Source: Oligoflexales bacterium
Lineage (GTDB): Bacteria > Bdellovibrionota_B > Oligoflexia > Oligoflexales > RGVZ01
NCBI GenBank assembly: GCA_947494335.1
Contig: CANLUT010000001.1
Coordinates: 1,171,649-1,235,648, forward strand
Direction of reading: 5' to 3'
DNA length: 64,000 nucleotides
Shown here piece after piece: positions 1 to 64,000 of the stretch. A model generated the notes under the pieces. That model was not told the origin of the DNA. It saw nothing but the letters and a program-made list of their open reading frames with translations, and did no database searches. Each line of letters begins with the position of its first letter. The stretch's first letter is position 1. Made by a program: the position numbers and the translations under genes.

Positions 1-67
1 GCTCCATTGCACTATCCGAGTCCTGTGTAGGTTTTGCTGCTTTCTTTTCTGTTTCTTCAGATTTCAT
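1..67 (-). CDS. N-terminus of an unidentified protein (partial)
   Basis: The first 22 codons of a minus-strand gene that runs off the left edge. It starts at the ATG at 67-65, preceded on the coding strand by AAAGGAG about seven bases upstream, a good ribosome binding site. The visible peptide begins MKSEETEKKAAKPTQ and is rich in Lys, Glu and Ala, with no signal peptide. Too little is present to identify it. A charged, probably disordered N-terminus is all that can be said. Confidence 0.5.
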   Translation of the reverse strand, partial: MKSEETEKKAAKPTQDSDSAME

Positions 68-136
68 GCTGTTCTCCTTTACTTTAAAATTTGGAGCCAC
101 TCGCCCCTGACATTTACCTGCATTCTTTGTGCCGAA

Positions 137-528
137 ATGTTCGTCTCATCGCTATCCTTTAAATTGATATCAATAGCCTTCCAATTTTTGATCGTTGCTG
201 CTTTCCTTCGTGCAAATAACAATCTGCATCACAATTTGTTCGCGCAAGCCAAGTCGAACAAAGTGCGTCAATTGACACCGGAAGAATTGGTCGACTCATG
301 ATTCGCCTACTGCCAGGCGATGTGGATTCAGCGGAAAACCTCGTATAAATTTTGGAGCATTGCTGCATGGAAAGTGAAAGTAGAATCAGTGATTTGGCTC
401 GATTGCTGCCTGCACGACGTCGTGTAACAGCCCTCCTCATTTTGCACGCCATTAGTTGGCGCATAAATTGCTACGAAGTGGGGCGTAAAATTAGGCGTTT
501 TCCGAAAACAGACGTGAAATATGTTTGA
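137..528 (+). pseudogene. Possible decayed gene, unidentified
   Basis: No intact gene is seen between 68 and 550. On the plus strand an ATG at 137 opens a frame that begins MFVSSLSFKLI and ends ...LTPEELVDS at a stop at 299-301. The neighbouring frame picks up at 298 (MIRLLPGDVDSAENLV), hits TAA, and continues in the same frame to TGA at 526-528 (through MESESRISDLARLLPARRR). The pieces read like protein, so a gene broken by one frameshift and one nonsense change is possible, but no family is recognised. This could equally be chance open frame. Confidence 0.2.
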
Positions 529-550
529 CAATTTGAAGTGAGGATTATCT

Positions 551-1287
551 ATGAAACCGCGCTATCACATAAATCGTTCAGCTCTAGCATCTTCATTATT
601 AACTGTGGCGTTTAGCTTTGTTCCAAATATTGCGTTTTCTGCAGATCCAGGCGGATTGGTTGAGGCCGCCCAACAAAAGGCCTAAGAAATAGTGGGAAAA
701 GATACGTCGCGACTAAAATTTGACAAAGGATCATCAAGCCTTTCATCTGCTGACCAGAGTGAGCTTCGCACGATGTATAATGCCGTTAAAGAGGACGCTC
801 GAATAAGAGAGATTGTCGTAGCGGCATACGCAGACCTTCCGTACCCAAAAGACCAGAAATCAGACCTACCTAACAAGTCGAAGGGCCTAGCCACCAGGTG
901 AGGCGAAGAAATTAAAAAATTCCTCACGGAACTTGGAGCCAAAAATGTTCGTGTTGTAAATATGGCAAAAAAAGCCACATGGTTGGAGCGTACGTTTGAC
1001 ACAAAGGAGGCGCAATTAAAGCAAGGTGCATCCGAGTCCCCTTCGAAAGTCGATCAAGATGACATGTTCTTTGAAAGCCTAGGTAAGCATCTCCAAACAG
1101 AGGGCGGCCCTGGCAATGCTGTTGTTGTCATACGCCATGACTAAAATCTGATTTAACAAAGGTTGTATACGGTCCAGACTTGCTCCTATTGAAACCCAAA
1201 GATCAAGTCTACATCCTAGCTCTTCTAAGAAATTCAAAACTAATTGTTGGCCCAACGACGGACTCTGGCGAAATCCAGAGTCCGTGA
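551..1287 (+). pseudogene. Decayed OmpA-C-like envelope protein
   Basis: An ATG at 551 begins a signal-peptide-like sequence (MKPRYHINRSALASSLL, cleavage expected near AFSA). The frame is interrupted by TAA at 683-685 and TGA at 899-901. It stays in phase through both and reaches TAA at 1142-1144. Protein-like sequence then continues in the next frame (LKSDLTKVVYGPD) to TGA at 1285-1287, so a frameshift lies near 1138. The middle (LSSADQSELRTMYNAVKED, IVVAAYADLPY, RGEEIKKFLTELGA) has the strand-helix pattern of the OmpA C-terminal peptidoglycan-binding domain. Two stops plus one frameshift mark it as a pseudogene. The OmpA assignment is by pattern only. Confidence 0.6.
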
Positions 1288-1301
1288 GCAAGGATCCATT
1301 A

Positions 1302-1808
1302 ATGAAAAAGATTATTTACGTTTTCTTAATTTTAACGAGTGGTTTTGCATATGGTTCGAATTCAGAGAATTCGGATGCCTCGGAACGAGGCCGTCGGATA
1401 GGGATTGGCGTCTCCTTCTCAAGACTAACCGGGGTGTCTCTATATGCAGACACTAGTTACAAAGACTTCGTCCAAGCAGTGATTGGCTTTACTAATGACA
1501 ACAGCTACGCTGCTACAGCTGATTATGCTTTTGGGCATCACTACGCTTTTAGCAGTATTCCAAGTGTTACACCCTATTGGGGTCTAGGAGCTGTTCTATT
1601 GCACGATCAAAGTGATTATTGGTCTAACTACGCACGGGATGCAAGTCCAACATCGACATACTTAGGCGCAAGAATTCCTGTGGGTTTGAACCTGCTCATT
1701 CCCAATACCCCGGTGCAATTTGCGGCAGAAATTGCTCCATCCCTACTTTTTAAACCAGCTATCTATAGTTTTTTACAGGGTTCATTCAGTGTCAGAATCT
1801 TGTTTTAA
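1302..1808 (+). CDS. Small outer-membrane beta-barrel protein
   Basis: The start chosen is ATG 1302, with AGGA at 1291-1294 upstream. An in-frame GTG at 1284 would add six residues ahead of the signal peptide. The 168-residue product opens with a signal peptide (MKKIIYVFLILTSGFAYG). The rest is alternating polar/hydrophobic strands with many aromatic residues and ends in Phe, the usual terminus for BAM-inserted barrels. Its size fits an eight-stranded barrel of the OmpA/OmpW/PagL class, but no catalytic motif was recognised. It starts 14 bases after the decayed OmpA-like gene and may once have been co-transcribed with it. Function unknown. Confidence 0.65.
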   Translation: MKKIIYVFLILTSGFAYGSNSENSDASERGRRIGIGVSFSRLTGVSLYADTSYKDFVQAVIGFTNDNSYAATADYAFGHHYAFSSIPSVTPYWGLGAVLLHDQSDYWSNYARDASPTSTYLGARIPVGLNLLIPNTPVQFAAEIAPSLLFKPAIYSFLQGSFSVRILF

Positions 1809-2026
1809 CGCTTTTTTTATATAGTTTGGAGCTTCTTCTGCTCGGCGCTGTTTCAGCTCGGTTTCCTCGACAGTGGGACATTGGCAGCGACATTCGGCGG
1901 CACTTTTGAATTATCCACTTATCTATCTGTTTCCATTGCTTTTTTTGGATTAATTTGTGCCTTTGTAAAAATGGGCCGATATCTCTTCAGGGGCCCATGA
2001 CTTGAGACAGACGGAGACTGCAAACT

Positions 2027-3442
2027 TTGAAGACAATTAGTGCCAAACAAGCATCGAGGATGCTTCGATATCTTGCTTCCGCGGTCACGTTGATCGTATC
2101 TGGCGGATGCGGCGAAAGATCTTACATGCAGAGCGGGCGACCCAGCTCCATGGTGATAGCTTCCGCCTCAGAAAGTCACAGTAATAATGCAATTACGAAG
2201 GCGAAAGATCAGGATAAATGCGTTCCTCGCCTACCCCAAGAAATTTGTCCCGGAACCACCGTTGATACAGGGGGCTTGTGCGATGCCGCAACAGGAATAA
2301 ACTCCTGTCTGAACGCCGAAAATACGACACTCGCACTACCACCCGGTCGTTATCTTATTAAATCGACAATCAACATTAACTACGACGGCATTACGCTCTC
2401 GACTCGTGGACTTTCAGATGACGTCACGACCTGCCTTAAGAACTCGACTTCAAAGCCATGCGCAGTTCTCCTCGCTGCTGACGAATTTGGCGAACAGGTA
2501 AAGCCTGGTAACTCTTTCGAACGGACAATGCTCCGGATTGGAACGAATAGAAAACCGGTAAATCGCATCACGATCGATCATATCGCGCTGGACGGCGCCA
2601 AGGATGCTCGGCGCAAGAATATAAATATCACCAAGAATTGTGGGTCGAAAGGAGGTGGTCGAAATTTAATGGAAGCTGGCGGCTCAGATAACAAACTACT
2701 TCACTCGGCCTCGGTTAACGCTCTTTGCGGCACGGCAGTCGGTTGGGCAGTTGCCAAGACGGGCAACGGCTCTATTATCAGGAACAACTTCATAGCAAAT
2801 AACGGCATTGGATACCCGGACAACACAATTTGGAGTGACGGACTAACCATCGGAAAAGTTTCCAACTCGACCATCACGGGAAACCTGTTCCAGGATTCCA
2901 CCGATGTCGATGTAGTGATCGGCGGGGCGACCAATACAACCTTTAGTGATAACATAATCTATCATCAGAATTTGAATGCCTTTGCCGGATTTATGCTGAC
3001 CAACTGGAGCCTTCGGAATTCCCCTCAAACGGCGGAATGGGCGGACTTTCGAGGACTGGTAGTGTCGAACAACATTTTTCGCTGCAACCGCCACGTGCAA
3101 ATTTGCGTCCAGATCGGCATCTTTCCTTGGTTTTATCCCGAGACGCACTGGGCAAATTGGAGCACCATGGGGGGTACGTTCCTCAACAACAAGATTTTCA
3201 CGCAAAATCAGGGCATCAATGTCGGCGGTGGCGGAACGATGAATTTTCCAGTGATTTTGGATGGAAATGAAATTTCTAAAACCGGTTCAGGAACCACAGA
3301 AATTGGCGCAGGCAGTAACCGAACATCGCGGCGGGTGGGTAAGCTGAATGTTTTTGGACCTAGGGTGCAAAATTTCATTGAGTACAGAAACGGTCAAGGC
3401 GCGGATGTCGACCAGGCTGATCCTTGGCACTCCATTTTTTGA
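2027..3442 (+). CDS. Lipoprotein with right-handed parallel beta-helix
   Basis: A 471-residue lipoprotein. The start taken is TTG 2027 with GGAG at 2013-2016. The in-frame ATG at 2060 lacks a ribosome binding site but would also give a signal peptide. The lipobox is VSGGC at residue 28. After a low-complexity linker, the body from about residue 95 is beta-helix-like. It starts with the pectate-lyase-type entry LPPGRYLIKSTININ, followed by repeated turns rich in Asn and Gly (GSIIRNNFIANNGIG, NSTITGNLF, NTTFSDNIIYH, VVSNNIF). Such folds occur in polysaccharide lyases, carbohydrate-binding proteins and adhesins. No catalytic residues could be assigned, so surface carbohydrate binding or cleavage is inference. 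Confidence 0.65.
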   Translation: MKTISAKQASRMLRYLASAVTLIVSGGCGERSYMQSGRPSSMVIASASESHSNNAITKAKDQDKCVPRLPQEICPGTTVDTGGLCDAATGINSCLNAENTTLALPPGRYLIKSTININYDGITLSTRGLSDDVTTCLKNSTSKPCAVLLAADEFGEQVKPGNSFERTMLRIGTNRKPVNRITIDHIALDGAKDARRKNINITKNCGSKGGGRNLMEAGGSDNKLLHSASVNALCGTAVGWAVAKTGNGSIIRNNFIANNGIGYPDNTIWSDGLTIGKVSNSTITGNLFQDSTDVDVVIGGATNTTFSDNIIYHQNLNAFAGFMLTNWSLRNSPQTAEWADFRGLVVSNNIFRCNRHVQICVQIGIFPWFYPETHWANWSTMGGTFLNNKIFTQNQGINVGGGGTMNFPVILDGNEISKTGSGTTEIGAGSNRTSRRVGKLNVFGPRVQNFIEYRNGQGADVDQADPWHSIF

Positions 3443-3779
3443 ACGTTTCCCATTAACTGCATTCCAACTCACGACGAGACGTCTGCCATGCTCACATGAA
3501 TTGTGTAAAATACGTTAGATAAACCGTGAGTCACATCTGAGGTTACAGAGGATCTCAACGCCCCTTGAATTCATCTTCTTCTCCACACACGGCCGTCTTA
3601 CCATGGCCAGCAGAAGGAGTGCTTGCTGCGCAGCGATCTGCAGCGGCGATAATCAGTGTGCTAGATCCCGGTCGAATAAATCTCAAGCTTCCAGCACTGT
3701 TTCTGTCCCAAAGCGGAGATACCGTTGTTTCCGCGACAATGTCTCGCTTACTTAACTCAAAACAAAGGGCCCGATTTTA
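3443..3779. other. Intergenic gap, nothing recognised
   Basis: The 337 bases between the beta-helix gene and the convergent lipoprotein gene hold no gene I can support. One plus-strand open frame from 3565 runs into the next gene on the opposite strand, has unnatural composition and lacks a ribosome binding site. No clear terminator hairpin was found. Confidence 0.4.
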
Positions 3780-4628
3780 CTATTTTATTTTCTTAGACTT
3801 ATTTTTCCCATTTTTTGTAGCTTTTTCCGGTTTCTTACCCTCGTCGATGACCTCATTGGAAGAATCATTAGGCTCATTGCTTATGTCTTCTGAAGGTTGA
3901 GAAGCTTTTCTTGTCAATTTCGCGTATTGGCTGTGGTGATTAATCTCACCAACATTAATTCGCACACCAAAAGTTATTTGATCAATAATCGCAGAGGATT
4001 GTCCCCCAAAACTGGAAACCATACTGTATTCTGCGGCAAACCAGCCTAGCATGACACCGAGCGCTCCACCAAACATGGGCGCACTTGTCAATTTGCTATC
4101 ACTTTCTCCAGAATACTTCGACGATACCGTCCGATAAATAAAACGAGGTGTAAAATAAAACGCAGATGTCTCTGCGAAATCATAGGACATATAAAAAGGC
4201 ACTGATGTGTCGATGATAGTGATCTTGGCGGATGATGAAGAACCTTTGCTTCCAAATGACGTGTAATCCAATCCAAGACCAACTGCGGTTCCAAATGGTG
4301 TAGAAGCCCCATTCAGTGCATATTTTGTATCGAGGCCGATCGTACCAGGTATCAAAGCAAATCTGGCACCCGCATCCCACGAATCGCCAAATCCATGCCT
4401 GAAACCTCCTTCAAGAATTGGAATTCGGACCTTCTCAATGGCGGTCTGAATATCACTCTCGTCTGCATCACCACCTTTTTTCGTGAAGCGAACACCCTGC
4501 GAGCCTAGCGCGAAATAGGCAGCAGATTTACCTTTTTTCGTAGTTCTCGCAGTTTGCATCGATGTAAGTGTGGAGCACCCATTGACGCTCAAGACAAATC
4601 CTAAAACACTGATAAAACGAGTTAGCAT
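3780..4628 (-). CDS. Lipoprotein with beta-barrel-like body
   Basis: A 282-residue product starting MLTRFISVLGFVLSVNGCS. This is a lipoprotein signal with Cys18 as the lipid site. The body has amphipathic strands (YFALGSQGVRF, GARFALIPGTIGL, GLGLDYTSFG, FYFTPRFIYRT, ITFGVRINVG), which suggests an outer-membrane barrel or barrel-like periplasmic protein. The C-terminal 60 residues are a charged tail (SEDISNEPNDSSNE, then a Lys-rich end KKPEKATKNGKNKSKK). A barrel with both a lipid anchor and a basic tail is unusual; the tail may sit in the periplasm. A -10-like TACAAT lies about 45 bases upstream of the start. Function unknown. Confidence 0.55.
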   Translation of the reverse strand: MLTRFISVLGFVLSVNGCSTLTSMQTARTTKKGKSAAYFALGSQGVRFTKKGGDADESDIQTAIEKVRIPILEGGFRHGFGDSWDAGARFALIPGTIGLDTKYALNGASTPFGTAVGLGLDYTSFGSKGSSSSAKITIIDTSVPFYMSYDFAETSAFYFTPRFIYRTVSSKYSGESDSKLTSAPMFGGALGVMLGWFAAEYSMVSSFGGQSSAIIDQITFGVRINVGEINHHSQYAKLTRKASQPSEDISNEPNDSSNEVIDEGKKPEKATKNGKNKSKKIK

Positions 4629-5180
4629 GACAGTTGGCTTCCATGGAAAAATGAGATGCTCATATTGTAGCGTATTTGTTTGGACGGCTACAAAGAGACG
4701 GTAAAAATTTTTTGGGTGGCTTCAATTGCACAGCGTGCTTTAATTCTGAAAATAAAAAAATCGTTCGTTGTTTCTGATGATTCAACGTTAATGTTTTTCT
4801 TTTTTTTAGATAAGGATGATAGTTTACTATTCGATACATTTTTAATTAGACCATAATTATAGCGGATTCAGCCATTGGATGCCAGAAACCAGCAACCAGT
4901 AATCATAAAATAAAGATTGTTCAAAAAAAATCGCGGGCAGTTAGCTCAACTTAAAACACCGACTCTCTTAAGGCCGCTGAACGAAGTAAACCACCGGTCT
5001 TTAAAAATAGACCTGATGATCCGCAATTCAAGCGATTCGACCTGCCCAACTTCTTAAGTAAGTAGAACGCGTGTTGCAGACTCAACTTCGAGCTTCCCTG
5101 GCGCAACGAAGCCAAGTCATGCTGACACGCCGTGAAATCAGGTTAATAGCCACGTCCTATCAGGGCATGCGAAGTGGTAA
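4629..5180. other. AT-rich intergenic gap
   Basis: This stretch of 552 bases has no supportable gene. The part next to 4628 must hold the promoter of the minus-strand lipoprotein gene. A short hairpin (GGTCT/AGACC) lies near 4998-5015. At 4935-5047 there is weak tRNA-like similarity (GGGCAG...TAGCTCAAC...CTGCCC), but the span of 113 bases and the poor arms do not make a tRNA. Confidence 0.4.
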
Positions 5181-6113
5181 TCACTGACATGGGATGAATG
5201 GCACCATCGGAGATGATCCTTGTACTGCCGATAGCCCTGTTGCAAATTCACACCAATCGGATTTCGCTTGCATTTTATCACCAGCATGAAATTTTTCTAT
5301 TTTTTTGGCAGTATGTGTGTACTGAATCGTTCGTAGGGATACGTCCTCCTCTGCAAAAGCAGCCTGCATGCCTTCTGAGTGTTTCATACGATCATCGATA
5401 AATATAATGGCATCGAAGTCTTGACCAATTTTGGTGAGAAGTGTTCTGAGCATGATGCCTTTGTGCTGTCCGGCAGTTAGAAAAATCCCGTGTTCGTATG
5501 ACACGTCGGAAGCCTCTTTTAGCTGAAACTTCTCCACATCCGACCGAGTGAGTCCTGAATCTTCAAGATATCTTAAATCATACGGCTTAAATGTGCCGGA
5601 AAAACCATTTTTCGGCCCTGGTGCGTAAGCCGCATATGGGAAGCCATTGCGAGAAAGCTCCCGCTCCGTTGAGTCGTGCATGTTCATGTCGCGGCTAGTG
5701 AGCGCCAACATTTTAACTCCTTGTTTTCCAAATTTTTGAAGGTCCAGAGGAATTCTTGCCTCAACAGGCCTCATATTTGATTGATGGATGATGAGAGATT
5801 GCAGAAACAACAGGTCAGGAACATTGCGAGCGACAGCTCCATCCTTAAAATTACTTTCGGTAATTAGTTTCGACTGCCACAGAAACCAATGTTCACTGCC
5901 AAGGTCACGCGTAGTTTCCATCGTTGTGTTGTCGATATCGAGCGCTAGCAGAACCCGCTTTGCTCCATAAGATTGCACCGCATCTGCGATGATTCCGCTG
6001 ACCTCCTCAAATTCATTGGTCGTGATATGGGGTTCGTTTCTCGCGGCGGCTGGTCGCGGGGTTAAAAGAACGGCGCCAAGGGTCAGGGCTGAAAAAAGGC
6101 GTAGTAAGGTCAT
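5181..6113 (-). CDS. Secreted DUF2608 (HAD-like) protein
   Basis: A 310-residue protein with a signal peptide (MTLLRLFSALTLGAVLLTPRPAAA) and an AGGAG ribosome binding site eight bases before the ATG. Residues 54-65 (VLLALDIDNTTM) give the HAD motif I DxDxT, with Asp59 and Asp61. Motif II is probably LALTSRD near residue 138, and FIDDR near residue 250 fits the acidic motif IV. This matches the DUF2608 family, found in Legionella and other gamma- and deltaproteobacteria as exported HAD-like proteins. A periplasmic phosphatase is plausible, but the substrate is unknown. It is transcribed divergently from the LysR gene at 6272, which may control it. Confidence 0.75.
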   Translation of the reverse strand: MTLLRLFSALTLGAVLLTPRPAAARNEPHITTNEFEEVSGIIADAVQSYGAKRVLLALDIDNTTMETTRDLGSEHWFLWQSKLITESNFKDGAVARNVPDLLFLQSLIIHQSNMRPVEARIPLDLQKFGKQGVKMLALTSRDMNMHDSTERELSRNGFPYAAYAPGPKNGFSGTFKPYDLRYLEDSGLTRSDVEKFQLKEASDVSYEHGIFLTAGQHKGIMLRTLLTKIGQDFDAIIFIDDRMKHSEGMQAAFAEEDVSLRTIQYTHTAKKIEKFHAGDKMQAKSDWCEFATGLSAVQGSSPMVPFIPCQ

Positions 6114-6271
6114 GGCTATCTCCTAGTTAGCTAAAATCATTGATATTTATTGTCGTCTATGTCGCCGTAACTTCGGCTTGAGCTGTTTATATCAAAGACG
6201 CAAAATTTAGAAAAACTTATAAATTTAACTATAATATTAAGATAAACTTAATAGATTGAGGATAGCCTCCA

Positions 6272-7150
6272 ATGATCTCTCTAGTTCACCTGAAATACTT
6301 TCGTGATGCCGCACTGCTAGGTGGAATTGGCCCTGCCGCGAAGCGAAATTTTGTAAGCCCGTCAGCAGTTAGCCAAGCAATCAAAAGTTTAGAATCTTAT
6401 CTCGAGGCCGAGTTACTCGAGCATGCTAAGAATCAATTTTTTTTAACTGCGCAGGGCAAAGTTCTGCTTGAGCACTGCCACTCTGTGTTTGCAGCCGCAG
6501 AGAATATGCAGGATGAAATTAAATCATCCCAAGGATCGACGAAGGGTGATGTGGTCTTTGCAACGCAGCAAAGTATAGCCCACTTCGTTATGCCAGATTT
6601 TATTGCGAGGATGAGTACTGATTACCCAGATATTAAACCAAAAATTGGCCTTGCAACCACTGATATTGTTCATAATTGGGTCATGGACCGTACAATCGAT
6701 TTCGGGATTTCGGTTGATAACTTTGGCGAGCATAATTTAATGGCGATTCCTTTGTATCGTGGGTCTTTTGTATTTATCGAGGGATTGGAACTTCCTAAAA
6801 AACAAAATAAAAACCGTGGCTTCGTTCTTCCGGGTGAAACTACTCGCGAATCCAAAGCATTTAAATCAAACTTTGAAAAGCAATTTAAACAAGCACCCAA
6901 TGTGCTGCTTGAAATCGGGAGCTGGGGTGTCATCAAAAGGCTTGCTGAGACTGGCTTCGGTGTAGGCCTTGTGCCGGACTACTTAGTACGATTTGATCGC
7001 AACAAAACAGTTCGTGAAGTGAAGATGGATCTTCCCCAGGTTACCTATGAAATTAATGCCTATTATTGCCGGAAACGACAAAAACTGACCCGACAAAGTC
7101 AGGTGTTTCTTGAAGAGTTAGAATCGTTTATGGCGCAACTAAAACATTAA
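6272..7150 (+). CDS. LysR-family transcriptional regulator
   Basis: A 292-residue LysR-type regulator. The N-terminal winged helix-turn-helix occupies about residues 4-62 (LKYFRDAALLGGIGPAAKR, then FVSPSAVSQAIKSLE). The substrate-binding domain with a periplasmic-binding-protein fold follows from about residue 90. GDVVFATQQSI opens that domain, as is typical. It is divergent from the DUF2608 gene with a 158-base AT-rich spacer, the usual place for a LysR to act on its neighbour and itself. The inducer is unknown. Confidence 0.85.
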   Translation: MISLVHLKYFRDAALLGGIGPAAKRNFVSPSAVSQAIKSLESYLEAELLEHAKNQFFLTAQGKVLLEHCHSVFAAAENMQDEIKSSQGSTKGDVVFATQQSIAHFVMPDFIARMSTDYPDIKPKIGLATTDIVHNWVMDRTIDFGISVDNFGEHNLMAIPLYRGSFVFIEGLELPKKQNKNRGFVLPGETTRESKAFKSNFEKQFKQAPNVLLEIGSWGVIKRLAETGFGVGLVPDYLVRFDRNKTVREVKMDLPQVTYEINAYYCRKRQKLTRQSQVFLEELESFMAQLKH

Positions 7151-7430
7151 GAAATTTTTCCGTCACCGTGGTTCTGGGTTTCAAGCAAAATAATCTATCA
7201 GGTTTTAAGTTCCTAATCCAAACTTCAGACTCATCAGGCACCTAGCGATGCACAGCATCGCGGCTGTAAACGAACACAAAGTGACAATCGGGAACGGATT
7301 CTTTCATCCCGTTGACGTGTCCGGGCTCATTATTAAAAGCGGGCACTACAAACCATTTGCAGCAGAGACTCTGGCTTGCTCTTGTTTAAACTCAAAGTCG
7401 CTGTGACGAGCTTTCGGTATTAATATCAGA

Positions 7431-8288
7431 TCATCTGGCGAATGATTCTTTTATTACAGCCATCAAATAACGCACCGTCGCCACATTTTTTGACTCACTG
7501 CGAACCACCATGCAAATCTCATCACGATATGTTGGCGCCAGTCTGATCTTCGAAAGGGGCCGCATCGCGCGCTCCGCGACACGCGTTGGAAGAATACCAA
7601 CCCCGCATCCGTGAGCTGTTAAATCTGCGGCAATTTCTAGATTCCCCGTCTCAATGGTCCGATCAGCTCTAATCCCTATTTTTGCAGATTTTTTCAAAAC
7701 CACTTGGGACTGAATTAAGTCTGGATCAATGATGACTGGCAATTCTGACAAATTTCGACCACGTAGCGACTCAGAAACCCACAAGGTAACGTCATCATGT
7801 GCAAGTCGCGTAATTACGAGGTCTGGATGCTTCACTGGATTCACTACAATACCGATATCTACGGTAGACGATATGAGAGACTCAGTAATTCTTCGCGATA
7901 GGTCATGAACAAGCTTGATTTCAAGCCTTGGATGCTCGCGCATGACCTTCGGAAGAAACCCTCCAAGTGAATATAAGGCCACAGATGCATGACAGCCAAT
8001 CACATATCGTCCTTGGATTTCTTGCATGGATGCCAGCGTCTGCGACTTTACCTGACTCCAAGCCTGAAACAACGAATTTGCGTGACTCAGAAGCTGCTTG
8101 CCGGCTTGAGTCAATGCCAGACCACGCTTACTTCGAAAAAAAACCTTAGCACCCACAGACCCCTCAATCCGTTGTATGGCCAATGAAAGTGACGGCTGTG
8201 TAATACCCAATCGCTCCGCAGCCCTTGACATATTGAGAGTCCCGGCAGCTTCGCAGAAATATCTAAGATCATAAGAAGACGGCATCAT
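7431..8288 (-). CDS. LysR-family transcriptional regulator
   Basis: A 285-residue LysR-type regulator with a textbook N-terminal helix-turn-helix (YFCEAAGTLNMSRAAERLG, ITQPSLSLAIQRIE) and a C-terminal effector domain. Two adjacent ATG codons at the 5' end give a one-residue uncertainty. It is divergent from the dioxygenase-like gene at 8407 with about 118 bases between, so that gene is the likely target. The 280 bases between its end and the preceding LysR gene hold a small hairpin (7246-7260) and nothing else recognised. Confidence 0.85.
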   Translation of the reverse strand: MMPSSYDLRYFCEAAGTLNMSRAAERLGITQPSLSLAIQRIEGSVGAKVFFRSKRGLALTQAGKQLLSHANSLFQAWSQVKSQTLASMQEIQGRYVIGCHASVALYSLGGFLPKVMREHPRLEIKLVHDLSRRITESLISSTVDIGIVVNPVKHPDLVITRLAHDDVTLWVSESLRGRNLSELPVIIDPDLIQSQVVLKKSAKIGIRADRTIETGNLEIAADLTAHGCGVGILPTRVAERAMRPLSKIRLAPTYRDEICMVVRSESKNVATVRYLMAVIKESFAR

Positions 8289-8406
8289 AGTTTTTGCCTA
8301 TTACATTAATTATTTTTACCAATTTTTCTTATAGGAGGATTTGGTTCATATTGCAAGAGTCGCTTAACGAGAAATATAGACAACCCAAATCATGATAGGA
8401 GAAATT

Positions 8407-9144
8407 ATGACAAGAACGTTTGACCCAGAGCGTCGCGAAATACTGAAAAAAGCGGGTGTAGCTGGATTTGGAACAATTGCAGCAGGGCTTATGCTCAGTG
8501 GTGCTGCTCGCGCTCTTACGGAAACACTGACCCCACGGCAGCCGGAAGGGCCATTCTATCCAGTCAAAGACCAACTCGATAAAGATGCCGACATGACCCA
8601 AGTGACTGGACATGAGGAGTCAGCAACGGGGCAGAGGGTAAAACTTTCAGGACAAGTGATTGATGTCACGACTGGTGCAGCAGTAGTAGGTGCAATTGTA
8701 GAGTTTTGGCAGGCCTGCGAATCTGGACGGTACAATCATCCTAAGGATCCAAATAACGCGCCTTTGGATCCTCATTTCCAGTATTGGGCACAGGTTAGAA
8801 GCGATCAACAAGGCCGCTTTGGATTACTGACAATTAAGCCCGGAGCTTACCCAGCTGATGGCACATGGATACGTCCACCGCACATTCATATCAAAGTCCA
8901 TAAACCAGGTTACCCCTCCCTCACCACGCAGATTTATTTTGCCGGAGATCTCCTGAATAATTCAGACCTAATTCTTCAAAGGCTGTCGCAAGACCAGCGT
9001 TCGCTGGTGATCGTAGATTTCAAACAAAATCATTTGAGTGATTTCTGGGAAGGCAGCTGGACAATTTTTGTCGCCCCCTTCGTATCCGGTCGTCTCATCA
9101 ACGACATGCAAAGTACTCAGATAACGACACCAGATTTAGATTAA
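8407..9144 (+). CDS. Tat-exported intradiol ring-cleavage dioxygenase-like protein
   Basis: Starts at ATG 8407, with AGGAG directly upstream; the ATG at 8392 precedes the ribosome binding site. The 245-residue product has a twin-arginine signal (ERREILKKAGVAGFG, Arg9-Arg10) followed by a hydrophobic stretch. The body matches the protocatechuate 3,4-dioxygenase/intradiol family. The four non-haem Fe(III) ligands are visible as Tyr109 (GRYNHP), Tyr126 (FQYWAQ), His159 and His161 (RPPHIHIKV). These enzymes open catechol-type rings between the two hydroxyls. An exported form fits extracytoplasmic aromatic oxidation, but the substrate is unknown. A LysR gene is divergent to it, and it is probably co-transcribed with 9169. 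Confidence 0.8.
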   Translation: MTRTFDPERREILKKAGVAGFGTIAAGLMLSGAARALTETLTPRQPEGPFYPVKDQLDKDADMTQVTGHEESATGQRVKLSGQVIDVTTGAAVVGAIVEFWQACESGRYNHPKDPNNAPLDPHFQYWAQVRSDQQGRFGLLTIKPGAYPADGTWIRPPHIHIKVHKPGYPSLTTQIYFAGDLLNNSDLILQRLSQDQRSLVIVDFKQNHLSDFWEGSWTIFVAPFVSGRLINDMQSTQITTPDLD

Positions 9145-9168
9145 CAAAACAACTTACGAGGTAGAATC

Positions 9169-9663
9169 ATGAGATTAGTTAGAAGAATGTTTTTTATCGC
9201 TGCAGGTCTTACGTCAAATTTTGCCCTGAGCGCCGAGCATCACAAGTCTTTTAAGGCTTTAGTTAATTTTGGAGCGTTAGAAGAAATAGAGGAGAGCCAC
9301 GGACTTTACAAGGTGAAGACGTCAGACAAGACTGCACCGATTGAAATAATTCGGGACTCTCGCAATCCAGTCATAGAATACAGTATACGAACAGTGCGAT
9401 CAGCCGGATGGATTGACTATTCAAGCCTTGCACTTTTCCGCGAACGCACAGCGGAAACTTTTGGATTCGTCCAAGCCGAAATTGATGTCAAGACATCATC
9501 TTTATGTAGATTTCGCCGAGTTACATATGGCGACCCGATGTCATTTCTTGAAACCGTTTCCAAATATACTTTTACGGTGGCGCTTGAAGACGATCGCCCA
9601 CCGGTAATACTTGAGTCCTCGCTCGTGACACAAGAAGCCTCCGCCCAGTGCCCGTCATTTTAA
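9169..9663 (+). CDS. Small secreted protein, unknown
   Basis: A 164-residue protein with a signal peptide (MRLVRRMFFIAAGLTSNFALSA) and a GAGGT ribosome binding site. It lies 24 bases after the dioxygenase-like gene, so the two probably share a transcript. The mature part is about 140 residues with two Cys (SSLCRF and AQCPSF near the end) that could form a disulfide. The pattern of strands is consistent with a small beta-rich periplasmic protein. I do not recognise a family. A role alongside the exported dioxygenase is suggested only by position. Confidence 0.6.
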   Translation: MRLVRRMFFIAAGLTSNFALSAEHHKSFKALVNFGALEEIEESHGLYKVKTSDKTAPIEIIRDSRNPVIEYSIRTVRSAGWIDYSSLALFRERTAETFGFVQAEIDVKTSSLCRFRRVTYGDPMSFLETVSKYTFTVALEDDRPPVILESSLVTQEASAQCPSF

Positions 9664-9769
9664 CTGGAGATGATGGAAAGTATTGATGTCGAGATCAAAC
9701 GGAAGAATTCTCATCATGAAGCGTGGAGTTTAATTGGAAGTGCGCACTACGAGTCTTGTGTAGTTTTAC

Positions 9770-9809
9770 AGAAAAAAGTACCCGGCTTGCCGTCCTATCG
9801 GAAGCCGGG
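9770..9809 (-). terminator. Intrinsic terminator of the accA-aroA-cmk run
   Basis: An 8-bp perfect stem (CCCGGCTT at 9781-9788 with AAGCCGGG at 9802-9809). On the minus strand it is followed by a run of six T (complement of 9771-9776). It sits about 130 bases downstream of the minus-strand lipoprotein gene. The plus-strand side has no T-run, so it acts leftward. Confidence 0.75.
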
Positions 9810-9939
9810 TCATTGACGTTATCACTACTAATTATCCAAATTTACTTCTAAAATTATTTTACGCTAAGTCAATTTTCTTTAGCCGGATGAAACAACGCGC
9901 AGGGACCGTGTTCAGCACTGCGGCCATCTTGACACTCAA

Positions 9940-10506
9940 TTAAGGTTTTTTCGCCAGATCACATTTTGATGTGCCAGCATTCCACGTGCCTTCAACCGTG
10001 TACTTCACATCGTTTGAAGTGTTGAAGTTCACGCCGGAAATCGTAAGCGTGGTCTTTTTTAATGGTGTCTCAACTTCGTAAGCCACAATTTCGATGCTGT
10101 ATTGTGCTTTGTCCAAGCGCCACTTGTACGAGTCTTGCGTTACCATGAGATTGCCGGCTTTACCAATCGTCGGGTCAAAAACCCATGGTGTTGGCTGATC
10201 CAAGTCACCTTTGGGGTCACGTGTTGGCGTGACTGACAAAGCTCCCGCAATAACCTTTGCTCCAGGACTCGAGTCATACCATCGACCGGTCCCGATACAC
10301 TTACCAATCTCAATAGATACTGTGAGCTGGGGAATCTGATCTAACGAAACATCCGAAATCGCACCAACCTGAGCTGCTGCAATAGTCGCATCACCAGACG
10401 AAGCGCCCTGGGGCGAAGACCCAGGAGCATTTGTAGTGGTCACCTCTTTGCAAGACACAAGTAAAACAGTGCTGATAGCAAAAGTGGTCATCATTTTGTT
10501 TTTCAT
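9940..10506 (-). CDS. Lipoprotein of unknown function
   Basis: A 188-residue lipoprotein (MKNKMMTTFAISTVLLVSCKE, lipid Cys19) with a low-complexity Ser/Ala/Gly linker. The beta-rich domain contains two Cys (EIGKCIGTG and TSKCDLAKKP) that probably pair, and it ends in lysines. Its ATG overlaps the stop of cmk as ATGA, which implies translational coupling with the cytidylate kinase. There is no known functional link between the two. It is the last gene before the terminator at 9770-9809. No family recognised. Confidence 0.65.
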   Translation of the reverse strand: MKNKMMTTFAISTVLLVSCKEVTTTNAPGSSPQGASSGDATIAAAQVGAISDVSLDQIPQLTVSIEIGKCIGTGRWYDSSPGAKVIAGALSVTPTRDPKGDLDQPTPWVFDPTIGKAGNLMVTQDSYKWRLDKAQYSIEIVAYEVETPLKKTTLTISGVNFNTSNDVKYTVEGTWNAGTSKCDLAKKP

Positions 10507-11192
10507 ACTAGCCCCTTTGACCGTAGCAGCTCTTTAAGGTTAGCAATGGCCTGTGCCACATCCATATCTGATGTATCAAATAATACCGCATCCTCAGCTC
10601 GACGCATAGGAGCGGAGTCTCTTTGGCTGTCTTGATCATCGCGTAAAGCAATCGCTTTCATGACGTCATCATGCGAAAGATCGACTTTTGGGCCAGTCTT
10701 TTCAAGCTGTTTTAGGCGCCTTGCTGCGCGCTGCTCAAGACTCGCCGTCATAAAAATTTTCAAATCAGCATCAGGAAAAATGACCGTTCCAATGTCCCGG
10801 CCGTCAACCATGGCTCCTTTAGGAGCAGACAATGAGAGCTTTCTTTGGATGGGAAGAAGTGCATCGCGAACCATAGGCATTTTGGCCACTGCACTCGCGC
10901 CATTGCCAGCCTCGACACTGTTGAGGCGCGGCGTCACGTCATCGACACCCACAAACAATCTCGCCGTTTCATGCTCCCAGCGTGCAGACTCGGAAAATTC
11001 TTCCAGTATTTTTTTGATTTCAGGTCCCTCAACAAGGGATAGGCCACGATCCAAACAAAGCAGCCCAACAGCTCGGTAAAGGGCTCCAGTATTCACATAA
11101 GACCATCCGAGGTCCTTACACACAGTCGCGCAAATACTACTTTTGCCAGAGCCAGCAGGGCCATCAACTGCAACAATCTTGGGGCGCGTCAT
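10503..11192 (-). CDS. cmk: Cytidylate kinase
   Basis: A cytosolic enzyme that phosphorylates CMP and dCMP with ATP. The P-loop is VAVDGPAGSGKSS at the N-terminus. YVNTGALYRAVG is the NMP-binding signature, VDGRDIGTVIFPDAD the CMP-specific Arg-Asp motif, and RRLKQL...RDDQDSQRDSAP the lid with the conserved Arg-Asp pairs. The family is usually about 225 residues, so the start at 11192 (230 residues, GGTGGAT upstream) is preferred. In-frame ATGs at 11210 and 11216 would add six or eight residues. It follows aroA and overlaps the next gene by four bases. aroA-cmk linkage is common in bacteria, often with rpsA, which is absent here. Confidence 0.93.
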   Translation of the reverse strand: MTRPKIVAVDGPAGSGKSSICATVCKDLGWSYVNTGALYRAVGLLCLDRGLSLVEGPEIKKILEEFSESARWEHETARLFVGVDDVTPRLNSVEAGNGASAVAKMPMVRDALLPIQRKLSLSAPKGAMVDGRDIGTVIFPDADLKIFMTASLEQRAARRLKQLEKTGPKVDLSHDDVMKAIALRDDQDSQRDSAPMRRAEDAVLFDTSDMDVAQAIANLKELLRSKGLV

Positions 11193-11226
11193 ATTGTAAA
11201 GATCCACCATCGTCATACCCGAAATT

Positions 11227-12597
11227 TTATTTGGTCCCAGCAGTTATATTCTGGAACGCTCGACGAAACAAAGGAAAACTTGTATCGATCCACGATAAGC
11301 CCCTGATTTTGGATGGACCGTTGGCTTTTGTGGCCAAAATCATGGCCGACATAACCAGGCGGTGATCATCACTGTCAAATGAAAAGGCATTGACAGGTCG
11401 AATTCCGGAGCCATACACACGCAACCAGTCGGGCCCATGCTCCACCCTGACACCAGCAGCTCCAAGTAATTGGACCAGCTGAGAAAGGCGATCACTTTCT
11501 TTTACGCGCAACTCACTTAAGCCCTCGAATAGCGAAACACCGTCGGCAAAAGTCGCAACAATTGCCAGCACCGGAACTTCATCTATCATTCGCACGGTGA
11601 CCGCAGCCGGCACATGGATGGGCTTGAGGGACAAAACAACACCTGATTTTACTCCAAGATCAGCCACCCGCTCCCCGAGACAATCCGGATCTATTCTTTC
11701 GTTACTCCAGCACACCTCAAGACCCATCTCTGCAAGTTTTTCATAAAACCCGATTCTCGATTTATTTTTGATGAGGCGCTGTGCGTTGATCTGCAAGCTA
11801 GGATGAATCGCCGACATGGCAGCAAAAAAAGCCACGCTCGAAGGGTCGGCAGGGATCGTGCACTCAAATGGATTTGGTCGCCACGGACCAACAACCGAAA
11901 CGATCTCTCGCTCCCCTGACACGCGACGCCTGATCGAAGCACCTAAGTGCTGCAACATGGTCTCAGTATGATCGCGCGAGCCGGCCGGTAGTTCGACGAC
12001 CGTCTCACCGTGAGTCGATAGACCAGCAAAAACTAAGGCTGACTTTAGCTGCGCAGACGCAATCGCCAGATTGTGTGTTCGAGGAGTTAAACAATGACTG
12101 GTTATGGTAAGTGGAAGTTTGCCAGGGGATTTTGTGTAGGAGATTTCAGCACCCATGTTCCGCAGGGGTTCGACGACGCGCCCCATCGGTCGGCTGCGCA
12201 GTGAGTCATCTCCAGTCAGTGAACACTTAAAATCTTTTAGCGATGAGAAAAGACCGATGAGCAGTCTTGCAGCCGTACCACTGTTACCGAGATCAAGTGG
12301 ATGATCTGGTTGCTGCAAATGATCAAGCCCTTTGGACGTCACGATCCACTGCGGCTCTCCTGCATCATTGATCGCGTCTTGAAATGTCACACCGCAATCA
12401 GCAAACGCTCGTCTCATGGCAAGGCAGTCGCTGCCTGTCAAAGGATTTGCAATTCGCGACGTACCGGCAGCCATCGAGGCAAGCATGATGGCTCGATGGG
12501 TCATTGATTTATCGGTTGATGGAGGAGCTGTCGCGATCATTCGCTCAGCATCAACAACCATCGGTTTGACTATGATCTCATCCTCAGTCTGATGCAA
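11227..12597 (-). CDS. aroA: 3-phosphoshikimate 1-carboxyvinyltransferase (EPSP synthase)
   Basis: Sixth step of the shikimate pathway: joins shikimate-3-phosphate and phosphoenolpyruvate. Signature elements are PSTDKSMTHRAIML near residue 27, which holds the substrate-binding Lys-Ser, LGNSGTAARLLIGLFS (PEP loop), and LRVKESDRLSQL in the C-terminal half. The 456 residues are near the family size, with a slightly long N-terminus. The start appears to be TTG 12597 behind a GGAGG; no better ATG with a ribosome binding site is seen. The order accA, aroA, cmk with short gaps suggests one transcript. Confidence 0.93.
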   Translation of the reverse strand: MHQTEDEIIVKPMVVDAERMIATAPPSTDKSMTHRAIMLASMAAGTSRIANPLTGSDCLAMRRAFADCGVTFQDAINDAGEPQWIVTSKGLDHLQQPDHPLDLGNSGTAARLLIGLFSSLKDFKCSLTGDDSLRSRPMGRVVEPLRNMGAEISYTKSPGKLPLTITSHCLTPRTHNLAIASAQLKSALVFAGLSTHGETVVELPAGSRDHTETMLQHLGASIRRRVSGEREIVSVVGPWRPNPFECTIPADPSSVAFFAAMSAIHPSLQINAQRLIKNKSRIGFYEKLAEMGLEVCWSNERIDPDCLGERVADLGVKSGVVLSLKPIHVPAAVTVRMIDEVPVLAIVATFADGVSLFEGLSELRVKESDRLSQLVQLLGAAGVRVEHGPDWLRVYGSGIRPVNAFSFDSDDHRLVMSAMILATKANGPSKIRGLSWIDTSFPLFRRAFQNITAGTK

Positions 12598-12653
12598 AGC
12601 CCCTCCACTCGATCGCCCAAGAAAGGTCGAAAGCGTAGCTGCTACCGATCATT

Positions 12654-13601
12654 TTATTGTTCGATGACTTTGCCCATGTGAAGGTACTTATTAAATCGTT
12701 CATCGCGCAGGGTGTCAGGAGATTTACTCTGCAGCTCTCGCAACGCCTTGACGATCTGCGCACGCACACGATCAGCCGTTGTTGTTAAATCACGATGCGC
12801 GCCACCCTCAGGCTCCTTGATAATGCCGTCAATCACACCCAACTCTAAGGCGCTTTTTGCAGTGATTTTTAGCATTTCTGCCGCAGTTGGGGCCTCGGCT
12901 GCACTTTTCATAAGAATCGATGCGCAACCTTCCGGTGAAATCACCGAGTAGACACCGTGCTCGAGCATATAAACGCGATTTGCAACTGCAATTGCCAGCG
13001 CACCGCCGCTACCACCTTCACCAGTCACAACCGTCACCAGAGGAACTCGCAAGCGCGTCATCACCATGATGTTCTTCGCAATCGCTTCACTTTGACCGCG
13101 CTCTTCTGCATCGATTCCAGGGTAAGCACCCGGCGTGTCGACAAGAGTAACGATCGGAAGTTTGAATCGCTCCGCCATACTCATTAGACGCAGAGCTTTA
13201 CGGTACCCTTCCGGTCTTGGCATGCCGAAATTTCTAAAAATATTGTCTTTTGTGCCGCGGCCCTTTTGATGACCGATAATCACGATCGGAATATCGTCCA
13301 TGCGCGCAAGACCACCAACGATGGACTTATCATCCAAAAAGTTTCGGTCGCCATGGAGCTCAATAAAGCCAGTCGTCATCTCGGCAATGAGCTCAAGAGA
13401 GTTCGGACGCTTCGGATGCCGGGCAATCTGCGTTGACTCATAGGGTGTCAAATTCGCAAAAATTTGCTCACGAATGGCTTTTGCCTTGTTTTCCAGGTCT
13501 GCAAGCTCGCCATCGACATTTTTTAGCTGGCTCGATGCGATACGCTTCAATTCATCGATGCGACGTTCAAGATCAACCAGTGGCTTTTCAAAAGGAATCA
13601 C
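12654..13601 (-). CDS. accA: Acetyl-CoA carboxylase carboxyltransferase subunit alpha
   Basis: The alpha half of the carboxyltransferase that passes CO2 from biotinyl-BCCP to acetyl-CoA, the first step of fatty-acid synthesis. Recognisable blocks are ELHGDR, GHQKGR, NFGMPRPEGYRKALRLM, DTPGAYPGIDAEERGQ and GEGGSGGALAI, ending in MLKITAKSALELGVID. About 315 residues, as expected. The start is probably GTG 13601 (MIPFEKPLVDLERRI), which lines up with the usual N-terminus and has GGGGG upstream; GTG 13616 is the alternative. accD is not in this window. It leads the minus-strand run into aroA, 56 bases away. Confidence 0.95.
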   Translation of the reverse strand: MIPFEKPLVDLERRIDELKRIASSQLKNVDGELADLENKAKAIREQIFANLTPYESTQIARHPKRPNSLELIAEMTTGFIELHGDRNFLDDKSIVGGLARMDDIPIVIIGHQKGRGTKDNIFRNFGMPRPEGYRKALRLMSMAERFKLPIVTLVDTPGAYPGIDAEERGQSEAIAKNIMVMTRLRVPLVTVVTGEGGSGGALAIAVANRVYMLEHGVYSVISPEGCASILMKSAAEAPTAAEMLKITAKSALELGVIDGIIKEPEGGAHRDLTTTADRVRAQIVKALRELQSKSPDTLRDERFNKYLHMGKVIEQ

Positions 13602-13810
13602 GACTTCAACCCCCACCTAGGACCCGTGTCTCAGGGTCTTTCAACATCTACGCGTTTTCAAAACAATCCAATGACTCTAGGATACCCAATTAAGTTCGCT
13701 ATTTATCGAGCGTCACAGTCATGAACCAGCATTTTGACCCATTTCGGGATGGCTTGTCACCATGGGACTTAGGCCTGAGGCGGCATCTGGTAAAAAATTT
13801 TGGCGGGCAG

Positions 13811-13840
13811 TTGCTTTTGGGACCTGCATGTGGCTAAAAT
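13811..13840 (+). promoter_or_regulatory. Candidate sigma-70 promoter for the HU/IHF gene
   Basis: TTGCTT at 13811-13816, an 18-base spacer and TAAAAT at 13835-13840, placed 47 bases before the ATG at 13888. Matches are fair rather than strong. Confidence 0.4.
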
Positions 13841-13887
13841 AATAGGAGGTAATCGGAATTAGCCGATCAGAATCTCTGAGGTGAGGC

Positions 13888-14172
13888 ATGGTTAAATCAG
13901 AACTTGTTGAAGGTTTGGCAGAGCGCGCGGATATCACTCTTGCGAAAGCAGAGGAAGTCGTCGATTTATTTTTCAACTCTGTTGCTGAAACTCTCTGTCG
14001 AGGTGACCGCGTCGAGATTCGGGGATTCGGTGCATTCACGGTTCGTGAGTACAAAACCTACGAAGGTCGCAACCCCAAGACTGGCGAGAAAATCGTCGTT
14101 CCACCAAAGCGCTTACCTTTCTGGAAAACTGGCCAGGAGCTGAAGCAACGCGTTGACTCAGCATTTTCCTGA
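13888..14172 (+). CDS. HU/IHF-family nucleoid protein
   Basis: A 94-residue DNA-bending protein. It has the full family signature: VEIRGFGAFTVREY leading into the arm, then GRNPKTGEKIVVPPKRLPFW with the conserved Pro in the DNA-intercalating loop, and a C-terminal helix. The acidic N-terminus and the RGFGAF...GRNPKTGE pattern look closer to IHF than to classical HU, but the subunit type cannot be settled from one sequence. Ribosome binding site GAGGTGAGG. It is monocistronic, with its own promoter upstream and a strong terminator at 14210-14238. Confidence 0.92.
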   Translation: MVKSELVEGLAERADITLAKAEEVVDLFFNSVAETLCRGDRVEIRGFGAFTVREYKTYEGRNPKTGEKIVVPPKRLPFWKTGQELKQRVDSAFS

Positions 14173-14209
14173 ATTATTCAGAGGATTTTCCTCCTAAAAA
14201 GATTCACAG

Positions 14210-14238
14210 CGCCCGGGAGTTTCCTGGGCGTTTTTTTT
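14210..14238 (+). terminator. Intrinsic terminator of the HU/IHF gene
   Basis: A nine-pair stem (CGCCCGGGA at 14210-14218 with TCCTGGGCG at 14222-14230, one G-T pair), a three-base loop and then eight T at 14231-14238. Classic rho-independent form. Confidence 0.92.
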
Positions 14239-14381
14239 AGATCGGTTGATCCGTTGGTTTGAATTTTGTTTAGTTACGCCCCGCGGGGCTTGACAAACCC
14301 CGGGGTGGAGCTGATATTTCGGGAACCATCGCAACACTGAGACGGCTGGTTTATCGCCAAAACGTCGTGAGGATTACGAAG

Positions 14382-14603
14382 ATGCCAATCTATGAATACC
14401 AATGTGAAGCCTGCAGCAAGTCGACAGAAGTGATGCAAAAATCGACAGATCCGGCTCCCGCTACCTGCGAAAGCTGTGGAAAAGGCCCCATGGTGAAACA
14501 GCTAAGCATGTCCTCGTTTGCTTTAAAGGGAACGGGCTGGTATGTGACTGACTTCAAAGGTGGCTCCTCGACCCCAAAAACGACAACGAATTCTGAGTCT
14601 TAG
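14382..14603 (+). CDS. FmdB-type zinc-ribbon protein
   Basis: A 73-residue protein starting at ATG 14382 (MPIYEYQCEACS), the family's usual start. An upstream in-frame GTG at 14367 would add five residues. The two Cys pairs CEAC and CESC form the zinc ribbon of the FmdB/CxxC family. The C-terminal part ends in a Ser/Thr-rich tail (GGSSTPKTTTNSES). These small proteins are widespread, often called regulatory, but have no firm function. The gene is free-standing, with a possible TTGACA near 14290. Confidence 0.85.
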   Translation: MPIYEYQCEACSKSTEVMQKSTDPAPATCESCGKGPMVKQLSMSSFALKGTGWYVTDFKGGSSTPKTTTNSES

Positions 14604-14645
14604 CCTAAATATTAGATTTGCCCGTTCACCCACAGTGATTAATAG

Positions 14646-14703
14646 TTGACCATACTAACTTTATTAAATATAGACCCCTGGAATTCGAATTCAGGGGTTT
14701 TCT
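14646..14703 (+). promoter_or_regulatory. Promoter with overlapping hairpin and Shine-Dalgarno of the subtilase gene
   Basis: TTGACC at 14646-14651, a 17-base spacer and TATAGA at 14669-14674 form a good sigma-70 promoter. A stem follows directly: CCCCT at 14675-14679 pairs with AGGGG at 14693-14697, with inner GAATT/AATTC pairing, and four T come after it. AGGGG is also the Shine-Dalgarno for ATG 14704, six bases away. RNA reading through from fmdB would carry both arms, which would terminate it or mask the site. RNA started at this promoter (about 14681) would lack the left arm and leave the site free. Confidence 0.55.
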
Positions 14704-16095
14704 ATGCATTTTAAACTATTTTTATGCTCTGCTCTGCTCGTTGCAGCGTGCCAAGAGGCTCCCTCATGGATGCCAGGCTCCCAAGATGATGAACAGGGTA
14801 CGCCCTCGCGCCCATCGCAGTCTGCCCCAGAAGTCACAGATAGCTCGCTTCCTGCGGATCCAATTTACAAAGCAGCGATCACAAACCTCGACTACCTAAA
14901 AGCAAGTGTCAACCTTGAGCCATGGCTTAGGCGTGGTCATCACGGCGAGCGTTTGACGATTGCTATCTTAGATAATGGATTTGGCGGTCTCAAAGACGTG
15001 ATTGGCAAGCAGCTGCCGCCCGATACAAAAGTAGAACCCTCGAAACTCAACAATGAATCACCCACACCCCACGGCACCAAATTAGCTGAAATTATTTTTG
15101 CGATGACCTCGGGCTCTCCGCGTTGGACCAGCGAAAGCAAACATCCGCGCATCAAACTTTACAATTCAAATGGTTTTACAAATTTCTCAGCTGCAGTTGA
15201 TCAAGCCATCAGCGACAAGGTTGACATGATCGTCTACTCGCAGGTGTGGGAGTTTGGCGGAAACTTTGATGGCGGTGGTTTTATTAATGCGGCTGTGAAC
15301 AAAGCCACGAATGCAGGAATTCTTTGGATCAATGCAGCAGGGAACTATGCATCCAGTAGCTGGCAAGGTAGCATTCGATTTAGAAGTGACGGAACCGTAT
15401 TACTTCCTTATCAGGAAAACTATGTTCGACTCCTCGTCAATGAAACAGCGACAGCCGTCAAAATTACTCTTGCATGGAATGACTTTGCTGATACGAAAGA
15501 TTGGCGCACTTCAAGGGATCTGGACCTGGTTTTGCTGGACAGCAAAAAGCGAGAAATCGCGGCCAGCCGATTGATTCAAGATGGAGTCGACCATGGTAAA
15601 GATCCCAAGTACAGTGCTCACGCGCGCGAGATGATCACCACCAATCTGCAGCCAGGAGTTTATTTACTCAAGGTGATTGCACGCAGTCGCAACTTCGATG
15701 GGTCTTCGCGATTGAGACTGGCAGCCGATGGTGTGAATATTTCATTTCTCGACCAGTCACCATTTGCATCGGTCATGATCCCCGCAGACAATCCGAATGT
15801 GCTAACGGTCGGGGCCAGCGATGACGACCATAGCTCGGCAGGACCGACAATGGCTGGATTCACGAAGCCGGAAATCGTCGCTCCATCAATTATCGAGGTC
15901 GAAGGAGCATTCGCCTTTCAAGGAAGCTCGACTGCGGCTGCGGTCGCTGCTGCAACACTAGCGGTTTATCAAGAGGCGTGCGGCGTTAAATTCACAAGAA
16001 AGCAACTGCTAGACAGAATTGTCGATGGAAGAATTTCGCAAACCTCAACCAAGGGCCTCGGGCTCTGGTTAAACGCAGATGGCTTATGCCGCTAG
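14704..16095 (+). CDS. Subtilisin-family (S8) protease, lipoprotein
   Basis: A 463-residue lipoprotein (MHFKLFLCSALLVAACQE, lipid Cys16) carrying a subtilase domain. The catalytic triad is visible in order: Asp in LTIAILDNGFGG (about residue 91), His in TPHGTKLAEII (about 121), the oxyanion Asn in NAAGNYASSS, and Ser in FQGSSTAAAVAA near residue 404. The Ser motif GSSTAAA replaces the common GTSMAAP. A beta-sandwich insert (VRLLVNETATAVKITLAWN...) lies between Asn and Ser, as in several bacterial subtilases. It should work at the cell surface or in the periplasm. It lies upstream of a cluster of lipoproteins, one carrying a self-processing domain. Confidence 0.88.
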   Translation: MHFKLFLCSALLVAACQEAPSWMPGSQDDEQGTPSRPSQSAPEVTDSSLPADPIYKAAITNLDYLKASVNLEPWLRRGHHGERLTIAILDNGFGGLKDVIGKQLPPDTKVEPSKLNNESPTPHGTKLAEIIFAMTSGSPRWTSESKHPRIKLYNSNGFTNFSAAVDQAISDKVDMIVYSQVWEFGGNFDGGGFINAAVNKATNAGILWINAAGNYASSSWQGSIRFRSDGTVLLPYQENYVRLLVNETATAVKITLAWNDFADTKDWRTSRDLDLVLLDSKKREIAASRLIQDGVDHGKDPKYSAHAREMITTNLQPGVYLLKVIARSRNFDGSSRLRLAADGVNISFLDQSPFASVMIPADNPNVLTVGASDDDHSSAGPTMAGFTKPEIVAPSIIEVEGAFAFQGSSTAAAVAAATLAVYQEACGVKFTRKQLLDRIVDGRISQTSTKGLGLWLNADGLCR

Positions 16096-16156
16096 TCGGC
16101 TGACGCCCTACTCTTTTCATCTATAATTACGGGTGGTTAAATCTACAACATAACAA

Positions 16157-16216
16157 GCCCTTGATTCATAAGGCTTAATTATGAATCGTAAGGGCGGACA
16201 TTTATGTCTATAAATG
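16157..16216. other. Tandem hairpins between subtilase and Hint-lipoprotein genes
   Basis: A long imperfect hairpin: GCCCTT plus GATTCATAA at 16157-16171 pairs with TTATGAATC, two extra bases, then AAGGGC at 16179-16195. A second one follows immediately (CATTTAT/ATAAATG, about 16199-16216). No T-run follows, so a plain intrinsic terminator is unlikely. A protein-binding site or RNA structure ahead of the lipoprotein operon is possible. Confidence 0.5.
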
Positions 16217-16277
16217 CCAAGCCTTAAGGTTTAAGCCGATTATACCGATGACTCCTCCAATATTGGAGGTAAGGATC

Positions 16278-17285
16278 ATGGAACATAGAAGACCCAACTA
16301 CGTCGTCGGCCTATCCGCGCTTGTCGTGGCATCTTTAGTGACAGGAGTCGGTTGCAAAAATCGCTCGGTGAAACGGGACATCAAGAAAGATCCTTCTGTT
16401 ATTTTGCAGGGAGCGCCAGAGGACAGCAAAGAAGATCCTACGGTCACCGTGAAAGATCCAGAGAAAGGTGGACCGACAGAGCCCACCGTGTCATCCATGT
16501 GCCGCTACATTGATCCATCACAAAACATTTCGGAAGCTATCCCTGGTAGCCCTGCCGGTCTTGCGATTCCAATCTCCAACTACACAAAAAGTCCTGAGCT
16601 GCTCACGAAACAGGGCTCAAATACCAGCTTCAACTACACGATCTTTCAGAGACAAGATGGTTCAAACAAAACTCTTTTTTGGGATTCAAAAAGCAAAGGC
16701 TGGTTTGCCGTCAACTACAAGGCGACCATTCAAGGTGTCGATTCCCAAGCCTGCACGATTACCGCAGTGGCCACGTCTTCCCCTACAGAGAGAACAATGA
16801 ATGGCTGTTTTGACCCAGAAACACGGATCACGATGGCTGACGGGAGCAAAAAGAAAATCAAAGATATCCAGTTCAACGATCATGTCAAAAACCCTATCAC
16901 CGGAAAGTTTGGGATTGTCGTTCGCGTCACGAAGGGACCAGAGGCTGGAAAAGGCATGTATGAAGTTGGATTTAGCAACGCTGGTCACGTGGTCGTGACT
17001 AGTAAGCATCCGTTCGTCACCGCCACTGGAACAAAGACCGCTGATGAGCTTACGGTGACGGACAAGATCGCAGTCGGTGGAGGTCAATTCAAAAAGATCA
17101 CACACCTTGCCAAGCGCAGCATTAACAAGAAACAAACCGTCGTAAACTTTGCGCTAGCAGGTGCATCGACAAATGATCTTGACCATGTTGTGGAAGCCGA
17201 TGGCGTTGTAGCGGGAGACCTTTTTCTACAAGAAAAACTGGAAAATCTGAAAAAACTCAAAGACTCGGTGGCAAGCTCCAAATAA
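16278..17285 (+). CDS. Lipoprotein with C-terminal Hint (hedgehog/intein) domain
   Basis: Start at ATG 16278 behind GGAGGT; an ATG at 16248 lies before that site. The 335-residue product has a lipobox (TGVGC, lipid Cys26), a charged linker, a domain of about 100 residues with two Cys, and a Hint domain from residue 177 to about 317. Hint blocks seen: Cys177 in GCFDPETRITMADGS, IKDIQFNDHVKNP, GHVVVTSKHPFVTAT with His244, TADELTVTDKIAV, and a final VVNFALAG...DHVVEADGVVAGD. The usual C-terminal His-Asn pair is missing. The N-terminal thioester step looks possible, but Asn cyclisation does not, as in hedgehog and some bacterial intein-like domains. First gene of a three-lipoprotein operon. Confidence 0.8.
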   Translation: MEHRRPNYVVGLSALVVASLVTGVGCKNRSVKRDIKKDPSVILQGAPEDSKEDPTVTVKDPEKGGPTEPTVSSMCRYIDPSQNISEAIPGSPAGLAIPISNYTKSPELLTKQGSNTSFNYTIFQRQDGSNKTLFWDSKSKGWFAVNYKATIQGVDSQACTITAVATSSPTERTMNGCFDPETRITMADGSKKKIKDIQFNDHVKNPITGKFGIVVRVTKGPEAGKGMYEVGFSNAGHVVVTSKHPFVTATGTKTADELTVTDKIAVGGGQFKKITHLAKRSINKKQTVVNFALAGASTNDLDHVVEADGVVAGDLFLQEKLENLKKLKDSVASSK

Positions 17286-17297
17286 GAGGAGACGCGC

Positions 17298-18764
17298 GTG
17301 GCTAAGTTAAGCCAAAGAGCTGTAAAACCCGCGGTCGCCCTCAGCACCGCGGTTACTCTTGTTATCGCTATTTTCGGGTGTCGCCCTGTCAACATAGACA
17401 AATCCAATAAGTCATCTAGTGCAGACTGCGGTGCAAGCGCTATTTCGGTCGGGTCAACTTGTATTAAAGATGGTTTTATCTATCTTCTACAGGAGGCTGT
17501 CACCGGCAAGCTTGAGACCTCCGCAGGAAAGTCCTCCATCTCATTTGGTAAGCTTTCGCTAGTTAAAGGGGACAAGCTGATCAGTAATGTAAGACTGACC
17601 TACCCTCGCGGATCGGCAGCGGCTAAAACCACGACGACCTTTCAGATCGGGACAACGACTGTGGGATCTCCATCAGCTCAGTTTGTTGGTGATTCCGACA
17701 CCGTATCAGTGATCCGCCAAAGCATGACCCATCAGGTCTCCGACTCCGCTGACACTCATGTCACCCTGTCGATCGCTGGAAGCAGTGCAGTACCATCAAA
17801 CACTGAAAGTAGTCTTTTGGTATTCAGGCAAACTCAGGTTGCTTATGCGCTCGATGCTAAGGTGCAAAAACCTGGTATGCCACCCTATTTTGCTGCCGAC
17901 ATGGTCGATACCGATAAAATTAAAGTCACCGAGCTGAAAATTAACTCGACCGCTGACTCGATTATCGAAATCGACTCCAGAAACATTAAATCTGGCGATT
18001 TTTTATTAGTCCGCTCTGGAACCGCTTGGTCTATCAGAGAGGGAAAGACCTCAGCCTGTGAGGGCGCATCATTGGCATGGACCTTAAACCTTGACCAAAA
18101 GGAGCTATCTCAAGACGGTGCTCACACTGTGAGCCAGGCTCGAGCAGTCGGTTCTAGCTCCATGCAAACTGTCTACAAGATCCCAGCTGGCGCAAATCCA
18201 GCGCGCCTGACTCTTAGCGCAAAGCTCACAGCAGGGACCAGTGCTGACCGTAATAATTGCTCTCTGAAAATCACCGAGCCGACGACGCTATCAGCTGTGA
18301 TCTTTCGACCTTTAAATGAATTACCAACTGAAATTCAAACCGCACGCTATCTTCATGAAATGGGTGTAGTTGCCAGCGAGGCCGCGAAGCTTCCCACACA
18401 CCCATCAGGTCCTCCCATCCAAACCATGCTCAGTTTAAACTGGGAACATCTTCGCGGTGACGCACTGCTCACTGAAACACTCGTCCATGTCGCAGCGGAA
18501 GACCGCCTTCAATCCAGTAAAATATTTCTTCAACTTAGTCGCGCGCCCGACGGTCTGTCATCTCACGTGGCCAACGCGATGCTCATTGATCCAGATAAAC
18601 CACGAGCTTTATCTATTTTCGATCTTGCCGTCGAAGGAGATCTCGCCACGCAGACACGCTTTTACCTCACCGGTATGGGCTATAACAACGACTCAAAAAA
18701 CATCTCAATTAATGATGCCAAGATACTATTCATGCACTTCAGGCGTATCGGAGATAAGCTATGA
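17298..18764 (+). CDS. Lipoprotein, unknown, second gene of Hint operon
   Basis: A 488-residue lipoprotein starting at GTG 17298 (GAGGAG at 17286-17291), with lipid Cys28 in AIFGCRPVN. It lies 12 bases after the Hint-lipoprotein gene. The body is beta-rich with many Ser/Thr, scattered Cys pairs (SACEGA, NNCSLK) and no known catalytic motif. It looks like a secreted sandwich-type protein of about 460 residues. Unrecognised. The tight spacing on both sides implies that it works with the Hint protein and the next lipoprotein. Confidence 0.6.
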   Translation: MAKLSQRAVKPAVALSTAVTLVIAIFGCRPVNIDKSNKSSSADCGASAISVGSTCIKDGFIYLLQEAVTGKLETSAGKSSISFGKLSLVKGDKLISNVRLTYPRGSAAAKTTTTFQIGTTTVGSPSAQFVGDSDTVSVIRQSMTHQVSDSADTHVTLSIAGSSAVPSNTESSLLVFRQTQVAYALDAKVQKPGMPPYFAADMVDTDKIKVTELKINSTADSIIEIDSRNIKSGDFLLVRSGTAWSIREGKTSACEGASLAWTLNLDQKELSQDGAHTVSQARAVGSSSMQTVYKIPAGANPARLTLSAKLTAGTSADRNNCSLKITEPTTLSAVIFRPLNELPTEIQTARYLHEMGVVASEAAKLPTHPSGPPIQTMLSLNWEHLRGDALLTETLVHVAAEDRLQSSKIFLQLSRAPDGLSSHVANAMLIDPDKPRALSIFDLAVEGDLATQTRFYLTGMGYNNDSKNISINDAKILFMHFRRIGDKL

Positions 18765-19297
18765 GGGCGGGTATCATAGTTTGGATGATTCCTGTCACTC
18801 TAGTCGTCAGCTGTGCACCGGTGAAGACGAGCAAACCTGACAAAAGCCAACCGAGCGACAGCCTGCCAGTGAGTGAGCCACCTGGAGACACAGGCTCCGT
18901 CAGTTCTATGACAACCCAGCCAACAGGGCGATCCGTTGACCTCTACGCAATACGCGCAGGATTGACGAAAGGTTTTGTTCCACCCGATATTGATAAGCTA
19001 CCTTGCTCGTTCCTTCGCCAAGGAAGCCCGTTTACGATCCCAGCGGTCGCTGGAGGGCCACCACTTGCGCTTCCAGGGCCTCTACAAAACAATTACTCTG
19101 GCGTCTGGAATGGCTTGCAGGAGTTAAGATTCAAGGTCTCTGCCTACAACCGCATCTACCACAATCCAGGCATACCCGATTGGCTGCTGACTAAGCCAAC
19201 CAGCCGCACCATAGAATACGTGATTAAACTTTACGACGTAGTTGTAACGAATCCAACCCAACAAAACTGCAGTATCGCTGCACGTAAACTAAATTAG
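18761..19297 (+). CDS. Lipoprotein, unknown, third gene of Hint operon
   Basis: A 178-residue lipoprotein (MRAGIIVWMIPVTLVVSCAP, lipid Cys18). Its ATG overlaps the previous stop as ATGA, so translation is probably coupled. A disordered Pro/Ser/Thr stretch (residues 22-50) links the anchor to a small domain with two Cys (LPCSF and QNCSIA) that may pair. Unrecognised. Between its end and the convergent gene at 19365 there is an imperfect GC-rich hairpin (about 19329-19353) without a T-run. Confidence 0.6.
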   Translation: MRAGIIVWMIPVTLVVSCAPVKTSKPDKSQPSDSLPVSEPPGDTGSVSSMTTQPTGRSVDLYAIRAGLTKGFVPPDIDKLPCSFLRQGSPFTIPAVAGGPPLALPGPLQNNYSGVWNGLQELRFKVSAYNRIYHNPGIPDWLLTKPTSRTIEYVIKLYDVVVTNPTQQNCSIAARKLN

Positions 19298-19364
19298 TAC
19301 ATTTACGGGAAACTCAAGGAGTCCCCCGAGCGAGCAGGGAGGACGCCTCGAGTTGGTGGAACCA

Positions 19365-20753
19365 TCAGAGATCTATAACAGTGGTACCTATATCAATGAC
19401 ACGACCATCCTTCAGACGAATCCGAGCATCAGCAGACAGTTTTTGCCAGCTCCAAATTTTATAGGCTCGACTTTGAAAATCTATGGGCAAGACCTGTAAA
19501 CCATCTTTTGCACCAGTCGTCGCAGAGAAATCACGGTAACCATCAACTTGATAGATGACAGATTGAACGGCTTCCAAAGCGCGTTTGTCACCTGCGATAT
19601 CCAAAACAAAGAAATGAGCGCCGAGTAGTCCGCGGTAGTCTTTCGTTGCCGATTTCAATCGAAACGAATCACGTGTAATGCCATCAACAATGAGATCGGG
19701 AACCGGTGCTGGTCTTGGCGCTGGAGTTGGGGCGGGTTGGGGCTGAGGCGCTGGCGTCACATCAGGAGTTGGCGCTGGGACAACACGAGGAGATTTGTCT
19801 CTAAGTTTCCCCTGGTCATCAAAAACTGCAATATCAGCAATCGACCATGCGTAGCAGTAGGAGTAGCTACAGTAACTAAAAGGAATGTAACCATATCCGC
19901 GATTACCCCAGGAACTACCCCATGAGTTCTTAATGATGAAGTAGCCACCGCCGCCCACGCGACTGTCAACAACAACCCCTGTTAATACGATCGCATGTCC
20001 GCCCTGTTTTGCTCCCCCTGGCATAATGATCCCACCGGACTTCGGATTCATAAAGGAGCCGTTTACATCAAGATTAATCACAACAGGCTCGCCGGCACGA
20101 ATTGATGCGACGACATCCGACAACGTTAGTTTTATTTTTCTGCTTGCCGATAATTTCGCTCTCACCTTGCCATCAGCACCAGCTTGCTTTTGGCCGTAAT
20201 AGGGCCAAAGACTTTCATCGATAAATCCGCGCGTCCTACCTGCCTCTAAAGAGGGACTTGTTTGATACACACCGTAGGATCGAAAGTGATGAATCTCGCT
20301 TAAATCCATCGAAGTGCCAAAAAATCTTCTACCAAGATTCTCAACGGCTGCAATGGTCGCAAACGATGTACACCATGGGCGAGATCCCTGGTTTTTAATC
20401 GGCGTATCGTAAACCCGCAAATCTGTTGCCTCTCTCACATCTGTATCACTGTCGAGGCTTAGTCCGATTTGATCAACCACAAGCGCTTCGTCGACCTCTG
20501 CCCCTTCAAAAAGAGGCATCAGTGATAATTTTCGTTCCTCCAATTGCGATGCTGAACTCTGCTGGTCGGGAAGTTTTTCAGCAACCATCATCAAGGTGAC
20601 AATATCCTCTGTATCCATCTGTGTCTGATCGGCTTGCGCGAACGCCTGCACAGCACGACTTGGCGGTCGTTCTGACCCACACGACATCAGAACAAACAAC
20701 CCTGCAAAACCCAAAAATGCAGGCCATCGCGCGCTAAAAAAAACATATTTCAT
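19365..20753 (-). CDS. Papain-like (C1) cysteine protease, lipoprotein, YEATS-like tail
   Basis: The start is ATG 20753 behind GGAGG; an upstream in-frame ATG at 20804 precedes the ribosome binding site. The product is 462 residues. The lipobox is LMSC (Cys25). Residues 113-300 form a C1A peptidase: Gln122 and catalytic Cys128 in IKNQGSRPWCTSFA, His253 in KQGGHAIVLTG, and Asn276 in IIKNSWGSSWG. A Pro-rich linker (about 330-360) leads to a C-terminal beta domain (VIYQVDGYRDFS, WSWQKLSADARIRLKDGR) that resembles prokaryotic YEATS domains; that call is tentative. The region before Cys128 could be a propeptide. It should act outside the inner membrane. Confidence 0.82.
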   Translation of the reverse strand: MKYVFFSARWPAFLGFAGLFVLMSCGSERPPSRAVQAFAQADQTQMDTEDIVTLMMVAEKLPDQQSSASQLEERKLSLMPLFEGAEVDEALVVDQIGLSLDSDTDVREATDLRVYDTPIKNQGSRPWCTSFATIAAVENLGRRFFGTSMDLSEIHHFRSYGVYQTSPSLEAGRTRGFIDESLWPYYGQKQAGADGKVRAKLSASRKIKLTLSDVVASIRAGEPVVINLDVNGSFMNPKSGGIIMPGGAKQGGHAIVLTGVVVDSRVGGGGYFIIKNSWGSSWGNRGYGYIPFSYCSYSYCYAWSIADIAVFDDQGKLRDKSPRVVPAPTPDVTPAPQPQPAPTPAPRPAPVPDLIVDGITRDSFRLKSATKDYRGLLGAHFFVLDIAGDKRALEAVQSVIYQVDGYRDFSATTGAKDGLQVLPIDFQSRAYKIWSWQKLSADARIRLKDGRVIDIGTTVIDL

Positions 20754-20975
20754 ATACGTGGTCCTCCAAAGTTTACTTTTCGTCGCACCAATCGATGCGA
20801 ACAAAAGCTGGGAGTCCCTCGGAAACGTACATTTGCGCCTTTAATCGCAAAAGTTCGTTAACCACTACGATATCCGACCTAGCTGATATACAAAGGAAAA
20901 ATCACAGGGCCCAGGCGACACCTGAAAGCTCTAATTGTTTATGAGATTAATGATGACTGAGCGGATAGCAGGTAT

Positions 20976-22376
20976 TTAGTCTAGATATTTGTAATCCATC
21001 AGATAGTGGCAACCTTTGGCAGCTTCCTCGTCAGAAACATACTTTGAAGTGGAATCCGCAAGACTCATGCCGGTTGGACGGCTAAGCTCAGGCGCAGAAC
21101 CAGCTGCGACAACGGTTTCCAAGGCGATCTTTGAAGCCACCAGCATCCCGTCAAAATCGATCTTATCAACATGATCTGAAGTCTTGTGATAGTGCGGGTT
21201 GTTAGACACGCCCGTGTGGTAGAAAATACCTGGTATGCCCTTATTCATAAACGGGGCATGATCACTTCCGCCCTCGACGTTCTCGGTAAATTTCATTTTG
21301 TAAGCAGGATACTTCTGCGCAATCCTCCGAGCCGTCGCATCACCCCACTTTGAGGTGACTGTGCCAATCGCAGCAATCGCATTACCAAACGTCTTCGCGT
21401 AGCCGACCATATCCAAATTAATCATGAATACATGCTTATTCAATGGCACAGCCGGATTGGCAACATAATGGCGCGAGCCTAAAAGACCCTCTTCTTCACC
21501 AGAGAACCACATAATCAGAACCGAGCGTTTCAGAGATGATCGTACTGTCGCGAGTGACTTAGCGACATTTAACAGCGCGATTGTTCCTGATCCATTATCA
21601 TCCGCACCATTACAGATACGATCACCTGCGGCACCAGCACTACACGTGTAACCCTTATCCAAGGTGCCTGCATGATCCATATGAGCGCCAATGACGACAT
21701 ACTCGTTTTTCAGCGCGGGATCACTTCCTTCGATCAGGCCGACAATGTTACTCGACATGCTGCCGCTCGTTGGACCAACTGTCATGCGAAACTGCTGACG
21801 ATATTCGCCAAACACGGGTGCAATTTTGAGTTTTTTAAGCTCTTCAATCAGATAGTCCCCAACCTGATTATTCTCCGTGGTGCCAGCCAAACGACCATTA
21901 AATTTATCTTGAGTCAGAAATGTCAGTTCGTCTTGTAGGGTTTTTAACGACATCAGCGCAAACGCCTCGTCAAGAGAGTTAGCTGCACCTGGATTTTTCA
22001 ATCGAAAGCGCAGCATTTCCAATCCAGCTTTATTGATAATGAGGTAGTCCTGAAGTGTGGTCAGTTTTGGTGAGATTTTTGGACGATAAAGTGCGCGCTC
22101 ACCGGGAGCTCCAAATTCCTCTAATGTTAGCTTTTCTGCGCTGGCGTCACAGGCACCATCTCGTCCCGTCAAACATAGCTGCGCATCCGTCTTATTTGGA
22201 AATGAGATCAGAAGTGCAGGGTCCGTCTCTACTTTCTGGTCGAACAGCGCGACAAATACCTGATCAACCAAACTGCGTAGTCGCGCGACTTGGTTTACCG
22301 GTGAGCAGCCTGACGCTATCAGAGTCAATATCAATGCAATCTGAGCACAAACCATGGGTTTGCGATAGCCATACAT
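20976..22376 (-). CDS. M28-family zinc peptidase, lipoprotein
   Basis: Start at ATG 22376 behind GGAGGG; an in-frame TTG lies 15 bases upstream. The 466-residue product is a lipoprotein (ALILTLIASGCSP, lipid Cys24). The M28 di-zinc core is clear: His in VIGAHMDHAG, bridging Asp in GADDNGSGTIAL, the Glu-Glu pair in WFSGEEEGLLGS, Asp in MINLDMVGY, and the last His in HYHKTSDHVDKI. The Cys pair around CSAGAAGDRICNGADD may be a disulfide. Aminopeptidase or carboxypeptidase activity on peptides outside the cytoplasm is expected. A second M28 enzyme is encoded at 44324. Confidence 0.88.
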   Translation of the reverse strand: MYGYRKPMVCAQIALILTLIASGCSPVNQVARLRSLVDQVFVALFDQKVETDPALLISFPNKTDAQLCLTGRDGACDASAEKLTLEEFGAPGERALYRPKISPKLTTLQDYLIINKAGLEMLRFRLKNPGAANSLDEAFALMSLKTLQDELTFLTQDKFNGRLAGTTENNQVGDYLIEELKKLKIAPVFGEYRQQFRMTVGPTSGSMSSNIVGLIEGSDPALKNEYVVIGAHMDHAGTLDKGYTCSAGAAGDRICNGADDNGSGTIALLNVAKSLATVRSSLKRSVLIMWFSGEEEGLLGSRHYVANPAVPLNKHVFMINLDMVGYAKTFGNAIAAIGTVTSKWGDATARRIAQKYPAYKMKFTENVEGGSDHAPFMNKGIPGIFYHTGVSNNPHYHKTSDHVDKIDFDGMLVASKIALETVVAAGSAPELSRPTGMSLADSTSKYVSDEEAAKGCHYLMDYKYLD

Positions 22377-22474
22377 TTCAGGACCCTCCAAGATCCCTCC
22401 ATATCGGCTTTAAGCACTCCGAACTTTAGTCTTTTTTTAAAATGTCATAAACCGTCTGTAGATTCGACTGTCTA

Positions 22475-23539
22475 TCACTGCCCCATGGATGCCTTGACCT
22501 CACCCCTGATGGATGGGTCTACGGAGTTTTGGGAGAGCCAGGCTTCAGCCGCCGAACGAACCATCTCAGACTTGTCGAACGTGGCCGCAACCATAAAGAC
22601 ATCGCGCACGTCGGCAGACTCCCTAGCGATCACCTGGATCACCTGCGCACGACCGAGTTCATCCAGGTGAGGTAGCGCCGCTCGCGCTACGTAGAAGCAT
22701 CCGACCGTACATGGGGATTTTTCAAACCGTTTGAAAAACCTGGCCCGCAACTCACTGTGAGCATCACCCAGAGCCATCTTTATGTCTTCATCCGTAATTT
22801 CTGCTCCCAAGTCAGCAAGACCAATAAGAGCTCGCATACGAGTCCAAAATTTCTTCGACTCCAAACCTGACCGCAGCAAGTCTTCCGAACCACGCGCTCT
22901 GAGGGCCGAAAGTTCCGTGACACCTAAGTACCGTTGATAATTAAATCGGTGGGATAATTTTTCCCGAATAATTGCATCCTGATCGCTCGTAAGCTGCGCT
23001 CCCAATTCTGGAAGATCGGCACCAAGCTCGTTTTCAACGTTACTCCAAACTGAATCGGACTTTTCGGTAGAGGCACTTTTATCGGCCGATCCGCCGTTTG
23101 ATGGGGTCTCACTGGGCGGCGAAGGCACATCGGAATTTGGCTTAGACACAACATCATTTTGAGGCTTTCTAGGAATAGGAGCCTGAAACTGCGGTTCCCC
23201 CATCCCCAAAAGATTTAAAACATCATCAGTCGTATAAGGACCGAGGAAGAAAAACGCTCCCAAGCCTAAAACGATCGAACCCAGAATGACCATCATACGG
23301 TTGGCTTCAAGCTTGTCTTTTAGGCTCAAGGGAGCATGTCCCTGTTTGAGCAGCATTCCGGTGTTCACCGCGTTGAAACCGGTCGCCCCCGCTGCAAAGG
23401 CCCCTGTTCCCGCTCCAAATGACTGATTAAAGGCTGGCACAGTTGGTGGTTGAACAATCGCTCCGGCCATTGCCTGCGGCTGTTGATCTGGCGCTAATCC
23501 GAGATCGAGTACCTGGGTTACGTCCTGTTGTGCTCCCAT
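22475..23539 (-). CDS. Single-pass membrane protein with HEAT-like C-terminus
   Basis: A 354-residue protein with AAGGGGG before the ATG. Residues 1-80 are a low-complexity Gly/Ala/Gln region facing the cytosol. One membrane segment follows (MMVILGSIVLGLGAFFFLG, about 85-103), then a Pro/Ser-rich linker. The helical C-terminus (about 190-354) has paired helices of the HEAT type (FWTRMRALIGLADLG, SELRARFFKRFEKSP, LGRAQVIQVIARESA). Two Cys (PCTVGCFY) may pair, consistent with a periplasmic location. No family name can be given. It might be a scaffold for an envelope complex. Confidence 0.6.
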   Translation of the reverse strand: MGAQQDVTQVLDLGLAPDQQPQAMAGAIVQPPTVPAFNQSFGAGTGAFAAGATGFNAVNTGMLLKQGHAPLSLKDKLEANRMMVILGSIVLGLGAFFFLGPYTTDDVLNLLGMGEPQFQAPIPRKPQNDVVSKPNSDVPSPPSETPSNGGSADKSASTEKSDSVWSNVENELGADLPELGAQLTSDQDAIIREKLSHRFNYQRYLGVTELSALRARGSEDLLRSGLESKKFWTRMRALIGLADLGAEITDEDIKMALGDAHSELRARFFKRFEKSPCTVGCFYVARAALPHLDELGRAQVIQVIARESADVRDVFMVAATFDKSEMVRSAAEAWLSQNSVDPSIRGEVKASMGQ

Positions 23540-23729
23540 AAATCCCCCTTAAGGCGAGCCCCACCTTGGACTGCCTTTTGAATTTTCGGCAAGAAAAGAC
23601 CAATCTTGAGAGAAATTTAAGGGGTTCCGCCCAGGGGTCGTAAAAATTTTATGAAAATCCAGAATTTCTCTTGAAGTTTAGGGGTCTAGGGGCTACAACC
23701 TCCGCCTATATTTTTTGAAACTGGCGATC

Positions 23730-23819
23730 GTCCCCTTTCCAAAGGGCTCGAACTCCGGTGGATGGCCTTGCCAAGGGCCACGCGCGTAGAACCAACTTTT
23801 TTCTTTTAAGGGCAGGCAT
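23730..23819 (+). promoter_or_regulatory. Structured 5' leader of the EF-G gene
   Basis: Two short hairpins precede the gene: CCCTTT/AAAGGG around 23733-23746 and GGCCTT/AAGGGCC around 23764-23779. An AAGGGC ribosome binding site at about 23809-23814 follows. A clear promoter was not identified in the 280 bases between this gene and the divergent one at 23539. A regulatory role is inference. Confidence 0.3.
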
Positions 23820-25916
23820 ATGGCAAAGAGATTAGACCTATACCGCAACATTGGGATTTCCGCCCACATCGACTCCGGAAAGACCACGCTGTCTGAGCGT
23901 ATTCTTTTCTACACCGGTCGTATTCATAAGATCGAGGAAGTCCGCGGTGGTGGTGACGGCGCAACCATGGACCACATGGAACTGGAAAAAGAGCGCGGCA
24001 TTACGATTACATCTGCTGCAACCACGGTTGCTTGGAAGGACATCACCGTCAACCTTATCGACACCCCAGGTCACGTTGACTTCACCGTAGAAGTTGAGCG
24101 TTCTCTGCGCGTTCTCGACGGTGCTGTTATGGTTCTTTGCGGTGTATCCGGCGTTCAATCTCAGTCCATCACTGTTGACCGCCAGATGAAGCGTTACAAT
24201 GTTCCTTGCGTTGCATTCATTAACAAACTTGACCGTCAAGGCGCAGACCCGTACCGCGTAACTGGCGCTCTACGAGAAAAACTCGGTCACAACGCCGTCA
24301 TGATCCAGATCCCAATTGGTGCTGAGTCGGACCTCAACGGTATTATCGACCTCGTCAAGATGAAGGCTTACTATTTTGACGGTGCAAAAGGCGAAAACAT
24401 GCGCGAAGAAGCCATCCCTGCAGACTACCAGGCGAAGGCTGAAGAATACCGCATGGCTATGCTCGATGCCGTCAGCATGTACAACGATGACATCATGAAC
24501 CTGATGCTCGAAGAAAAACCTGTGCCTGTCGACATGCTCAAGACGACAATCCGTAAAGCATGTATTGCGCGTACATTGACTCCGGTATTCTGTGGATCTG
24601 CTTACAAAAACAAGGGCGTCCAGCTTCTTCTTGATGGTGTTCGCGACTATCTGCCGAGCCCTCTTGATCGTCAGTATTTTGGTTACGATAACGAGAAAAA
24701 AGAGAAGGTTGAGGTTTACTCTGATCCATCAAAAAAGCTGATCGCCATGGCGTTCAAGATCGTTGACGAGACATTTGGTCAGCTTACTTACACTCGTATC
24801 TACCAAGGTACTCTGAAGAAGGGTGACACCTGTTTCAACCCACGTATGGGTAAATCACAGCGTATCGGTCGCATCGTACGCTTGCACTCAAATGCCAAAG
24901 AAGAGATTGCTGAAGCTTCCGCTGGTGACATCATTGCTATGGTCGGTGTCGACTGCGCATCCGGTGACTCCTATTGTGACGAGTCCATCAACGTATCGAT
25001 GGAATCCATCTACGTTCCAGAGCCGGTAATCGAGCTCGCAATCAAGCCAGCAAAACAAGACGACTTGGTTAAGATCTCCAAAGCTCTTAACCGCTTCATG
25101 AAAGAAGACCCCACGTTCCGCGTGCGTGTTGACGAAGAGTCAAACGAAACGATCATCAAGGGCATGGGCGAGCTTCACCTTGAAATTTACGTCGAGCGTA
25201 TCAAGCGTGAGTACAAGGCTGAAGTTCTCGTCGGACAGCCAAAGGTAAACTACCGCGAGGCACCAGGAAAGGCTTCTACGTTTGATTACAAGCACAAGAA
25301 GCAAACTGGTGGTTCTGGTCAGTACGCTCACGTTGTGGGAACACTCACTCCACTGCCAGAGGACAGCGAAACGACATTTATTTTCAACAACAAGACTGTT
25401 GGTGGATCTGTTCCAAAAGAATTTATCCCAGGTGTTGAAAAAGGCCTTAAAGAAGCTATCGACAAGGGACCACTTGCTGGTTGCCAGGTTATCGGTTGCC
25501 AGATCGATCTTGTCGACGGTGGATTCCACCCTGTCGACTCCTCTGAAATGGCGTTTAAGATTGCTGCACGTGCCGCGTTCAAAGAAGCCTTCCTTGCGTC
25601 AAAGCCTGTTCTTCTTGAGCCGATCATGCGCGTCGAAGTTGAAACACCAGTCGAATTCCAAGGTCCTGTACAAGGTGACTTGTCGTCTCGCCGCGGTCTT
25701 CTCCTCGGATCTGACATGCGCGATGACTACGCCGTCATTATTGCTGAAGTTCCGCTTTCGGAAATGTTTGGTTACTCAACTGACGTTCGCTCCAAAACCC
25801 AAGGTAAAGCAGGGTTCTCCATGGAGTTTGCGCGCTACAAGCCAGTTCCATCCAACATTCAAGAGCAGGTTGCTGCGAAGCACCGCGAAGAGTTGGCTAA
25901 AGGTAACAAAGAGTAA
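23820..25916 (+). CDS. fusA: Elongation factor G, spd/mitochondrial EFG1-like
   Basis: A 698-residue GTPase that moves tRNA and mRNA through the ribosome. G motifs are AHIDSGKT (residues 15-22), [12 protein letters not shown] and NKLD. The remaining EF-G domains follow in order, with the domain-IV region [19 protein letters not shown]...GGSGQYAHV. Several positions depart from ordinary EF-G and match the spdEFG1/mitochondrial EFG1 group: AHIDSGKT instead of [30 protein letters not shown], and [12 protein letters not shown]. It stands alone, not in an rpsL-rpsG-fusA-tuf operon. That group usually has a second EF-G for recycling, not seen here. Confidence 0.95.
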
Positions 25917-25934
25917 TCCACGTTATCTCTTACT

Positions 25935-25967
25935 AAAAAAGCACCGGGTTCATTCCGGTGCTTTTTT
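25935..25967. terminator. Bidirectional intrinsic terminator
   Basis: GCACCGG at 25941-25947 pairs with CCGGTGC at 25955-25961. Six A lie before it and six T after it, so it can end both fusA and the convergent sugar-dehydrogenase gene. Confidence 0.92.
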
Positions 25968-25992
25968 CTTTTCCCTGATCATGTTCAAGTTA

Positions 25993-27279
25993 TTAAAAAT
26001 TACGTCTTCCGGGCGACACGATCTTGTAGATGCTACCGCTAGAGAAGTCCGCTACATACAGCTCACCTGAGGCATCCTCAGCAAACGTCGAGATGAGAAT
26101 ATCCCATTTTCCAAGGAGTTTAAGCGTTTGACTTTCAGTGCTTAACCTTGGCGCGGCATCTGGAAGATCAATACTCCAGATACGCCCCGATATGAAATCT
26201 CCAAACAGGTAACGTCCCTTCAGTGATTTTAGCTCTTTTCCAGCATACTGAAATCCTCCCGTGACACTTGCGCCTTGAGAATGATCGTAGACGGCCACGG
26301 GATGAACGACATCTTTGCGGTGAGCATCACAGAGATCTGCGGAGCTATAGCACTGATTGCCTTCAAAAATCCGCCATCCCATGTTGCCACCCGCAGGGAC
26401 AATCGACACCTCTTCCCATTTGTCCTGTCCAACATCAGCAGCAATTAATCGTCCGCGAACATCAAAGGAATATTTCCAAGGATTTCTTAGACCGTAGGCG
26501 TAAATTTCCGGCTCTGCTTTCGCGTTACCAACAAAGGGATTGTCTTTCGGAATTCCGTAGGCACGTCCTGACGCCGAGTCTGGTCGATCCACATCGATAC
26601 GTAACATTTTGCCAAGCAGAGTTTTTAGATTCTGCCCTCGATTTTCCGGATCGCCGCGCCAACCACCATCCCCGAAGCCAATGTAGAGCATCTTATCGGG
26701 CCCGAAAACGAGACTTCCCCCGTTGTGATTTTGGTAAGGCTGATCAACCTCAAGGATCTTCCGCACGGCCTTGGTCACCACGGCTGTATCGGCTTGCGAC
26801 GTTAGACCATCGATCCACTTCCATTCCTCGATGCGAGAAAGATCTGACCGCGGATTATAATGCACGTAGAACAGCTGATTTTTTTTAAACTCGGGATGAA
26901 ATGCCAGCCCCAGTAAACCGAGCTCAGATGCTGTTGCCACGGTCACATTCAATAACAAAGTCTTACGACCAGAGGGAATGTGAAGCAGGTGAGCTGATCC
27001 GCTTTTCTCAAGGACTACGACGCGCTCCGAATCACCTGGGAGAAACTTAAGATCAGTGATGCTTTCAAAGCCTGTAGCTAACTTTTTAAGGCCAATTGCT
27101 AGCGCCGGATCTAAGGCCTGTTCGGTTGGAATCAAAAGAGAGTCTTTTGTGGCTGACTCAGCTTTTTTACGCCCATCAAATGAGAAAAAACTCACAATGC
27201 CTCGTCTAATCGACGTACAGGTACTGATGGAGAGGATGACTAACACCAAGATTACTGAAATTTTTGGAAAAACACGCAT
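25993..27279 (-). CDS. Glucose/sorbosone-dehydrogenase-family lipoprotein (PQQ-type beta-propeller)
   Basis: A 428-residue lipoprotein (MRVFPKISVILVLVILSISTC, lipid Cys21; GAGGG ribosome binding site). From residue 65 it matches soluble aldose-sugar dehydrogenases of the GSDH family. The pattern includes LGLLGLAFHPEFKKNQLFYVHY, HNGGSLVFGPDKMLYIGFGDGG with the conserved His, LGKMLRIDVDRP, AYGLRNPWKYSFD, and DVGQDKWEEVSIV with GGNMGWRIFEG. Members oxidise sugars with PQQ in the periplasm. Whether this one binds PQQ is not shown by sequence alone, and no pqq genes are in the window. Confidence 0.87.
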   Translation of the reverse strand: MRVFPKISVILVLVILSISTCTSIRRGIVSFFSFDGRKKAESATKDSLLIPTEQALDPALAIGLKKLATGFESITDLKFLPGDSERVVVLEKSGSAHLLHIPSGRKTLLLNVTVATASELGLLGLAFHPEFKKNQLFYVHYNPRSDLSRIEEWKWIDGLTSQADTAVVTKAVRKILEVDQPYQNHNGGSLVFGPDKMLYIGFGDGGWRGDPENRGQNLKTLLGKMLRIDVDRPDSASGRAYGIPKDNPFVGNAKAEPEIYAYGLRNPWKYSFDVRGRLIAADVGQDKWEEVSIVPAGGNMGWRIFEGNQCYSSADLCDAHRKDVVHPVAVYDHSQGASVTGGFQYAGKELKSLKGRYLFGDFISGRIWSIDLPDAAPRLSTESQTLKLLGKWDILISTFAEDASGELYVADFSSGSIYKIVSPGRRNF

Positions 27280-27379
27280 TTTTACCCTCGGTTTTAAGGA
27301 TTTAACCCTCTATACTCTGCATTATAGTCAAAATTCGGCGATGAGGTCATCGCTACTTATCTAATGACTGATATTTTGC

Positions 27380-29962
27380 ATGAACCTTAAAACACCGCTT
27401 CCTATTGACCCCCTGATACCGCAGATCACGGACGCTATTGCTGCCGGAAGGGATGTCATTCTTAAAGCCAGTCCAGGAAGTGGCAAAACCACTCGCGTGC
27501 CACCTGCCCTCATGGATATAGTCCCTGGGCAAATCTGGGTCTTGGAACCGCGCCGACTGGCTGCCCGTATGAGTGCGATGCGAGTTGCAGAGGAGCTTGG
27601 TGAGCGTGCCGGGGTAACCGTCGGCTGGCAAATGCGATTTGACAATAATGTCTCACCAAAGACTCGTGTCATTTTTTTGACGGAAGGGATGTTCACCGCC
27701 CTGGTCGCTCAAAATCCAAGTCTGAAGGGCGTTTCTTGCGTTGTACTGGATGAATTTCATGAGCGCCATCAGCAGACCGACGTTGCGTTTGCCTTGCTAG
27801 AACAGATCAGGCGCACGCAACGACCGGATCTTCGCCTAATCTTGATGTCAGCCACCCTGGATACAAGGACACTGACAGAAACCCTTTCAAATGCTGTTTT
27901 GATCGATCTTGAAATTCCTTTACACCCCGTGCGGGTTGAACACTGGGATCAGTCAAGCCAGCTCACCATTGTGGAGAGGACCGTTGCAGGGGTTGAACGT
28001 GTTGTAGCTGATACCAGTCATGGCGGCCATGTTCTCGCTTTTCTACCCGGTACGTCAGAAATCATTCGTAGTAAGGCCATCTTGCAAAACCGCCTGCCTG
28101 CAAGTGACTGGCTTGTCTTAGAGCTCCGCGGCAGCCTGGACAAGACCGCACAAGACCTTGCCTTTAAAGAAACGACACAACGAAAAATCATTCTTGCCAC
28201 GAATATAGCCGAATCATCAATCACGATACCCGGGGTAACAGCGGTGATTGACAGTGGAGTCGCAAAAGTGGCGTCGTTCAATTCTTTTACCGGTATGAGT
28301 AGCCTCGATACAAAACCCGTGGCAAAGTCATCTCTCATTCAGCGCGCTGGTCGCGCTGGCCGAACGGCCCCCGGCATGGCTCTACGCCTGTTTTCCAAAC
28401 AAGACGAAGCCTCCAGGCCTGAAATCGATACTCCGGAGGTGTTGCGACTTGATTTAGCACCGGTCTACTTATCACTACTTTGGATCAGCAACCAAACTGG
28501 CGCCCATTGGCGCCCCGAGGACCTACCATGGCTTGCGCCCCCTGATGCAAAGGCTTGGTCTGACGCGCGACAATTATTATTTCTACTTGGGTTCACCGAT
28601 CAGTCAGGCCATTTACTGGACACAAGGACACCTCTTCTACCAGTTCATCCGCGGGTAGCAAAATTTGCAAGCACCCTCATCGCCGAGAGTTATAGCGATG
28701 AAACACCGTGGCTAACAGCGATCTTAGCCTCGCCCGATGATGCCCCAACACCCTCGGGCGACTTAACCGGGCTGGGCTGTGATCTCCTTGCGCGATATGA
28801 AGCTCTGCGTGCTATGCGCAACCCATCTGGTGCCGTCACAAGAGCCGCGCAGCAGATAGCTCGCATCTTGAAGATAAAGAACTTCAAAGAGTTACAAGAA
28901 TGTCGACCTGCTCATGAGCTAGATCCCACAAAGGCACTGCTAAGCGCGTTCCCCGACCGGGTGATGCAGATCCGTCCAAAAACTGCAAAGGCCAACTGGA
29001 TTGAAGCTACCCTTTGCACGGGAGGAGACTTACGACTTACTAAGGAGAGCGCTGCGGCGCACGGCGAGTGGGTCATTGCCCTAGACGCTACGTCGACCCG
29101 GGTCACAGGAAGTCTTGCGGCTCTCACAAATTCTCCGGCCAGCACATCATCACAAGTGACCGTGACTATGGCCTCACAGATAACGCTTGCCGATCTGTCA
29201 GCTTCGCCCCTACTCGCCACCGAAGATATTCGGGAGTGGGATGAGCGCGCGGGAAAGTCTCGGCTAGTGCGTAAGACAAAGTACGGCGTCCTCGCCCTTT
29301 CCTCCCAATTCATCAGCGAAGATATTGGATCCGCTGACAGCCCATCTGTTTCTGATTCGGCCAGCCATCTACTCCAGCAACTCAAAAAATCGTGGCCAAA
29401 GCCATTTGATGATGGTGAAGAGTTTGAGTCCTACCTTATCCGGCAAAAGCTAGCATACGACGCAAAACTCACAGATCATGTTTGGGACCGCACCGAACTG
29501 TTTGAACTTTTACTGGCACATATCTGCGACGAGGCTAAAAGCTTCACCGAAGTTGCTGCCCGTCCTCTTGGGGAATGGCTGAGACACTGTGTGGGCGAAA
29601 ATGAGTTCAGTCGACTCCTTAAAATCACTCCCCTGACGATCACTGTTGGAGCCGGACACAAGGTCAAAGTTCACTACTCGGCATCATCACCTCCTTGGAT
29701 CGAAGCACGTCTGCAAAACTTTTTTGGGCAAGCGGAAACACCCAAAATCCTCGACGGTAGACTGCCATTGACTGTGCATCTATTAGCACCCAACATGAGG
29801 GCCCTCCAGGTGACCACGGATTTGGCTGGATTTTGGCAACGCGTCTATCCATCACTTCGTAATGAATACCAACGCAAATATCCTCGGCACGCTTGGCCTG
29901 AAAACCCTCTGACCGCTGAGCCTCCACCTCCAAAGCCGCCGCGTAGGCCGTCATCACGCTAA
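27380..29962 (+). CDS. hrpB: ATP-dependent helicase HrpB
   Basis: An 860-residue DEAH-type helicase. Motif I is KASPGSGKTT (residues 29-38), Ia is LEPRRLAARM, II is VVLDEFHERH with DEFH in place of DEAH (124-127), and III is LMSATLDT. In domain 2, ATNIAESSITIPGVTAVIDSG and QRAGRAGRTAPG match motifs V and VI. The HrpB-specific C-terminal domain follows, ending in a basic Pro-rich tail. The length fits the family (about 820-850). It is a predicted RNA helicase; its exact role is unsettled even in E. coli. No clear ribosome binding site precedes ATG 27380. Divergent from the dehydrogenase gene. Confidence 0.92.
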   Translation: MNLKTPLPIDPLIPQITDAIAAGRDVILKASPGSGKTTRVPPALMDIVPGQIWVLEPRRLAARMSAMRVAEELGERAGVTVGWQMRFDNNVSPKTRVIFLTEGMFTALVAQNPSLKGVSCVVLDEFHERHQQTDVAFALLEQIRRTQRPDLRLILMSATLDTRTLTETLSNAVLIDLEIPLHPVRVEHWDQSSQLTIVERTVAGVERVVADTSHGGHVLAFLPGTSEIIRSKAILQNRLPASDWLVLELRGSLDKTAQDLAFKETTQRKIILATNIAESSITIPGVTAVIDSGVAKVASFNSFTGMSSLDTKPVAKSSLIQRAGRAGRTAPGMALRLFSKQDEASRPEIDTPEVLRLDLAPVYLSLLWISNQTGAHWRPEDLPWLAPPDAKAWSDARQLLFLLGFTDQSGHLLDTRTPLLPVHPRVAKFASTLIAESYSDETPWLTAILASPDDAPTPSGDLTGLGCDLLARYEALRAMRNPSGAVTRAAQQIARILKIKNFKELQECRPAHELDPTKALLSAFPDRVMQIRPKTAKANWIEATLCTGGDLRLTKESAAAHGEWVIALDATSTRVTGSLAALTNSPASTSSQVTVTMASQITLADLSASPLLATEDIREWDERAGKSRLVRKTKYGVLALSSQFISEDIGSADSPSVSDSASHLLQQLKKSWPKPFDDGEEFESYLIRQKLAYDAKLTDHVWDRTELFELLLAHICDEAKSFTEVAARPLGEWLRHCVGENEFSRLLKITPLTITVGAGHKVKVHYSASSPPWIEARLQNFFGQAETPKILDGRLPLTVHLLAPNMRALQVTTDLAGFWQRVYPSLRNEYQRKYPRHAWPENPLTAEPPPPKPPRRPSSR

Positions 29963-29992
29963 ACACTATCTCTCCTAAATGAAAGGACCGCC

Positions 29993-31141
29993 ATGAAACC
30001 AACAGATAGCAAGCACGATTGGTCGTCACCTGCCACCGGCCTTCAACACGCTGGCAAACAATTCCGATTGGGCCAAGGTCTCATCGGAGCCACAGAATCA
30101 TCTGTCACCTTCTCGACACCCAAGATTGAAGACACACCGGTCTATAGTCGACTTGGTAATACAACCAATCACTTTGAAGTCGAGGAGCTACTGGCTCACC
30201 TGCACCGCGCCCCGGCAGCCATTGTGACAGGAAGTGGCATGGCATGTCTTAATCTCATAGTGATGACGCTGCTGAGACCTGGTGATCACGTATTGGTTCT
30301 GGAATCCTGTTATGGTGGCACGTTTCAGATGATGACCAAAATATTTTCCGTGTGGGGTGTTGAAACCACGTTTGCGCCTATGTCCACATGGGAGAAACAC
30401 AAAAAACCAAACACTCGGATGGTCTTATTTGAGAGCATCACTAATCCATTCTGTGAGCCTCAGGATATAGGGCGTGCAGCTCAGTTTGCCAAAACACATA
30501 AACTCATCAGTGTTTGCGATAATACATTTGCAAGTCCAGCCTTATGTCAGCCTTTGTTACACGGAGTTGATCTTGTCTTTGAGAGTGCTACGAAGTATCT
30601 CAATGGTCATTCGGATGTCATCGCCGGGATGATTGCCGGATCAAATGATTTGATTATTAAACTGCGTGGCTTCCATTCATATCTTGGAACCTTTCTTCCG
30701 CCCTACCAATGTATGCAGCTTCTGCGCGGCATGCGCACCTTGGACATCAGAATGACGCAGCACTCAAAGACCGGCTTAGCTTTCGCTGAAGCTATGAGAG
30801 CATCGGGACTAACCGACGCCGTCAATTACGGCGTTGAAACAGCAAACCCAGCCTCGGGTTATTTTACAAATGGATATGGCGGCATGGTCTCAGTTCGGTT
30901 TTCAAAAAAGGTGAACGTCAAAAAATTATTGACCCTCACCCGCCTTGTTACAAACGTGCCAAGCCTCGGAGGCACAGAGTCCACAGCGACCATGCCTGCG
31001 TTCACAACAAATTGGTTTATGACAACAGAGCAGAAAAAGACTTTCGGTATTGATGAGCAACTGGTTCGCTTTTCTGTTGGTCTTGAAGGGGCAGAAGACA
31101 TTGTTCAAGATGTGATGGTAGCTGCGAAAGCCAGCATCTAA
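29993..31141 (+). CDS. Trans-sulfuration (Cys/Met metabolism) PLP-dependent enzyme
   Basis: A 382-residue PLP enzyme with AAAGGA before the ATG. Family marks are YSRLGNTT (residues 51-58, phosphate-binding Tyr/Arg), TGSGMACLN, CDNTFASP with the ring-binding Asp176, and SATKYLNGHSD with the PLP lysine Lys201. The group includes cystathionine gamma-synthase, cystathionine gamma-lyase, O-acetylhomoserine sulfhydrylase and methionine gamma-lyase. The sequence does not tell these apart with confidence. It starts 30 bases after hrpB and may be co-transcribed. It meets the next gene tail to tail with two bases between. Confidence 0.85.
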   Translation: MKPTDSKHDWSSPATGLQHAGKQFRLGQGLIGATESSVTFSTPKIEDTPVYSRLGNTTNHFEVEELLAHLHRAPAAIVTGSGMACLNLIVMTLLRPGDHVLVLESCYGGTFQMMTKIFSVWGVETTFAPMSTWEKHKKPNTRMVLFESITNPFCEPQDIGRAAQFAKTHKLISVCDNTFASPALCQPLLHGVDLVFESATKYLNGHSDVIAGMIAGSNDLIIKLRGFHSYLGTFLPPYQCMQLLRGMRTLDIRMTQHSKTGLAFAEAMRASGLTDAVNYGVETANPASGYFTNGYGGMVSVRFSKKVNVKKLLTLTRLVTNVPSLGGTESTATMPAFTTNWFMTTEQKKTFGIDEQLVRFSVGLEGAEDIVQDVMVAAKASI

Positions 31142-31143
31142 CG

Positions 31144-31857
31144 TCACCAAGCGTATCCGAGTGCCAGGTTGGCAAAGCCAAGAATCTTGAGCCCTTCAAG
31201 ATTACTGCGAATCCGCTCCATCTGGCTCCCAGAGATCGAGGTGTAGGTGCCGCGAAGATTTTGTCCGTAGTAAAACGATATAAGGGTCCATTCCAACCAA
31301 AGGCCTGATGAGAAAATATGACTCATAACAAGACCACTGCCGAGATATGCCGTCTCTGCTTGATAGTCCCCCATGCTACCGGTTTTTGAAGTCAACGCCC
31401 CGGAGGATCTCTCCAGTGAGAGTACGGCGGAAAATGCGAATGGGAAGTAGGGATTGGGCCACCAAAGATAACGGCCCGAAGCCGCGATCGTCTTGGCGCG
31501 ATTTTCGAACCAAGGCTCTCCTTCGTTTTGCTCAGCCGTTCTAAAGTCACCCCGCGCGATGGCCAAAGAGAGCGCAGCCTGCTCACCTCGAGTTTTCTGC
31601 CAGATAAACCCACTAGCCGAGTGTGGCGTCGCCTCACCAAAGCGAATCCCTAGCGCATTCTTCCTTGTAACACGGATGTCGGCTTGGTCATTATCATCAG
31701 CACCGCTAGAATCCAAGTCACCAACCATAGCTTGCTCATCCTCTGGCGTAGCCTCTGTATTCAACGGATCATTGCTATCGTCCGGTGCAAAATCCATGGC
31801 ATGAGCCATTTGACTGGCGCAAACAAACGAAATAGCAACGATAAATGTCCTGTGCAT
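31144..31857 (-). CDS. Secreted, probable outer-membrane beta-barrel protein
   Basis: A 237-residue protein with a signal peptide (MHRTFIVAISFVCASQMAHA). An acidic stretch (about residues 25-60, DFAPDDSNDPLNTEATPEDE) precedes a barrel-like body with alternating strands (GIRFGEATPHSASGF, YLWWPNPYFPFAFSAVLSLE, LWLEWTLISFYYG). It ends LALGYAW with a C-terminal aromatic. Function unknown. It is divergent from a second set of small barrel genes at 31988, which suggests a shared regulatory region. Confidence 0.6.
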   Translation of the reverse strand: MHRTFIVAISFVCASQMAHAMDFAPDDSNDPLNTEATPEDEQAMVGDLDSSGADDNDQADIRVTRKNALGIRFGEATPHSASGFIWQKTRGEQAALSLAIARGDFRTAEQNEGEPWFENRAKTIAASGRYLWWPNPYFPFAFSAVLSLERSSGALTSKTGSMGDYQAETAYLGSGLVMSHIFSSGLWLEWTLISFYYGQNLRGTYTSISGSQMERIRSNLEGLKILGFANLALGYAW

Positions 31858-31933
31858 AATTAGACGAGCTTCCTCGGTTCTCTACGTGGTCTGATAATTT
31901 CAATCAAGATGACCATAAACAGATATTTTACTG

Positions 31934-31939
31934 TATAAT
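31934..31939 (+). promoter_or_regulatory. Candidate -10 box for the 31988 operon
   Basis: A perfect TATAAT at 31934-31939, 48 bases before the ATG at 31988. The -35 region is weak (ATGACC at 31909-31914, 19-base spacing). Confidence 0.35.
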
Positions 31940-31987
31940 ATCAAAGTTAACACCCAGCACAGAACTCAATTTTTCTGAGGCCACACC

Positions 31988-32536
31988 ATGAGTCGACGAT
32001 CAGACCGCTACGGGTCTTTTATCTATCTGTTTTCTATGGCGCTCATGCTGACGATCAGTGTCGCCTCACCGGAAGCACATGCCCTTGAGGTGGCTACCGG
32101 TATCGGTGGTGTTGAGGAGGGCGATGACCGAGGGCAATCAGCTGCCATTCTTCATCTGGGACTTTCCAGTCAATGGTATTCGCGATTTTATATCTGGGGC
32201 CGAAGCTACGGCCCGGTCACAGAGACTAACGGAATCTTGGCATTTGCAAAACAAACCGAAATTTTTGGATCCAAATCTCTCACAGCATCTGCAGGATTTA
32301 GTCTGATGGCCAATCAGACGTCCATTTCCTACAAGGACTATCCCCAAGAAAACTCTTCATTTACAAACACAAATATCGGACTTCTCCTTGGTCTGCGCTA
32401 CAACATCGTATCTACGAAAAGTTTTGCCCTGACTGCATCCTGGGATTCCCACCTATTTGCAGCTGGTGATGCCGTGCTTTTGCTAGTCACCGGGCGTAAA
32501 CAGATACTCGGTCTGACAGCAGGTGTAGCGCTATGA
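31988..32536 (+). CDS. Small outer-membrane beta-barrel protein
   Basis: A 182-residue product with a signal peptide (SFIYLFSMALMLTISVASPEAHA). Strand-like segments follow (LEVATGIGGVEEG, AILHLGLSSQWYSRFYIWG, SLTASAGFSLMANQT, NIGLLLGLRYNIV), ending ILGLTAGVAL. The size fits an eight-stranded barrel. Its stop overlaps the start of the next gene (ATGA), so the pair is translated together. Function unknown. Confidence 0.6.
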   Translation: MSRRSDRYGSFIYLFSMALMLTISVASPEAHALEVATGIGGVEEGDDRGQSAAILHLGLSSQWYSRFYIWGRSYGPVTETNGILAFAKQTEIFGSKSLTASAGFSLMANQTSISYKDYPQENSSFTNTNIGLLLGLRYNIVSTKSFALTASWDSHLFAAGDAVLLLVTGRKQILGLTAGVAL

Positions 32537-32994
32537 AAAATCCTTGCCAAAAACTTTTGAAAAACATTGTTTGCTCCCTGCTCGTGGTAGAACTGCTGGC
32601 TACTTCAGCGCCGAGCTTTGCAGGAACTCTCACCCTGCGACTTGGCCCCCCCTCAGTCGGTCAAGGCGGCGCAAATCCGCTTGGACTGCCTCCGGGCCCT
32701 GCTGACATGGAGTTTGCGTGGATCACTGAAAGCCAGTGGGAAACAAGTTTTTCCGTATCTCCAGGTCTTCTAGTTGGTAAGCGCCACAAGTGGGGCGGCC
32801 TCTATACCGGCATTGGCGGCGGCATTATTATCAGCTCCAACGGCGTCGGTCTTGGCCCTTATACATCATTTGGCTGGGAGTCCTCGGGATCATTTCTGCG
32901 CTACGGCATCGAATACAAACAAGCACTCGGGATGGTGAGCAGCGGATTGATTAGTCCCTACGCTGTGCGCGCCGGTCTTGGTATCGTCTTTTAA
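32533..32994 (+). CDS. Small outer-membrane beta-barrel protein
   Basis: A 153-residue product with a signal peptide ending near SAPSFAG. The mature part is Gly-rich and strand-like (SVSPGLLVGKRHKWGGLYTGIG, IIISSNGVGLGPYTSFGW, LRYGIEYKQALG) and ends GLGIVF with a terminal Phe, the usual barrel insertion signal. It overlaps the previous gene by four bases, and the protease gene follows 12 bases later, so 31988-33786 is probably one operon. Confidence 0.6.
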   Translation: MKNPCQKLLKNIVCSLLVVELLATSAPSFAGTLTLRLGPPSVGQGGANPLGLPPGPADMEFAWITESQWETSFSVSPGLLVGKRHKWGGLYTGIGGGIIISSNGVGLGPYTSFGWESSGSFLRYGIEYKQALGMVSSGLISPYAVRAGLGIVF

Positions 32995-33006
32995 GGAGAT
33001 TGCATC

Positions 33007-33786
33007 ATGATGCATCGTCTAATGCTTTGCGGATTAATTTTGGTAACCCCCAGCCTAACGAGCTTTGTTTTGCTCGGTAAGGTTACGGCCAAGTTACCGT
33101 CTACACCTGAGTCGCCAAATATTACATTCCACTGGTCATCAGACGGTAAAGCTCCGGAACTAACCGAAAAAGAAAAATTTAAAGACGGCGTCTATGCCGC
33201 CTACTCCGATGCAGAATTAACTCCGATTCTCATTCAGGAGGCTATGGATCAGTGGAACGCGATTCGAGGCTCCTATCTGCGCTTTCAAATGACCACTGAA
33301 AGCGGAGAGTTGGCTATCGACAAAACAGATAAGGTGAACAACATTATCGTCAAGGACGCCGGCAATGCATCTATGGCTGCCTATGCCGCTCCCCAGGTCG
33401 ATGATGACACATCTGAAATTTCAGATTGCGATATTGTAATTAATGACAACAAGGTCACAGTTCTAAACTTTATGGAGACCATGACCCATGAACTTGGTCA
33501 TTGTGTTGGACTGGGCCATCCGCACACTCACTACGGCGCCATCATGAGTTATTCGCGTGCAGGTCAAAGCTACCGACTCTCTGCTGACGACAAGGCCGGC
33601 GCAATCTATCTTTACCCAGACCCCACCTACTCAAATGGCGAAGAGGAGCACCTGGTTGCCTGTGGCAGCATTCGTGGAGCGGGAAAAAGCCAAGGCGGTC
33701 CATGGCTTTTTTGGGCGCTAAGCTTACCTGTGTTTGCAACACTGCTTCGCAGACGGAAGGTTAGCGATTCACAGGTTCGTCAATAG
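33007..33786 (+). CDS. Matrixin-like zinc metalloprotease with C-terminal sorting tail
   Basis: A 259-residue secreted protease with AAGGAG before ATG 33007. The zinc site is HELGHCVGLGH (residues 161-171), the HExxHxxGxxH metzincin motif, and the Met-turn is AIMSYS (Met180). Residues 30-160 carry the matrixin-type upstream strands (ILIQEAMDQWNAI...). The C-terminus has a Cys (VACGSIRG, Cys219), a Gly-rich piece, a membrane segment (WLFWALSLPVFATLL) and RRRK. This Cys-hydrophobic-Arg layout resembles MYXO-CTERM and related sorting tails of deltaproteobacteria. It is last in an operon with two barrel proteins. Confidence 0.82.
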   Translation: MMHRLMLCGLILVTPSLTSFVLLGKVTAKLPSTPESPNITFHWSSDGKAPELTEKEKFKDGVYAAYSDAELTPILIQEAMDQWNAIRGSYLRFQMTTESGELAIDKTDKVNNIIVKDAGNASMAAYAAPQVDDDTSEISDCDIVINDNKVTVLNFMETMTHELGHCVGLGHPHTHYGAIMSYSRAGQSYRLSADDKAGAIYLYPDPTYSNGEEEHLVACGSIRGAGKSQGGPWLFWALSLPVFATLLRRRKVSDSQVRQ

Positions 33787-33950
33787 AGGTCAATTTTTGA
33801 TTAGGGTCTTGGTGACGAAGAGTCAAAATTCGACAGAAACGAATACTCAGACAACTGCGATAAAGATTTTTTCTCAGCAAGACTATAGAACAGCGCGGGA
33901 AGATGTCACCCCATCGAACTCGTGATTCAAAGACATCCCGCAAGAGATAA

Positions 33951-34406
33951 TTAGTCCTCATAACCTTCGATAAATTCTACGCTATAACCTGTCTCAATAT
34001 TTCTGAACTGAACAACCCTCGTAAAGCTCATATTCTCACTAAAAGAGTGTTCGCAATGCTGCAAGCGATCGGTCTTTAATAAAAATCTCAAATCAGAAAG
34101 TCCAATTTCTATATTTTGATTCAGCGCCTCTGCTTGATCAGAATTAGCCCAGTCCATCTCGTTAATAAGTTCAGTCAAATAGCGGACAGCATCGTCTCTT
34201 ATAGCAGGCCTACAGACCATCTCTGGACTAGCCACAATGTCCTCGCGCCATCCGAAATAACTCATCTCTGGACCTTCACTTGCGACTTGAGACATTACTG
34301 TTAGCAATTTGGATAATCTCGTGCTGGACCGAATAGTGTCAAAGTCAGCAAACCCAACACAGATCATAATTAGTAGATTCAGGCATGTTAATCTAAGCAA
34401 TCCCAT
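33951..34406 (-). CDS. Small secreted protein, unknown
   Basis: A 151-residue product with an N-terminal hydrophobic segment (MGLLRLTCLNLLIMICVGFA) that looks like a signal peptide. The mature part is mostly helical, then strands, with two Cys (MVCRPA and QHCEHS) that could pair, and an acidic end. It is AT-richer than its neighbours and isolated. Composition and isolation hint at an acquired or lineage-specific gene. No family recognised. Confidence 0.5.
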   Translation of the reverse strand: MGLLRLTCLNLLIMICVGFADFDTIRSSTRLSKLLTVMSQVASEGPEMSYFGWREDIVASPEMVCRPAIRDDAVRYLTELINEMDWANSDQAEALNQNIEIGLSDLRFLLKTDRLQHCEHSFSENMSFTRVVQFRNIETGYSVEFIEGYED

Positions 34407-34650
34407 TCTAGCTCCTAATAAGCCCCCACACAGCTTAAGTAAATCGTCATGTGGGCATTGTCCTTCCCGCGGTATGACTGCGATGACATAAATTTATCAC
34501 CCGCCGAATTCAGCTGATCATTGCCATAGTTGACGCCAGTTAACAAGCAAAATTAGGCCTTACCACACACAACCGTCCAGGACATTTCGCGTAGCAAAAG
34601 AAAAGCAGATTAAGAAAGACGTAAGTGTTGGTCGAAGAAAGATTTTCTAT

Positions 34651-34770
34651 TTAATTAGTGCCACCCGACTGATTCGCATTAACTTACTGGTAATTGCGAA
34701 TCAGTCGGTTGGCACCAATTATTTCGCATTTACTATTTATTGGTAAATGCGAATCAGTCGGGTGGCACCA
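34651..34770. repeat. Palindromic repeat family, copy 1 (double)
   Basis: Left arm GTGCCACCCGACTGATTCG at 34658-34676 is followed by its inverse (CGAATCAGTCGGTTGGCAC, about 34697-34715, one mismatch). A second unit follows: inner stem CGCATTTAC/GTAAATGCG (34725-34733 and 34742-34750), then another right arm ending GGGTGGCACCA at 34770. This is one and a half palindromes in the 470-base gap before the gene at 34880. The rest of the gap shows nothing recognisable. Confidence 0.85.
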
Positions 34771-34879
34771 AAAAGACGATTCCCACAAGTCGGCACATCC
34801 GATTGCGCGCTGATCGGCATACGTCTTGCTACTTCGGTACTGGGCGAGAGCTTTCTTAAGCCTAGATAAGGGGAATCCA

Positions 34880-36418
34880 ATGAATAAGCAAAGATCTTCC
34901 ATACCGATGTTCCTGATGGCAGCCGCTGCGGCATCAAGTTTTGCTCTGGCTGCTGGTGGCTTGCCCGAAGTGGGTCACGCGACACCGTTTGTGCCAAATC
35001 CATCTAAGACGGCTGCTCTCTCGCTTGCGCAAAAAGCTGAGAAGCTGCAATCAGACCTTTCCGGATATGGATATGATGTGATGAAAGGCAACTTTCACCT
35101 ATTCACAATTGAAGACTGCAAATATGCGATCGAGTCAATCGGTAACTGCCTCGGAAACAATCCGACAGCTCCTTATATCATCCCTACACTTCCGCAGTGG
35201 CAAGACGAGTTTGTTGACGCACACATGAAGAACATGCTTGGTCCAGTGCCGGACCATGAAGGCTGGACATACCGGCTTGGTGAACAGGAAGCTATTATCA
35301 TTTTGGCAAAGCTTCCCCCGCCGGGACGATACTTTGGTATGCAATCCTATGTGTTTTCCCGGGACGTTAGCGTCAATTTAACAGATTCTATCTATGAAAA
35401 TCTTGATGACGTGTTCATGAAAAGTATTATCTTTATGTCCTCACCTAATCCGTCGCGCCAACTGTTGTTTTCAAGCATTGGAGATAGCATCAACAACGTT
35501 GTGATCGAGAGACAGTCAGGTAATGCTTTTGATCAGCAACGCTTTTTTATCATCACCGCGAACACAACATTGGCACAGGAGTTGAGCGACGCTCTGTTGA
35601 ATGCCGGTGTTACTGACCGCCAGCAAATTTTTATTGAGCGGATATCCCCGGGACTTGCGCGACTTGGACACACCTCTGCATCGGATGACTTCATGATGTT
35701 GATACGCTATGCATTACCAACAGACGAGGTCGCCGGGGATCAATGGCGTAAGGAACTCCCGATGACCGTCCTGAGGGTGAGGAATAAAAATCCATCGCCC
35801 CAATATCAAGTCTATCTGCCGCCTGTGCGCGAGCCGCGGATCGCCAACTCTGAACTTGACCTGGAAAGAAGCCTCGATGATGTCGTAGCGGCAGTCAAAG
35901 ACAAGTGGGGACAGCCCTCGGCGCCAGACTCAAATTTTTACAGCCTTTTGGAGAAAGTTGATCTTGTTGGTGATCATTGTATGCGGCGCCCGATGAACTG
36001 CTTGGGAGACACTGGGGATGCCGACTATCAGATTAGTCAGACTGTTGATCTAAACTCCGACGTGGTTCTCGCTGCCGTTGGAACCCTCGGCACAGCCACT
36101 GGTAACGCCGTTTATACGAGTCTATCGGTCAATCAGATTCCTGAGCTTGTAGGTGTTGCAAACCTTACCGACGTGGACTTGGCGGGATCGACCTCTGCCT
36201 TCTCGGCCTCGGTGACCAATACCGAAAAAATTTATCTTCAATATTTCGCCCGGGACTGTTCCAATTTGCCACATTGTCTTGAAGTCTCGGAACAGTTGGT
36301 TCCCAAGGGAGACAAACTCAAAATTATTCAGCGAAACTACATCGTACCAGGATCATCCCGAGGTCCAGATCCGACGAAGCTTGTGAATCCAAGGTTAATA
36401 ATTCTAAAGAGACAGTAA
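34880..36418 (+). CDS. Secreted protein of unknown family
   Basis: Start at ATG 34880 behind AAGGGGA; an in-frame start at 34826 lies before it. The 512-residue product has a signal peptide (MFLMAAAAASSFALAAGG). The mature protein has a mixed alpha/beta pattern with four Cys in two close pairs (EDCKYAIESIGNC, and HCMRRPMNC) plus CSNLPHC near the end, which suggests disulfides and a periplasmic or extracellular location. PPPGRYFGMQSYVFSRDV and PQYQVYLPPVREPR are distinctive stretches, but I cannot name a family. It is bracketed by palindromic repeats at 34651-34770 and 36521-36545. Confidence 0.65.
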   Translation: MNKQRSSIPMFLMAAAAASSFALAAGGLPEVGHATPFVPNPSKTAALSLAQKAEKLQSDLSGYGYDVMKGNFHLFTIEDCKYAIESIGNCLGNNPTAPYIIPTLPQWQDEFVDAHMKNMLGPVPDHEGWTYRLGEQEAIIILAKLPPPGRYFGMQSYVFSRDVSVNLTDSIYENLDDVFMKSIIFMSSPNPSRQLLFSSIGDSINNVVIERQSGNAFDQQRFFIITANTTLAQELSDALLNAGVTDRQQIFIERISPGLARLGHTSASDDFMMLIRYALPTDEVAGDQWRKELPMTVLRVRNKNPSPQYQVYLPPVREPRIANSELDLERSLDDVVAAVKDKWGQPSAPDSNFYSLLEKVDLVGDHCMRRPMNCLGDTGDADYQISQTVDLNSDVVLAAVGTLGTATGNAVYTSLSVNQIPELVGVANLTDVDLAGSTSAFSASVTNTEKIYLQYFARDCSNLPHCLEVSEQLVPKGDKLKIIQRNYIVPGSSRGPDPTKLVNPRLIILKRQ

Positions 36419-36451
36419 AAGAAACTCGAAAGCTGGGACCACAAGACCTTT

Positions 36452-36479
36452 ATCGGGGCCAGTAAATCGGGGCCCCGAT
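36452..36479. other. Hairpin downstream of the 34880 gene
   Basis: ATCGGGGCC at 36452-36460 pairs with GGCCCCGAT at 36471-36479. The second part is also a 14-base perfect palindrome (ATCGGGGCCCCGAT, 36466-36479). It lies about 35 bases after the stop, with no T-run. It may act as a rho-type or processing stem. Confidence 0.45.
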
Positions 36480-36520
36480 CAGTTTCATGTCCGTTGCAGC
36501 AGCCCCAAAATCGGTTTTAG

Positions 36521-36545
36521 TGAATCAGTCGGGTGGCACCAATTA
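36521..36545 (+). repeat. Palindromic repeat family, right-arm copy 2
   Basis: A single right arm (GAATCAGTCGGGTGGCACC, then AATTA). No matching left arm is nearby. It lies between the unknown secreted gene and the small Cys-rich gene. Confidence 0.75.
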
Positions 36546-36626
36546 GAGCGTCGATTCACGCAAAATTAGTGATTTGATCGAAGCGCAAAACTTTATGAGA
36601 TTTCAAAATCCAATGTTTACTTGACT

Positions 36627-36639
36627 ATCGGGTGGCACA
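36627..36639 (+). repeat. Palindromic repeat family, partial copy 3
   Basis: A short remnant (ATCGGGTGGCACA) of the right-arm core, 57 bases before the start of the small Cys-rich gene. Too short to be certain. Confidence 0.4.
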
Positions 36640-36695
36640 GTTACTGCTAGCGGTTTTTTAGAACTGGAAAAAGTTCTAGAAAAAGGAGCAAGACA

Positions 36696-37061
36696 ATGAA
36701 AAATATCGCGTGTGGGCTAATTTTTGCTGTCACGACCATCACTGGATCAAATTTAGCTAAAGCGGAAGAATGCTATTGGGACGGCTATCAACTCGGCGTA
36801 ATGGAGGCAGACAGTTTTTGTGACGTATGGGAACGCATGTATAACGATGACGTCGTTGTTATGCCATACTCTATGCATTCAAAACTTTGCGAGTATGAAT
36901 TAGTAAGTGCCTGCAAACATGCGATGGCGCAGCAAGCCAGAGAAAATTATCCGCTGTGCACATGGCTAGTACGAAGCGGTTGGCGCAACAGCCAAGGGCA
37001 AAGTGCGACGCAAGCGTGGGCCAGCTGGCAGAGAAATGCGTGTAATGTCTACATTCCGTGA
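36696..37061 (+). CDS. Small Cys-rich secreted protein
   Basis: A 121-residue protein with AAAAAGGAG before the ATG and a signal peptide ending near LAKAEE. The mature part is about 98 residues with six Cys (EECYW, SFCDV, KLCEY, SACKH, PLCTW, NACNV), an even number that fits three disulfides, and many Trp/Tyr. Mostly helical. No family recognised; a small secreted binding protein or effector is possible. Repeat arms lie on both sides. Confidence 0.6.
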   Translation: MKNIACGLIFAVTTITGSNLAKAEECYWDGYQLGVMEADSFCDVWERMYNDDVVVMPYSMHSKLCEYELVSACKHAMAQQARENYPLCTWLVRSGWRNSQGQSATQAWASWQRNACNVYIP

Positions 37062-37078
37062 GGACACAACATTCACGT

Positions 37079-37100
37079 AATCAGTCGGGTGGCACCAATA
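37079..37100 (+). repeat. Palindromic repeat family, right-arm copy 4
   Basis: A single right arm (AATCAGTCGGGTGGCACC, then AATA) in the 47-base space between the Cys-rich gene and the end of the convergent LysR gene. Confidence 0.75.
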
Positions 37101-37108
37101 TGAATATG

Positions 37109-38005
37109 CTAAAACGATCCCGCTATTAGTGCTCTAAGCCATTTTTGGGCGGGGTCGTTATGGGTTCTTGCGTGCCAAATTTGAAAGATCACTAACTGCG
37201 GCGTCTCAACCGGGGTCTGAAACTCCCTTAGAGATAGGCGCTCAGCCATTTGATCAATAACCAAGCCTGGCGCCGTTAAAATTAAATCAGAGTTTGCGAC
37301 AGCCCATCCAGCCGAAAGAAAATTTGACGATCCCACGGCGATATGGCGAGCTTTTCCAAGCCGTTCGAGTGACTCGTCGACAATGCCGTGCATGTCGCCT
37401 TTCGGGGTCATCAGAATGTGAGGGTACTGAGTAAATTGTTCTACCGTGAAGCGCTTTGCGGGGTGACTTGATCGCACCACTGAGCGGTAGGTATCTGTCA
37501 GAATTTTTTGCGTGTAAAAGCCTTCCGGAATACGCTCAAAAACACCTAAAATGGCTAAATCGACATCGCCTTTTTCGAGACTTTCGCGCGGTATACCGCC
37601 AACGTTTGTTCTGAAATTTAGGGACGCATGGGGAGCCTCCCTGAGGATTTTTGGTATTAATCTCTCGGCGGCCGCTGATTCAAAATAATCTGTGGTAACG
37701 ATTGTGAACACTCGATCAAGACGCGCCGGGTCAAATTTCCCGGAGGGTTCATAAAGGTGATCTAAATGATCAACCATGGAGATTATTTCCGAAGCCATCT
37801 CGCTAGCGCGCGCCGTGGGGCTCACACCTTTAGAGCTTCTGACAAAAAGAGGATCGCCAAACTCTGAGCGCAGGCGTGACAGCGCCCTTGATAGGGCCGG
37901 CTGGGTCATGCCGAGGGTCTGAGCCGCCTTGGTGACATTACGCTGACGCCAAAGGGCAGCAAATACTGGCAATAAATTTAGATCTTTACCTTTAATATGT
38001 CTCAT
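37109..38005 (-). CDS. LysR-family transcriptional regulator
   Basis: A 298-residue LysR-type regulator of the kind that begins RHIKGKDLNLLPVF. Helix-turn-helix at about residues 20-60 (NVTKAAQTLGMTQPALSRAL), effector domain after residue 95. It is divergent from the quinone-reductase-like gene at 38106, its likely target. The start codon lies inside an inverted repeat (38004-38023) and no Shine-Dalgarno is seen upstream. It may therefore be leaderless or poorly translated, and possibly self-repressed. Confidence 0.87.
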   Translation of the reverse strand: MRHIKGKDLNLLPVFAALWRQRNVTKAAQTLGMTQPALSRALSRLRSEFGDPLFVRSSKGVSPTARASEMASEIISMVDHLDHLYEPSGKFDPARLDRVFTIVTTDYFESAAAERLIPKILREAPHASLNFRTNVGGIPRESLEKGDVDLAILGVFERIPEGFYTQKILTDTYRSVVRSSHPAKRFTVEQFTQYPHILMTPKGDMHGIVDESLERLGKARHIAVGSSNFLSAGWAVANSDLILTAPGLVIDQMAERLSLREFQTPVETPQLVIFQIWHARTHNDPAQKWLRALIAGSF

Positions 38006-38023
38006 ATGATATAGCTATCATAT
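38004..38023. promoter_or_regulatory. Candidate LysR operator
   Basis: ATATGATA at 38004-38011 and TATCATAT at 38016-38023 form an 8-bp inverted repeat with a four-base spacer. This is the size of a LysR-type site, in the region between the LysR gene and its divergent partner. It overlaps the regulator's own start codon. Confidence 0.5.
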
Positions 38024-38105
38024 TAGCAATTCATTGGCAACAATCGATTCCTTAATTTAAATCAACCCAGTCAAAGATTGCACCCAAACACACAAGGGAG
38101 GATTT

Positions 38106-39059
38106 ATGAAGGCAGTCGTTATGAGTGACTACGGAACCAATGATGTACTAATGGTCGCGGAACTAGCCATTCCTCAGCCTGGATCAACTGAAGTCCTCGT
38201 TCGTATTTACGCCACAGGTCTAAACCCGGTTGATTTCAAGATTCGTGAAGGGCATTTAAAAGAACTTTTCCCCGTCGAGTTTCCGCGGGTTCTTGGGGGA
38301 GACATCTCAGGTGTGGTGGTTGATGCAGGCGCTTTGGCAAAAGACTTTAAAAAGGGTGACGCCGTTTATTTCTCAAACCCTCTAGACCGCGATGGTGGCT
38401 TTGCAGAATTCGTGACCGTCGATCAATCTATCGTTGCACTGAAGCCTAAAACCTTAAACCACATCGAAGCCGCCTCGTTACCAGTTGTTGGCCTGACATC
38501 TGTGCAGGCGCTCAGAGATTTTGCCGGCGTCAAGAAAGGCGACAAAGTATTAATTCATGCTGGGGCCGGTGGAGTTGGGTCGTTTGCCATCCAATACGCT
38601 AAATATTTAGGAGCTGAGGTTTACACAACCGCAAGTAGCCAGCGCAGCGACTATCTTAAGTCCCTCGGCGCCGACCGCGTCATTGACTATAAAACAGAGG
38701 ACTTTGTCGACGTTGCTCAGAAGGCTGGTGGAATGGACGTGGTGTTTGAATCCATTGGCGGTACCAATTATCTTCGTAGCATTCTTGCAACCAAAAAGGG
38801 CGGCGTCGTTCCGGCCGTTGTAAATCCACCGGATGCCGAGACAGAGTCTTTAGCCAGGGAAAAAAACATCAAAACAAGCTTTATGCTACTTCAGGGCTCT
38901 CGGCGGGACCTTAGCCACATTGCCGAGTTAATAGATCGAGGGATCATCAAAACAAGTGTTAGCAAGACGTTTGCGTTAGACGATGTGGCGCTGGGACTTG
39001 CAGAACTTGAAAAAGGTCGAACCCAAGGTAAGCTGGTAGTAGAGATTCTGCCAAACTAA
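38106..39059 (+). CDS. Zinc-independent NAD(P)-dependent quinone reductase / alcohol dehydrogenase-like protein
   Basis: A 317-residue medium-chain reductase of the quinone-oxidoreductase type. The N-terminal GroES-like fold contains ATGLNPVDFKIREG and GGDISGVVVDAG. The nucleotide-binding domain has the HAGAGGVGSFAIQYAK dinucleotide loop. The structural-zinc Cys and catalytic-zinc ligands are missing. Members reduce quinones or enones with NADPH in the cytosol. GGGAGG precedes the ATG. The divergent LysR gene is the likely regulator, and a YecM-DUF4269 fusion gene follows 13 bases later. Confidence 0.87.
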   Translation: MKAVVMSDYGTNDVLMVAELAIPQPGSTEVLVRIYATGLNPVDFKIREGHLKELFPVEFPRVLGGDISGVVVDAGALAKDFKKGDAVYFSNPLDRDGGFAEFVTVDQSIVALKPKTLNHIEAASLPVVGLTSVQALRDFAGVKKGDKVLIHAGAGGVGSFAIQYAKYLGAEVYTTASSQRSDYLKSLGADRVIDYKTEDFVDVAQKAGGMDVVFESIGGTNYLRSILATKKGGVVPAVVNPPDAETESLAREKNIKTSFMLLQGSRRDLSHIAELIDRGIIKTSVSKTFALDDVALGLAELEKGRTQGKLVVEILPN

Positions 39060-39072
39060 CGAGGCCAACAAA

Positions 39073-40020
39073 TTGGAACCATCCTTGGATAAACGTCGAT
39101 TTGATCGAGCAGCCGCCACTTCATTTGTAGCGAAGCTTCTTGAACAAGCAGAACAACGGGGCCACCCTACCCGTGATTGGATTATTGATCACGTTTGCTT
39201 TCGCACCGAGACTTGGTCTGAATACCAGTCATTAGTTCAGGCGATTTCAAATCCAACCCATGATCTATACGGAACCGTTTTATCTCATGCGGAAGTCAAT
39301 GGTCGCCCCATCACGACAGTTAGACTGAGCGAACCATTGCACGTCGGCGGCAAATGGATCGAGGCGATCGAAATTCCTGCGCCGAAGGAAAATCAATTTT
39401 ATAAATCGGGATACGAGCACATTGAGGTGCTGGTCACACATGATGTAACCGAGTCCAGCGTCACTCTCGACGACGGTAAAATCAAATTTCACCATCTTCC
39501 TCTCTCGGCTACGATTGCGATTGAGAATCATGTCATCCTGAGCCAATGGCTTGCACGCACCAATATTTTGCTGGTTTTAAAGCCGTGGATGCCTCTTCTA
39601 TCTGGTAGCATTCCCTTGGAGATTGAGCTTCCTGGTAGTGATCTAGATATACTCCTTGGGGCGCGAGACCTCGATGTGGCCGCACAGGAGATCAGTCAGA
39701 AACTTAGTCAACATCAAATCTCAGAACAGATTTCTTGGAAGGAGTCGCAGACCCGACACGGACGATGCTTAACGGCGAGTATCATGGCAAACGAAATTAC
39801 TGTGGAGCTATTTTTATCAGCCGTCAATCCCCTCGATCAAAATAGCCACCGGCATTTACTGTCCGAGTACTGCTTACTCGTACAACATGGAGAACCCCTG
39901 AGAGCTCGCATTAAAAGCCTTAAAGCCGAGGGTTTCACCACCGAAGAGGCATTCGCGAAGGCGCTGGACTTGAAGGGTGATCCATATGATCTGCTTCGTC
40001 ATGCTGAAGTTTCAGTCTAA
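39073..40020 (+). CDS. YecM-like / DUF4269 fusion protein
   Basis: A 315-residue protein that starts at TTG 39073 (GAGG eight bases upstream). Residues 1-155 resemble YecM, a vicinal-oxygen-chelate-fold protein: IDHVCFRTETWSEYQ, LSHAEVNGRPITTVRL, IEIPAPKENQFYKSGYEHIEVL. Residues 165-315 resemble DUF4269, a nucleotidyltransferase-like fold: IPLEIELPGSDLDILLGA, ...SHRHLLSEYCLL and KSLKAEGFTTEEAFAKALDL with GDPYDLL. The junction is in-frame with no stop, so the fusion is real in this sequence. No activity is proven for either family. A 31-bp palindrome follows its stop. Confidence 0.75.
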   Translation: MEPSLDKRRFDRAAATSFVAKLLEQAEQRGHPTRDWIIDHVCFRTETWSEYQSLVQAISNPTHDLYGTVLSHAEVNGRPITTVRLSEPLHVGGKWIEAIEIPAPKENQFYKSGYEHIEVLVTHDVTESSVTLDDGKIKFHHLPLSATIAIENHVILSQWLARTNILLVLKPWMPLLSGSIPLEIELPGSDLDILLGARDLDVAAQEISQKLSQHQISEQISWKESQTRHGRCLTASIMANEITVELFLSAVNPLDQNSHRHLLSEYCLLVQHGEPLRARIKSLKAEGFTTEEAFAKALDLKGDPYDLLRHAEVSV

Positions 40021-40023
40021 TAG

Positions 40024-40098
40024 TAATTGGTGCCTTAATTGGTGCCACCCGACTGATTCGCATTTGTAAATGCGAATCAGTCGGGTGGCACCAATTAA
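40024..40098. repeat. Palindromic repeat family, copy 5 (31-bp perfect stem)
   Basis: A perfect inverted repeat: arm 40035-40065 pairs with 40068-40098, with only two bases (GT) between. The arm contains AATTGGTGCCACCCGACTG then ATTCGCATTT. A truncated extra AATTGGTGCC precedes it at 40025-40034. It lies between the convergent fusion gene (ends 40020) and helicase gene (ends 40110). There is no T-run on either side, so it is not a standard intrinsic terminator. Confidence 0.92.
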
Positions 40099-40109
40099 AA
40101 TTAAGGATG

Positions 40110-42374
40110 TCAGACCGATTTTGACTCAGGGATAATCGGTGACATGAGAGTGATCGACATCACCCAAAGCTGATGAATGGCGCGCGTTGATGCCACGTGT
40201 AAAAGCCGACGGGACTCTGGCGTATCGGGATAAGAGTTAGGCGTCGCATCAGGGATGACGACGTAATCAAACTCAAGGCCCTTGACCTGACTAACCTCGA
40301 CCACATCCACACCTGGCCTGAACTCAAAGGCACCGTCTTCCACCAATCTGGCATTGGAAACGTCAGATAGCATCTTATAAATACGCTGCGCCGTCTCCGG
40401 AGTGCGCGTGATCACTGCAACCGATGCCAAGGGCTCTGCCACCATCAAATCACTGAGCGTATCCGCAAGAGATAACATCAAATGACCTTCATTAGGACAC
40501 AGGGTTACCGTAACCGGAACACCATCTTTGATTGATTTAGGCATCTCGCGGGGCGCATATTTACCCAAAACCTTATGCGCAAATTCAGCCACTGGTTTTG
40601 GTGAACGATATGTTGTTGTTAAGTGCTGCGCCTGCACACGCGGCACACCAATTTGATCCAAGACCGAATCCCACGAATCGAAGGTCGTTGAGGGATCAAT
40701 CTGCTGCGCACTGTCTCCGGCAATAGTCACCGAGCCATCTTTTGATAAGGCTGCCCCCAAGGCCGCGAGTTCAATCGGCGCAAGGTCTTGAGCCTCGTCA
40801 ATCACTAGATGTGAAAACTGATGCAAGCCCTCATCATCTCCGCGCTGTAAGCCAAGTTTTAGACGTCTGATCTCATAGACAATCGCAAAGTCTTCGGGAT
40901 CAATTGTTTGCGCGATGTCATCCACAAACTCATCGGCGAGACTTCCACCATCGACCGTCTCAAGCTTTTCAAGATCAACTCCGGCGTAGCGTTTCGCCGC
41001 TGGATCTGCAAACTGATCAGCACTGTGCCGGTATACGACATCTATGGCCGAGTGAGCGATCTGCCCATTTGACAGATCCACAACTCGGCGTAGCAAATCC
41101 TTATTCATGAAAAAATCAATGCGGTCCTTGGCGATATCCATGACTCGCTTTTCAAGCTCAGGAAAGAGCTTGATATCACCACGTACGGCAGCCAAATTAA
41201 CTCCCTGCTCGTAAGCACGGCGCGCTTTGGCAAGACGCTTCGTCAGTGGGTACTTCGTCTCATCAAGCATGATGCGCGCGGCTTCTGGGCAGTCAGGGAT
41301 TTTATGCGCCATCTCGTGAGCAAATTCTTTGGCCTGGAGTTCAATAAATTCTCTTAAGACCGTCCTCAATGCTGGGTGACGTTTAAAGTATGTAGCGGTG
41401 CTTGGCGGATTGTCACAAATTTTATGCGGCAACCGGCGAATGATCTTAAACACGCGTTCCGGGAAAAACTTGTCAAACGAGCTGACCAGTACTCTTGAGA
41501 GTCCAAGGCTATCAAGTAGTTTGCGACTGAGTCTAACTAAGCCTTCATCGGGAACAATAACGGCCATCTTGTGCTGCGCAAACCGCTCGCGACTGCGGTA
41601 ATTGAGCGTCGCCAGTCGATGCAGAGCCACCGTCGTTTTACCGCACCCAGCTCCCCCAAGAACGAGCACAGGGTCATCCTCGTGACTCGATAGGGCTGAG
41701 TATTGATGGGAGTCAAGCAGTGCCGAGACTTCAGGGGATGGCCGACCACTTTGACCGGTGCCAAGGGTAAAGCCTCGACTTGCTGAACCACTGCCTCCCG
41801 CAAGTTTTGGATTACGCGCACCGGTATCTTCACTCCATTGACCCTGAGCATCTTTACGGTAAGCCTTTTCAGGTGTGCCAACAAACACCAGAACGCCGTC
41901 TTTAATTGTCAATAGATGACGTTTGCGCACAATGCCGCGCGCGATGCGTCCCGGAAGCTCAGCTTCATATTCTTCACCCTGACGGTAATTAAAAAACACG
42001 GCCGCAATGGGAGCGTTACGCCAATCGTTTACAGGAGCTCCCGTCACATCGAGGAAACTGCGGTATCCGATGAGAATGTCCTTCAGCTTTCCGTTCTCTT
42101 CGAGTTGCATATGTGCAAAGTAGGGAGATCTAGAGTCCGGCAGTTCGTCGACATGAGCTTGTTCAATCAAAGCGCGCTGGTTGTTCATTTGGTCAAACAA
42201 TGCCGGTAAATCCTCAGCTCTAGCCGCCGCAGCCTGCTCACGCAGCTGTGTCAGGCGAGTGCCAAGGTCATGCAGATCAAGACGCGACTTTCCACGTGCA
42301 ACACGCAGGCCGTCGAGGACCATCTTAAGTAGATCCTCTTCTTGTTGTAGTAGCTTTAATTCCTCAGGACTCAA
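40110..42374 (-). CDS. HelD-like UvrD/Rep superfamily helicase
   Basis: A 754-residue superfamily-1 helicase. A coiled N-terminus (EELKLLQQEEDLLKMV... to about residue 75), as in HelD, is followed by Walker A GGAGCGKTTVALHRL (240 on), DEAQDLAPIELAAL (motif II), TTYRSPKPV (motif IV-like) and SQVKGLEFDYVVIPDAT (motif V), ending in a UvrD-type C-terminus (LLHVASTRA). HelD proteins bind RNA polymerase and recycle stalled complexes. The DNA-repair UvrD role is the other option. The start seems to be TTG 42374 with GGAG upstream. It ends at the palindromic repeat. Confidence 0.82.
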   Translation of the reverse strand: MSPEELKLLQQEEDLLKMVLDGLRVARGKSRLDLHDLGTRLTQLREQAAAARAEDLPALFDQMNNQRALIEQAHVDELPDSRSPYFAHMQLEENGKLKDILIGYRSFLDVTGAPVNDWRNAPIAAVFFNYRQGEEYEAELPGRIARGIVRKRHLLTIKDGVLVFVGTPEKAYRKDAQGQWSEDTGARNPKLAGGSGSASRGFTLGTGQSGRPSPEVSALLDSHQYSALSSHEDDPVLVLGGAGCGKTTVALHRLATLNYRSRERFAQHKMAVIVPDEGLVRLSRKLLDSLGLSRVLVSSFDKFFPERVFKIIRRLPHKICDNPPSTATYFKRHPALRTVLREFIELQAKEFAHEMAHKIPDCPEAARIMLDETKYPLTKRLAKARRAYEQGVNLAAVRGDIKLFPELEKRVMDIAKDRIDFFMNKDLLRRVVDLSNGQIAHSAIDVVYRHSADQFADPAAKRYAGVDLEKLETVDGGSLADEFVDDIAQTIDPEDFAIVYEIRRLKLGLQRGDDEGLHQFSHLVIDEAQDLAPIELAALGAALSKDGSVTIAGDSAQQIDPSTTFDSWDSVLDQIGVPRVQAQHLTTTYRSPKPVAEFAHKVLGKYAPREMPKSIKDGVPVTVTLCPNEGHLMLSLADTLSDLMVAEPLASVAVITRTPETAQRIYKMLSDVSNARLVEDGAFEFRPGVDVVEVSQVKGLEFDYVVIPDATPNSYPDTPESRRLLHVASTRAIHQLWVMSITLMSPIIPESKSV

Positions 42375-42550
42375 CTTTCACTCCAGCATCGGATCAATAT
42401 AATAGTCTCACCTATTTCCCCCCCTATCTCAACCCCTAAACTCAAGATATGACTGGGTAGAAATGCACCAAATAAGACGCCATCAGTTATTGACAGCCAA
42501 TGCACCCCCCATCATCATAAATCTAAGTGATTCTTTTTTTTGGAGCTCAC

Positions 42551-43645
42551 ATGACAGTCAAACCATCATGGTCACCTTTTGTTGCTTTTGGATTGAGTAT
42601 GAGCTTACTGCAGGCACCGCAACTGTTTGGTGCTGATACCGCCGGTTGGCGTGAGATTAAACTGACGGGAGATACCGCATGTGCGGATGGCTCGCCGTTT
42701 TCAATCTTTGTTCACGAGGGAACTTCTGGAAATCTTGTGCTTGATTTTATGGGTGGTGGTGCGTGCTGGAATGCTGAAACCTGCGGGCCTAATTCGTCTT
42801 ATTTTCGCCGTCGAGTTCCTGACGTCATTAACGACTATATCGCTACTGCTGATGGTATCTATAACCGACAACATGAGCGTAACCCCTTCCGCGATGATAC
42901 CCACGTTGTCATTCCCTACTGCACGGGAGACGTGCACTGGGGTATGAGTGACGAGACCTATGCCGTTGATGGTAGCGATGACGTCACAATCCTCCATCGC
43001 GGAGCGATCAACGCCAAGGCAGCAATTGATGAATCGCTCAACCACTTAAGCCAATCACCAGATAAGGTCTTTGTTACCGGATGCTCGGCCGGAGCTTATG
43101 GTTCGATCTGGTGGACACCCTACATTCGTAGGCTTTATCCAACTGCTCAAATGGCCCAGTTTGGCGACAGTGGCGCCAGCATTCTGACGCGCGACTTCCA
43201 AAAAAACTGGCTTTCCCGTTGGCATATTGAACGCTCTGCGCCAGCATGGATACCTGACTTAAACCCTAACGAGCGAGACTTAAGTGATCTCACTAGTGAT
43301 GCCGTCTACACAGCCATCAGCAAGGCCAATCCAGACATTCATTTTAGTCAATTCAACTATCTAAACGACATCGTCCAACGTTGGTTTTTTGCAGCCATGG
43401 GTGGTCAGCAGGCAACATGGGCACCCCAGATGCGCTTGACGATGACCAAGATTGCGTCTCAAGCTCCAAACTTTAACTATTACACGGCACCTTGGGACGG
43501 GCACTGTATTTTACCGTTCCCGGAGTTTTACAGCGCATCGGCACCAAACGACGGTTTGATGACGTTTACGCGCTGGTTTGATGGTTTGATTGGAAGAGAC
43601 CATGCGGTTAACGAGCCTTGTGACAATTGTGCGCAGGAACCGTAA
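42551..43645 (+). CDS. Pectin-acetylesterase / Notum-family hydrolase, secreted
   Basis: Starts at ATG 42551 (GGAG upstream); an in-frame start at 42527 precedes the ribosome binding site. 364 residues with a signal peptide ending near QLFGA. The family blocks are visible: LVLDFMGGGACWNAETCG (oxyanion region with Cys), YCTGDVHWG, and the nucleophile elbow VTGCSAGAYGS with Ser179; the later Asp and His are near YTAPWDGHCILP. It is a serine esterase acting on acetyl groups of plant polysaccharides in some members and on lipid-modified proteins in animal Notum. The substrate here is unknown. Convergent with the next gene with two bases between. Confidence 0.8.
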   Translation: MTVKPSWSPFVAFGLSMSLLQAPQLFGADTAGWREIKLTGDTACADGSPFSIFVHEGTSGNLVLDFMGGGACWNAETCGPNSSYFRRRVPDVINDYIATADGIYNRQHERNPFRDDTHVVIPYCTGDVHWGMSDETYAVDGSDDVTILHRGAINAKAAIDESLNHLSQSPDKVFVTGCSAGAYGSIWWTPYIRRLYPTAQMAQFGDSGASILTRDFQKNWLSRWHIERSAPAWIPDLNPNERDLSDLTSDAVYTAISKANPDIHFSQFNYLNDIVQRWFFAAMGGQQATWAPQMRLTMTKIASQAPNFNYYTAPWDGHCILPFPEFYSASAPNDGLMTFTRWFDGLIGRDHAVNEPCDNCAQEP

Positions 43646-43647
43646 GT

Positions 43648-44337
43648 TTATTTACTGACAGAACTATTGCGCGACCGTTCGCAACGCTTGAACACAATGC
43701 GCTGCTCCTGATCTGGCATCGTAAAGTCATTAACTTCCTCGGCTTCATCCTGAGGACCGCGGCCCTTGTTTTGTAAAATTTTTCCGTAAAAATAAAGCTG
43801 CCGCTCAATTTCAAGAACCATTTCGCAATTTAGATGAAAACGGTCGGCTTGTTTCAACTGATAGTCCCATGCTTCATATTCAACGCCTGCCTCGTAAGAG
43901 CGGTCGCCCAAGATTCGCGCTTGAGGCCCCATGACCACGGCTCGGATGTACATAGACTGCCGCGTGTGGAAATTTTCATGCTCAATGATCGAGGCGAGCC
44001 ACCCGGCGTGAGGTATCCCCATGAAGCTGAACGCTCCGGGATAGAGAACAATTTTATTTGTGTAAGGGTAAGTGACCGCTCGCGCGCTTTTGGACTCGTC
44101 TGGACTTACCCCCATGTTCTTACATTGCAACGCGAAGTGAGCACAGGCTAGCTGAAGAGCCTCGTCATAACGCTCGGCGTTAACCGCCTTGCGAAATGTC
44201 TCTTCAAATTCAATTGTGTTGGTCAAAGCAGCCTGAGACGAGTCTTTCAATGTGGCGGCCGTATGCTTACAGCCGGCTAACAGTGAAAGACCTGCCAAGA
44301 CTAAAATACAAGTCCGAGATCGCTTAAATTCCGGCAT
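43648..44337 (-). CDS. Lipoprotein with HExxH motif
   Basis: A 229-residue lipoprotein (LSLLAGCKH, lipid Cys23). Residues 120-124 read HENFH in SIIEHENFHTRQS, an HExxH zinc-peptidase signature, with a possible third ligand in YEAGVEYEAWDY about 30 residues on. Several Cys (LACAHFALQCKN, LNCEM, KRCERS) suggest a periplasmic location. It overlaps the M28 aminopeptidase gene by 14 bases, so the two are probably translated together. A small envelope metalloprotease is the best guess; no named family is matched. Confidence 0.6.
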   Translation of the reverse strand: MPEFKRSRTCILVLAGLSLLAGCKHTAATLKDSSQAALTNTIEFEETFRKAVNAERYDEALQLACAHFALQCKNMGVSPDESKSARAVTYPYTNKIVLYPGAFSFMGIPHAGWLASIIEHENFHTRQSMYIRAVVMGPQARILGDRSYEAGVEYEAWDYQLKQADRFHLNCEMVLEIERQLYFYGKILQNKGRGPQDEAEEVNDFTMPDQEQRIVFKRCERSRNSSVSK

Positions 44338-45625
44338 AGTGCGCCAAATATGCCAGTCCTAGTTTTGCAAACGCAGACACCTGAGTCATCGCACCCGCCG
44401 ACTCTAAAGAGTCATTACTGGTGTGAATTGCACGGTTATAGGCACCTGGATCTTCAAATGGGAAGGACGTCACAAATCCCTGACGCTTCCATGAAGTATG
44501 ATCACTGTCCCCGCCAGAGAGGCTCTTTTTACCCCAAGCCACGCCGACATAGCGGTCAATCATTTCGCCAAGGGCGTTGTTGAATGTATCGACTGTGTTA
44601 TTGGATACAAACCAAATTTTATCTGGGGCGCCCTGAGCCTTGTAAAGGTTCATGTCGTGCTGCACCATCGTGATCACGTTCTTACCGGCAGCCTTGTATT
44701 TCTGTGCCATATCTTGGCTACCAACAAGACCGATTTCTTCCGCAGCATAACCATGAATTTCAATGGTGCGCTCTGGGCGAACGCCTGAAGCCATGAGTAC
44801 ACGGAAAATTTCGAGATTGGTTGCCGTACCGCTAGCGTTATCGTCAGCGCCAGGAGATCTTGAAGACGATCCAGACGACCAGTTGACACTGTCAATGTGG
44901 CTTCCAAGCAATACCACTTCATCAGGACGGGACGTTCCACGGATGCGCACAACCACGCTGTCCTGCGACGTCTTGCTACCGTGATCAAAAAGCTCGACGG
45001 TCACATCATCACGACCTGCAGCGATCGTTTCATACTTTTGTTTCAATGTTCCTGCGAATGCTTGTCCTGTGGAAGAGCCATGAAATCTTGTGTGAATCGA
45101 GCTGATATCACGGATTGTCTGGAAAATATTTTCTCCAGACACCTGGGAAACCATATCTCTAACTTCAGCGAGATCATTGGATACCGGAATCACAGGTTCA
45201 CCTGCGCCAGCCGGAACCTCACGCACCATGGTGTCACCTTCAAGACGCATCACTGCACCGCAAGCAATACCTTCGTGATGCATCAAGTGTGACAACGTTG
45301 CCACCTTGGACTCGTCTTCAACACGCATCAACACAAATTGCTCGGGCTCAAAGTGCATCACTTCGCCCAAACGCTCGACGAAAAAAGGTAACGTCTTTTT
45401 ACCAGGCATGCGCACGACATAAAGATGATTGAAGTCGCGATCGACGGCATCATTTCGGCGCATGATAGACACACCGTTTTCTTCAAAGATCAGACTGTTG
45501 CCGTGTTCACTTAGACCTGCGACAAATCCTGCGGGAACAATTGTCACTGGCATGCGCTCACGCACATGTCCCATCATGAACAATGCCGACATGCCGGCGC
45601 CTGCGATCAATAGCGAACGTTTCAT
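44324..45625 (-). CDS. M28-family leucyl-type aminopeptidase
   Basis: A 433-residue secreted peptidase with a hydrophobic N-terminus and GGGAGAAG before the ATG. The zinc site reads His and Asp in LLGSHIDSVNW, Asp in GADDNASGTATNLE, the Glu-Glu pair in HGYAAEEIGLVGSQ, Asp in VQHDMNLYK, and the last His in HTSNDSLE; GGDSDHTSWK also matches. This follows the Vibrio/Aeromonas-type aminopeptidases, which release N-terminal residues outside the cytosol. Residues 25-180 may be a propeptide that is removed. The HExxH lipoprotein gene overlaps its end. Confidence 0.88.
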   Translation of the reverse strand: MKRSLLIAGAGMSALFMMGHVRERMPVTIVPAGFVAGLSEHGNSLIFEENGVSIMRRNDAVDRDFNHLYVVRMPGKKTLPFFVERLGEVMHFEPEQFVLMRVEDESKVATLSHLMHHEGIACGAVMRLEGDTMVREVPAGAGEPVIPVSNDLAEVRDMVSQVSGENIFQTIRDISSIHTRFHGSSTGQAFAGTLKQKYETIAAGRDDVTVELFDHGSKTSQDSVVVRIRGTSRPDEVVLLGSHIDSVNWSSGSSSRSPGADDNASGTATNLEIFRVLMASGVRPERTIEIHGYAAEEIGLVGSQDMAQKYKAAGKNVITMVQHDMNLYKAQGAPDKIWFVSNNTVDTFNNALGEMIDRYVGVAWGKKSLSGGDSDHTSWKRQGFVTSFPFEDPGAYNRAIHTSNDSLESAGAMTQVSAFAKLGLAYLAHYAGI

Positions 45626-45711
45626 AGCACTTCTCCCTTGCCCTGTGTTTGGGGGCTTTTCGGATCGCAGAGGTTGCGGTCCGATGTTTAACCGATTCCT
45701 CTATTCTACAG

Positions 45712-45793
45712 GGCTTTGGCTGATTGGCCAAAGGTGTGAGGAATGATGCCCACGTTATTGGTTATGGTGAGTTTATGCCTCGTGGTACGAGGC
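45712..45793. other. Hairpins downstream of phoR
   Basis: Two 7-bp stems: CTTTGGC/GCCAAAG at about 45712-45731 and GCCTCGT/ACGAGGC at 45777-45793 (three-base loop). They lie between the end of phoR and the start of the next minus-strand gene. No T-run follows on the minus strand, so termination by these stems alone is doubtful. Confidence 0.4.
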
Positions 45794-45820
45794 CATTAGA
45801 ATCGAGATGATGTGAGAAAT

Positions 45821-47263
45821 TTAGGACTGCAGACGCATCTGCACGAGAAACTGACTTCCGCGGCCAGGTTCACTGGCCACCGAAACTTTGCCGTTCATGG
45901 CACTCACAAGATGCTTAACAATGGAAAGGCCCAAACCGGTGCCCCCATCTTCACGACTACGATGTTTATCAACGCGGTAAAAGCGCTCAAAGATCCGGGC
46001 ATGATGCTCAGGAGGAATTCCAACGCCAGTATCTTCCACGCTTAGCTGAGCAACATCACCCTGGCGATCAATACGAAGACTGACTTCACCGCCCGTTGGC
46101 GTGTATTTAATGGCGTTGGTGAGCAGGTTATCCACCACTTGACGAAGAGCCTCACGGTCTCCTTGCACAACGATGTGATCTGCGACATTGACCTTCAAAG
46201 AAATATTTTTACTTGCGACCGCATGCTCGTGATGAACCAAGGTATGTCGTGCCACAGCACCCAAATCTACGGCTGACTTTGCAAGAAGACCTTCCTGATT
46301 TTCAATGCGGGCCAACGACAGAATATCTTGAACCAATTCTACGAGGCGCACGATGTTCACGTCGATGCGCTGAAGAAATCTGTCAAGAGTCGCAGGATCG
46401 GTTTTAGCGCCAGACTGCAGGGTTTCTACGTAGCCTTTGATGCTGGTAAGCGGAGTTTTTAACTCGTGGCTGACGTTGGCAACAAAATCACGGCGCACCC
46501 GCTCAAGGCGTCTAAGTTCGGTGACATCGTGTAACACCACGACGACACCTGCGGTTTGCTCGCCTTTAAAGGGGGACGCATGGGTTTCCAATACGACCAG
46601 TTGTTCACCATCGGTGACAGTCAACTCAGTATGCTTGCGCTTTTTCTCTGTTCGACATCGAATGACTACAGGAAGAACCAGCCCTAGACCAGGTACGTCA
46701 CTGATCTGTTTACCGCGAGACCCACTGGCGCTGGCTTTTAACAGCTTGTCGGCAGCACCGTTAGCGAACAGGACACGGTCATCGTCGCCGATAGCTACGA
46801 TTCCCTCGACCATACCTCCAAATAGAGCCGCAAGCTGCGTCCGCTCTTGGGATAATGTGGCCATCCGCTCAGAGAGTTCTTCTCCGAGCAGGTTCAAAGT
46901 CAGGCCGAGCAGCCCAAACTCGTCATCACCCAAACGTTTCACTTTGGCTGAAAAATCGCCGCAAGCAAGGCTTTCGGCGACGCTGGTGAGCTCGGTCAGA
47001 GATTTATGAACGCTACGCGCCAACCAAAAGCCAACGCCCATCGCCACAGCCACACCAGCTAATGTGGCGACGGCCAAAGATGTTAGAAGTTCATAAGTCT
47101 GTTCAATCTTGAGAACGGGAGAACGAAGCAAAAACACCGCAGCTACAGTCAAAAGCGCCGTAAATACGGTGATCGCCGTCGCACCAAATACCTGCCAAAG
47201 CAAATGGCCGCGGAAAACCGCGCGAGTACTTATTCTGGGTAGCTTGCCTATACTTCGCGACAC
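45821..47263 (-). CDS. phoR: Sensor histidine kinase, PhoR-type
   Basis: A 480-residue membrane kinase. Two membrane segments (about 24-46 and 61-82) are separated by only about 14 residues, so there is hardly any periplasmic loop, as in PhoR. A HAMP-like linker (83-135), a PAS domain (about 145-250), HisKA with VSHELKTPLTSIKGY (phospho-His266) and a HATPase with DNLLTNAIKYTP, EDTGVGIPPEHHARIF and GGTGLGLSIVKHLV follow. It overlaps phoB by 16 bases, and pstSCAB is divergent, so it most likely senses phosphate status through the Pst complex. Confidence 0.88.
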   Translation of the reverse strand: MSRSIGKLPRISTRAVFRGHLLWQVFGATAITVFTALLTVAAVFLLRSPVLKIEQTYELLTSLAVATLAGVAVAMGVGFWLARSVHKSLTELTSVAESLACGDFSAKVKRLGDDEFGLLGLTLNLLGEELSERMATLSQERTQLAALFGGMVEGIVAIGDDDRVLFANGAADKLLKASASGSRGKQISDVPGLGLVLPVVIRCRTEKKRKHTELTVTDGEQLVVLETHASPFKGEQTAGVVVVLHDVTELRRLERVRRDFVANVSHELKTPLTSIKGYVETLQSGAKTDPATLDRFLQRIDVNIVRLVELVQDILSLARIENQEGLLAKSAVDLGAVARHTLVHHEHAVASKNISLKVNVADHIVVQGDREALRQVVDNLLTNAIKYTPTGGEVSLRIDRQGDVAQLSVEDTGVGIPPEHHARIFERFYRVDKHRSREDGGTGLGLSIVKHLVSAMNGKVSVASEPGRGSQFLVQMRLQS

Positions 47264-47985
47264 TTGTAACCGACCCCGCGGACCGTCTGAATAAACTCAG
47301 CCTCTTCGTCCAGCTTTTTACGCACGGCACGTACGTGAACATCCACGTTACGATCGATGACGTATGTATCTGTACCAGCCACTCTTTCGAGAATTTGATC
47401 ACGTGTGAACACGCGTCCTGGCTTACTGATTAAAGTTTTTAGCAAATTGAATTCTGCGAGTGTAAGTACGAGAGGTCGACCCTTGACCCAAGCCTCATGC
47501 TTTTCCAGATCCATCTCGATCGGACCAACTTTCAGCATGTCGCCTGTAGAGACTGGCGCGGCGGTCGCTCCAGCACGGGCTATCTCCTCCGATGCTCGTC
47601 TAAGTACGGCGCGAATTCTTGCAACAATTTCCTTAGGACTAAAGGGCTTTGTGACGTAATCGTCTGCTCCAAGTTCCAAACCAACGACGATATCACTTTC
47701 CTCGCCTTTGGCCGTTAACATGATCACGGGAACGTTTTTCAGAGGACTGGCTGATTCACGCATACGTTTCAACGCCGTAAGGCCATCACACACCGGCATC
47801 ATGATATCCATCAAAATCAGATCGGGGATTCTCGTCAAGGCTGCATCTAAGCCTACAGCGCCATTGATGGCGGTACGCGTTTTGTAGCCTTCGCGTTCAA
47901 GGTTGAATTGGATCAATTCACGAATGTCGGCTTCGTCTTCGATGATCAGAATGTCACCTGCGGTCGATTGAGTACTCGTAAGCAT
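47248..47985 (-). CDS. phoB: Response regulator, PhoB-type
   Basis: A 245-residue OmpR/PhoB-family regulator starting at ATG 47985 (GGAGGA upstream); the in-frame TTG at 48000 overlaps that site. The receiver domain has the acidic pocket IIEDEAD and phospho-acceptor Asp60 in LILMDIMMP, then MLTAKG and the conserved Lys in DDYVTKPFSPKE. The winged-helix DNA-binding domain ends with VHVRAVRKKLDEEAEFIQTVRGVGYKC. It precedes phoR with overlapping codons and faces the pst genes. Confidence 0.92.
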   Translation of the reverse strand: MLTSTQSTAGDILIIEDEADIRELIQFNLEREGYKTRTAINGAVGLDAALTRIPDLILMDIMMPVCDGLTALKRMRESASPLKNVPVIMLTAKGEESDIVVGLELGADDYVTKPFSPKEIVARIRAVLRRASEEIARAGATAAPVSTGDMLKVGPIEMDLEKHEAWVKGRPLVLTLAEFNLLKTLISKPGRVFTRDQILERVAGTDTYVIDRNVDVHVRAVRKKLDEEAEFIQTVRGVGYKCREV

Positions 47986-48025
47986 CAACAATTCCTCCAA
48001 AAGTTCAGATTAATTTAGACCCCAA

Positions 48026-48043
48026 GTTTATAGAGCGTTTATG
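48026..48043. promoter_or_regulatory. Candidate PhoB-type direct repeat
   Basis: GTTTATA at 48026-48032 and GTTTATG at 48037-48043 are spaced exactly 11 bases start to start and followed by an AT-rich run. PhoB and related regulators bind direct repeats with this 11-base period, although the classical E. coli CTGTCAT half-site is not present. It lies between phoB and pstS. Confidence 0.35.
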
Positions 48044-48228
48044 TTAAAATTTAATAAATTTCAAGGAAGAATATAGTAAAATCGGCGGTTTTCAATGGAC
48101 TTTAAGAGATCTTTACATAAATTCCCTCGTCCCTTCAGCAGCGCAGGTGTATGATGCTCAGTCGGTTTTATGAATAGTTTTCGGTAGTTGACATCATTTT
48201 CTGCGCCCTTTTGATCTTGGAGAATGTT

Positions 48229-49164
48229 ATGAATATTAGACACTTAGCTCTCTTTTGCGGCAGTTTTGCAGTCCCCGCCCTTGCCGCTCCTATTAACGGC
48301 CAAGTCCGTTTGGATGGATCAAGCACTGTATTTCCTATCAGCGAAGCCGTGGCCGAAGAGTTTGGTGCCATGAATAAGTCTGTCCGCGTTACAGTTGGCA
48401 CCTCTGGCACCGGCGGCGGCTTTAAAAAATTCTGCGCAGGCGAAATCGACATTAACAACGCCTCCCGTCAAATTAAGGATACTGAGATCTCAGAGTGTAA
48501 GAAGAAGAAAATCGACTTCATTGAAGTACCAGTTGCGATCGACGGGCTATCCATTGTCGTGCATCCGTCAAATTCATTTGTCACTAAAATCACCAAAGAT
48601 GAGCTAAAAAAAATCTGGGAACCCGGATCCAAAATCAAATTATGGTCAGATTTGAATCCATCATGGCCCAAAGAAAAGATCGCCTTGTTTGGTCCTGGTC
48701 CAGACAGCGGAACCTTCGATTATTTTGCTGAAGAAGTTGTTGGCAAAGCCAAAGCAAGTCGTACAGACTACACGTCATCAGAAGATGACAACGTGCTGTT
48801 AAAGGGTGTGGCTGCTAGCAAATTTGCGATGGGTTATTTTGGTCACGGATACTATATGGCCAATAGCAAAAAGGTCAAAGGCGTCGCCGTTGACGTTGGT
48901 AAAGGCGCAATTGAGCCGACTGAAGTCAATGTTGCCAATGGAACCTACCCTCTGTCTCGTCCGCTTTACATTTATGTCAGTGCGGCATCTGCTGCAAAAC
49001 CTCAGGTCAAAGAGTTTGTGAAGTTTTATCTTGAAACCGCTAAGCGCCTCTCAACTGAAACAGGCTACCAGCCCCTAAAAGATGATGGCTACAAATCTGC
49101 TTTAGACCGCTTTTCCAAGGGAGTTACCGGTAAAGCGTCTACGAAGCCGGGGTCAAAATCATAA
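48229..49164 (+). CDS. pstS: Phosphate ABC transporter substrate-binding protein
   Basis: Start at ATG 48229 behind GGAG; an in-frame start at 48211 lies before it. 311 residues with a signal peptide ([20 protein letters not shown]). Phosphate-binding blocks are [42 protein letters not shown] and [17 protein letters not shown]. It captures phosphate in the periplasm and hands it to PstCA. It leads the operon pstS-pstC-pstA-pstB. Confidence 0.95.
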
Positions 49165-49191
49165 AGCCAAAGTTGTAACAAGGATTTTCAT

Positions 49192-50133
49192 TTGCCAAAT
49201 GACACTGCAAAAGTCGCGACCGCTGGCAGCAGCCTCCAAGATCAGGCGCTGCTGAAGATACGCTGGTCGGAAATTGCCGTCGTCAGGTTTTTGCAAGTTT
49301 GCGCGTGGATTTCGGTGCTCACGACGGTCTCGATTGTGGGTATTTTAATCGTTGAGTCATCAGCCTTTTTTGCTGTTATTTCCTTGGGAAGTTTTATCAC
49401 AGGTACGGATTGGTCTCCCCTGATTGAGCCGCGTTCTTTTGGCGTGGTTCCTCTGATTATGGGCACCGTTGTCGTGTCTGTAGGTGCCTGCATCATCGCG
49501 GTTCCCATTGGTCTAGCTAGTGCCATTTACCTGGCTGAGTATGCGAGTCTTCGCGTAAGGCGGTTTCTAAAACCAACCATTGAGCTATTGGCTGGGATTC
49601 CTTCCGTGGTTTTCGGTTATTTTGCCGTGACCAGTGTCACACCATTTCTACAGTGGTTTTTGCCGAGCACAGAAGTTTTCAATGCAGCCAGTGCGGCCAT
49701 CGTTTTAGGGTTCATGGTGCTACCAATGGTCGCGTCTCTTTGCGATGACGCGATTCGCGCAGCCCCGCGATCCGTGCGCGAGGGCGGCTTTGCTCTTGCT
49801 GCAACCAAGGCTGAAGTTTCCGTTGATATCTTGTTGCCTGCATCCATGAGTGCGATCATGGCGAGTTTTATCTTGGCCTTCGCACGCGCGATTGGTGAAA
49901 CCATGGCAGTAGCACTGGCCGCAGGTAGCACACCAAACATGACGCTCAACCCTCTGGTCAGCATGCAGACCATGACAGGGTATATCGTGCAGGTGGCAAT
50001 GGGTGATATCCCTCACGGAACAATCGAATACCAAAGTATCTTTGCAGTGGCCGCGACGTTATTCGGCATCACGCTGTCCTTAAACCTACTAAGCCAAATG
50101 ATCGTGCGCCGTTTTGCGCGCCATTGGGAATAA
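49192..50133 (+). CDS. pstC: Phosphate ABC transporter permease PstC
   Basis: A 313-residue inner-membrane permease starting at TTG 49192 (AAGGA eight bases upstream). About six membrane segments. The PstC hallmarks are LIEPRSFGVVPLIMGTVVVS, GLASAIYLAEYAS, ELLAGIPSVVFGYFAV and the EAA-type loop FALAATKAEVSVDILLPASM with ARAIGETMAVALAAG. It pairs with PstA to form the channel. An unusual TTG start is the only oddity. Confidence 0.95.
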   Translation: MPNDTAKVATAGSSLQDQALLKIRWSEIAVVRFLQVCAWISVLTTVSIVGILIVESSAFFAVISLGSFITGTDWSPLIEPRSFGVVPLIMGTVVVSVGACIIAVPIGLASAIYLAEYASLRVRRFLKPTIELLAGIPSVVFGYFAVTSVTPFLQWFLPSTEVFNAASAAIVLGFMVLPMVASLCDDAIRAAPRSVREGGFALAATKAEVSVDILLPASMSAIMASFILAFARAIGETMAVALAAGSTPNMTLNPLVSMQTMTGYIVQVAMGDIPHGTIEYQSIFAVAATLFGITLSLNLLSQMIVRRFARHWE

Positions 50134-50147
50134 GAAGGACCGCCACG

Positions 50148-51071
50148 ATGAACACTGAAAAACCAATCACCCCTGAAACTTCCGTGCGCGAAGCCATATT
50201 AGACACACCATTTAAAGATAATCTCGACCGCAGAAACTTTAACGCCAAGATTTTTAACTTGGTTATTCTGCTAGCTACCTGTTTGGCTATGCTCATTCTC
50301 GGGCTACTGCTATGGCGGATCGGCGAGCAAGGATTGCCGTGGCTCAATTGGAATTTCATCACAAGTTTTCCAAGCCGCATGGCCGCTCGCGCTGGAATTT
50401 TCAGTGCACTTATTGGCAGCGCTTGCATCATTATTTTGACCGGCATCATCGCCGTGGTGTTGGGTGTCAGCGCTGCAATTTACCTAGAAGAGATGTCTGC
50501 GAAGAATCGAATCAATCAGTTAATTGAACTTAATATTGCCAATCTCGCTGGGATCCCGTCGCTTGTATACGGGATGCTCGGACTAGCAGTGTTTGTTAGA
50601 TTTTTAAATTTTGGGCGCAGCATTATGGCTGCCGCATGCACCCTGGCGATTATGATTTTGCCGGTCATTATTATTTCGAGCCGTGAAGCGTTGCGCACAG
50701 TGCCGCCAAGCATTCGGCTGGCTGCCTTGGCGTTAGGTGCCACCAAATGGCAGACCACATGGCATCATGTGTTACCCGCTGCCATGCCAGGCATGCTGAC
50801 AGGAATTATTCTGGCTATCAGCCGTGCTCTGGGTGAGGCTGCGCCATTGATTTTGGTTGGTGGAGTAACCTATATCGCCTTTTTGCCAAACTCTGTTTAC
50901 GACTCCTTTACAACCTTACCCATTCAAATTTTCAACTGGGCCGGGCGGCCGCAAGAAGAGTTTCAAGCCATTGCAGCGGCTGGAATCATCGTATTACTCG
51001 GGCTTGTACTGTTCACCAATGGCATCGCCATTTTGATCAGAGCCCGTCTTGAAGACAAAAATAGGTGGTAG
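50148..51071 (+). CDS. pstA: Phosphate ABC transporter permease PstA
   Basis: A 307-residue permease starting at ATG 50148 (GAAGGA upstream). After a cytosolic N-terminus of about 40 residues come six membrane segments. Family features are [33 protein letters not shown], the coupling loop [20 protein letters not shown], and [17 protein letters not shown]. Forms the transmembrane channel with PstC. Confidence 0.95.
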
Positions 51072-51076
51072 TTGAT

Positions 51077-51823
51077 ATGGTTATCGCAGCTCAAGATTTG
51101 ACGTTAGCTTACGGTGATAAAAACATCGTCAAGAAGGTCTCCCTTGAGGTAGGCCCGCGCACAGTGACCGCGCTGATTGGACCCTCTGGCTGCGGTAAGA
51201 GTACGCTCCTGCGCACGTTTAATCGCATGAATGATTTTGTGCCAAGCTTTCGTCTAGTGGATGGCAAAATCATGTATCGCGATCTCAATGTTTACTCAGG
51301 TGATGTCGATCCAGTTTTTATCCGGCGACGGGTTGGCATGGTGTTTCAAAAACCAAATCCATTCCCCTCGAGTATTTATAAAAACATCACATGGGGACCT
51401 TCTATCAATGGCTACACTGGCGATTTCGATCAACTGGTGGAAAGTTCCTTACGCCGCGCAGCACTTTGGGATGAGGTAAAAGATAAATTAAACTCATCCG
51501 GACTCGCTCTTTCGGGCGGCCAGCAGCAGCGACTATGTATTGCGCGGGCCATTGCCATGGATCCCGATGTGATCTTGATGGATGAACCGTGTTCAGCACT
51601 CGACCCTGCGTCAACAGCAAGGATTGAAGACCTGATCGGCGAATTGCGCGAGCGTTACACAATTCTGATTGTAACCCATAACATGCAGCAGGCGGCGCGA
51701 GTTTCTGAACACACGGCCTTTATGTTCCAGGGTGAACTGATTGAGCACGCTGTCACGAAGCAGATCTTCAATGCGCCAAAGCATAAACTGACAGAAGACT
51801 ACATCATGGGCCGTTTTGGTTAA
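51077..51823 (+). CDS. pstB: Phosphate ABC transporter ATP-binding protein
   Basis: A 248-residue ATPase of the Pst importer. Walker [11 protein letters not shown]-loop [12 protein letters not shown], signature [14 protein letters not shown], Walker [15 protein letters not shown] and the switch His in VTHNM are all present. [13 protein letters not shown] is the usual PstB stretch after Walker A. The start taken is ATG 51077 (AGGTGG upstream, five bases after the pstA stop); a GTG at 51065 would overlap pstA. No phoU follows; an O-methyltransferase gene occupies its usual place. Confidence 0.95.
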
Positions 51824-51830
51824 GCCCATC

Positions 51831-52511
51831 ATGGAAGATATTCGCGGCACCATCAAATCAGAACTCGCCACCGGTGATCTACGCGCTTATATCGCAGGTA
51901 ACGCCGGCAGTCCTCATCCTTATCTTGAAACGATTCGTATTGACTGCCTAAAGCACAAGTGGAATTTCATGCTGACGACTCCGGATCAGGCGGCCTTTTT
52001 ATATGCCCACGCAAAGATGATTAACGCCCAAAAGATCTTGGAGATTGGTACTTACTTTGGTCACAGCACGTTAGCTCTCGCAGCAGCACTGCCAAACTCG
52101 GGGCGATTAATTTCTTTGGAGCACAACCCCAAGTTCGTCGCGACCGCCAAAGGTCACATGGAGGCTGCGGGCTTCAGCGAACAGGTCGAGATCCGCGTCG
52201 GCGAGGCGCCGCTTTTGCTACCAATGCTGGAGTTAGAGCATGCGGCGGATTCGTTTGATCTGATTTTTGTGGATGCCGACAAGCGCCACTTTCATGATTA
52301 TTGGGAGGCGAGCCTTCGGCTTGTGCGCAAGGGAGGAGTCATCATTTTCGACAATGCTCTTGCTCGCGGCGAAATCCTTAACGAGGCCCCCGATGCTCCT
52401 GACCACATCGCTGCGGTGCGCGCCTTTAATAACTTCGTCAAGTCCGATCCGCGAGTGTTTTCCTATATCGCTACCCTCGCCGACGGCATGCTTACCGCAA
52501 TCAAACTGTAA
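51831..52511 (+). CDS. Class I SAM-dependent O-methyltransferase
   Basis: A 226-residue enzyme of the catechol/caffeoyl-CoA O-methyltransferase family. The SAM site is ILEIGTYFGHSTLALAAALP; LISLEHNPKFVATAK gives the acidic residue after strand 2, and DLIFVDADKRHFHDYW the metal/substrate-binding Asp region. It uses SAM to methylate a hydroxyl group, often with Mg2+. The start is ATG 51831 with no good ribosome binding site; TTG 51816, which overlaps the pstB stop, is an alternative, so coupling to pstB is likely. Its stop is one base before a 37-bp palindrome. Confidence 0.85.
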   Translation: MEDIRGTIKSELATGDLRAYIAGNAGSPHPYLETIRIDCLKHKWNFMLTTPDQAAFLYAHAKMINAQKILEIGTYFGHSTLALAAALPNSGRLISLEHNPKFVATAKGHMEAAGFSEQVEIRVGEAPLLLPMLELEHAADSFDLIFVDADKRHFHDYWEASLRLVRKGGVIIFDNALARGEILNEAPDAPDHIAAVRAFNNFVKSDPRVFSYIATLADGMLTAIKL

Positions 52512-52512
52512 T

Positions 52513-52604
52513 AAATTGGTGCCACCCAAAATTGGTGCCACCCGACGTATTTCAATTTCTACTGAATTACGTCGGGTGGCACCAATTTTGGGTGGCACCA
52601 ATTT
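52513..52604. repeat. Palindromic repeat family, copy 6 (37-bp stem)
   Basis: Arm 52513-52549 pairs perfectly with 52568-52604, plus four more inner pairs after one mismatch. Each arm holds the core GGTGCCACCC twice. The inner part (GACGTA/TACGTC) differs from the other copies but still pairs. Six T lie at the right end. It starts one base after the methyltransferase stop and ends four bases before the stop of the convergent gene. Confidence 0.92.
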
Positions 52605-52608
52605 TTTA

Positions 52609-53481
52609 TTAGAGGCAGTAGGAGTTGTAGTCAGCTTCGCCTAGATGCCAGGGGCGACCGAGGGCGCAGCCAAAGGAGGACATGAAGCGTTTGACAGCTT
52701 CCGGCTGTTGTTTTTGGAGTCGGGCGTATGTGTCGGCGTCGCAATACAAGTTAGATGCCATGAGCACGGTTGCACGAGTGTCAAAGGCAGGTGAGCGTGT
52801 GCCGGCACCGCCAAACTCGCGGCGATAAAACTCTTGCTCACCTGGGCCAATGGTTAGGGCTTCGGAGACATAGCGCTTCAAACGCGAAAAGTCATTTGAT
52901 CGAGATCGCGCATTATCGAGAACCAAGTCGCGTTCTTCACTCGTGTCCCAAATCTGTTCAAACAAACTCCAAAACACTAACGGCAGCATCCGACCATCAA
53001 CGATCTCGCGCTCATTGGGTGGTAACGGCTTACCATCAGCGCCCGTTCCCGGATCAGCGCCAAAGATCATCACATCGCCGTAATTTGCAGTTGATTTTAG
53101 GCAAGAAAAACGAAGACCGACATTTGCACCTGCACCAGACGGAGCACAGGTCAACCCACTGCGCAAAGACTCCCAGGCGAACCGAATATTGCGGCTTTCC
53201 AGGGTCTTAATGACTTGCGGGGGAAGCGCGCTCAAATTACGTAGCACCGCCAGTTTGCCCTCAGCCTGCAGCTCTGTTTCATTGGCCAGCCATTTCTTGA
53301 ACTGAGCGCCCTCAGCCTTTTGATCTTTCAGATCTGCACCACAACTACGGACCTCAGCAAGCTCTGCCAGTTGCTCTTCTTTTTGTGCAGAGCGCTTCTT
53401 GTAAACAATCCATGCCGAGGCAGCGACGCCAACAATAATGACGCCTGCAATAATGGACTTTGGAGATTTAGATAAACTCAT
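52609..53481 (-). CDS. Membrane-anchored protein, unknown
   Basis: A 290-residue protein with one N-terminal membrane segment (SIIAGVIIVGVAASAWIVY) and the rest outside the cytosol. Six Cys outside the membrane segment (RSCGAD, LTCAPS, FSCLKS, YCDAD, GCALG, YCL) suggest disulfides. The body is mostly helical with no known motif. Its start overlaps the end of the previous gene (ATGA). It is the third gene of a three-gene operon with a lipoprotein and a solute-binding-like protein. No family recognised. Confidence 0.6.
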   Translation of the reverse strand: MSLSKSPKSIIAGVIIVGVAASAWIVYKKRSAQKEEQLAELAEVRSCGADLKDQKAEGAQFKKWLANETELQAEGKLAVLRNLSALPPQVIKTLESRNIRFAWESLRSGLTCAPSGAGANVGLRFSCLKSTANYGDVMIFGADPGTGADGKPLPPNEREIVDGRMLPLVFWSLFEQIWDTSEERDLVLDNARSRSNDFSRLKRYVSEALTIGPGEQEFYRREFGGAGTRSPAFDTRATVLMASNLYCDADTYARLQKQQPEAVKRFMSSFGCALGRPWHLGEADYNSYCL

Positions 53482-54302
53482 TGACGCTCTCCTTCTTTTT
53501 TCTTACGCGCAGCCGCTGATGCTGACACACAAGAGCCTCGCCCCCACAAACAAGATTTATCTTGTCCACACTCGCGCCGCTCAAAGCGGGCACACTCACC
53601 GAGTACAACATCCACAGAAGACGGCGTCTGATTACCAGGAATCACGACGAAGAGATTTCTAGCCAAACTCTTCTTGGGCTTTGCTTTGGCGGATTGATCA
53701 CCAGCATAAAATTGCTCACTGGCAGCACAGGTTCCTGATGCCTCACAACCCAGAGCTACTGCTAGCTGGCGATACATTTCAGGCTTTAACTCATCGACCC
53801 CGTCAGTCATATTCCAATAAAAATGAGCCTTCGAAATATACTGCTCCATGGTAGGATCTGACATTGCCGTAGATGGCTTGCAAGGCTCCAGTGGTATGGT
53901 GGCTTCAGACTGATTTGTCTCGCGCATGTTCTTTTCCACCATTTTTTTCATATCGGCATAGCCTTGTTCACAGGCTTTTTTATCAAACGCTATGACTTGA
54001 ATGAGGCCGCCGCGGAATTGGCGCCCTAAGACTTTCCCTTTAAAGCCAAATTTACCCGGCTCATAAACCGGCTTTACACCAAATGGCAGTCGCGCGGACG
54101 CCACATCAATAATGTCAATATCTCGACCGCCACGCTTAGCCGAGAAGGTCCAGTCCACCTCTTGACCAACTGTCACCGCCAAGGGAGACCCTTTGGGCTG
54201 AACCTCGATGGATGGAAGTTTCCCTCCCGAACCAGAACAAGACATAGCGATCAACCCGCCGAGGATCGTTGTCACGAAGATCTTCGGATTCACAGCAACC
54301 AT
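53478..54302 (-). CDS. Lipoprotein, unknown, with Cys-rich C-terminus
   Basis: A 274-residue lipoprotein (GGLIAMSCSG, lipid Cys22). Residues 35-110 look like a small beta domain (LAVTVGQEVDWTFSAKRGG, KFGFKGKVLGRQFRG) similar to Ig-like or cadherin-like modules. The rest is helical with Cys pairs (GCEASGTC, GECARFERRECGQDKSC, RGSC). The end is very basic (ARKKKEGERQ). It starts nine bases after the solute-binding-like gene and overlaps the next gene by four bases. Unrecognised. Confidence 0.6.
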   Translation of the reverse strand: MVAVNPKIFVTTILGGLIAMSCSGSGGKLPSIEVQPKGSPLAVTVGQEVDWTFSAKRGGRDIDIIDVASARLPFGVKPVYEPGKFGFKGKVLGRQFRGGLIQVIAFDKKACEQGYADMKKMVEKNMRETNQSEATIPLEPCKPSTAMSDPTMEQYISKAHFYWNMTDGVDELKPEMYRQLAVALGCEASGTCAASEQFYAGDQSAKAKPKKSLARNLFVVIPGNQTPSSVDVVLGECARFERRECGQDKSCLWGRGSCVSASAAARKKKEGERQ

Positions 54303-54311
54303 CTCAACCCC

Positions 54312-55874
54312 CTATTTTTTGGGACTTTTGACCCACTTAGCGCGACTGATATCAGGATCTTTACCCGGGTCTCCGACTACCACAACGCCCGATGCTTCTC
54401 GCGCCAAGAGGTAGTTGGAACCAAACTGCCCCACCGCCACTATATTGTAATCGGAGAGTGGCAGTTTATCAATATTGGCAATGATTGCTTGTTGTTGCGG
54501 CGTGATCTCTTCGGCATCAGCCATAGCCGATAACTGTTTCAAAGGCCCCTTTAGCGCAGGCGGCATTACAAAAAACTCTTCAAAACCACCTAGCAGGGAT
54601 CTAGCCCAGGATGCGGCTCCCTTGTTTGTTTCCATCCGAGCAAAAACCAAGTCAAAGGACGACGCTTCTGGCCGCTCCCCTTCCGACTCTTGCACGATGA
54701 CGCTGTCAATTCTGTAGTTGGACTTTAGTCTTTCGGCAAAACGCTCTAGTACGGGTGTGATGTCGTCGTAATCGGGTGCAAAGATCCTAATTGGTCTTGC
54801 AAGCGGCTTTGTCTCATCAGGCTTGGTGGGATCAGCGGTCAAACCGATAGCTTGGCGAGCCTCAAGCACTGATTCAACATTCAGACTTGGTAACTGTCGG
54901 AATACTGGAACGCCAGCAGCATCGACAAATGACAAAGGGATCAGGCGATACATAGGGGCGAGGTAACTGGAGCCTGGAACCACAGACGCCAGTTCACCGC
55001 GATTGATAGCATGGTGCAGAAAGGCTGTCTTAGCCCCAGAGAAGGCACCTTTCGAGTTAACGAAAATGTACCACGCAACAGGTTGTAAAAATGAATGCTC
55101 ACCACTCGTATCTATTGGTGTAAGCGTTGGATCGATGGATGCATCCACATACGATAATTTTCCCTCAGTAAATAAATCCTGAGCTGCGCCTTTTGAGGAT
55201 TGTTCGGCACGCACACGTCCATAGCGAATCAAGCTGTTATCAAAGTCATGCCAATACTTGTTGCGCTTTAGTCGAAGCTCTAGATTGTCCTTAATCGCCG
55301 TGACCCAAGGGCCGTCACAAGGGCCAGAAAGCTCCCGATCCCAGGACCAAGCTTGCGCCGTGTCTTTTAATGGAGAGATCCAAATGGATGAAAGCACACG
55401 AAGGTCAAGCGACTCATTAACCTCGCCGTCGAGCTCGACTTCAAATTTGGAGGTGTCAACAGCTCGCATTTCAAGAATTCGACTAAACAGTGGGCTTTTG
55501 ACAGCCGTCTTGCGGTAGATCCAGGCTTTGGCAAAATCTTGCGAAGTCAGAACATTGCCATCACTCCACCGAGCCAAGTCTCTTAACTCAAATTGCCAAA
55601 CTCGATTTTTAATCTGTTTGATTGCTTTGGCGCCCACTGGTACTGGAGCCAAGTCTTTGAGAGATGGTCCCATCATCTGCTCGTGACATTGTCGGTGGGC
55701 CCATATTGCATCCGGTGATTCATCTGGAGACTGGTCCGTGCTCTGCCGCCAATCTTTGATCAGGATAAATTCCCGATTCGCTGGACTTAAAAACCACTCC
55801 CAAACAAGCCAAGCTGCCATCAAGGTTACCGCTACCAAAAAAATTATATTTTTTTGAAGATTTGAACGCACCAT
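54312..55874 (-). CDS. Membrane-anchored extracellular solute-binding-like protein (family 5)
   Basis: A 520-residue protein starting at ATG 55874 (GGGAGGG upstream). The N-terminal membrane segment (NIIFLVAVTLMAAWLVWEW) lacks a cleavage site or lipobox and is probably an anchor. The body resembles family-5 solute-binding proteins of peptide/nickel ABC transporters: VWQFELRDLARWSDGNVLTSQDFAKAWIYRKT and RNKYWHDFDNSLIRYGRVRAE are typical. No permease or ATPase genes are nearby, so it may bind a ligand without transporting it. First gene of a three-gene operon. Confidence 0.65.
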   Translation of the reverse strand: MVRSNLQKNIIFLVAVTLMAAWLVWEWFLSPANREFILIKDWRQSTDQSPDESPDAIWAHRQCHEQMMGPSLKDLAPVPVGAKAIKQIKNRVWQFELRDLARWSDGNVLTSQDFAKAWIYRKTAVKSPLFSRILEMRAVDTSKFEVELDGEVNESLDLRVLSSIWISPLKDTAQAWSWDRELSGPCDGPWVTAIKDNLELRLKRNKYWHDFDNSLIRYGRVRAEQSSKGAAQDLFTEGKLSYVDASIDPTLTPIDTSGEHSFLQPVAWYIFVNSKGAFSGAKTAFLHHAINRGELASVVPGSSYLAPMYRLIPLSFVDAAGVPVFRQLPSLNVESVLEARQAIGLTADPTKPDETKPLARPIRIFAPDYDDITPVLERFAERLKSNYRIDSVIVQESEGERPEASSFDLVFARMETNKGAASWARSLLGGFEEFFVMPPALKGPLKQLSAMADAEEITPQQQAIIANIDKLPLSDYNIVAVGQFGSNYLLAREASGVVVVGDPGKDPDISRAKWVKSPKK

Positions 55875-55949
55875 GTCCTGCAAACCCTCCCTGGGCCAAG
55901 GCGTGACGATACACTTACAAAAGTTTAGCAGGATTTTAGTAAATTGGAA

Positions 55950-56046
55950 TCAAGGCTCCGCAGCATCGATACTGACGAGCGTGATCTCAGCGTAACGCTT
56001 AGCGTTCGGCGGGATGTTAGCGCGACACCTTTGCCGCCGTGAGCCT
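55950..56046 (-). pseudogene. Decayed FKBP C-terminal fragment
   Basis: On the minus strand a short frame ends ANIPPNAKRYAEITLVSID, then AAEP and TGA at 55952-55950. This parallels the end of the FKBP gene just upstream (VPPNSKLYVEVDLISIDEP). Before it, another frame reads GGKGVA, as in the usual AYGGKGV of FKBPs, so a frameshift separates the two. The piece looks like the remains of a second FKBP gene after duplication or of a deleted neighbour. Confidence 0.55.
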
Positions 56047-56059
56047 AGCACCCAGTTCA

Positions 56060-56644
56060 CTATTTAGTGGCATCTGGTTCGTCGATAGATATCAGATCCA
56101 CTTCCACATACAGTTTCGAGTTAGGCGGAACCTGCGGCTGAATGCCATTAGCACCATATCCCATGTGGGGTGGAATCCATATTTGGCGCTTGCTACCCTC
56201 GGTCATCCCCCGTATTCCGAGATCTATCCCACTGAGAATAGATCCATCCCCTACTTTGCCGGACCACGGGCGACCATCCCTTGCTGAATCAAATACCACA
56301 GCGCCATTTTCAAGTTTCATCAAGACATGAAATTTTACGTTGTTACCCACTTTAACTCGGTTTTGCCTGGCCACCTCAGAATTTTCCGCGTCTTTTTTCT
56401 GAATAGTGTGTGTTTTTTCATAGTCTGTTAGAGCTCTGCCTAATGATTCTACTTCAATCTTCGCAGCCGTAGAGACTGGCTGCGGATTGTTCGGGGCTGA
56501 TCCATCCCCATCTGCGGCGAAAATCGGGCCGCCAGAAAAAACTAATGTCAGAAAGCATACGGCTATGATCATCTTCGAGGATAACCCGTCAATAACGACC
56601 ACATCTCGGAATACCTGTGATTTTTCTCTGAGCAACTTTTTCAT
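56060..56644 (-). CDS. FKBP-type peptidyl-prolyl isomerase, exported
   Basis: A 194-residue isomerase starting at ATG 56644 (AAAGGAG upstream). The N-terminus is a long positive stretch before the hydrophobic core (MIIAVCFLTLVFSG), so it is either an extended signal or starts later at the internal Met25. Residues 95-190 are the FKBP domain: VFDSARDGRPWSGKVGDG, GIDLGIRGMTEGSKRQIWI, GYGANGIQPQVPPNSKLYVEVDLISID. It speeds proline isomerisation in secreted proteins. Right next to it lies a decayed duplicate tail, and upstream is the giant surface protein gene, which may be a client. Confidence 0.85.
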   Translation of the reverse strand: MKKLLREKSQVFRDVVVIDGLSSKMIIAVCFLTLVFSGGPIFAADGDGSAPNNPQPVSTAAKIEVESLGRALTDYEKTHTIQKKDAENSEVARQNRVKVGNNVKFHVLMKLENGAVVFDSARDGRPWSGKVGDGSILSGIDLGIRGMTEGSKRQIWIPPHMGYGANGIQPQVPPNSKLYVEVDLISIDEPDATK

Positions 56645-56685
56645 GGCACACACTCCTTTAAACACATTTCATAGCCCACTGCTTT

Positions 56686-59600
56686 TCACTCACCCACCAA
56701 AGAAGTGTCACGAACACATATCACGTGATACAGCGTGGTCATAGACACTCCGGTAGTGCTATTGTTCCAAAGAATCAACGCAGTGCCCGTAGTTCCGGAA
56801 TACTGATTAGTCCAGTACCGCTCTGCAAAATTATTAAGACCTCTTAAATTAAGAATGGCCTGATTCTTAAGCCCTGCATTAATCGCAGAGAAAAATTCAG
56901 AAACGCTCGGTGTCCGATAACCATTCCCCTTATTAGAACAATAAGCACCCGCATTTGTGAAACTATAGTCAGTTCCCTCATCTTTATACCAGACACGAGT
57001 AGAGCTCGGTTCCGCCCATTCGGCAGGACCACTTGAAACTGTAAACGAGCCGCTAATCAACGAAGACTTGTTTTGCGCCAAGTCATAAGCATACATACAC
57101 AGGTAATAGGCACCGTCAGCCAGGGTTGAAAGAGTCTTGGATGTGGAGCTACCGGCTAGCTGAGTGCCTGCACCCAACGTCCAGCTCTGCTGAACACCCG
57201 AACTACAGCCCGAGACAGTAGAAACCAATAAATCTATACTCTGCACATCAGCCGCCGGGGTCGACCATGTCACAGTCGGAGTGGAACTAGCGATAGTGCC
57301 GCTTGGCGCCGAAATTGTGAACGTAGCAGGTGCCGTGATATCTTTAACCCATGTGTAGGATGTAACAGTCGTTTGCAAGTTATTCGCCACATCCCGAGCC
57401 TTCATACAAACGGTGATATTTCCCTGCGCAAGTCCTGAGATGTTGTCAGTGATATTTGCCGTGTAATCCCTAGTGTTGCCGATGCTCGTACAGTTAGCTG
57501 CTGTGCCCGATACAACCTGGTAGTCGTACTTTGAGGTATCGCTTCCGCTGACGGCGATATTAAGACTTGAATTAAAGTTTGACTGTGCTGCAGGCAGACC
57601 CGAAGCAAATGCGCCTGTCGGTGGGTTCGTATCACGAGTCAGATTGGTTGTGTTTTGATAAGAGACGTTGCCATAATTGTCAGTCATCTTTGCGCAAACT
57701 TTATAGGTATTATCCACAGTCATATCTGCGCGAGTCGGAACAGTAGAGGATGAGTAGGACTCACCACTACAAACAACCCACGACGCGACCACCTTATAGA
57801 GAATTGTGGCCGTCTTATTTGGTGTAATCGCTGTTAGCAATGTTGTGCCAGCAGCATTTTCAGTGACATTCAAGTATCCGTCCGCAACGCCATTAAGGCC
57901 TGTCGTGTCACCCGTCCACTGGAATCCGCTTGAGATCGATGGCGCACCTGTATCGACAACAAATGTAGTTGTCGCGCCGTAGCTCGTATTGCCTGCACCG
58001 TCAAACACCTTCACACAAATTCTCCAGTCGGTCGCATCGGCAGTGATTAATCCGGTATTCATCGCTGGTAAACTTCCGCTGTATCCGGTAGCTGAGGCAC
58101 AATCGTTGGCTGCCACACGGGTTGCAGTGTAGTTGATGGTAGCCATAGCATCATTAACCGTCACGGCAGATGACAGAATTCCGGAAGTTAAGGCCCGTTC
58201 CGTCGCGTTAATGCCGTTAGCTGCAGCCGCTGCCAAGGTTGGACCCGCGGTGATCGACGGGGTATTCGTGTCTAACGTAATTGAGGTTGCGGACGCCAGC
58301 GCATAACCAACGTTCGATGCCAAATCGATAAAGCGGATACAGATCACGTAATTGACGTCACCAGCATTGAAATCCACGCTGTTAGCTTGAGGGATCGAAG
58401 CACTAAAGGTCAATGCAGAGCCACATGTAGTGCCTTCTGTTATCAGCTTGTAGTTGGCTCCATTTGCGAAGTTAAGCGTTTCGTTACCGGACACACTCCC
58501 TAGAAGGGCTGTAGCTAATGAGCGTTCCGCTGCATTAATGAAGAAGTCATCTGCCGGAGATTGATAACTTGCCGAGCCCAAACCAGGATTAACTGTATCA
58601 ATTACGACAGCAGAGTTCGAGAGAGCAGAGGTACCGCTAATTGGCGCGCTGGAATAACTGGCGCTATTGCCAGATCCAATGTTGTCTTTCAGCGAACCAG
58701 CGGTCGTAAACGCTGAGGCACTTGAGATGTTGAGCGTCTGACCAGCCTGATATGCAGAGTTATCACCAGAAAGAACCGTGTATGCAAACTGGATTTCTAC
58801 ACCGTTACCAGTGCCCGTATTCGTGAACGTTCCCGCTGACACCGAGCCAGACCGGCTGGCGCCTTGAATATTGTAGGCGAGGCTTGCTGCCTGTGAGAGT
58901 GTCAATGTAAAGGAGTTACGATTTGGGTTGCTTGCACTCTTCGTAAACCTAACCTTCACAGGGATGGACTGCCCAACAGAGTAGCTTCCTGCTGTCTTAT
59001 TAGCTATGACCGCCGAAATGCTAGGAGCCTCTTGGTCCCAGGTCAGAACAAAGCTTTGAGACCCGGGGTTGGTGGCCGTATCCGTTGCCGTCAATGTGAT
59101 CGTTGGTTGACCCCAGCTATTGGTACAATTCGATAGAGATATGGTTGGATTCAGCGCAGTTGTAGAGCTAAAGGCGACTGTACAGCTGTTGCTAGCTGAC
59201 GCCGTCCATGAGTAGGACACCACAGACCCTGCGGGAGCACTAGAGTCTGTGACTGTTGGCGACGTCGAATAAGTTGAATTCACGGTGACAGCCGAAAGAC
59301 CTGTGACACTTGGCGCCTGCGTATCTTTATACCATGCATGTGACGTAGGAGTTGCCTGAACGTTTTCTGCTTCATCAATTGCAATGACACAGAGAGTGTA
59401 CTGACCGTCAGCTCCAATAGCGTTGGTGATATTTGTTGATTTCGTCGTTATGGATCCATAGGTTGGGCTTCCGCATGAGGCTCCACTTACAATGGCATGG
59501 CGATAGCTCAGCACTAAGCTTCCTGATACTGTCACCCCTAGCGCCGCGGCCTTAGAATAGTATGAGCTACTCAACAACACACCTGGCAACGACGACAAAG

Positions 59601-62600
59601 TCGCAGTAGGTGCGTTGAATTTCCATGTGAAGTTTTTGAAGTGGGCCGTCAATGCATTGTTTGACAGGTTACCAGAACCATCAGTTACCCTTGCTGTAAT
59701 CGTAAACGCTGATGCATCCCCGCGGGCGGTCATGTTCGCATCGGAGATATCGTAGTACCAACTCGTCGTTCCAGTCGCAGCAACCCACGTCTCGCTAGAA
59801 ACCCAAGATGATCCGTTCCAATACTGAGATCCTTGTTGCAACCTTACTTCCACCAACGACACACCTGCAGTTGCATCGCTTGCGGTTCCAGTGAAGCGGG
59901 TGGACGACCCAGAGCCCATCGTTGTTGTTAGCGGACCGATGTACGTGACAGACGATGCAGGCGCAGTTATCGTCGCCGTTGGCAATGTATTGTCAATAAT
60001 GAGATTATAGGAACCATTTGTCGTTGCGTTTGTGTTTGGAGAGCCTGGTGATACGCCCGTATATCCGTTTGCACGGATACAGATGTAGTTTGTACCGTTC
60101 AAACCAGCTGTAATATTCGCGGCCGTCGCAGAGGTCGTCGACATAGTGGTACTACACGCAGTCGTCGTACCATAAGACACTGTATAGTCTCTGGCGCCGG
60201 CCGCGGCACTCCACGAGATCGAGACCGTATCTTTAACTTTGCTACCACTGATCGGCGAGGCACCGCCGATAGCAAATGATCCGGGATTAACCGTCACGTT
60301 CTGAGTCTGGGCAGCCAGCACCGCGTTACCACTTGGAGTCGATGTCGCCATCAACGTAATCGTCGAAGTATTGGCCTGGGTATCCTTGTAGTAGAAGGTA
60401 TCATTTGCAACGCCAGCCAGGAGACTGCGATTCGTAATCGCACCTGACGAGCAGCCTGAGTCTGTGTGGAACGTACCAGCCCCACTCGACTTCGACAGGT
60501 AAACCGTTGATGCCGACGTTGGCGTCGAATCGTTTGTCCATTTATCCTGGAACTTGTAACTTAGGGTTGCGCAGGTGCTTCCAGCAGAGCCAACAGCATT
60601 GATGGTCGGTGCCGATGATGTATAAGCGAATCGTTTCGCTGGACCTGGGTTGATGGTGGCGTTGATTGTAACGCTCCATGAGCCACTGATCGCTGTGATG
60701 GTGGCCGCGTTTGATGCTACAGCAGTCCTGTTTGAGTACCACACTTGAACTGTCGATGCATTTGCCAGCATGGTCGCATTGCGATTACCTGCACTGCCAG
60801 CAAGTGACGTCGTGTGGAATGTTCCAGTATTAACTGTGGTTCCGCTACCACCCGCTTGGGCATTCGTACACTCTGTCTGGCTTGCATAGAATTCACCATT
60901 TCCGCCAGACGAGGTGAATGCAATGGTTGTATTGGCCAATACGGGAGCCGGGTTATCCCAGCGGTCCAGGCTCTGCACCTGAATAGCCTGACAGGTCTCC
61001 GTGTCTTGACTGAAGTTATTTGCAGGAGTTGGCGCAATATAAACAAGCTTATTGATTGAACCCACCGTGGTCGTCACTGTACCGCTCGTATCGGCGATAC
61101 AGCCCGCCGTTAGACCCGTACAGGTTGCCGTAAATGTACCGGTTCCCGCTGTCCGTGGCTGCATTTGGGTGAAGTTACTCGAGGCCGGATCAAAAATGGT
61201 ATACACGAGAGAATACAGCACTCCCGTACCAGACCAGTCAACTGCAAACGTATTGCCCTTATAGTTTCCATACGCATCGAACATGTGAGCAAAGAGGTTC
61301 CTGCTGTTGTCGACGCTCATGGTAAACGCAGTCCCACCCAACTGAGCGCCAGCACTATAGCCAGCAGTTGATGTGACCTTGACATAGCCATGACTAGCAT
61401 TTGGCTGCGTTGTAAAATTGAGTGTTGTCGACAGAGCCGACCCCGACAAGGTATTGGTATTGGAACCAGATACCGTTAATGTCGACACTTCCTGAGGAGA
61501 CAGGGCCGTCAAATTAGAGCGGTATAGAACAAAAGGAGTACCGGATGTGCTGTATGCACCAATACTGAAGGTACGGCTTTGTGTCGCGTAGGGAGGAGGC
61601 GACAAAACAGACGCCGTCTTAGGATTGGCAATGCTGGAACTCGCACCAGCCGTCCAGCTATAAGTCAACGTATCGCTTGGCCACGAGGTAGCAATGTTAT
61701 CGAACTGATCACGCGCGGTAACCGTGACATCAAATGGCACACCGGCCTGTGGGGACGTGGTTGCCGTCGTAATCGAGTATTTGTTTGGCTTACCATGGGA
61801 TACCATCGAGCTGTAGCCGCTAATCGTTTTCCTGGTTCCTAAAGGCCCGGTACCGCCGTTACCTGAAGCAGCGACCGTGTAATTATCCCGAACGTCGAAA
61901 GTTAAAAATTCAACCTTCTTGAACGTGACGGTCAAATTGCTTGCACGTCCGCCACTGAAAGTAAGAGAGTTTGCCGCCGCAGGATTCTGATTGTTTGGAT
62001 ACGTCGTCGTCGCACCATTTGGTGCAGCTGTATGCGCCGACCATGTATAAGATTGATTATTTAAGTCAGTATCGATACCGGTAGCTATGTTGTTACCATA
62101 GTCATATGCCACGAGATTGAACGTGTCAGCCACGCCGGCCTCATTGATAGGGCTAAAGTTTTCTAGTGCATAGTAGTAAACCATGTCCTTATGCGCTGAA
62201 TAGTTGTGGAAGGTCTGCGTATAGTACCCTGCATGGGTATGCCCTTTCACCTCGTACTCAATCACATGGTTACCACTGCGGTGGAACATGTTGGACATCG
62301 TCGTACCACCAGATTGATTGGTGTCAACTGAGAAAATTTTGTTTGTCACGAGCAAGGTCACAGGATTCTGCTCGAGGAAACCAGCATTTGTCGCTGTACC
62401 GGAAACATACTTAGGCTCTACTGTGGATGATGACTGTCCCGACGCCTTAGGGTTGCGATACTGATCATAGGCCTGGATCACCAGGTTGAACTTATCCGAC
62501 GCTGACGCCACTACTGGGGCTGGTGAGCCAGCTGCGCCCGTACAATTAGTAGTAGGATTAGAAACCTTGGTGCAAGTAATCGAATACTTCAGAGTGGTGC

Positions 62601-64000
62601 CTGGCGCCACTGTGGTTGCGTTGGTTGTATTTGCCGACTGCAATACTGGGGACTGATCGTCCTTGATATTCAAGTAAAGATTTGACTCAGCCTTGGTAAA
62701 TCTCAAGGTTGCCAAAGACGTACCAGCTGCAAAAGATAGCTTTGGACCAGCTAAGGTTGGAGCCGAGGAGTCGGGGGCAAGATGAGCCGTCGACATCGCC
62801 AAGCCCGCGCCGTCAATCCATGTGAAGTTAAGATTACTCAAATCCGCATCAGCACCAACGACTGTTGCATTGGCACTATCGCGAGCAAACACCTGCACCA
62901 CAAAGTCCTGACCTGCCACCACGTTGTTCGGAGCGGTTACAACGTAGTTTTTAACAGTCTTGCGGGAGCCTTCCGCGTACAATAGCGTGGAAACCGGTGC
63001 TGGAAGAATGGATTTTGTTCCATCCGTCACTTTCACATAGAAACTTGATCCACCGAAGTCGACGGCTAAATTGTTAACTGTGACGCTGTTCGCCCCACTT
63101 AGACTCTTAGAGAGGCACGATGCATCATTGCCAGGAGCCTCGCAAATCAATTGACGCGATATCGCCGTAGAAGCGTCGGCCGCGACTAAACTAAGAGTCA
63201 GACTCTTCGTGACGCTGATATCATTACCATGCACGTCTCGGGCTTTGACGGTGATGTTGAATCGATTCCCACCAGCACTAGCGAGAACATTCGTCGTGCC
63301 TGGGTCCGCCCAGCCGCGGGTACTATTTGGCTGAGGAGTATTGGCCACGCCCGATGCGATCGAGGCATAGTGATGCAACGCGCCGGCTGTTACGGTGAAT
63401 CGGTCAAGGCCTTGACCAGAAATCATTCTACCGCTCTGCATGTTGTCCTGGTAAGAAAGCTGCACGATTGAGTTCGATATGTATGACCCAGCGCTCTTCA
63501 CTTTCGCGTAAATATTTGCACAACCAGACGTAAACTGGATGGTCTTAAATCCAAACCCAAATAACTTACCTGACGTCTCAAAATCCGCACCAGTCCCTGT
63601 CGAGAAATCAACAGTGCGGCCTTCGGCATTCGCCTGAATTCCAAGAGACGTAAAGTTAATAGACAGAGCGGCATTAGGATCGGTGATAACCACATCGTCA
63701 CTTGTCGTCACCGTGCCTTTATCGTCAATCACCTGCTCAGTAATCACACTTTGACCGGAGTCTACCATACAAATCTTAACCGGAATTTCATCACCAGCAT
63801 TGAGGGCTGTGATTGGAGAAAACGGCAAGCTTGTTGATGAGACATCAAATCGAGCCAGCGGCGAAGCTTTGATTGTGATTAGATCGCTGACGCCAGTAAT
63901 TCCGTCCTTAACTGCTTGAATCTTAAACGAGCCAGCACGCTTTGGACGCCAAAGGAGATAGTTTTCAAGGTTAAAAGGCACCTCGAGCAACCCACTTCGC
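56686..64000 (-). CDS. Giant Ig-like repeat surface protein (5' end missing)
   Basis: At least 2,437 residues; the frame is open to the right edge, so the true start and signal lie outside the window. Extended Ser/Thr/Asn-rich beta segments repeat throughout, with linker motifs such as WYKDTQAPS, VDTGAPSISSG and TWVKDITAPATF, typical of Ig-like, Big and FN3-like modules in bacterial adhesins. Cys occur sparsely in modules (SCTVAFSS, LSNCTNS). The last 110 residues (VWYKDEGTDYSF, GNGYRTPSVSEFFSAINAG, YHVICVRD) resemble the DUF1566/Lcl C-terminal domain. Surface or secreted adhesion is likely. It ends about 40 bases before the FKBP start. Confidence 0.8.
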   Translation of the reverse strand, partial: RSGLLEVPFNLENYLLWRPKRAGSFKIQAVKDGITGVSDLITIKASPLARFDVSSTSLPFSPITALNAGDEIPVKICMVDSGQSVITEQVIDDKGTVTTSDDVVITDPNAALSINFTSLGIQANAEGRTVDFSTGTGADFETSGKLFGFGFKTIQFTSGCANIYAKVKSAGSYISNSIVQLSYQDNMQSGRMISGQGLDRFTVTAGALHHYASIASGVANTPQPNSTRGWADPGTTNVLASAGGNRFNITVKARDVHGNDISVTKSLTLSLVAADASTAISRQLICEAPGNDASCLSKSLSGANSVTVNNLAVDFGGSSFYVKVTDGTKSILPAPVSTLLYAEGSRKTVKNYVVTAPNNVVAGQDFVVQVFARDSANATVVGADADLSNLNFTWIDGAGLAMSTAHLAPDSSAPTLAGPKLSFAAGTSLATLRFTKAESNLYLNIKDDQSPVLQSANTTNATTVAPGTTLKYSITCTKVSNPTTNCTGAAGSPAPVVASASDKFNLVIQAYDQYRNPKASGQSSSTVEPKYVSGTATNAGFLEQNPVTLLVTNKIFSVDTNQSGGTTMSNMFHRSGNHVIEYEVKGHTHAGYYTQTFHNYSAHKDMVYYYALENFSPINEAGVADTFNLVAYDYGNNIATGIDTDLNNQSYTWSAHTAAPNGATTTYPNNQNPAAANSLTFSGGRASNLTVTFKKVEFLTFDVRDNYTVAASGNGGTGPLGTRKTISGYSSMVSHGKPNKYSITTATTSPQAGVPFDVTVTARDQFDNIATSWPSDTLTYSWTAGASSSIANPKTASVLSPPPYATQSRTFSIGAYSTSGTPFVLYRSNLTALSPQEVSTLTVSGSNTNTLSGSALSTTLNFTTQPNASHGYVKVTSTAGYSAGAQLGGTAFTMSVDNSRNLFAHMFDAYGNYKGNTFAVDWSGTGVLYSLVYTIFDPASSNFTQMQPRTAGTGTFTATCTGLTAGCIADTSGTVTTTVGSINKLVYIAPTPANNFSQDTETCQAIQVQSLDRWDNPAPVLANTTIAFTSSGGNGEFYASQTECTNAQAGGSGTTVNTGTFHTTSLAGSAGNRNATMLANASTVQVWYSNRTAVASNAATITAISGSWSVTINATINPGPAKRFAYTSSAPTINAVGSAGSTCATLSYKFQDKWTNDSTPTSASTVYLSKSSGAGTFHTDSGCSSGAITNRSLLAGVANDTFYYKDTQANTSTITLMATSTPSGNAVLAAQTQNVTVNPGSFAIGGASPISGSKVKDTVSISWSAAAGARDYTVSYGTTTACSTTMSTTSATAANITAGLNGTNYICIRANGYTGVSPGSPNTNATTNGSYNLIIDNTLPTATITAPASSVTYIGPLTTTMGSGSSTRFTGTASDATAGVSLVEVRLQQGSQYWNGSSWVSSETWVAATGTTSWYYDISDANMTARGDASAFTITARVTDGSGNLSNNALTAHFKNFTWKFNAPTATLSSLPGVLLSSSYYSKAAALGVTVSGSLVLSYRHAIVSGASCGSPTYGSITTKSTNITNAIGADGQYTLCVIAIDEAENVQATPTSHAWYKDTQAPSVTGLSAVTVNSTYSTSPTVTDSSAPAGSVVSYSWTASASNSCTVAFSSTTALNPTISLSNCTNSWGQPTITLTATDTATNPGSQSFVLTWDQEAPSISAVIANKTAGSYSVGQSIPVKVRFTKSASNPNRNSFTLTLSQAASLAYNIQGASRSGSVSAGTFTNTGTGNGVEIQFAYTVLSGDNSAYQAGQTLNISSASAFTTAGSLKDNIGSGNSASYSSAPISGTSALSNSAVVIDTVNPGLGSASYQSPADDFFINAAERSLATALLGSVSGNETLNFANGANYKLITEGTTCGSALTFSASIPQANSVDFNAGDVNYVICIRFIDLASNVGYALASATSITLDTNTPSITAGPTLAAAAANGINATERALTSGILSSAVTVNDAMATINYTATRVAANDCASATGYSGSLPAMNTGLITADATDWRICVKVFDGAGNTSYGATTTFVVDTGAPSISSGFQWTGDTTGLNGVADGYLNVTENAAGTTLLTAITPNKTATILYKVVASWVVCSGESYSSSTVPTRADMTVDNTYKVCAKMTDNYGNVSYQNTTNLTRDTNPPTGAFASGLPAAQSNFNSSLNIAVSGSDTSKYDYQVVSGTAANCTSIGNTRDYTANITDNISGLAQGNITVCMKARDVANNLQTTVTSYTWVKDITAPATFTISAPSGTIASSTPTVTWSTPAADVQSIDLLVSTVSGCSSGVQQSWTLGAGTQLAGSSTSKTLSTLADGAYYLCMYAYDLAQNKSSLISGSFTVSSGPAEWAEPSSTRVWYKDEGTDYSFTNAGAYCSNKGNGYRTPSVSEFFSAINAGLKNQAILNLRGLNNFAERYWTNQYSGTTGTALILWNNSTTGVSMTTLYHVICVRDTSLVGE

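Follow-up and report, generated by a model that had tools for sequence, protein, structure and literature searches.

What does a Hint domain do at the C-terminus of an exported protein in which the parts needed for splicing are missing? The question is raised by an open reading frame (16278–17285, forward strand) in the window, the 64,000-nucleotide stretch of an Oligoflexales bacterium genome analyzed here, which by sequence reading encodes an exported, probably lipid-anchored protein of 335 amino acids. A sequence-only reading had described this protein as a lipoprotein with a self-processing Hint domain; its numbering of Cys177 and T241-S-K-H244-P245 was right, and so were its open reading frame and start, the ATG lying 8 nt downstream of GGAGG. 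The features of the gene and of the two genes that follow it are given below.

16265–16269, forward strand: Shine-Dalgarno sequence GGAGG, 8 nt before the ATG at 16278, from the sequence.
16278–16352, forward strand: signal peptide, residues 1–25, with a loose lipobox (T-G-V-G) at its end, from the sequence.
16353–16355, forward strand: Cys26, residue 1 of the mature protein and predicted to carry the lipid, from the lipobox.
16356–16490, forward strand: linker, residues 27–71, without confident structure (block-mean pLDDT 30–42).
16491–16805, forward strand: N-domain (~105 aa), residues 72–176, with Cys75 and Cys159, from alignment; homologous to the Hint-less 178-aa neighbor.
16803–16808, forward strand: Gly176-Cys177, the predicted scissile bond and nucleophile, from aligned relatives.
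16806–17219, forward strand: Hint domain, residues 177–314, from hmmscan, profile search and predicted structure.
16998–17009, forward strand: block B, T241-S-K-H244 (followed by P245), from aligned domains.
17145–17147, forward strand: Asn290 at the block F:4 position, which is Asp in most inteins, placed by profile alignment.
17214–17219, forward strand: Gly313-Asp314 replacing the intein His-Asn, from the profile register.
17220–17282, forward strand: C-terminal tail, 21 residues, with a predicted helix (315–334) in the AlphaFold2 model and an invariant Gln318.
17298–18764, forward strand: operon partner, a predicted 488-aa lipoprotein (LVIAIFG-Cys) with no Pfam match; a homologue lies beside the Hint lipoprotein of genome G008.
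18761–19297, forward strand: predicted 178-aa lipoprotein, a Hint-less relative of the N-domain by profile comparison, overlapping the 488-aa gene by 4 nt.

The protein has only four cysteines, at positions 26, 75, 159, and 177. The signal peptide and the position of Cys26 directly after TGVG fit the lipoprotein part of the sequence-only reading, with the qualification that the lipobox is non-canonical, having Gly at −3, which makes lipidation at Cys26 likely and not certain. A [GAS]-Cys pair directly after the hydrophobic stretch is also found in three homologous Hint lipoproteins (G008, G035, and G018).

Comparison of the whole protein with Pfam returned four Hint/intein families at E values of 2e-6 to 2e-4, each below its curated cut-off (28.3 against 32.1, 23.1 against 27, 22.7 against 29.7, and 21.4 against 35.8 bits), and TIGR01445 (intein_Nterm) scored 23.7 against 24.5 bits. 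The Hint domain alone reached at best 30.5 bits against 32.1, and by itself neither protein nor domain passes a curated Pfam or NCBIfam cut-off. One relative (L069) lies above the PT-HINT cut-off with 30.8 against 27.7 bits, and when 53 family members were scanned at E ≤ 0.01, 43 matched Vint (PF14623), 28 Hom_end_hint, 27 the intein splicing family, and 25 PT-HINT (PF07591). A profile of these 53 members compared with the PDB gave the BIL2 structures 6y75/6tmm at 7e-12 and the BIL structure 2lwy at 1e-11, along with many inteins. The AlphaFold2 model built for residues 177–335 has block-mean pLDDT values of 84–98 across residues 181–335, and Foldseek places it closest to the same proteins (6y75, E 4e-9; 2lwy, 1e-7), with a TM score of 0.88, normalized to the target, for the gp41-1 intein (6qaz); DnaB and RecA inteins and hedgehog (1at0) are also returned. 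Altogether 51 PDB structures match the model at E ≤ 0.001, and among the matches listed all are inteins, BIL, hedgehog, or Vint. The two marks of the HINT superfamily, an N-terminal nucleophile (Cys177) and block B T241xxH244, are both present. The homology of the domain to Hint proteins, judged by these alignments, is more than chance, and its predicted HINT fold is as certain as computation can make it. The earlier assignment of a Hint domain to this open reading frame was thereby borne out.

Such a device had been called unusual for a bacterial surface; in the family search the domain does not stand alone but belongs to exported Hint proteins spread through the phylum. A single-sequence search of 191 genomes gave matches in 29, and a profile search gave matches in 38 of the 58 genomes examined from the window's phylum, with as many as 14 in a single genome. 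One copy of the domain is present in the window's own genome, of which a PF07591 search found nothing at the family threshold. A single-protein search of genome contigs returned one weak hit, in Labilibaculum (36% over 56 aa). In total about 80 related domains were found, nearly all in the window's phylum and at the C-terminus of exported proteins. Outside the phylum there is one strong case, a genome of another, tiny phylum (G246) with five domains; other hits are weak and scattered, and some of them are other kinds of Hint, such as those of G210 and G340, in which the C-terminal His-Asn is retained. The candidate G013:C858 is not a clear member, judged by the open reading frame examined. In a tree, the window domain and the G008 lipoprotein group together (support 0.93) among the pilin-type domains, with deeper nodes weak.

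Three kinds of carrier are found. The first is lipoproteins, comprising those of the window, G008, G035, G018, and also G246 of the other phylum, whose members (L130–L133) are 650–1150 aa long with a C-terminal Hint domain and a TGD-x3-Gln ending. The second is prepilin-like proteins of ~480–1000 aa with an invariant Gly ahead of a hydrophobic N-terminal segment, one of which has a sub-threshold N_methyl match and for which a 51-residue helix followed by strands is predicted at low confidence. Their operons contain two prepilin-like genes and a gene for a ~300-aa membrane protein, recurrent neighbors at 32, 12, and 11 loci; one neighboring prepilin scores above the N_methyl cut-off (22.9 against 21.2) and another just under it (20.7). 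Large prepilin-like Hint proteins are encoded at L067:5683–9872, L034:2701–7294, and ~30 other loci, with the ~300-aa membrane neighbor lacking a Pfam match, and such large proteins in minor-pilin operons are possibly Hint-bearing pilus-tip proteins. The third kind is secreted proteins of ~260 aa (L081–L091) with conserved neighbors of their own, which at 8–9 loci are a lipoprotein of ~470 aa and a protein of ~200 aa; a Pfam scan of a 469-aa neighbor of these small proteins found no match. A divergent Hint domain with a Gly-Ser-x3-Gln ending is found in two secreted proteins of ~315–350 aa, encoded ~6 kb apart or less, from a different lineage with a 9-Mb genome (L136, G085).

Conservation was counted over 84 aligned domains, with the rows having a residue at the given column as denominator. 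Three of the rows (G176, G210, and G340) are other kinds of Hint that end before or outside the Gly-Asp columns, and the family itself is therefore about 80 domains. Cys1 is present in 81/81 rows and block-B His in 84/84, whereas Thr of block B is found in 76/84 and Gly at −1 in 75/81. Block F:4 is Asn in 83/84. At the end of the domain Gly313 (80/80), Asp314 (78/80), and Gln318 (80/80) form a new Gly-Asp-x3-Gln signature. The identity of relatives to the window domain is only 21–48%, and retention of Cys1, His, Asn, and the ending at such distances points to selected chemistry. The invariance of Cys1 and block-B His makes it highly unlikely that the domain has lost catalysis and serves only for structure or binding, a reading suggested by the missing splicing motif, the Asn at block F:4, and the lack of a lone profile score above cut-off; a purely structural role would need no Cys immediately after a near-invariant Gly. 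Block F:4 in inteins is Asp, or Cys in class 3, and the Asp helps to activate Cys1 (PMC4031507). With Asn in its place, the rate of cleavage could be low or dependent on a trigger. A Cys at −2 is found in 42 of 81 relatives (for example L035, L041, and L081), mostly as Cys-Gly-Cys1 and in the small secreted type often as Cys-x-Cys-Gly-Cys; the window protein has none. In these sequences a disulfide acting as a redox lock on the Hint nucleophile is possible.

The absence of a C-terminal His-Asn had been reported correctly. Profile position 146 aligns with residue 137 of the Mtu RecA mini-intein (139 residues long), which puts the family Gly-Asp exactly at the intein His-Asn. In BIL2 the last aligned position is chain residue 145, and with the last catalytic residue of BIL2 (N143A in the entry title) expected three residues on, its numbering should give the same Gly-Asp register. 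The loss is not decay, since Gly-Asp-x3-Gln takes the place of His-Asn across the family; judged from the alignment it is a fixed replacement. The tails that follow are 10–35 aa long (median 19; 21 aa in the window), and the +1 residue, Leu315 in the window, is Cys, Ser, or Thr in none of 76 measured cases. No C-extein follows the window's Gly-Asp ending, and the parts for splicing are missing. An intein or intein remnant was ruled out by the lack of His-Asn and of a C-extein and by the C-terminal position throughout the family, and a toxin-release Hint by the lack of any domain behind it, the protein ending 21 aa past Asp314.

The position of Asp314 raises the alternative that it replaces the terminal Asn, with cuts at both Gly176-Cys177 and Asp314-Leu315 freeing the tail peptide, as in B-type BILs. 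Among inteins there are cases with a C-terminal Asp and cases without the penultimate His (PMC4031507), and Asp314 stands exactly at the Asn position by register and is nearly always kept. We nevertheless consider two-ended cleavage quite unlikely, since Asp314 begins the helix 315–334 in the model, so that helix capping would explain the Asp as well, and since Gln318, beyond the would-be cut, is invariant, as if domain and tail stay joined.

Canonical splicing would require a terminal Asn and a +1 nucleophile; as both are missing, N-cleavage or transfer is what one expects instead. In HINT chemistry, Cys1 together with the block-B Thr/His makes an N-terminal thioester (PMC4031507, PMC7664689). 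That such a thioester could form at Gly176-Cys177, as had been suggested, is in principle well supported by homology, predicted fold, and the invariance of Cys1 and His in ~80 relatives. The reading we favor, and hold to be probable, is that the lipoprotein precursor matures itself outside the cytoplasm. Following export and likely lipidation at Cys26, the C-terminal Hint domain would fold, and His244 and Thr241 would promote an N-S acyl shift converting the Gly176-Cys177 peptide bond into a thioester, which would be resolved most simply by water. The Hint part (computed mass 17.0 kDa) would be shed, leaving a lipid-anchored N-domain of ~16 kDa (mature N-part, 16.4 kDa) that ends in Gly176; a product of ~18 kDa had been anticipated. 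With the lipid on Cys26, the N-domain would stay in the membrane and the Hint part would leave, contrary to the earlier suggestion that the N-part is released.

Self-maturation is supported by the HINT fold found by profile search, hmmscan, and structure prediction, and the invariance of Cys1 and block-B His at such low identity fits selection for chemistry at the Gly-Cys bond. The position of the domain also argues for it, being C-terminal on exported carriers throughout the family, without a +1 nucleophile. Counting against it are the Asn at block F:4, the non-canonical −3 residue of the lipobox, and the sub-cut-off scores of the window domain; simple N-cleavage also leaves the conserved Gly-Asp-x3-Gln unexplained.

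Further support for self-maturation comes from the operon, in which the Hint lipoprotein gene is followed after 12 nt by the 488-aa gene. The gene order is the same in G008, where homologues of the 488-aa and 178-aa proteins are fused into one. The Hint lipoprotein of G018 lies between a Hint-less lipoprotein of 208 aa, upstream, and a lipoprotein of 566 aa, downstream; tblastn at 1e-3 did not match the 566-aa protein to the 488-aa one, and the resemblance is therefore one of layout only. Within the operon, blastp did not connect the N-domain with the 178-aa protein, but hhalign of the N-domain profile with that of the Hint-less proteins did, at a probability of 93 and an E value of 3.1e-7. 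Both the 178-aa neighbor and the G018 208-aa protein are N-domain relatives that end near the predicted cleavage site, a sign that the domain can serve on its own, in line with maturation by removal. The freed N-domain would then work with the two other operon lipoproteins, one of them a Hint-less version of itself. A relative in the same genus that lacks the Hint gene (G001) has a fragment of the 178-aa gene (L093:1501–1692, 53% identity over 64 aa) with no complete open reading frame and intact genes on both sides, a remnant indicating that the operon has been lost in places. Predicted exported or lipoprotein peptidases surround the operon, namely an S8 subtilase (14704–16095, forward), a C1 papain-like protein (19365–20804, reverse), and an M28 peptidase (20976–22391, reverse). 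The window's other neighbors, including the subtilase, have no homologue beside the relatives' loci examined. A promoter scan was at chance level and a terminator scan was uninformative.

The same thioester could, by analogy, react with an amine or some different nucleophile, so that the lipid-anchored N-domain becomes covalently linked to an acceptor such as a lysine of a partner lipoprotein, an envelope lipid, a peptidoglycan amine, or a foreign surface. The closest sequence and structure match, BIL2, forms isopeptide bonds with lysine (PMC8616854), the N-domain and C-terminal Hint stand in hedgehog-like order, the conserved operon supplies potential protein acceptors, and for the pilin-like proteins that carry relatives of the domain, covalent attachment would be an advantage. 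However, a sterol- or adduct-recognition region is lacking in the short tails, no acceptor is singled out, and the lipoprotein-type partners are not common to the pilin type. We regard such ligation, the transfer to a nucleophile that had also been suggested, as a conjecture that is possible though not probable. Its wider form, in which the Gly-Asp-x3-Gln Hint domains of anchored carriers across the phylum charge the N-part as a thioester and join it to a surface nucleophile without ATP, is doubtful; the carriers would be the lipoproteins and the prepilin-like proteins, the latter perhaps located at pilus tips, and the ligating domain would be hedgehog-like.

When compared with known systems, the window domain falls outside the inteins, the A-type BILs, and hedgehog. 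The intein marks, C-terminal Asn or His-Asn, +1 Cys/Ser/Thr, and C-extein, are replaced by Gly313-Asp314-Leu315 and the tail. A- and B-type BILs share with it the HINT fold, Cys1, block-B TxxH, and the lack of a +1 nucleophile; A-type BILs keep His-Asn where the window family has Gly-Asp-x3-Gln. B-type BILs have a block G unlike that of inteins and cut at splice sites (PMC4031507). The window domain has no His-Asn, is C-terminal, and has no C-flank domain. BIL2 of Tetrahymena BUBL, the best profile and fold match, is flanked by ubiquitin-like domains in a polyubiquitin locus, has a C-terminal Asn143, and is Zn-gated (PMC8616854). Domain order, the predicted Gly/Cys cut, and the fold match (1at0/6tyy) resemble hedgehog (Hog), but the window protein has neither a Hedge domain nor a sterol-recognition region. 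The hedgehog Hint thioester transfers the N-part to cholesterol. In Pretoxin-HINT proteins a toxin domain follows the Hint domain; none does so here, and the window protein is under the cut-offs of both PF07591 and PF14623. The nearest known kind, as described by citing papers, is probably the C-type BIL from Bdellovibrio, of which the window family may be a member or a sister (Dori-Bachash et al. 2009, PMID 19153786, via PMC2797640, PMC2814812, and PMC9185962), a BIL/Hint of predatory bacteria, with which a dedicated domain, PPS-1, is reported (as cited in PMC9185962). In the literature searched, which covers the C-type BIL through citing papers, lipoprotein or prepilin carriers of Hint, the Gly-Asp-x3-Gln signature, and Hint-less operon twins were not found.

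Bacterial Hint domains are known mostly as inteins, toxin-release modules, and BILs of unclear purpose. From its sequences, the window family appears to be a little-charted set of ~80 surface or pilus-like proteins with a new ending in place of the intein ending, a large conserved exported set with hedgehog-like order, a defined C-terminal signature, and both lipoprotein and prepilin-like carriers. The operon of the Hint protein also encodes natural versions of its N-domain that lack Hint. Together these features make the purpose of bacterial BIL-like domains directly testable, and the family offers small domains with which thioester chemistry could be done extracytoplasmically.
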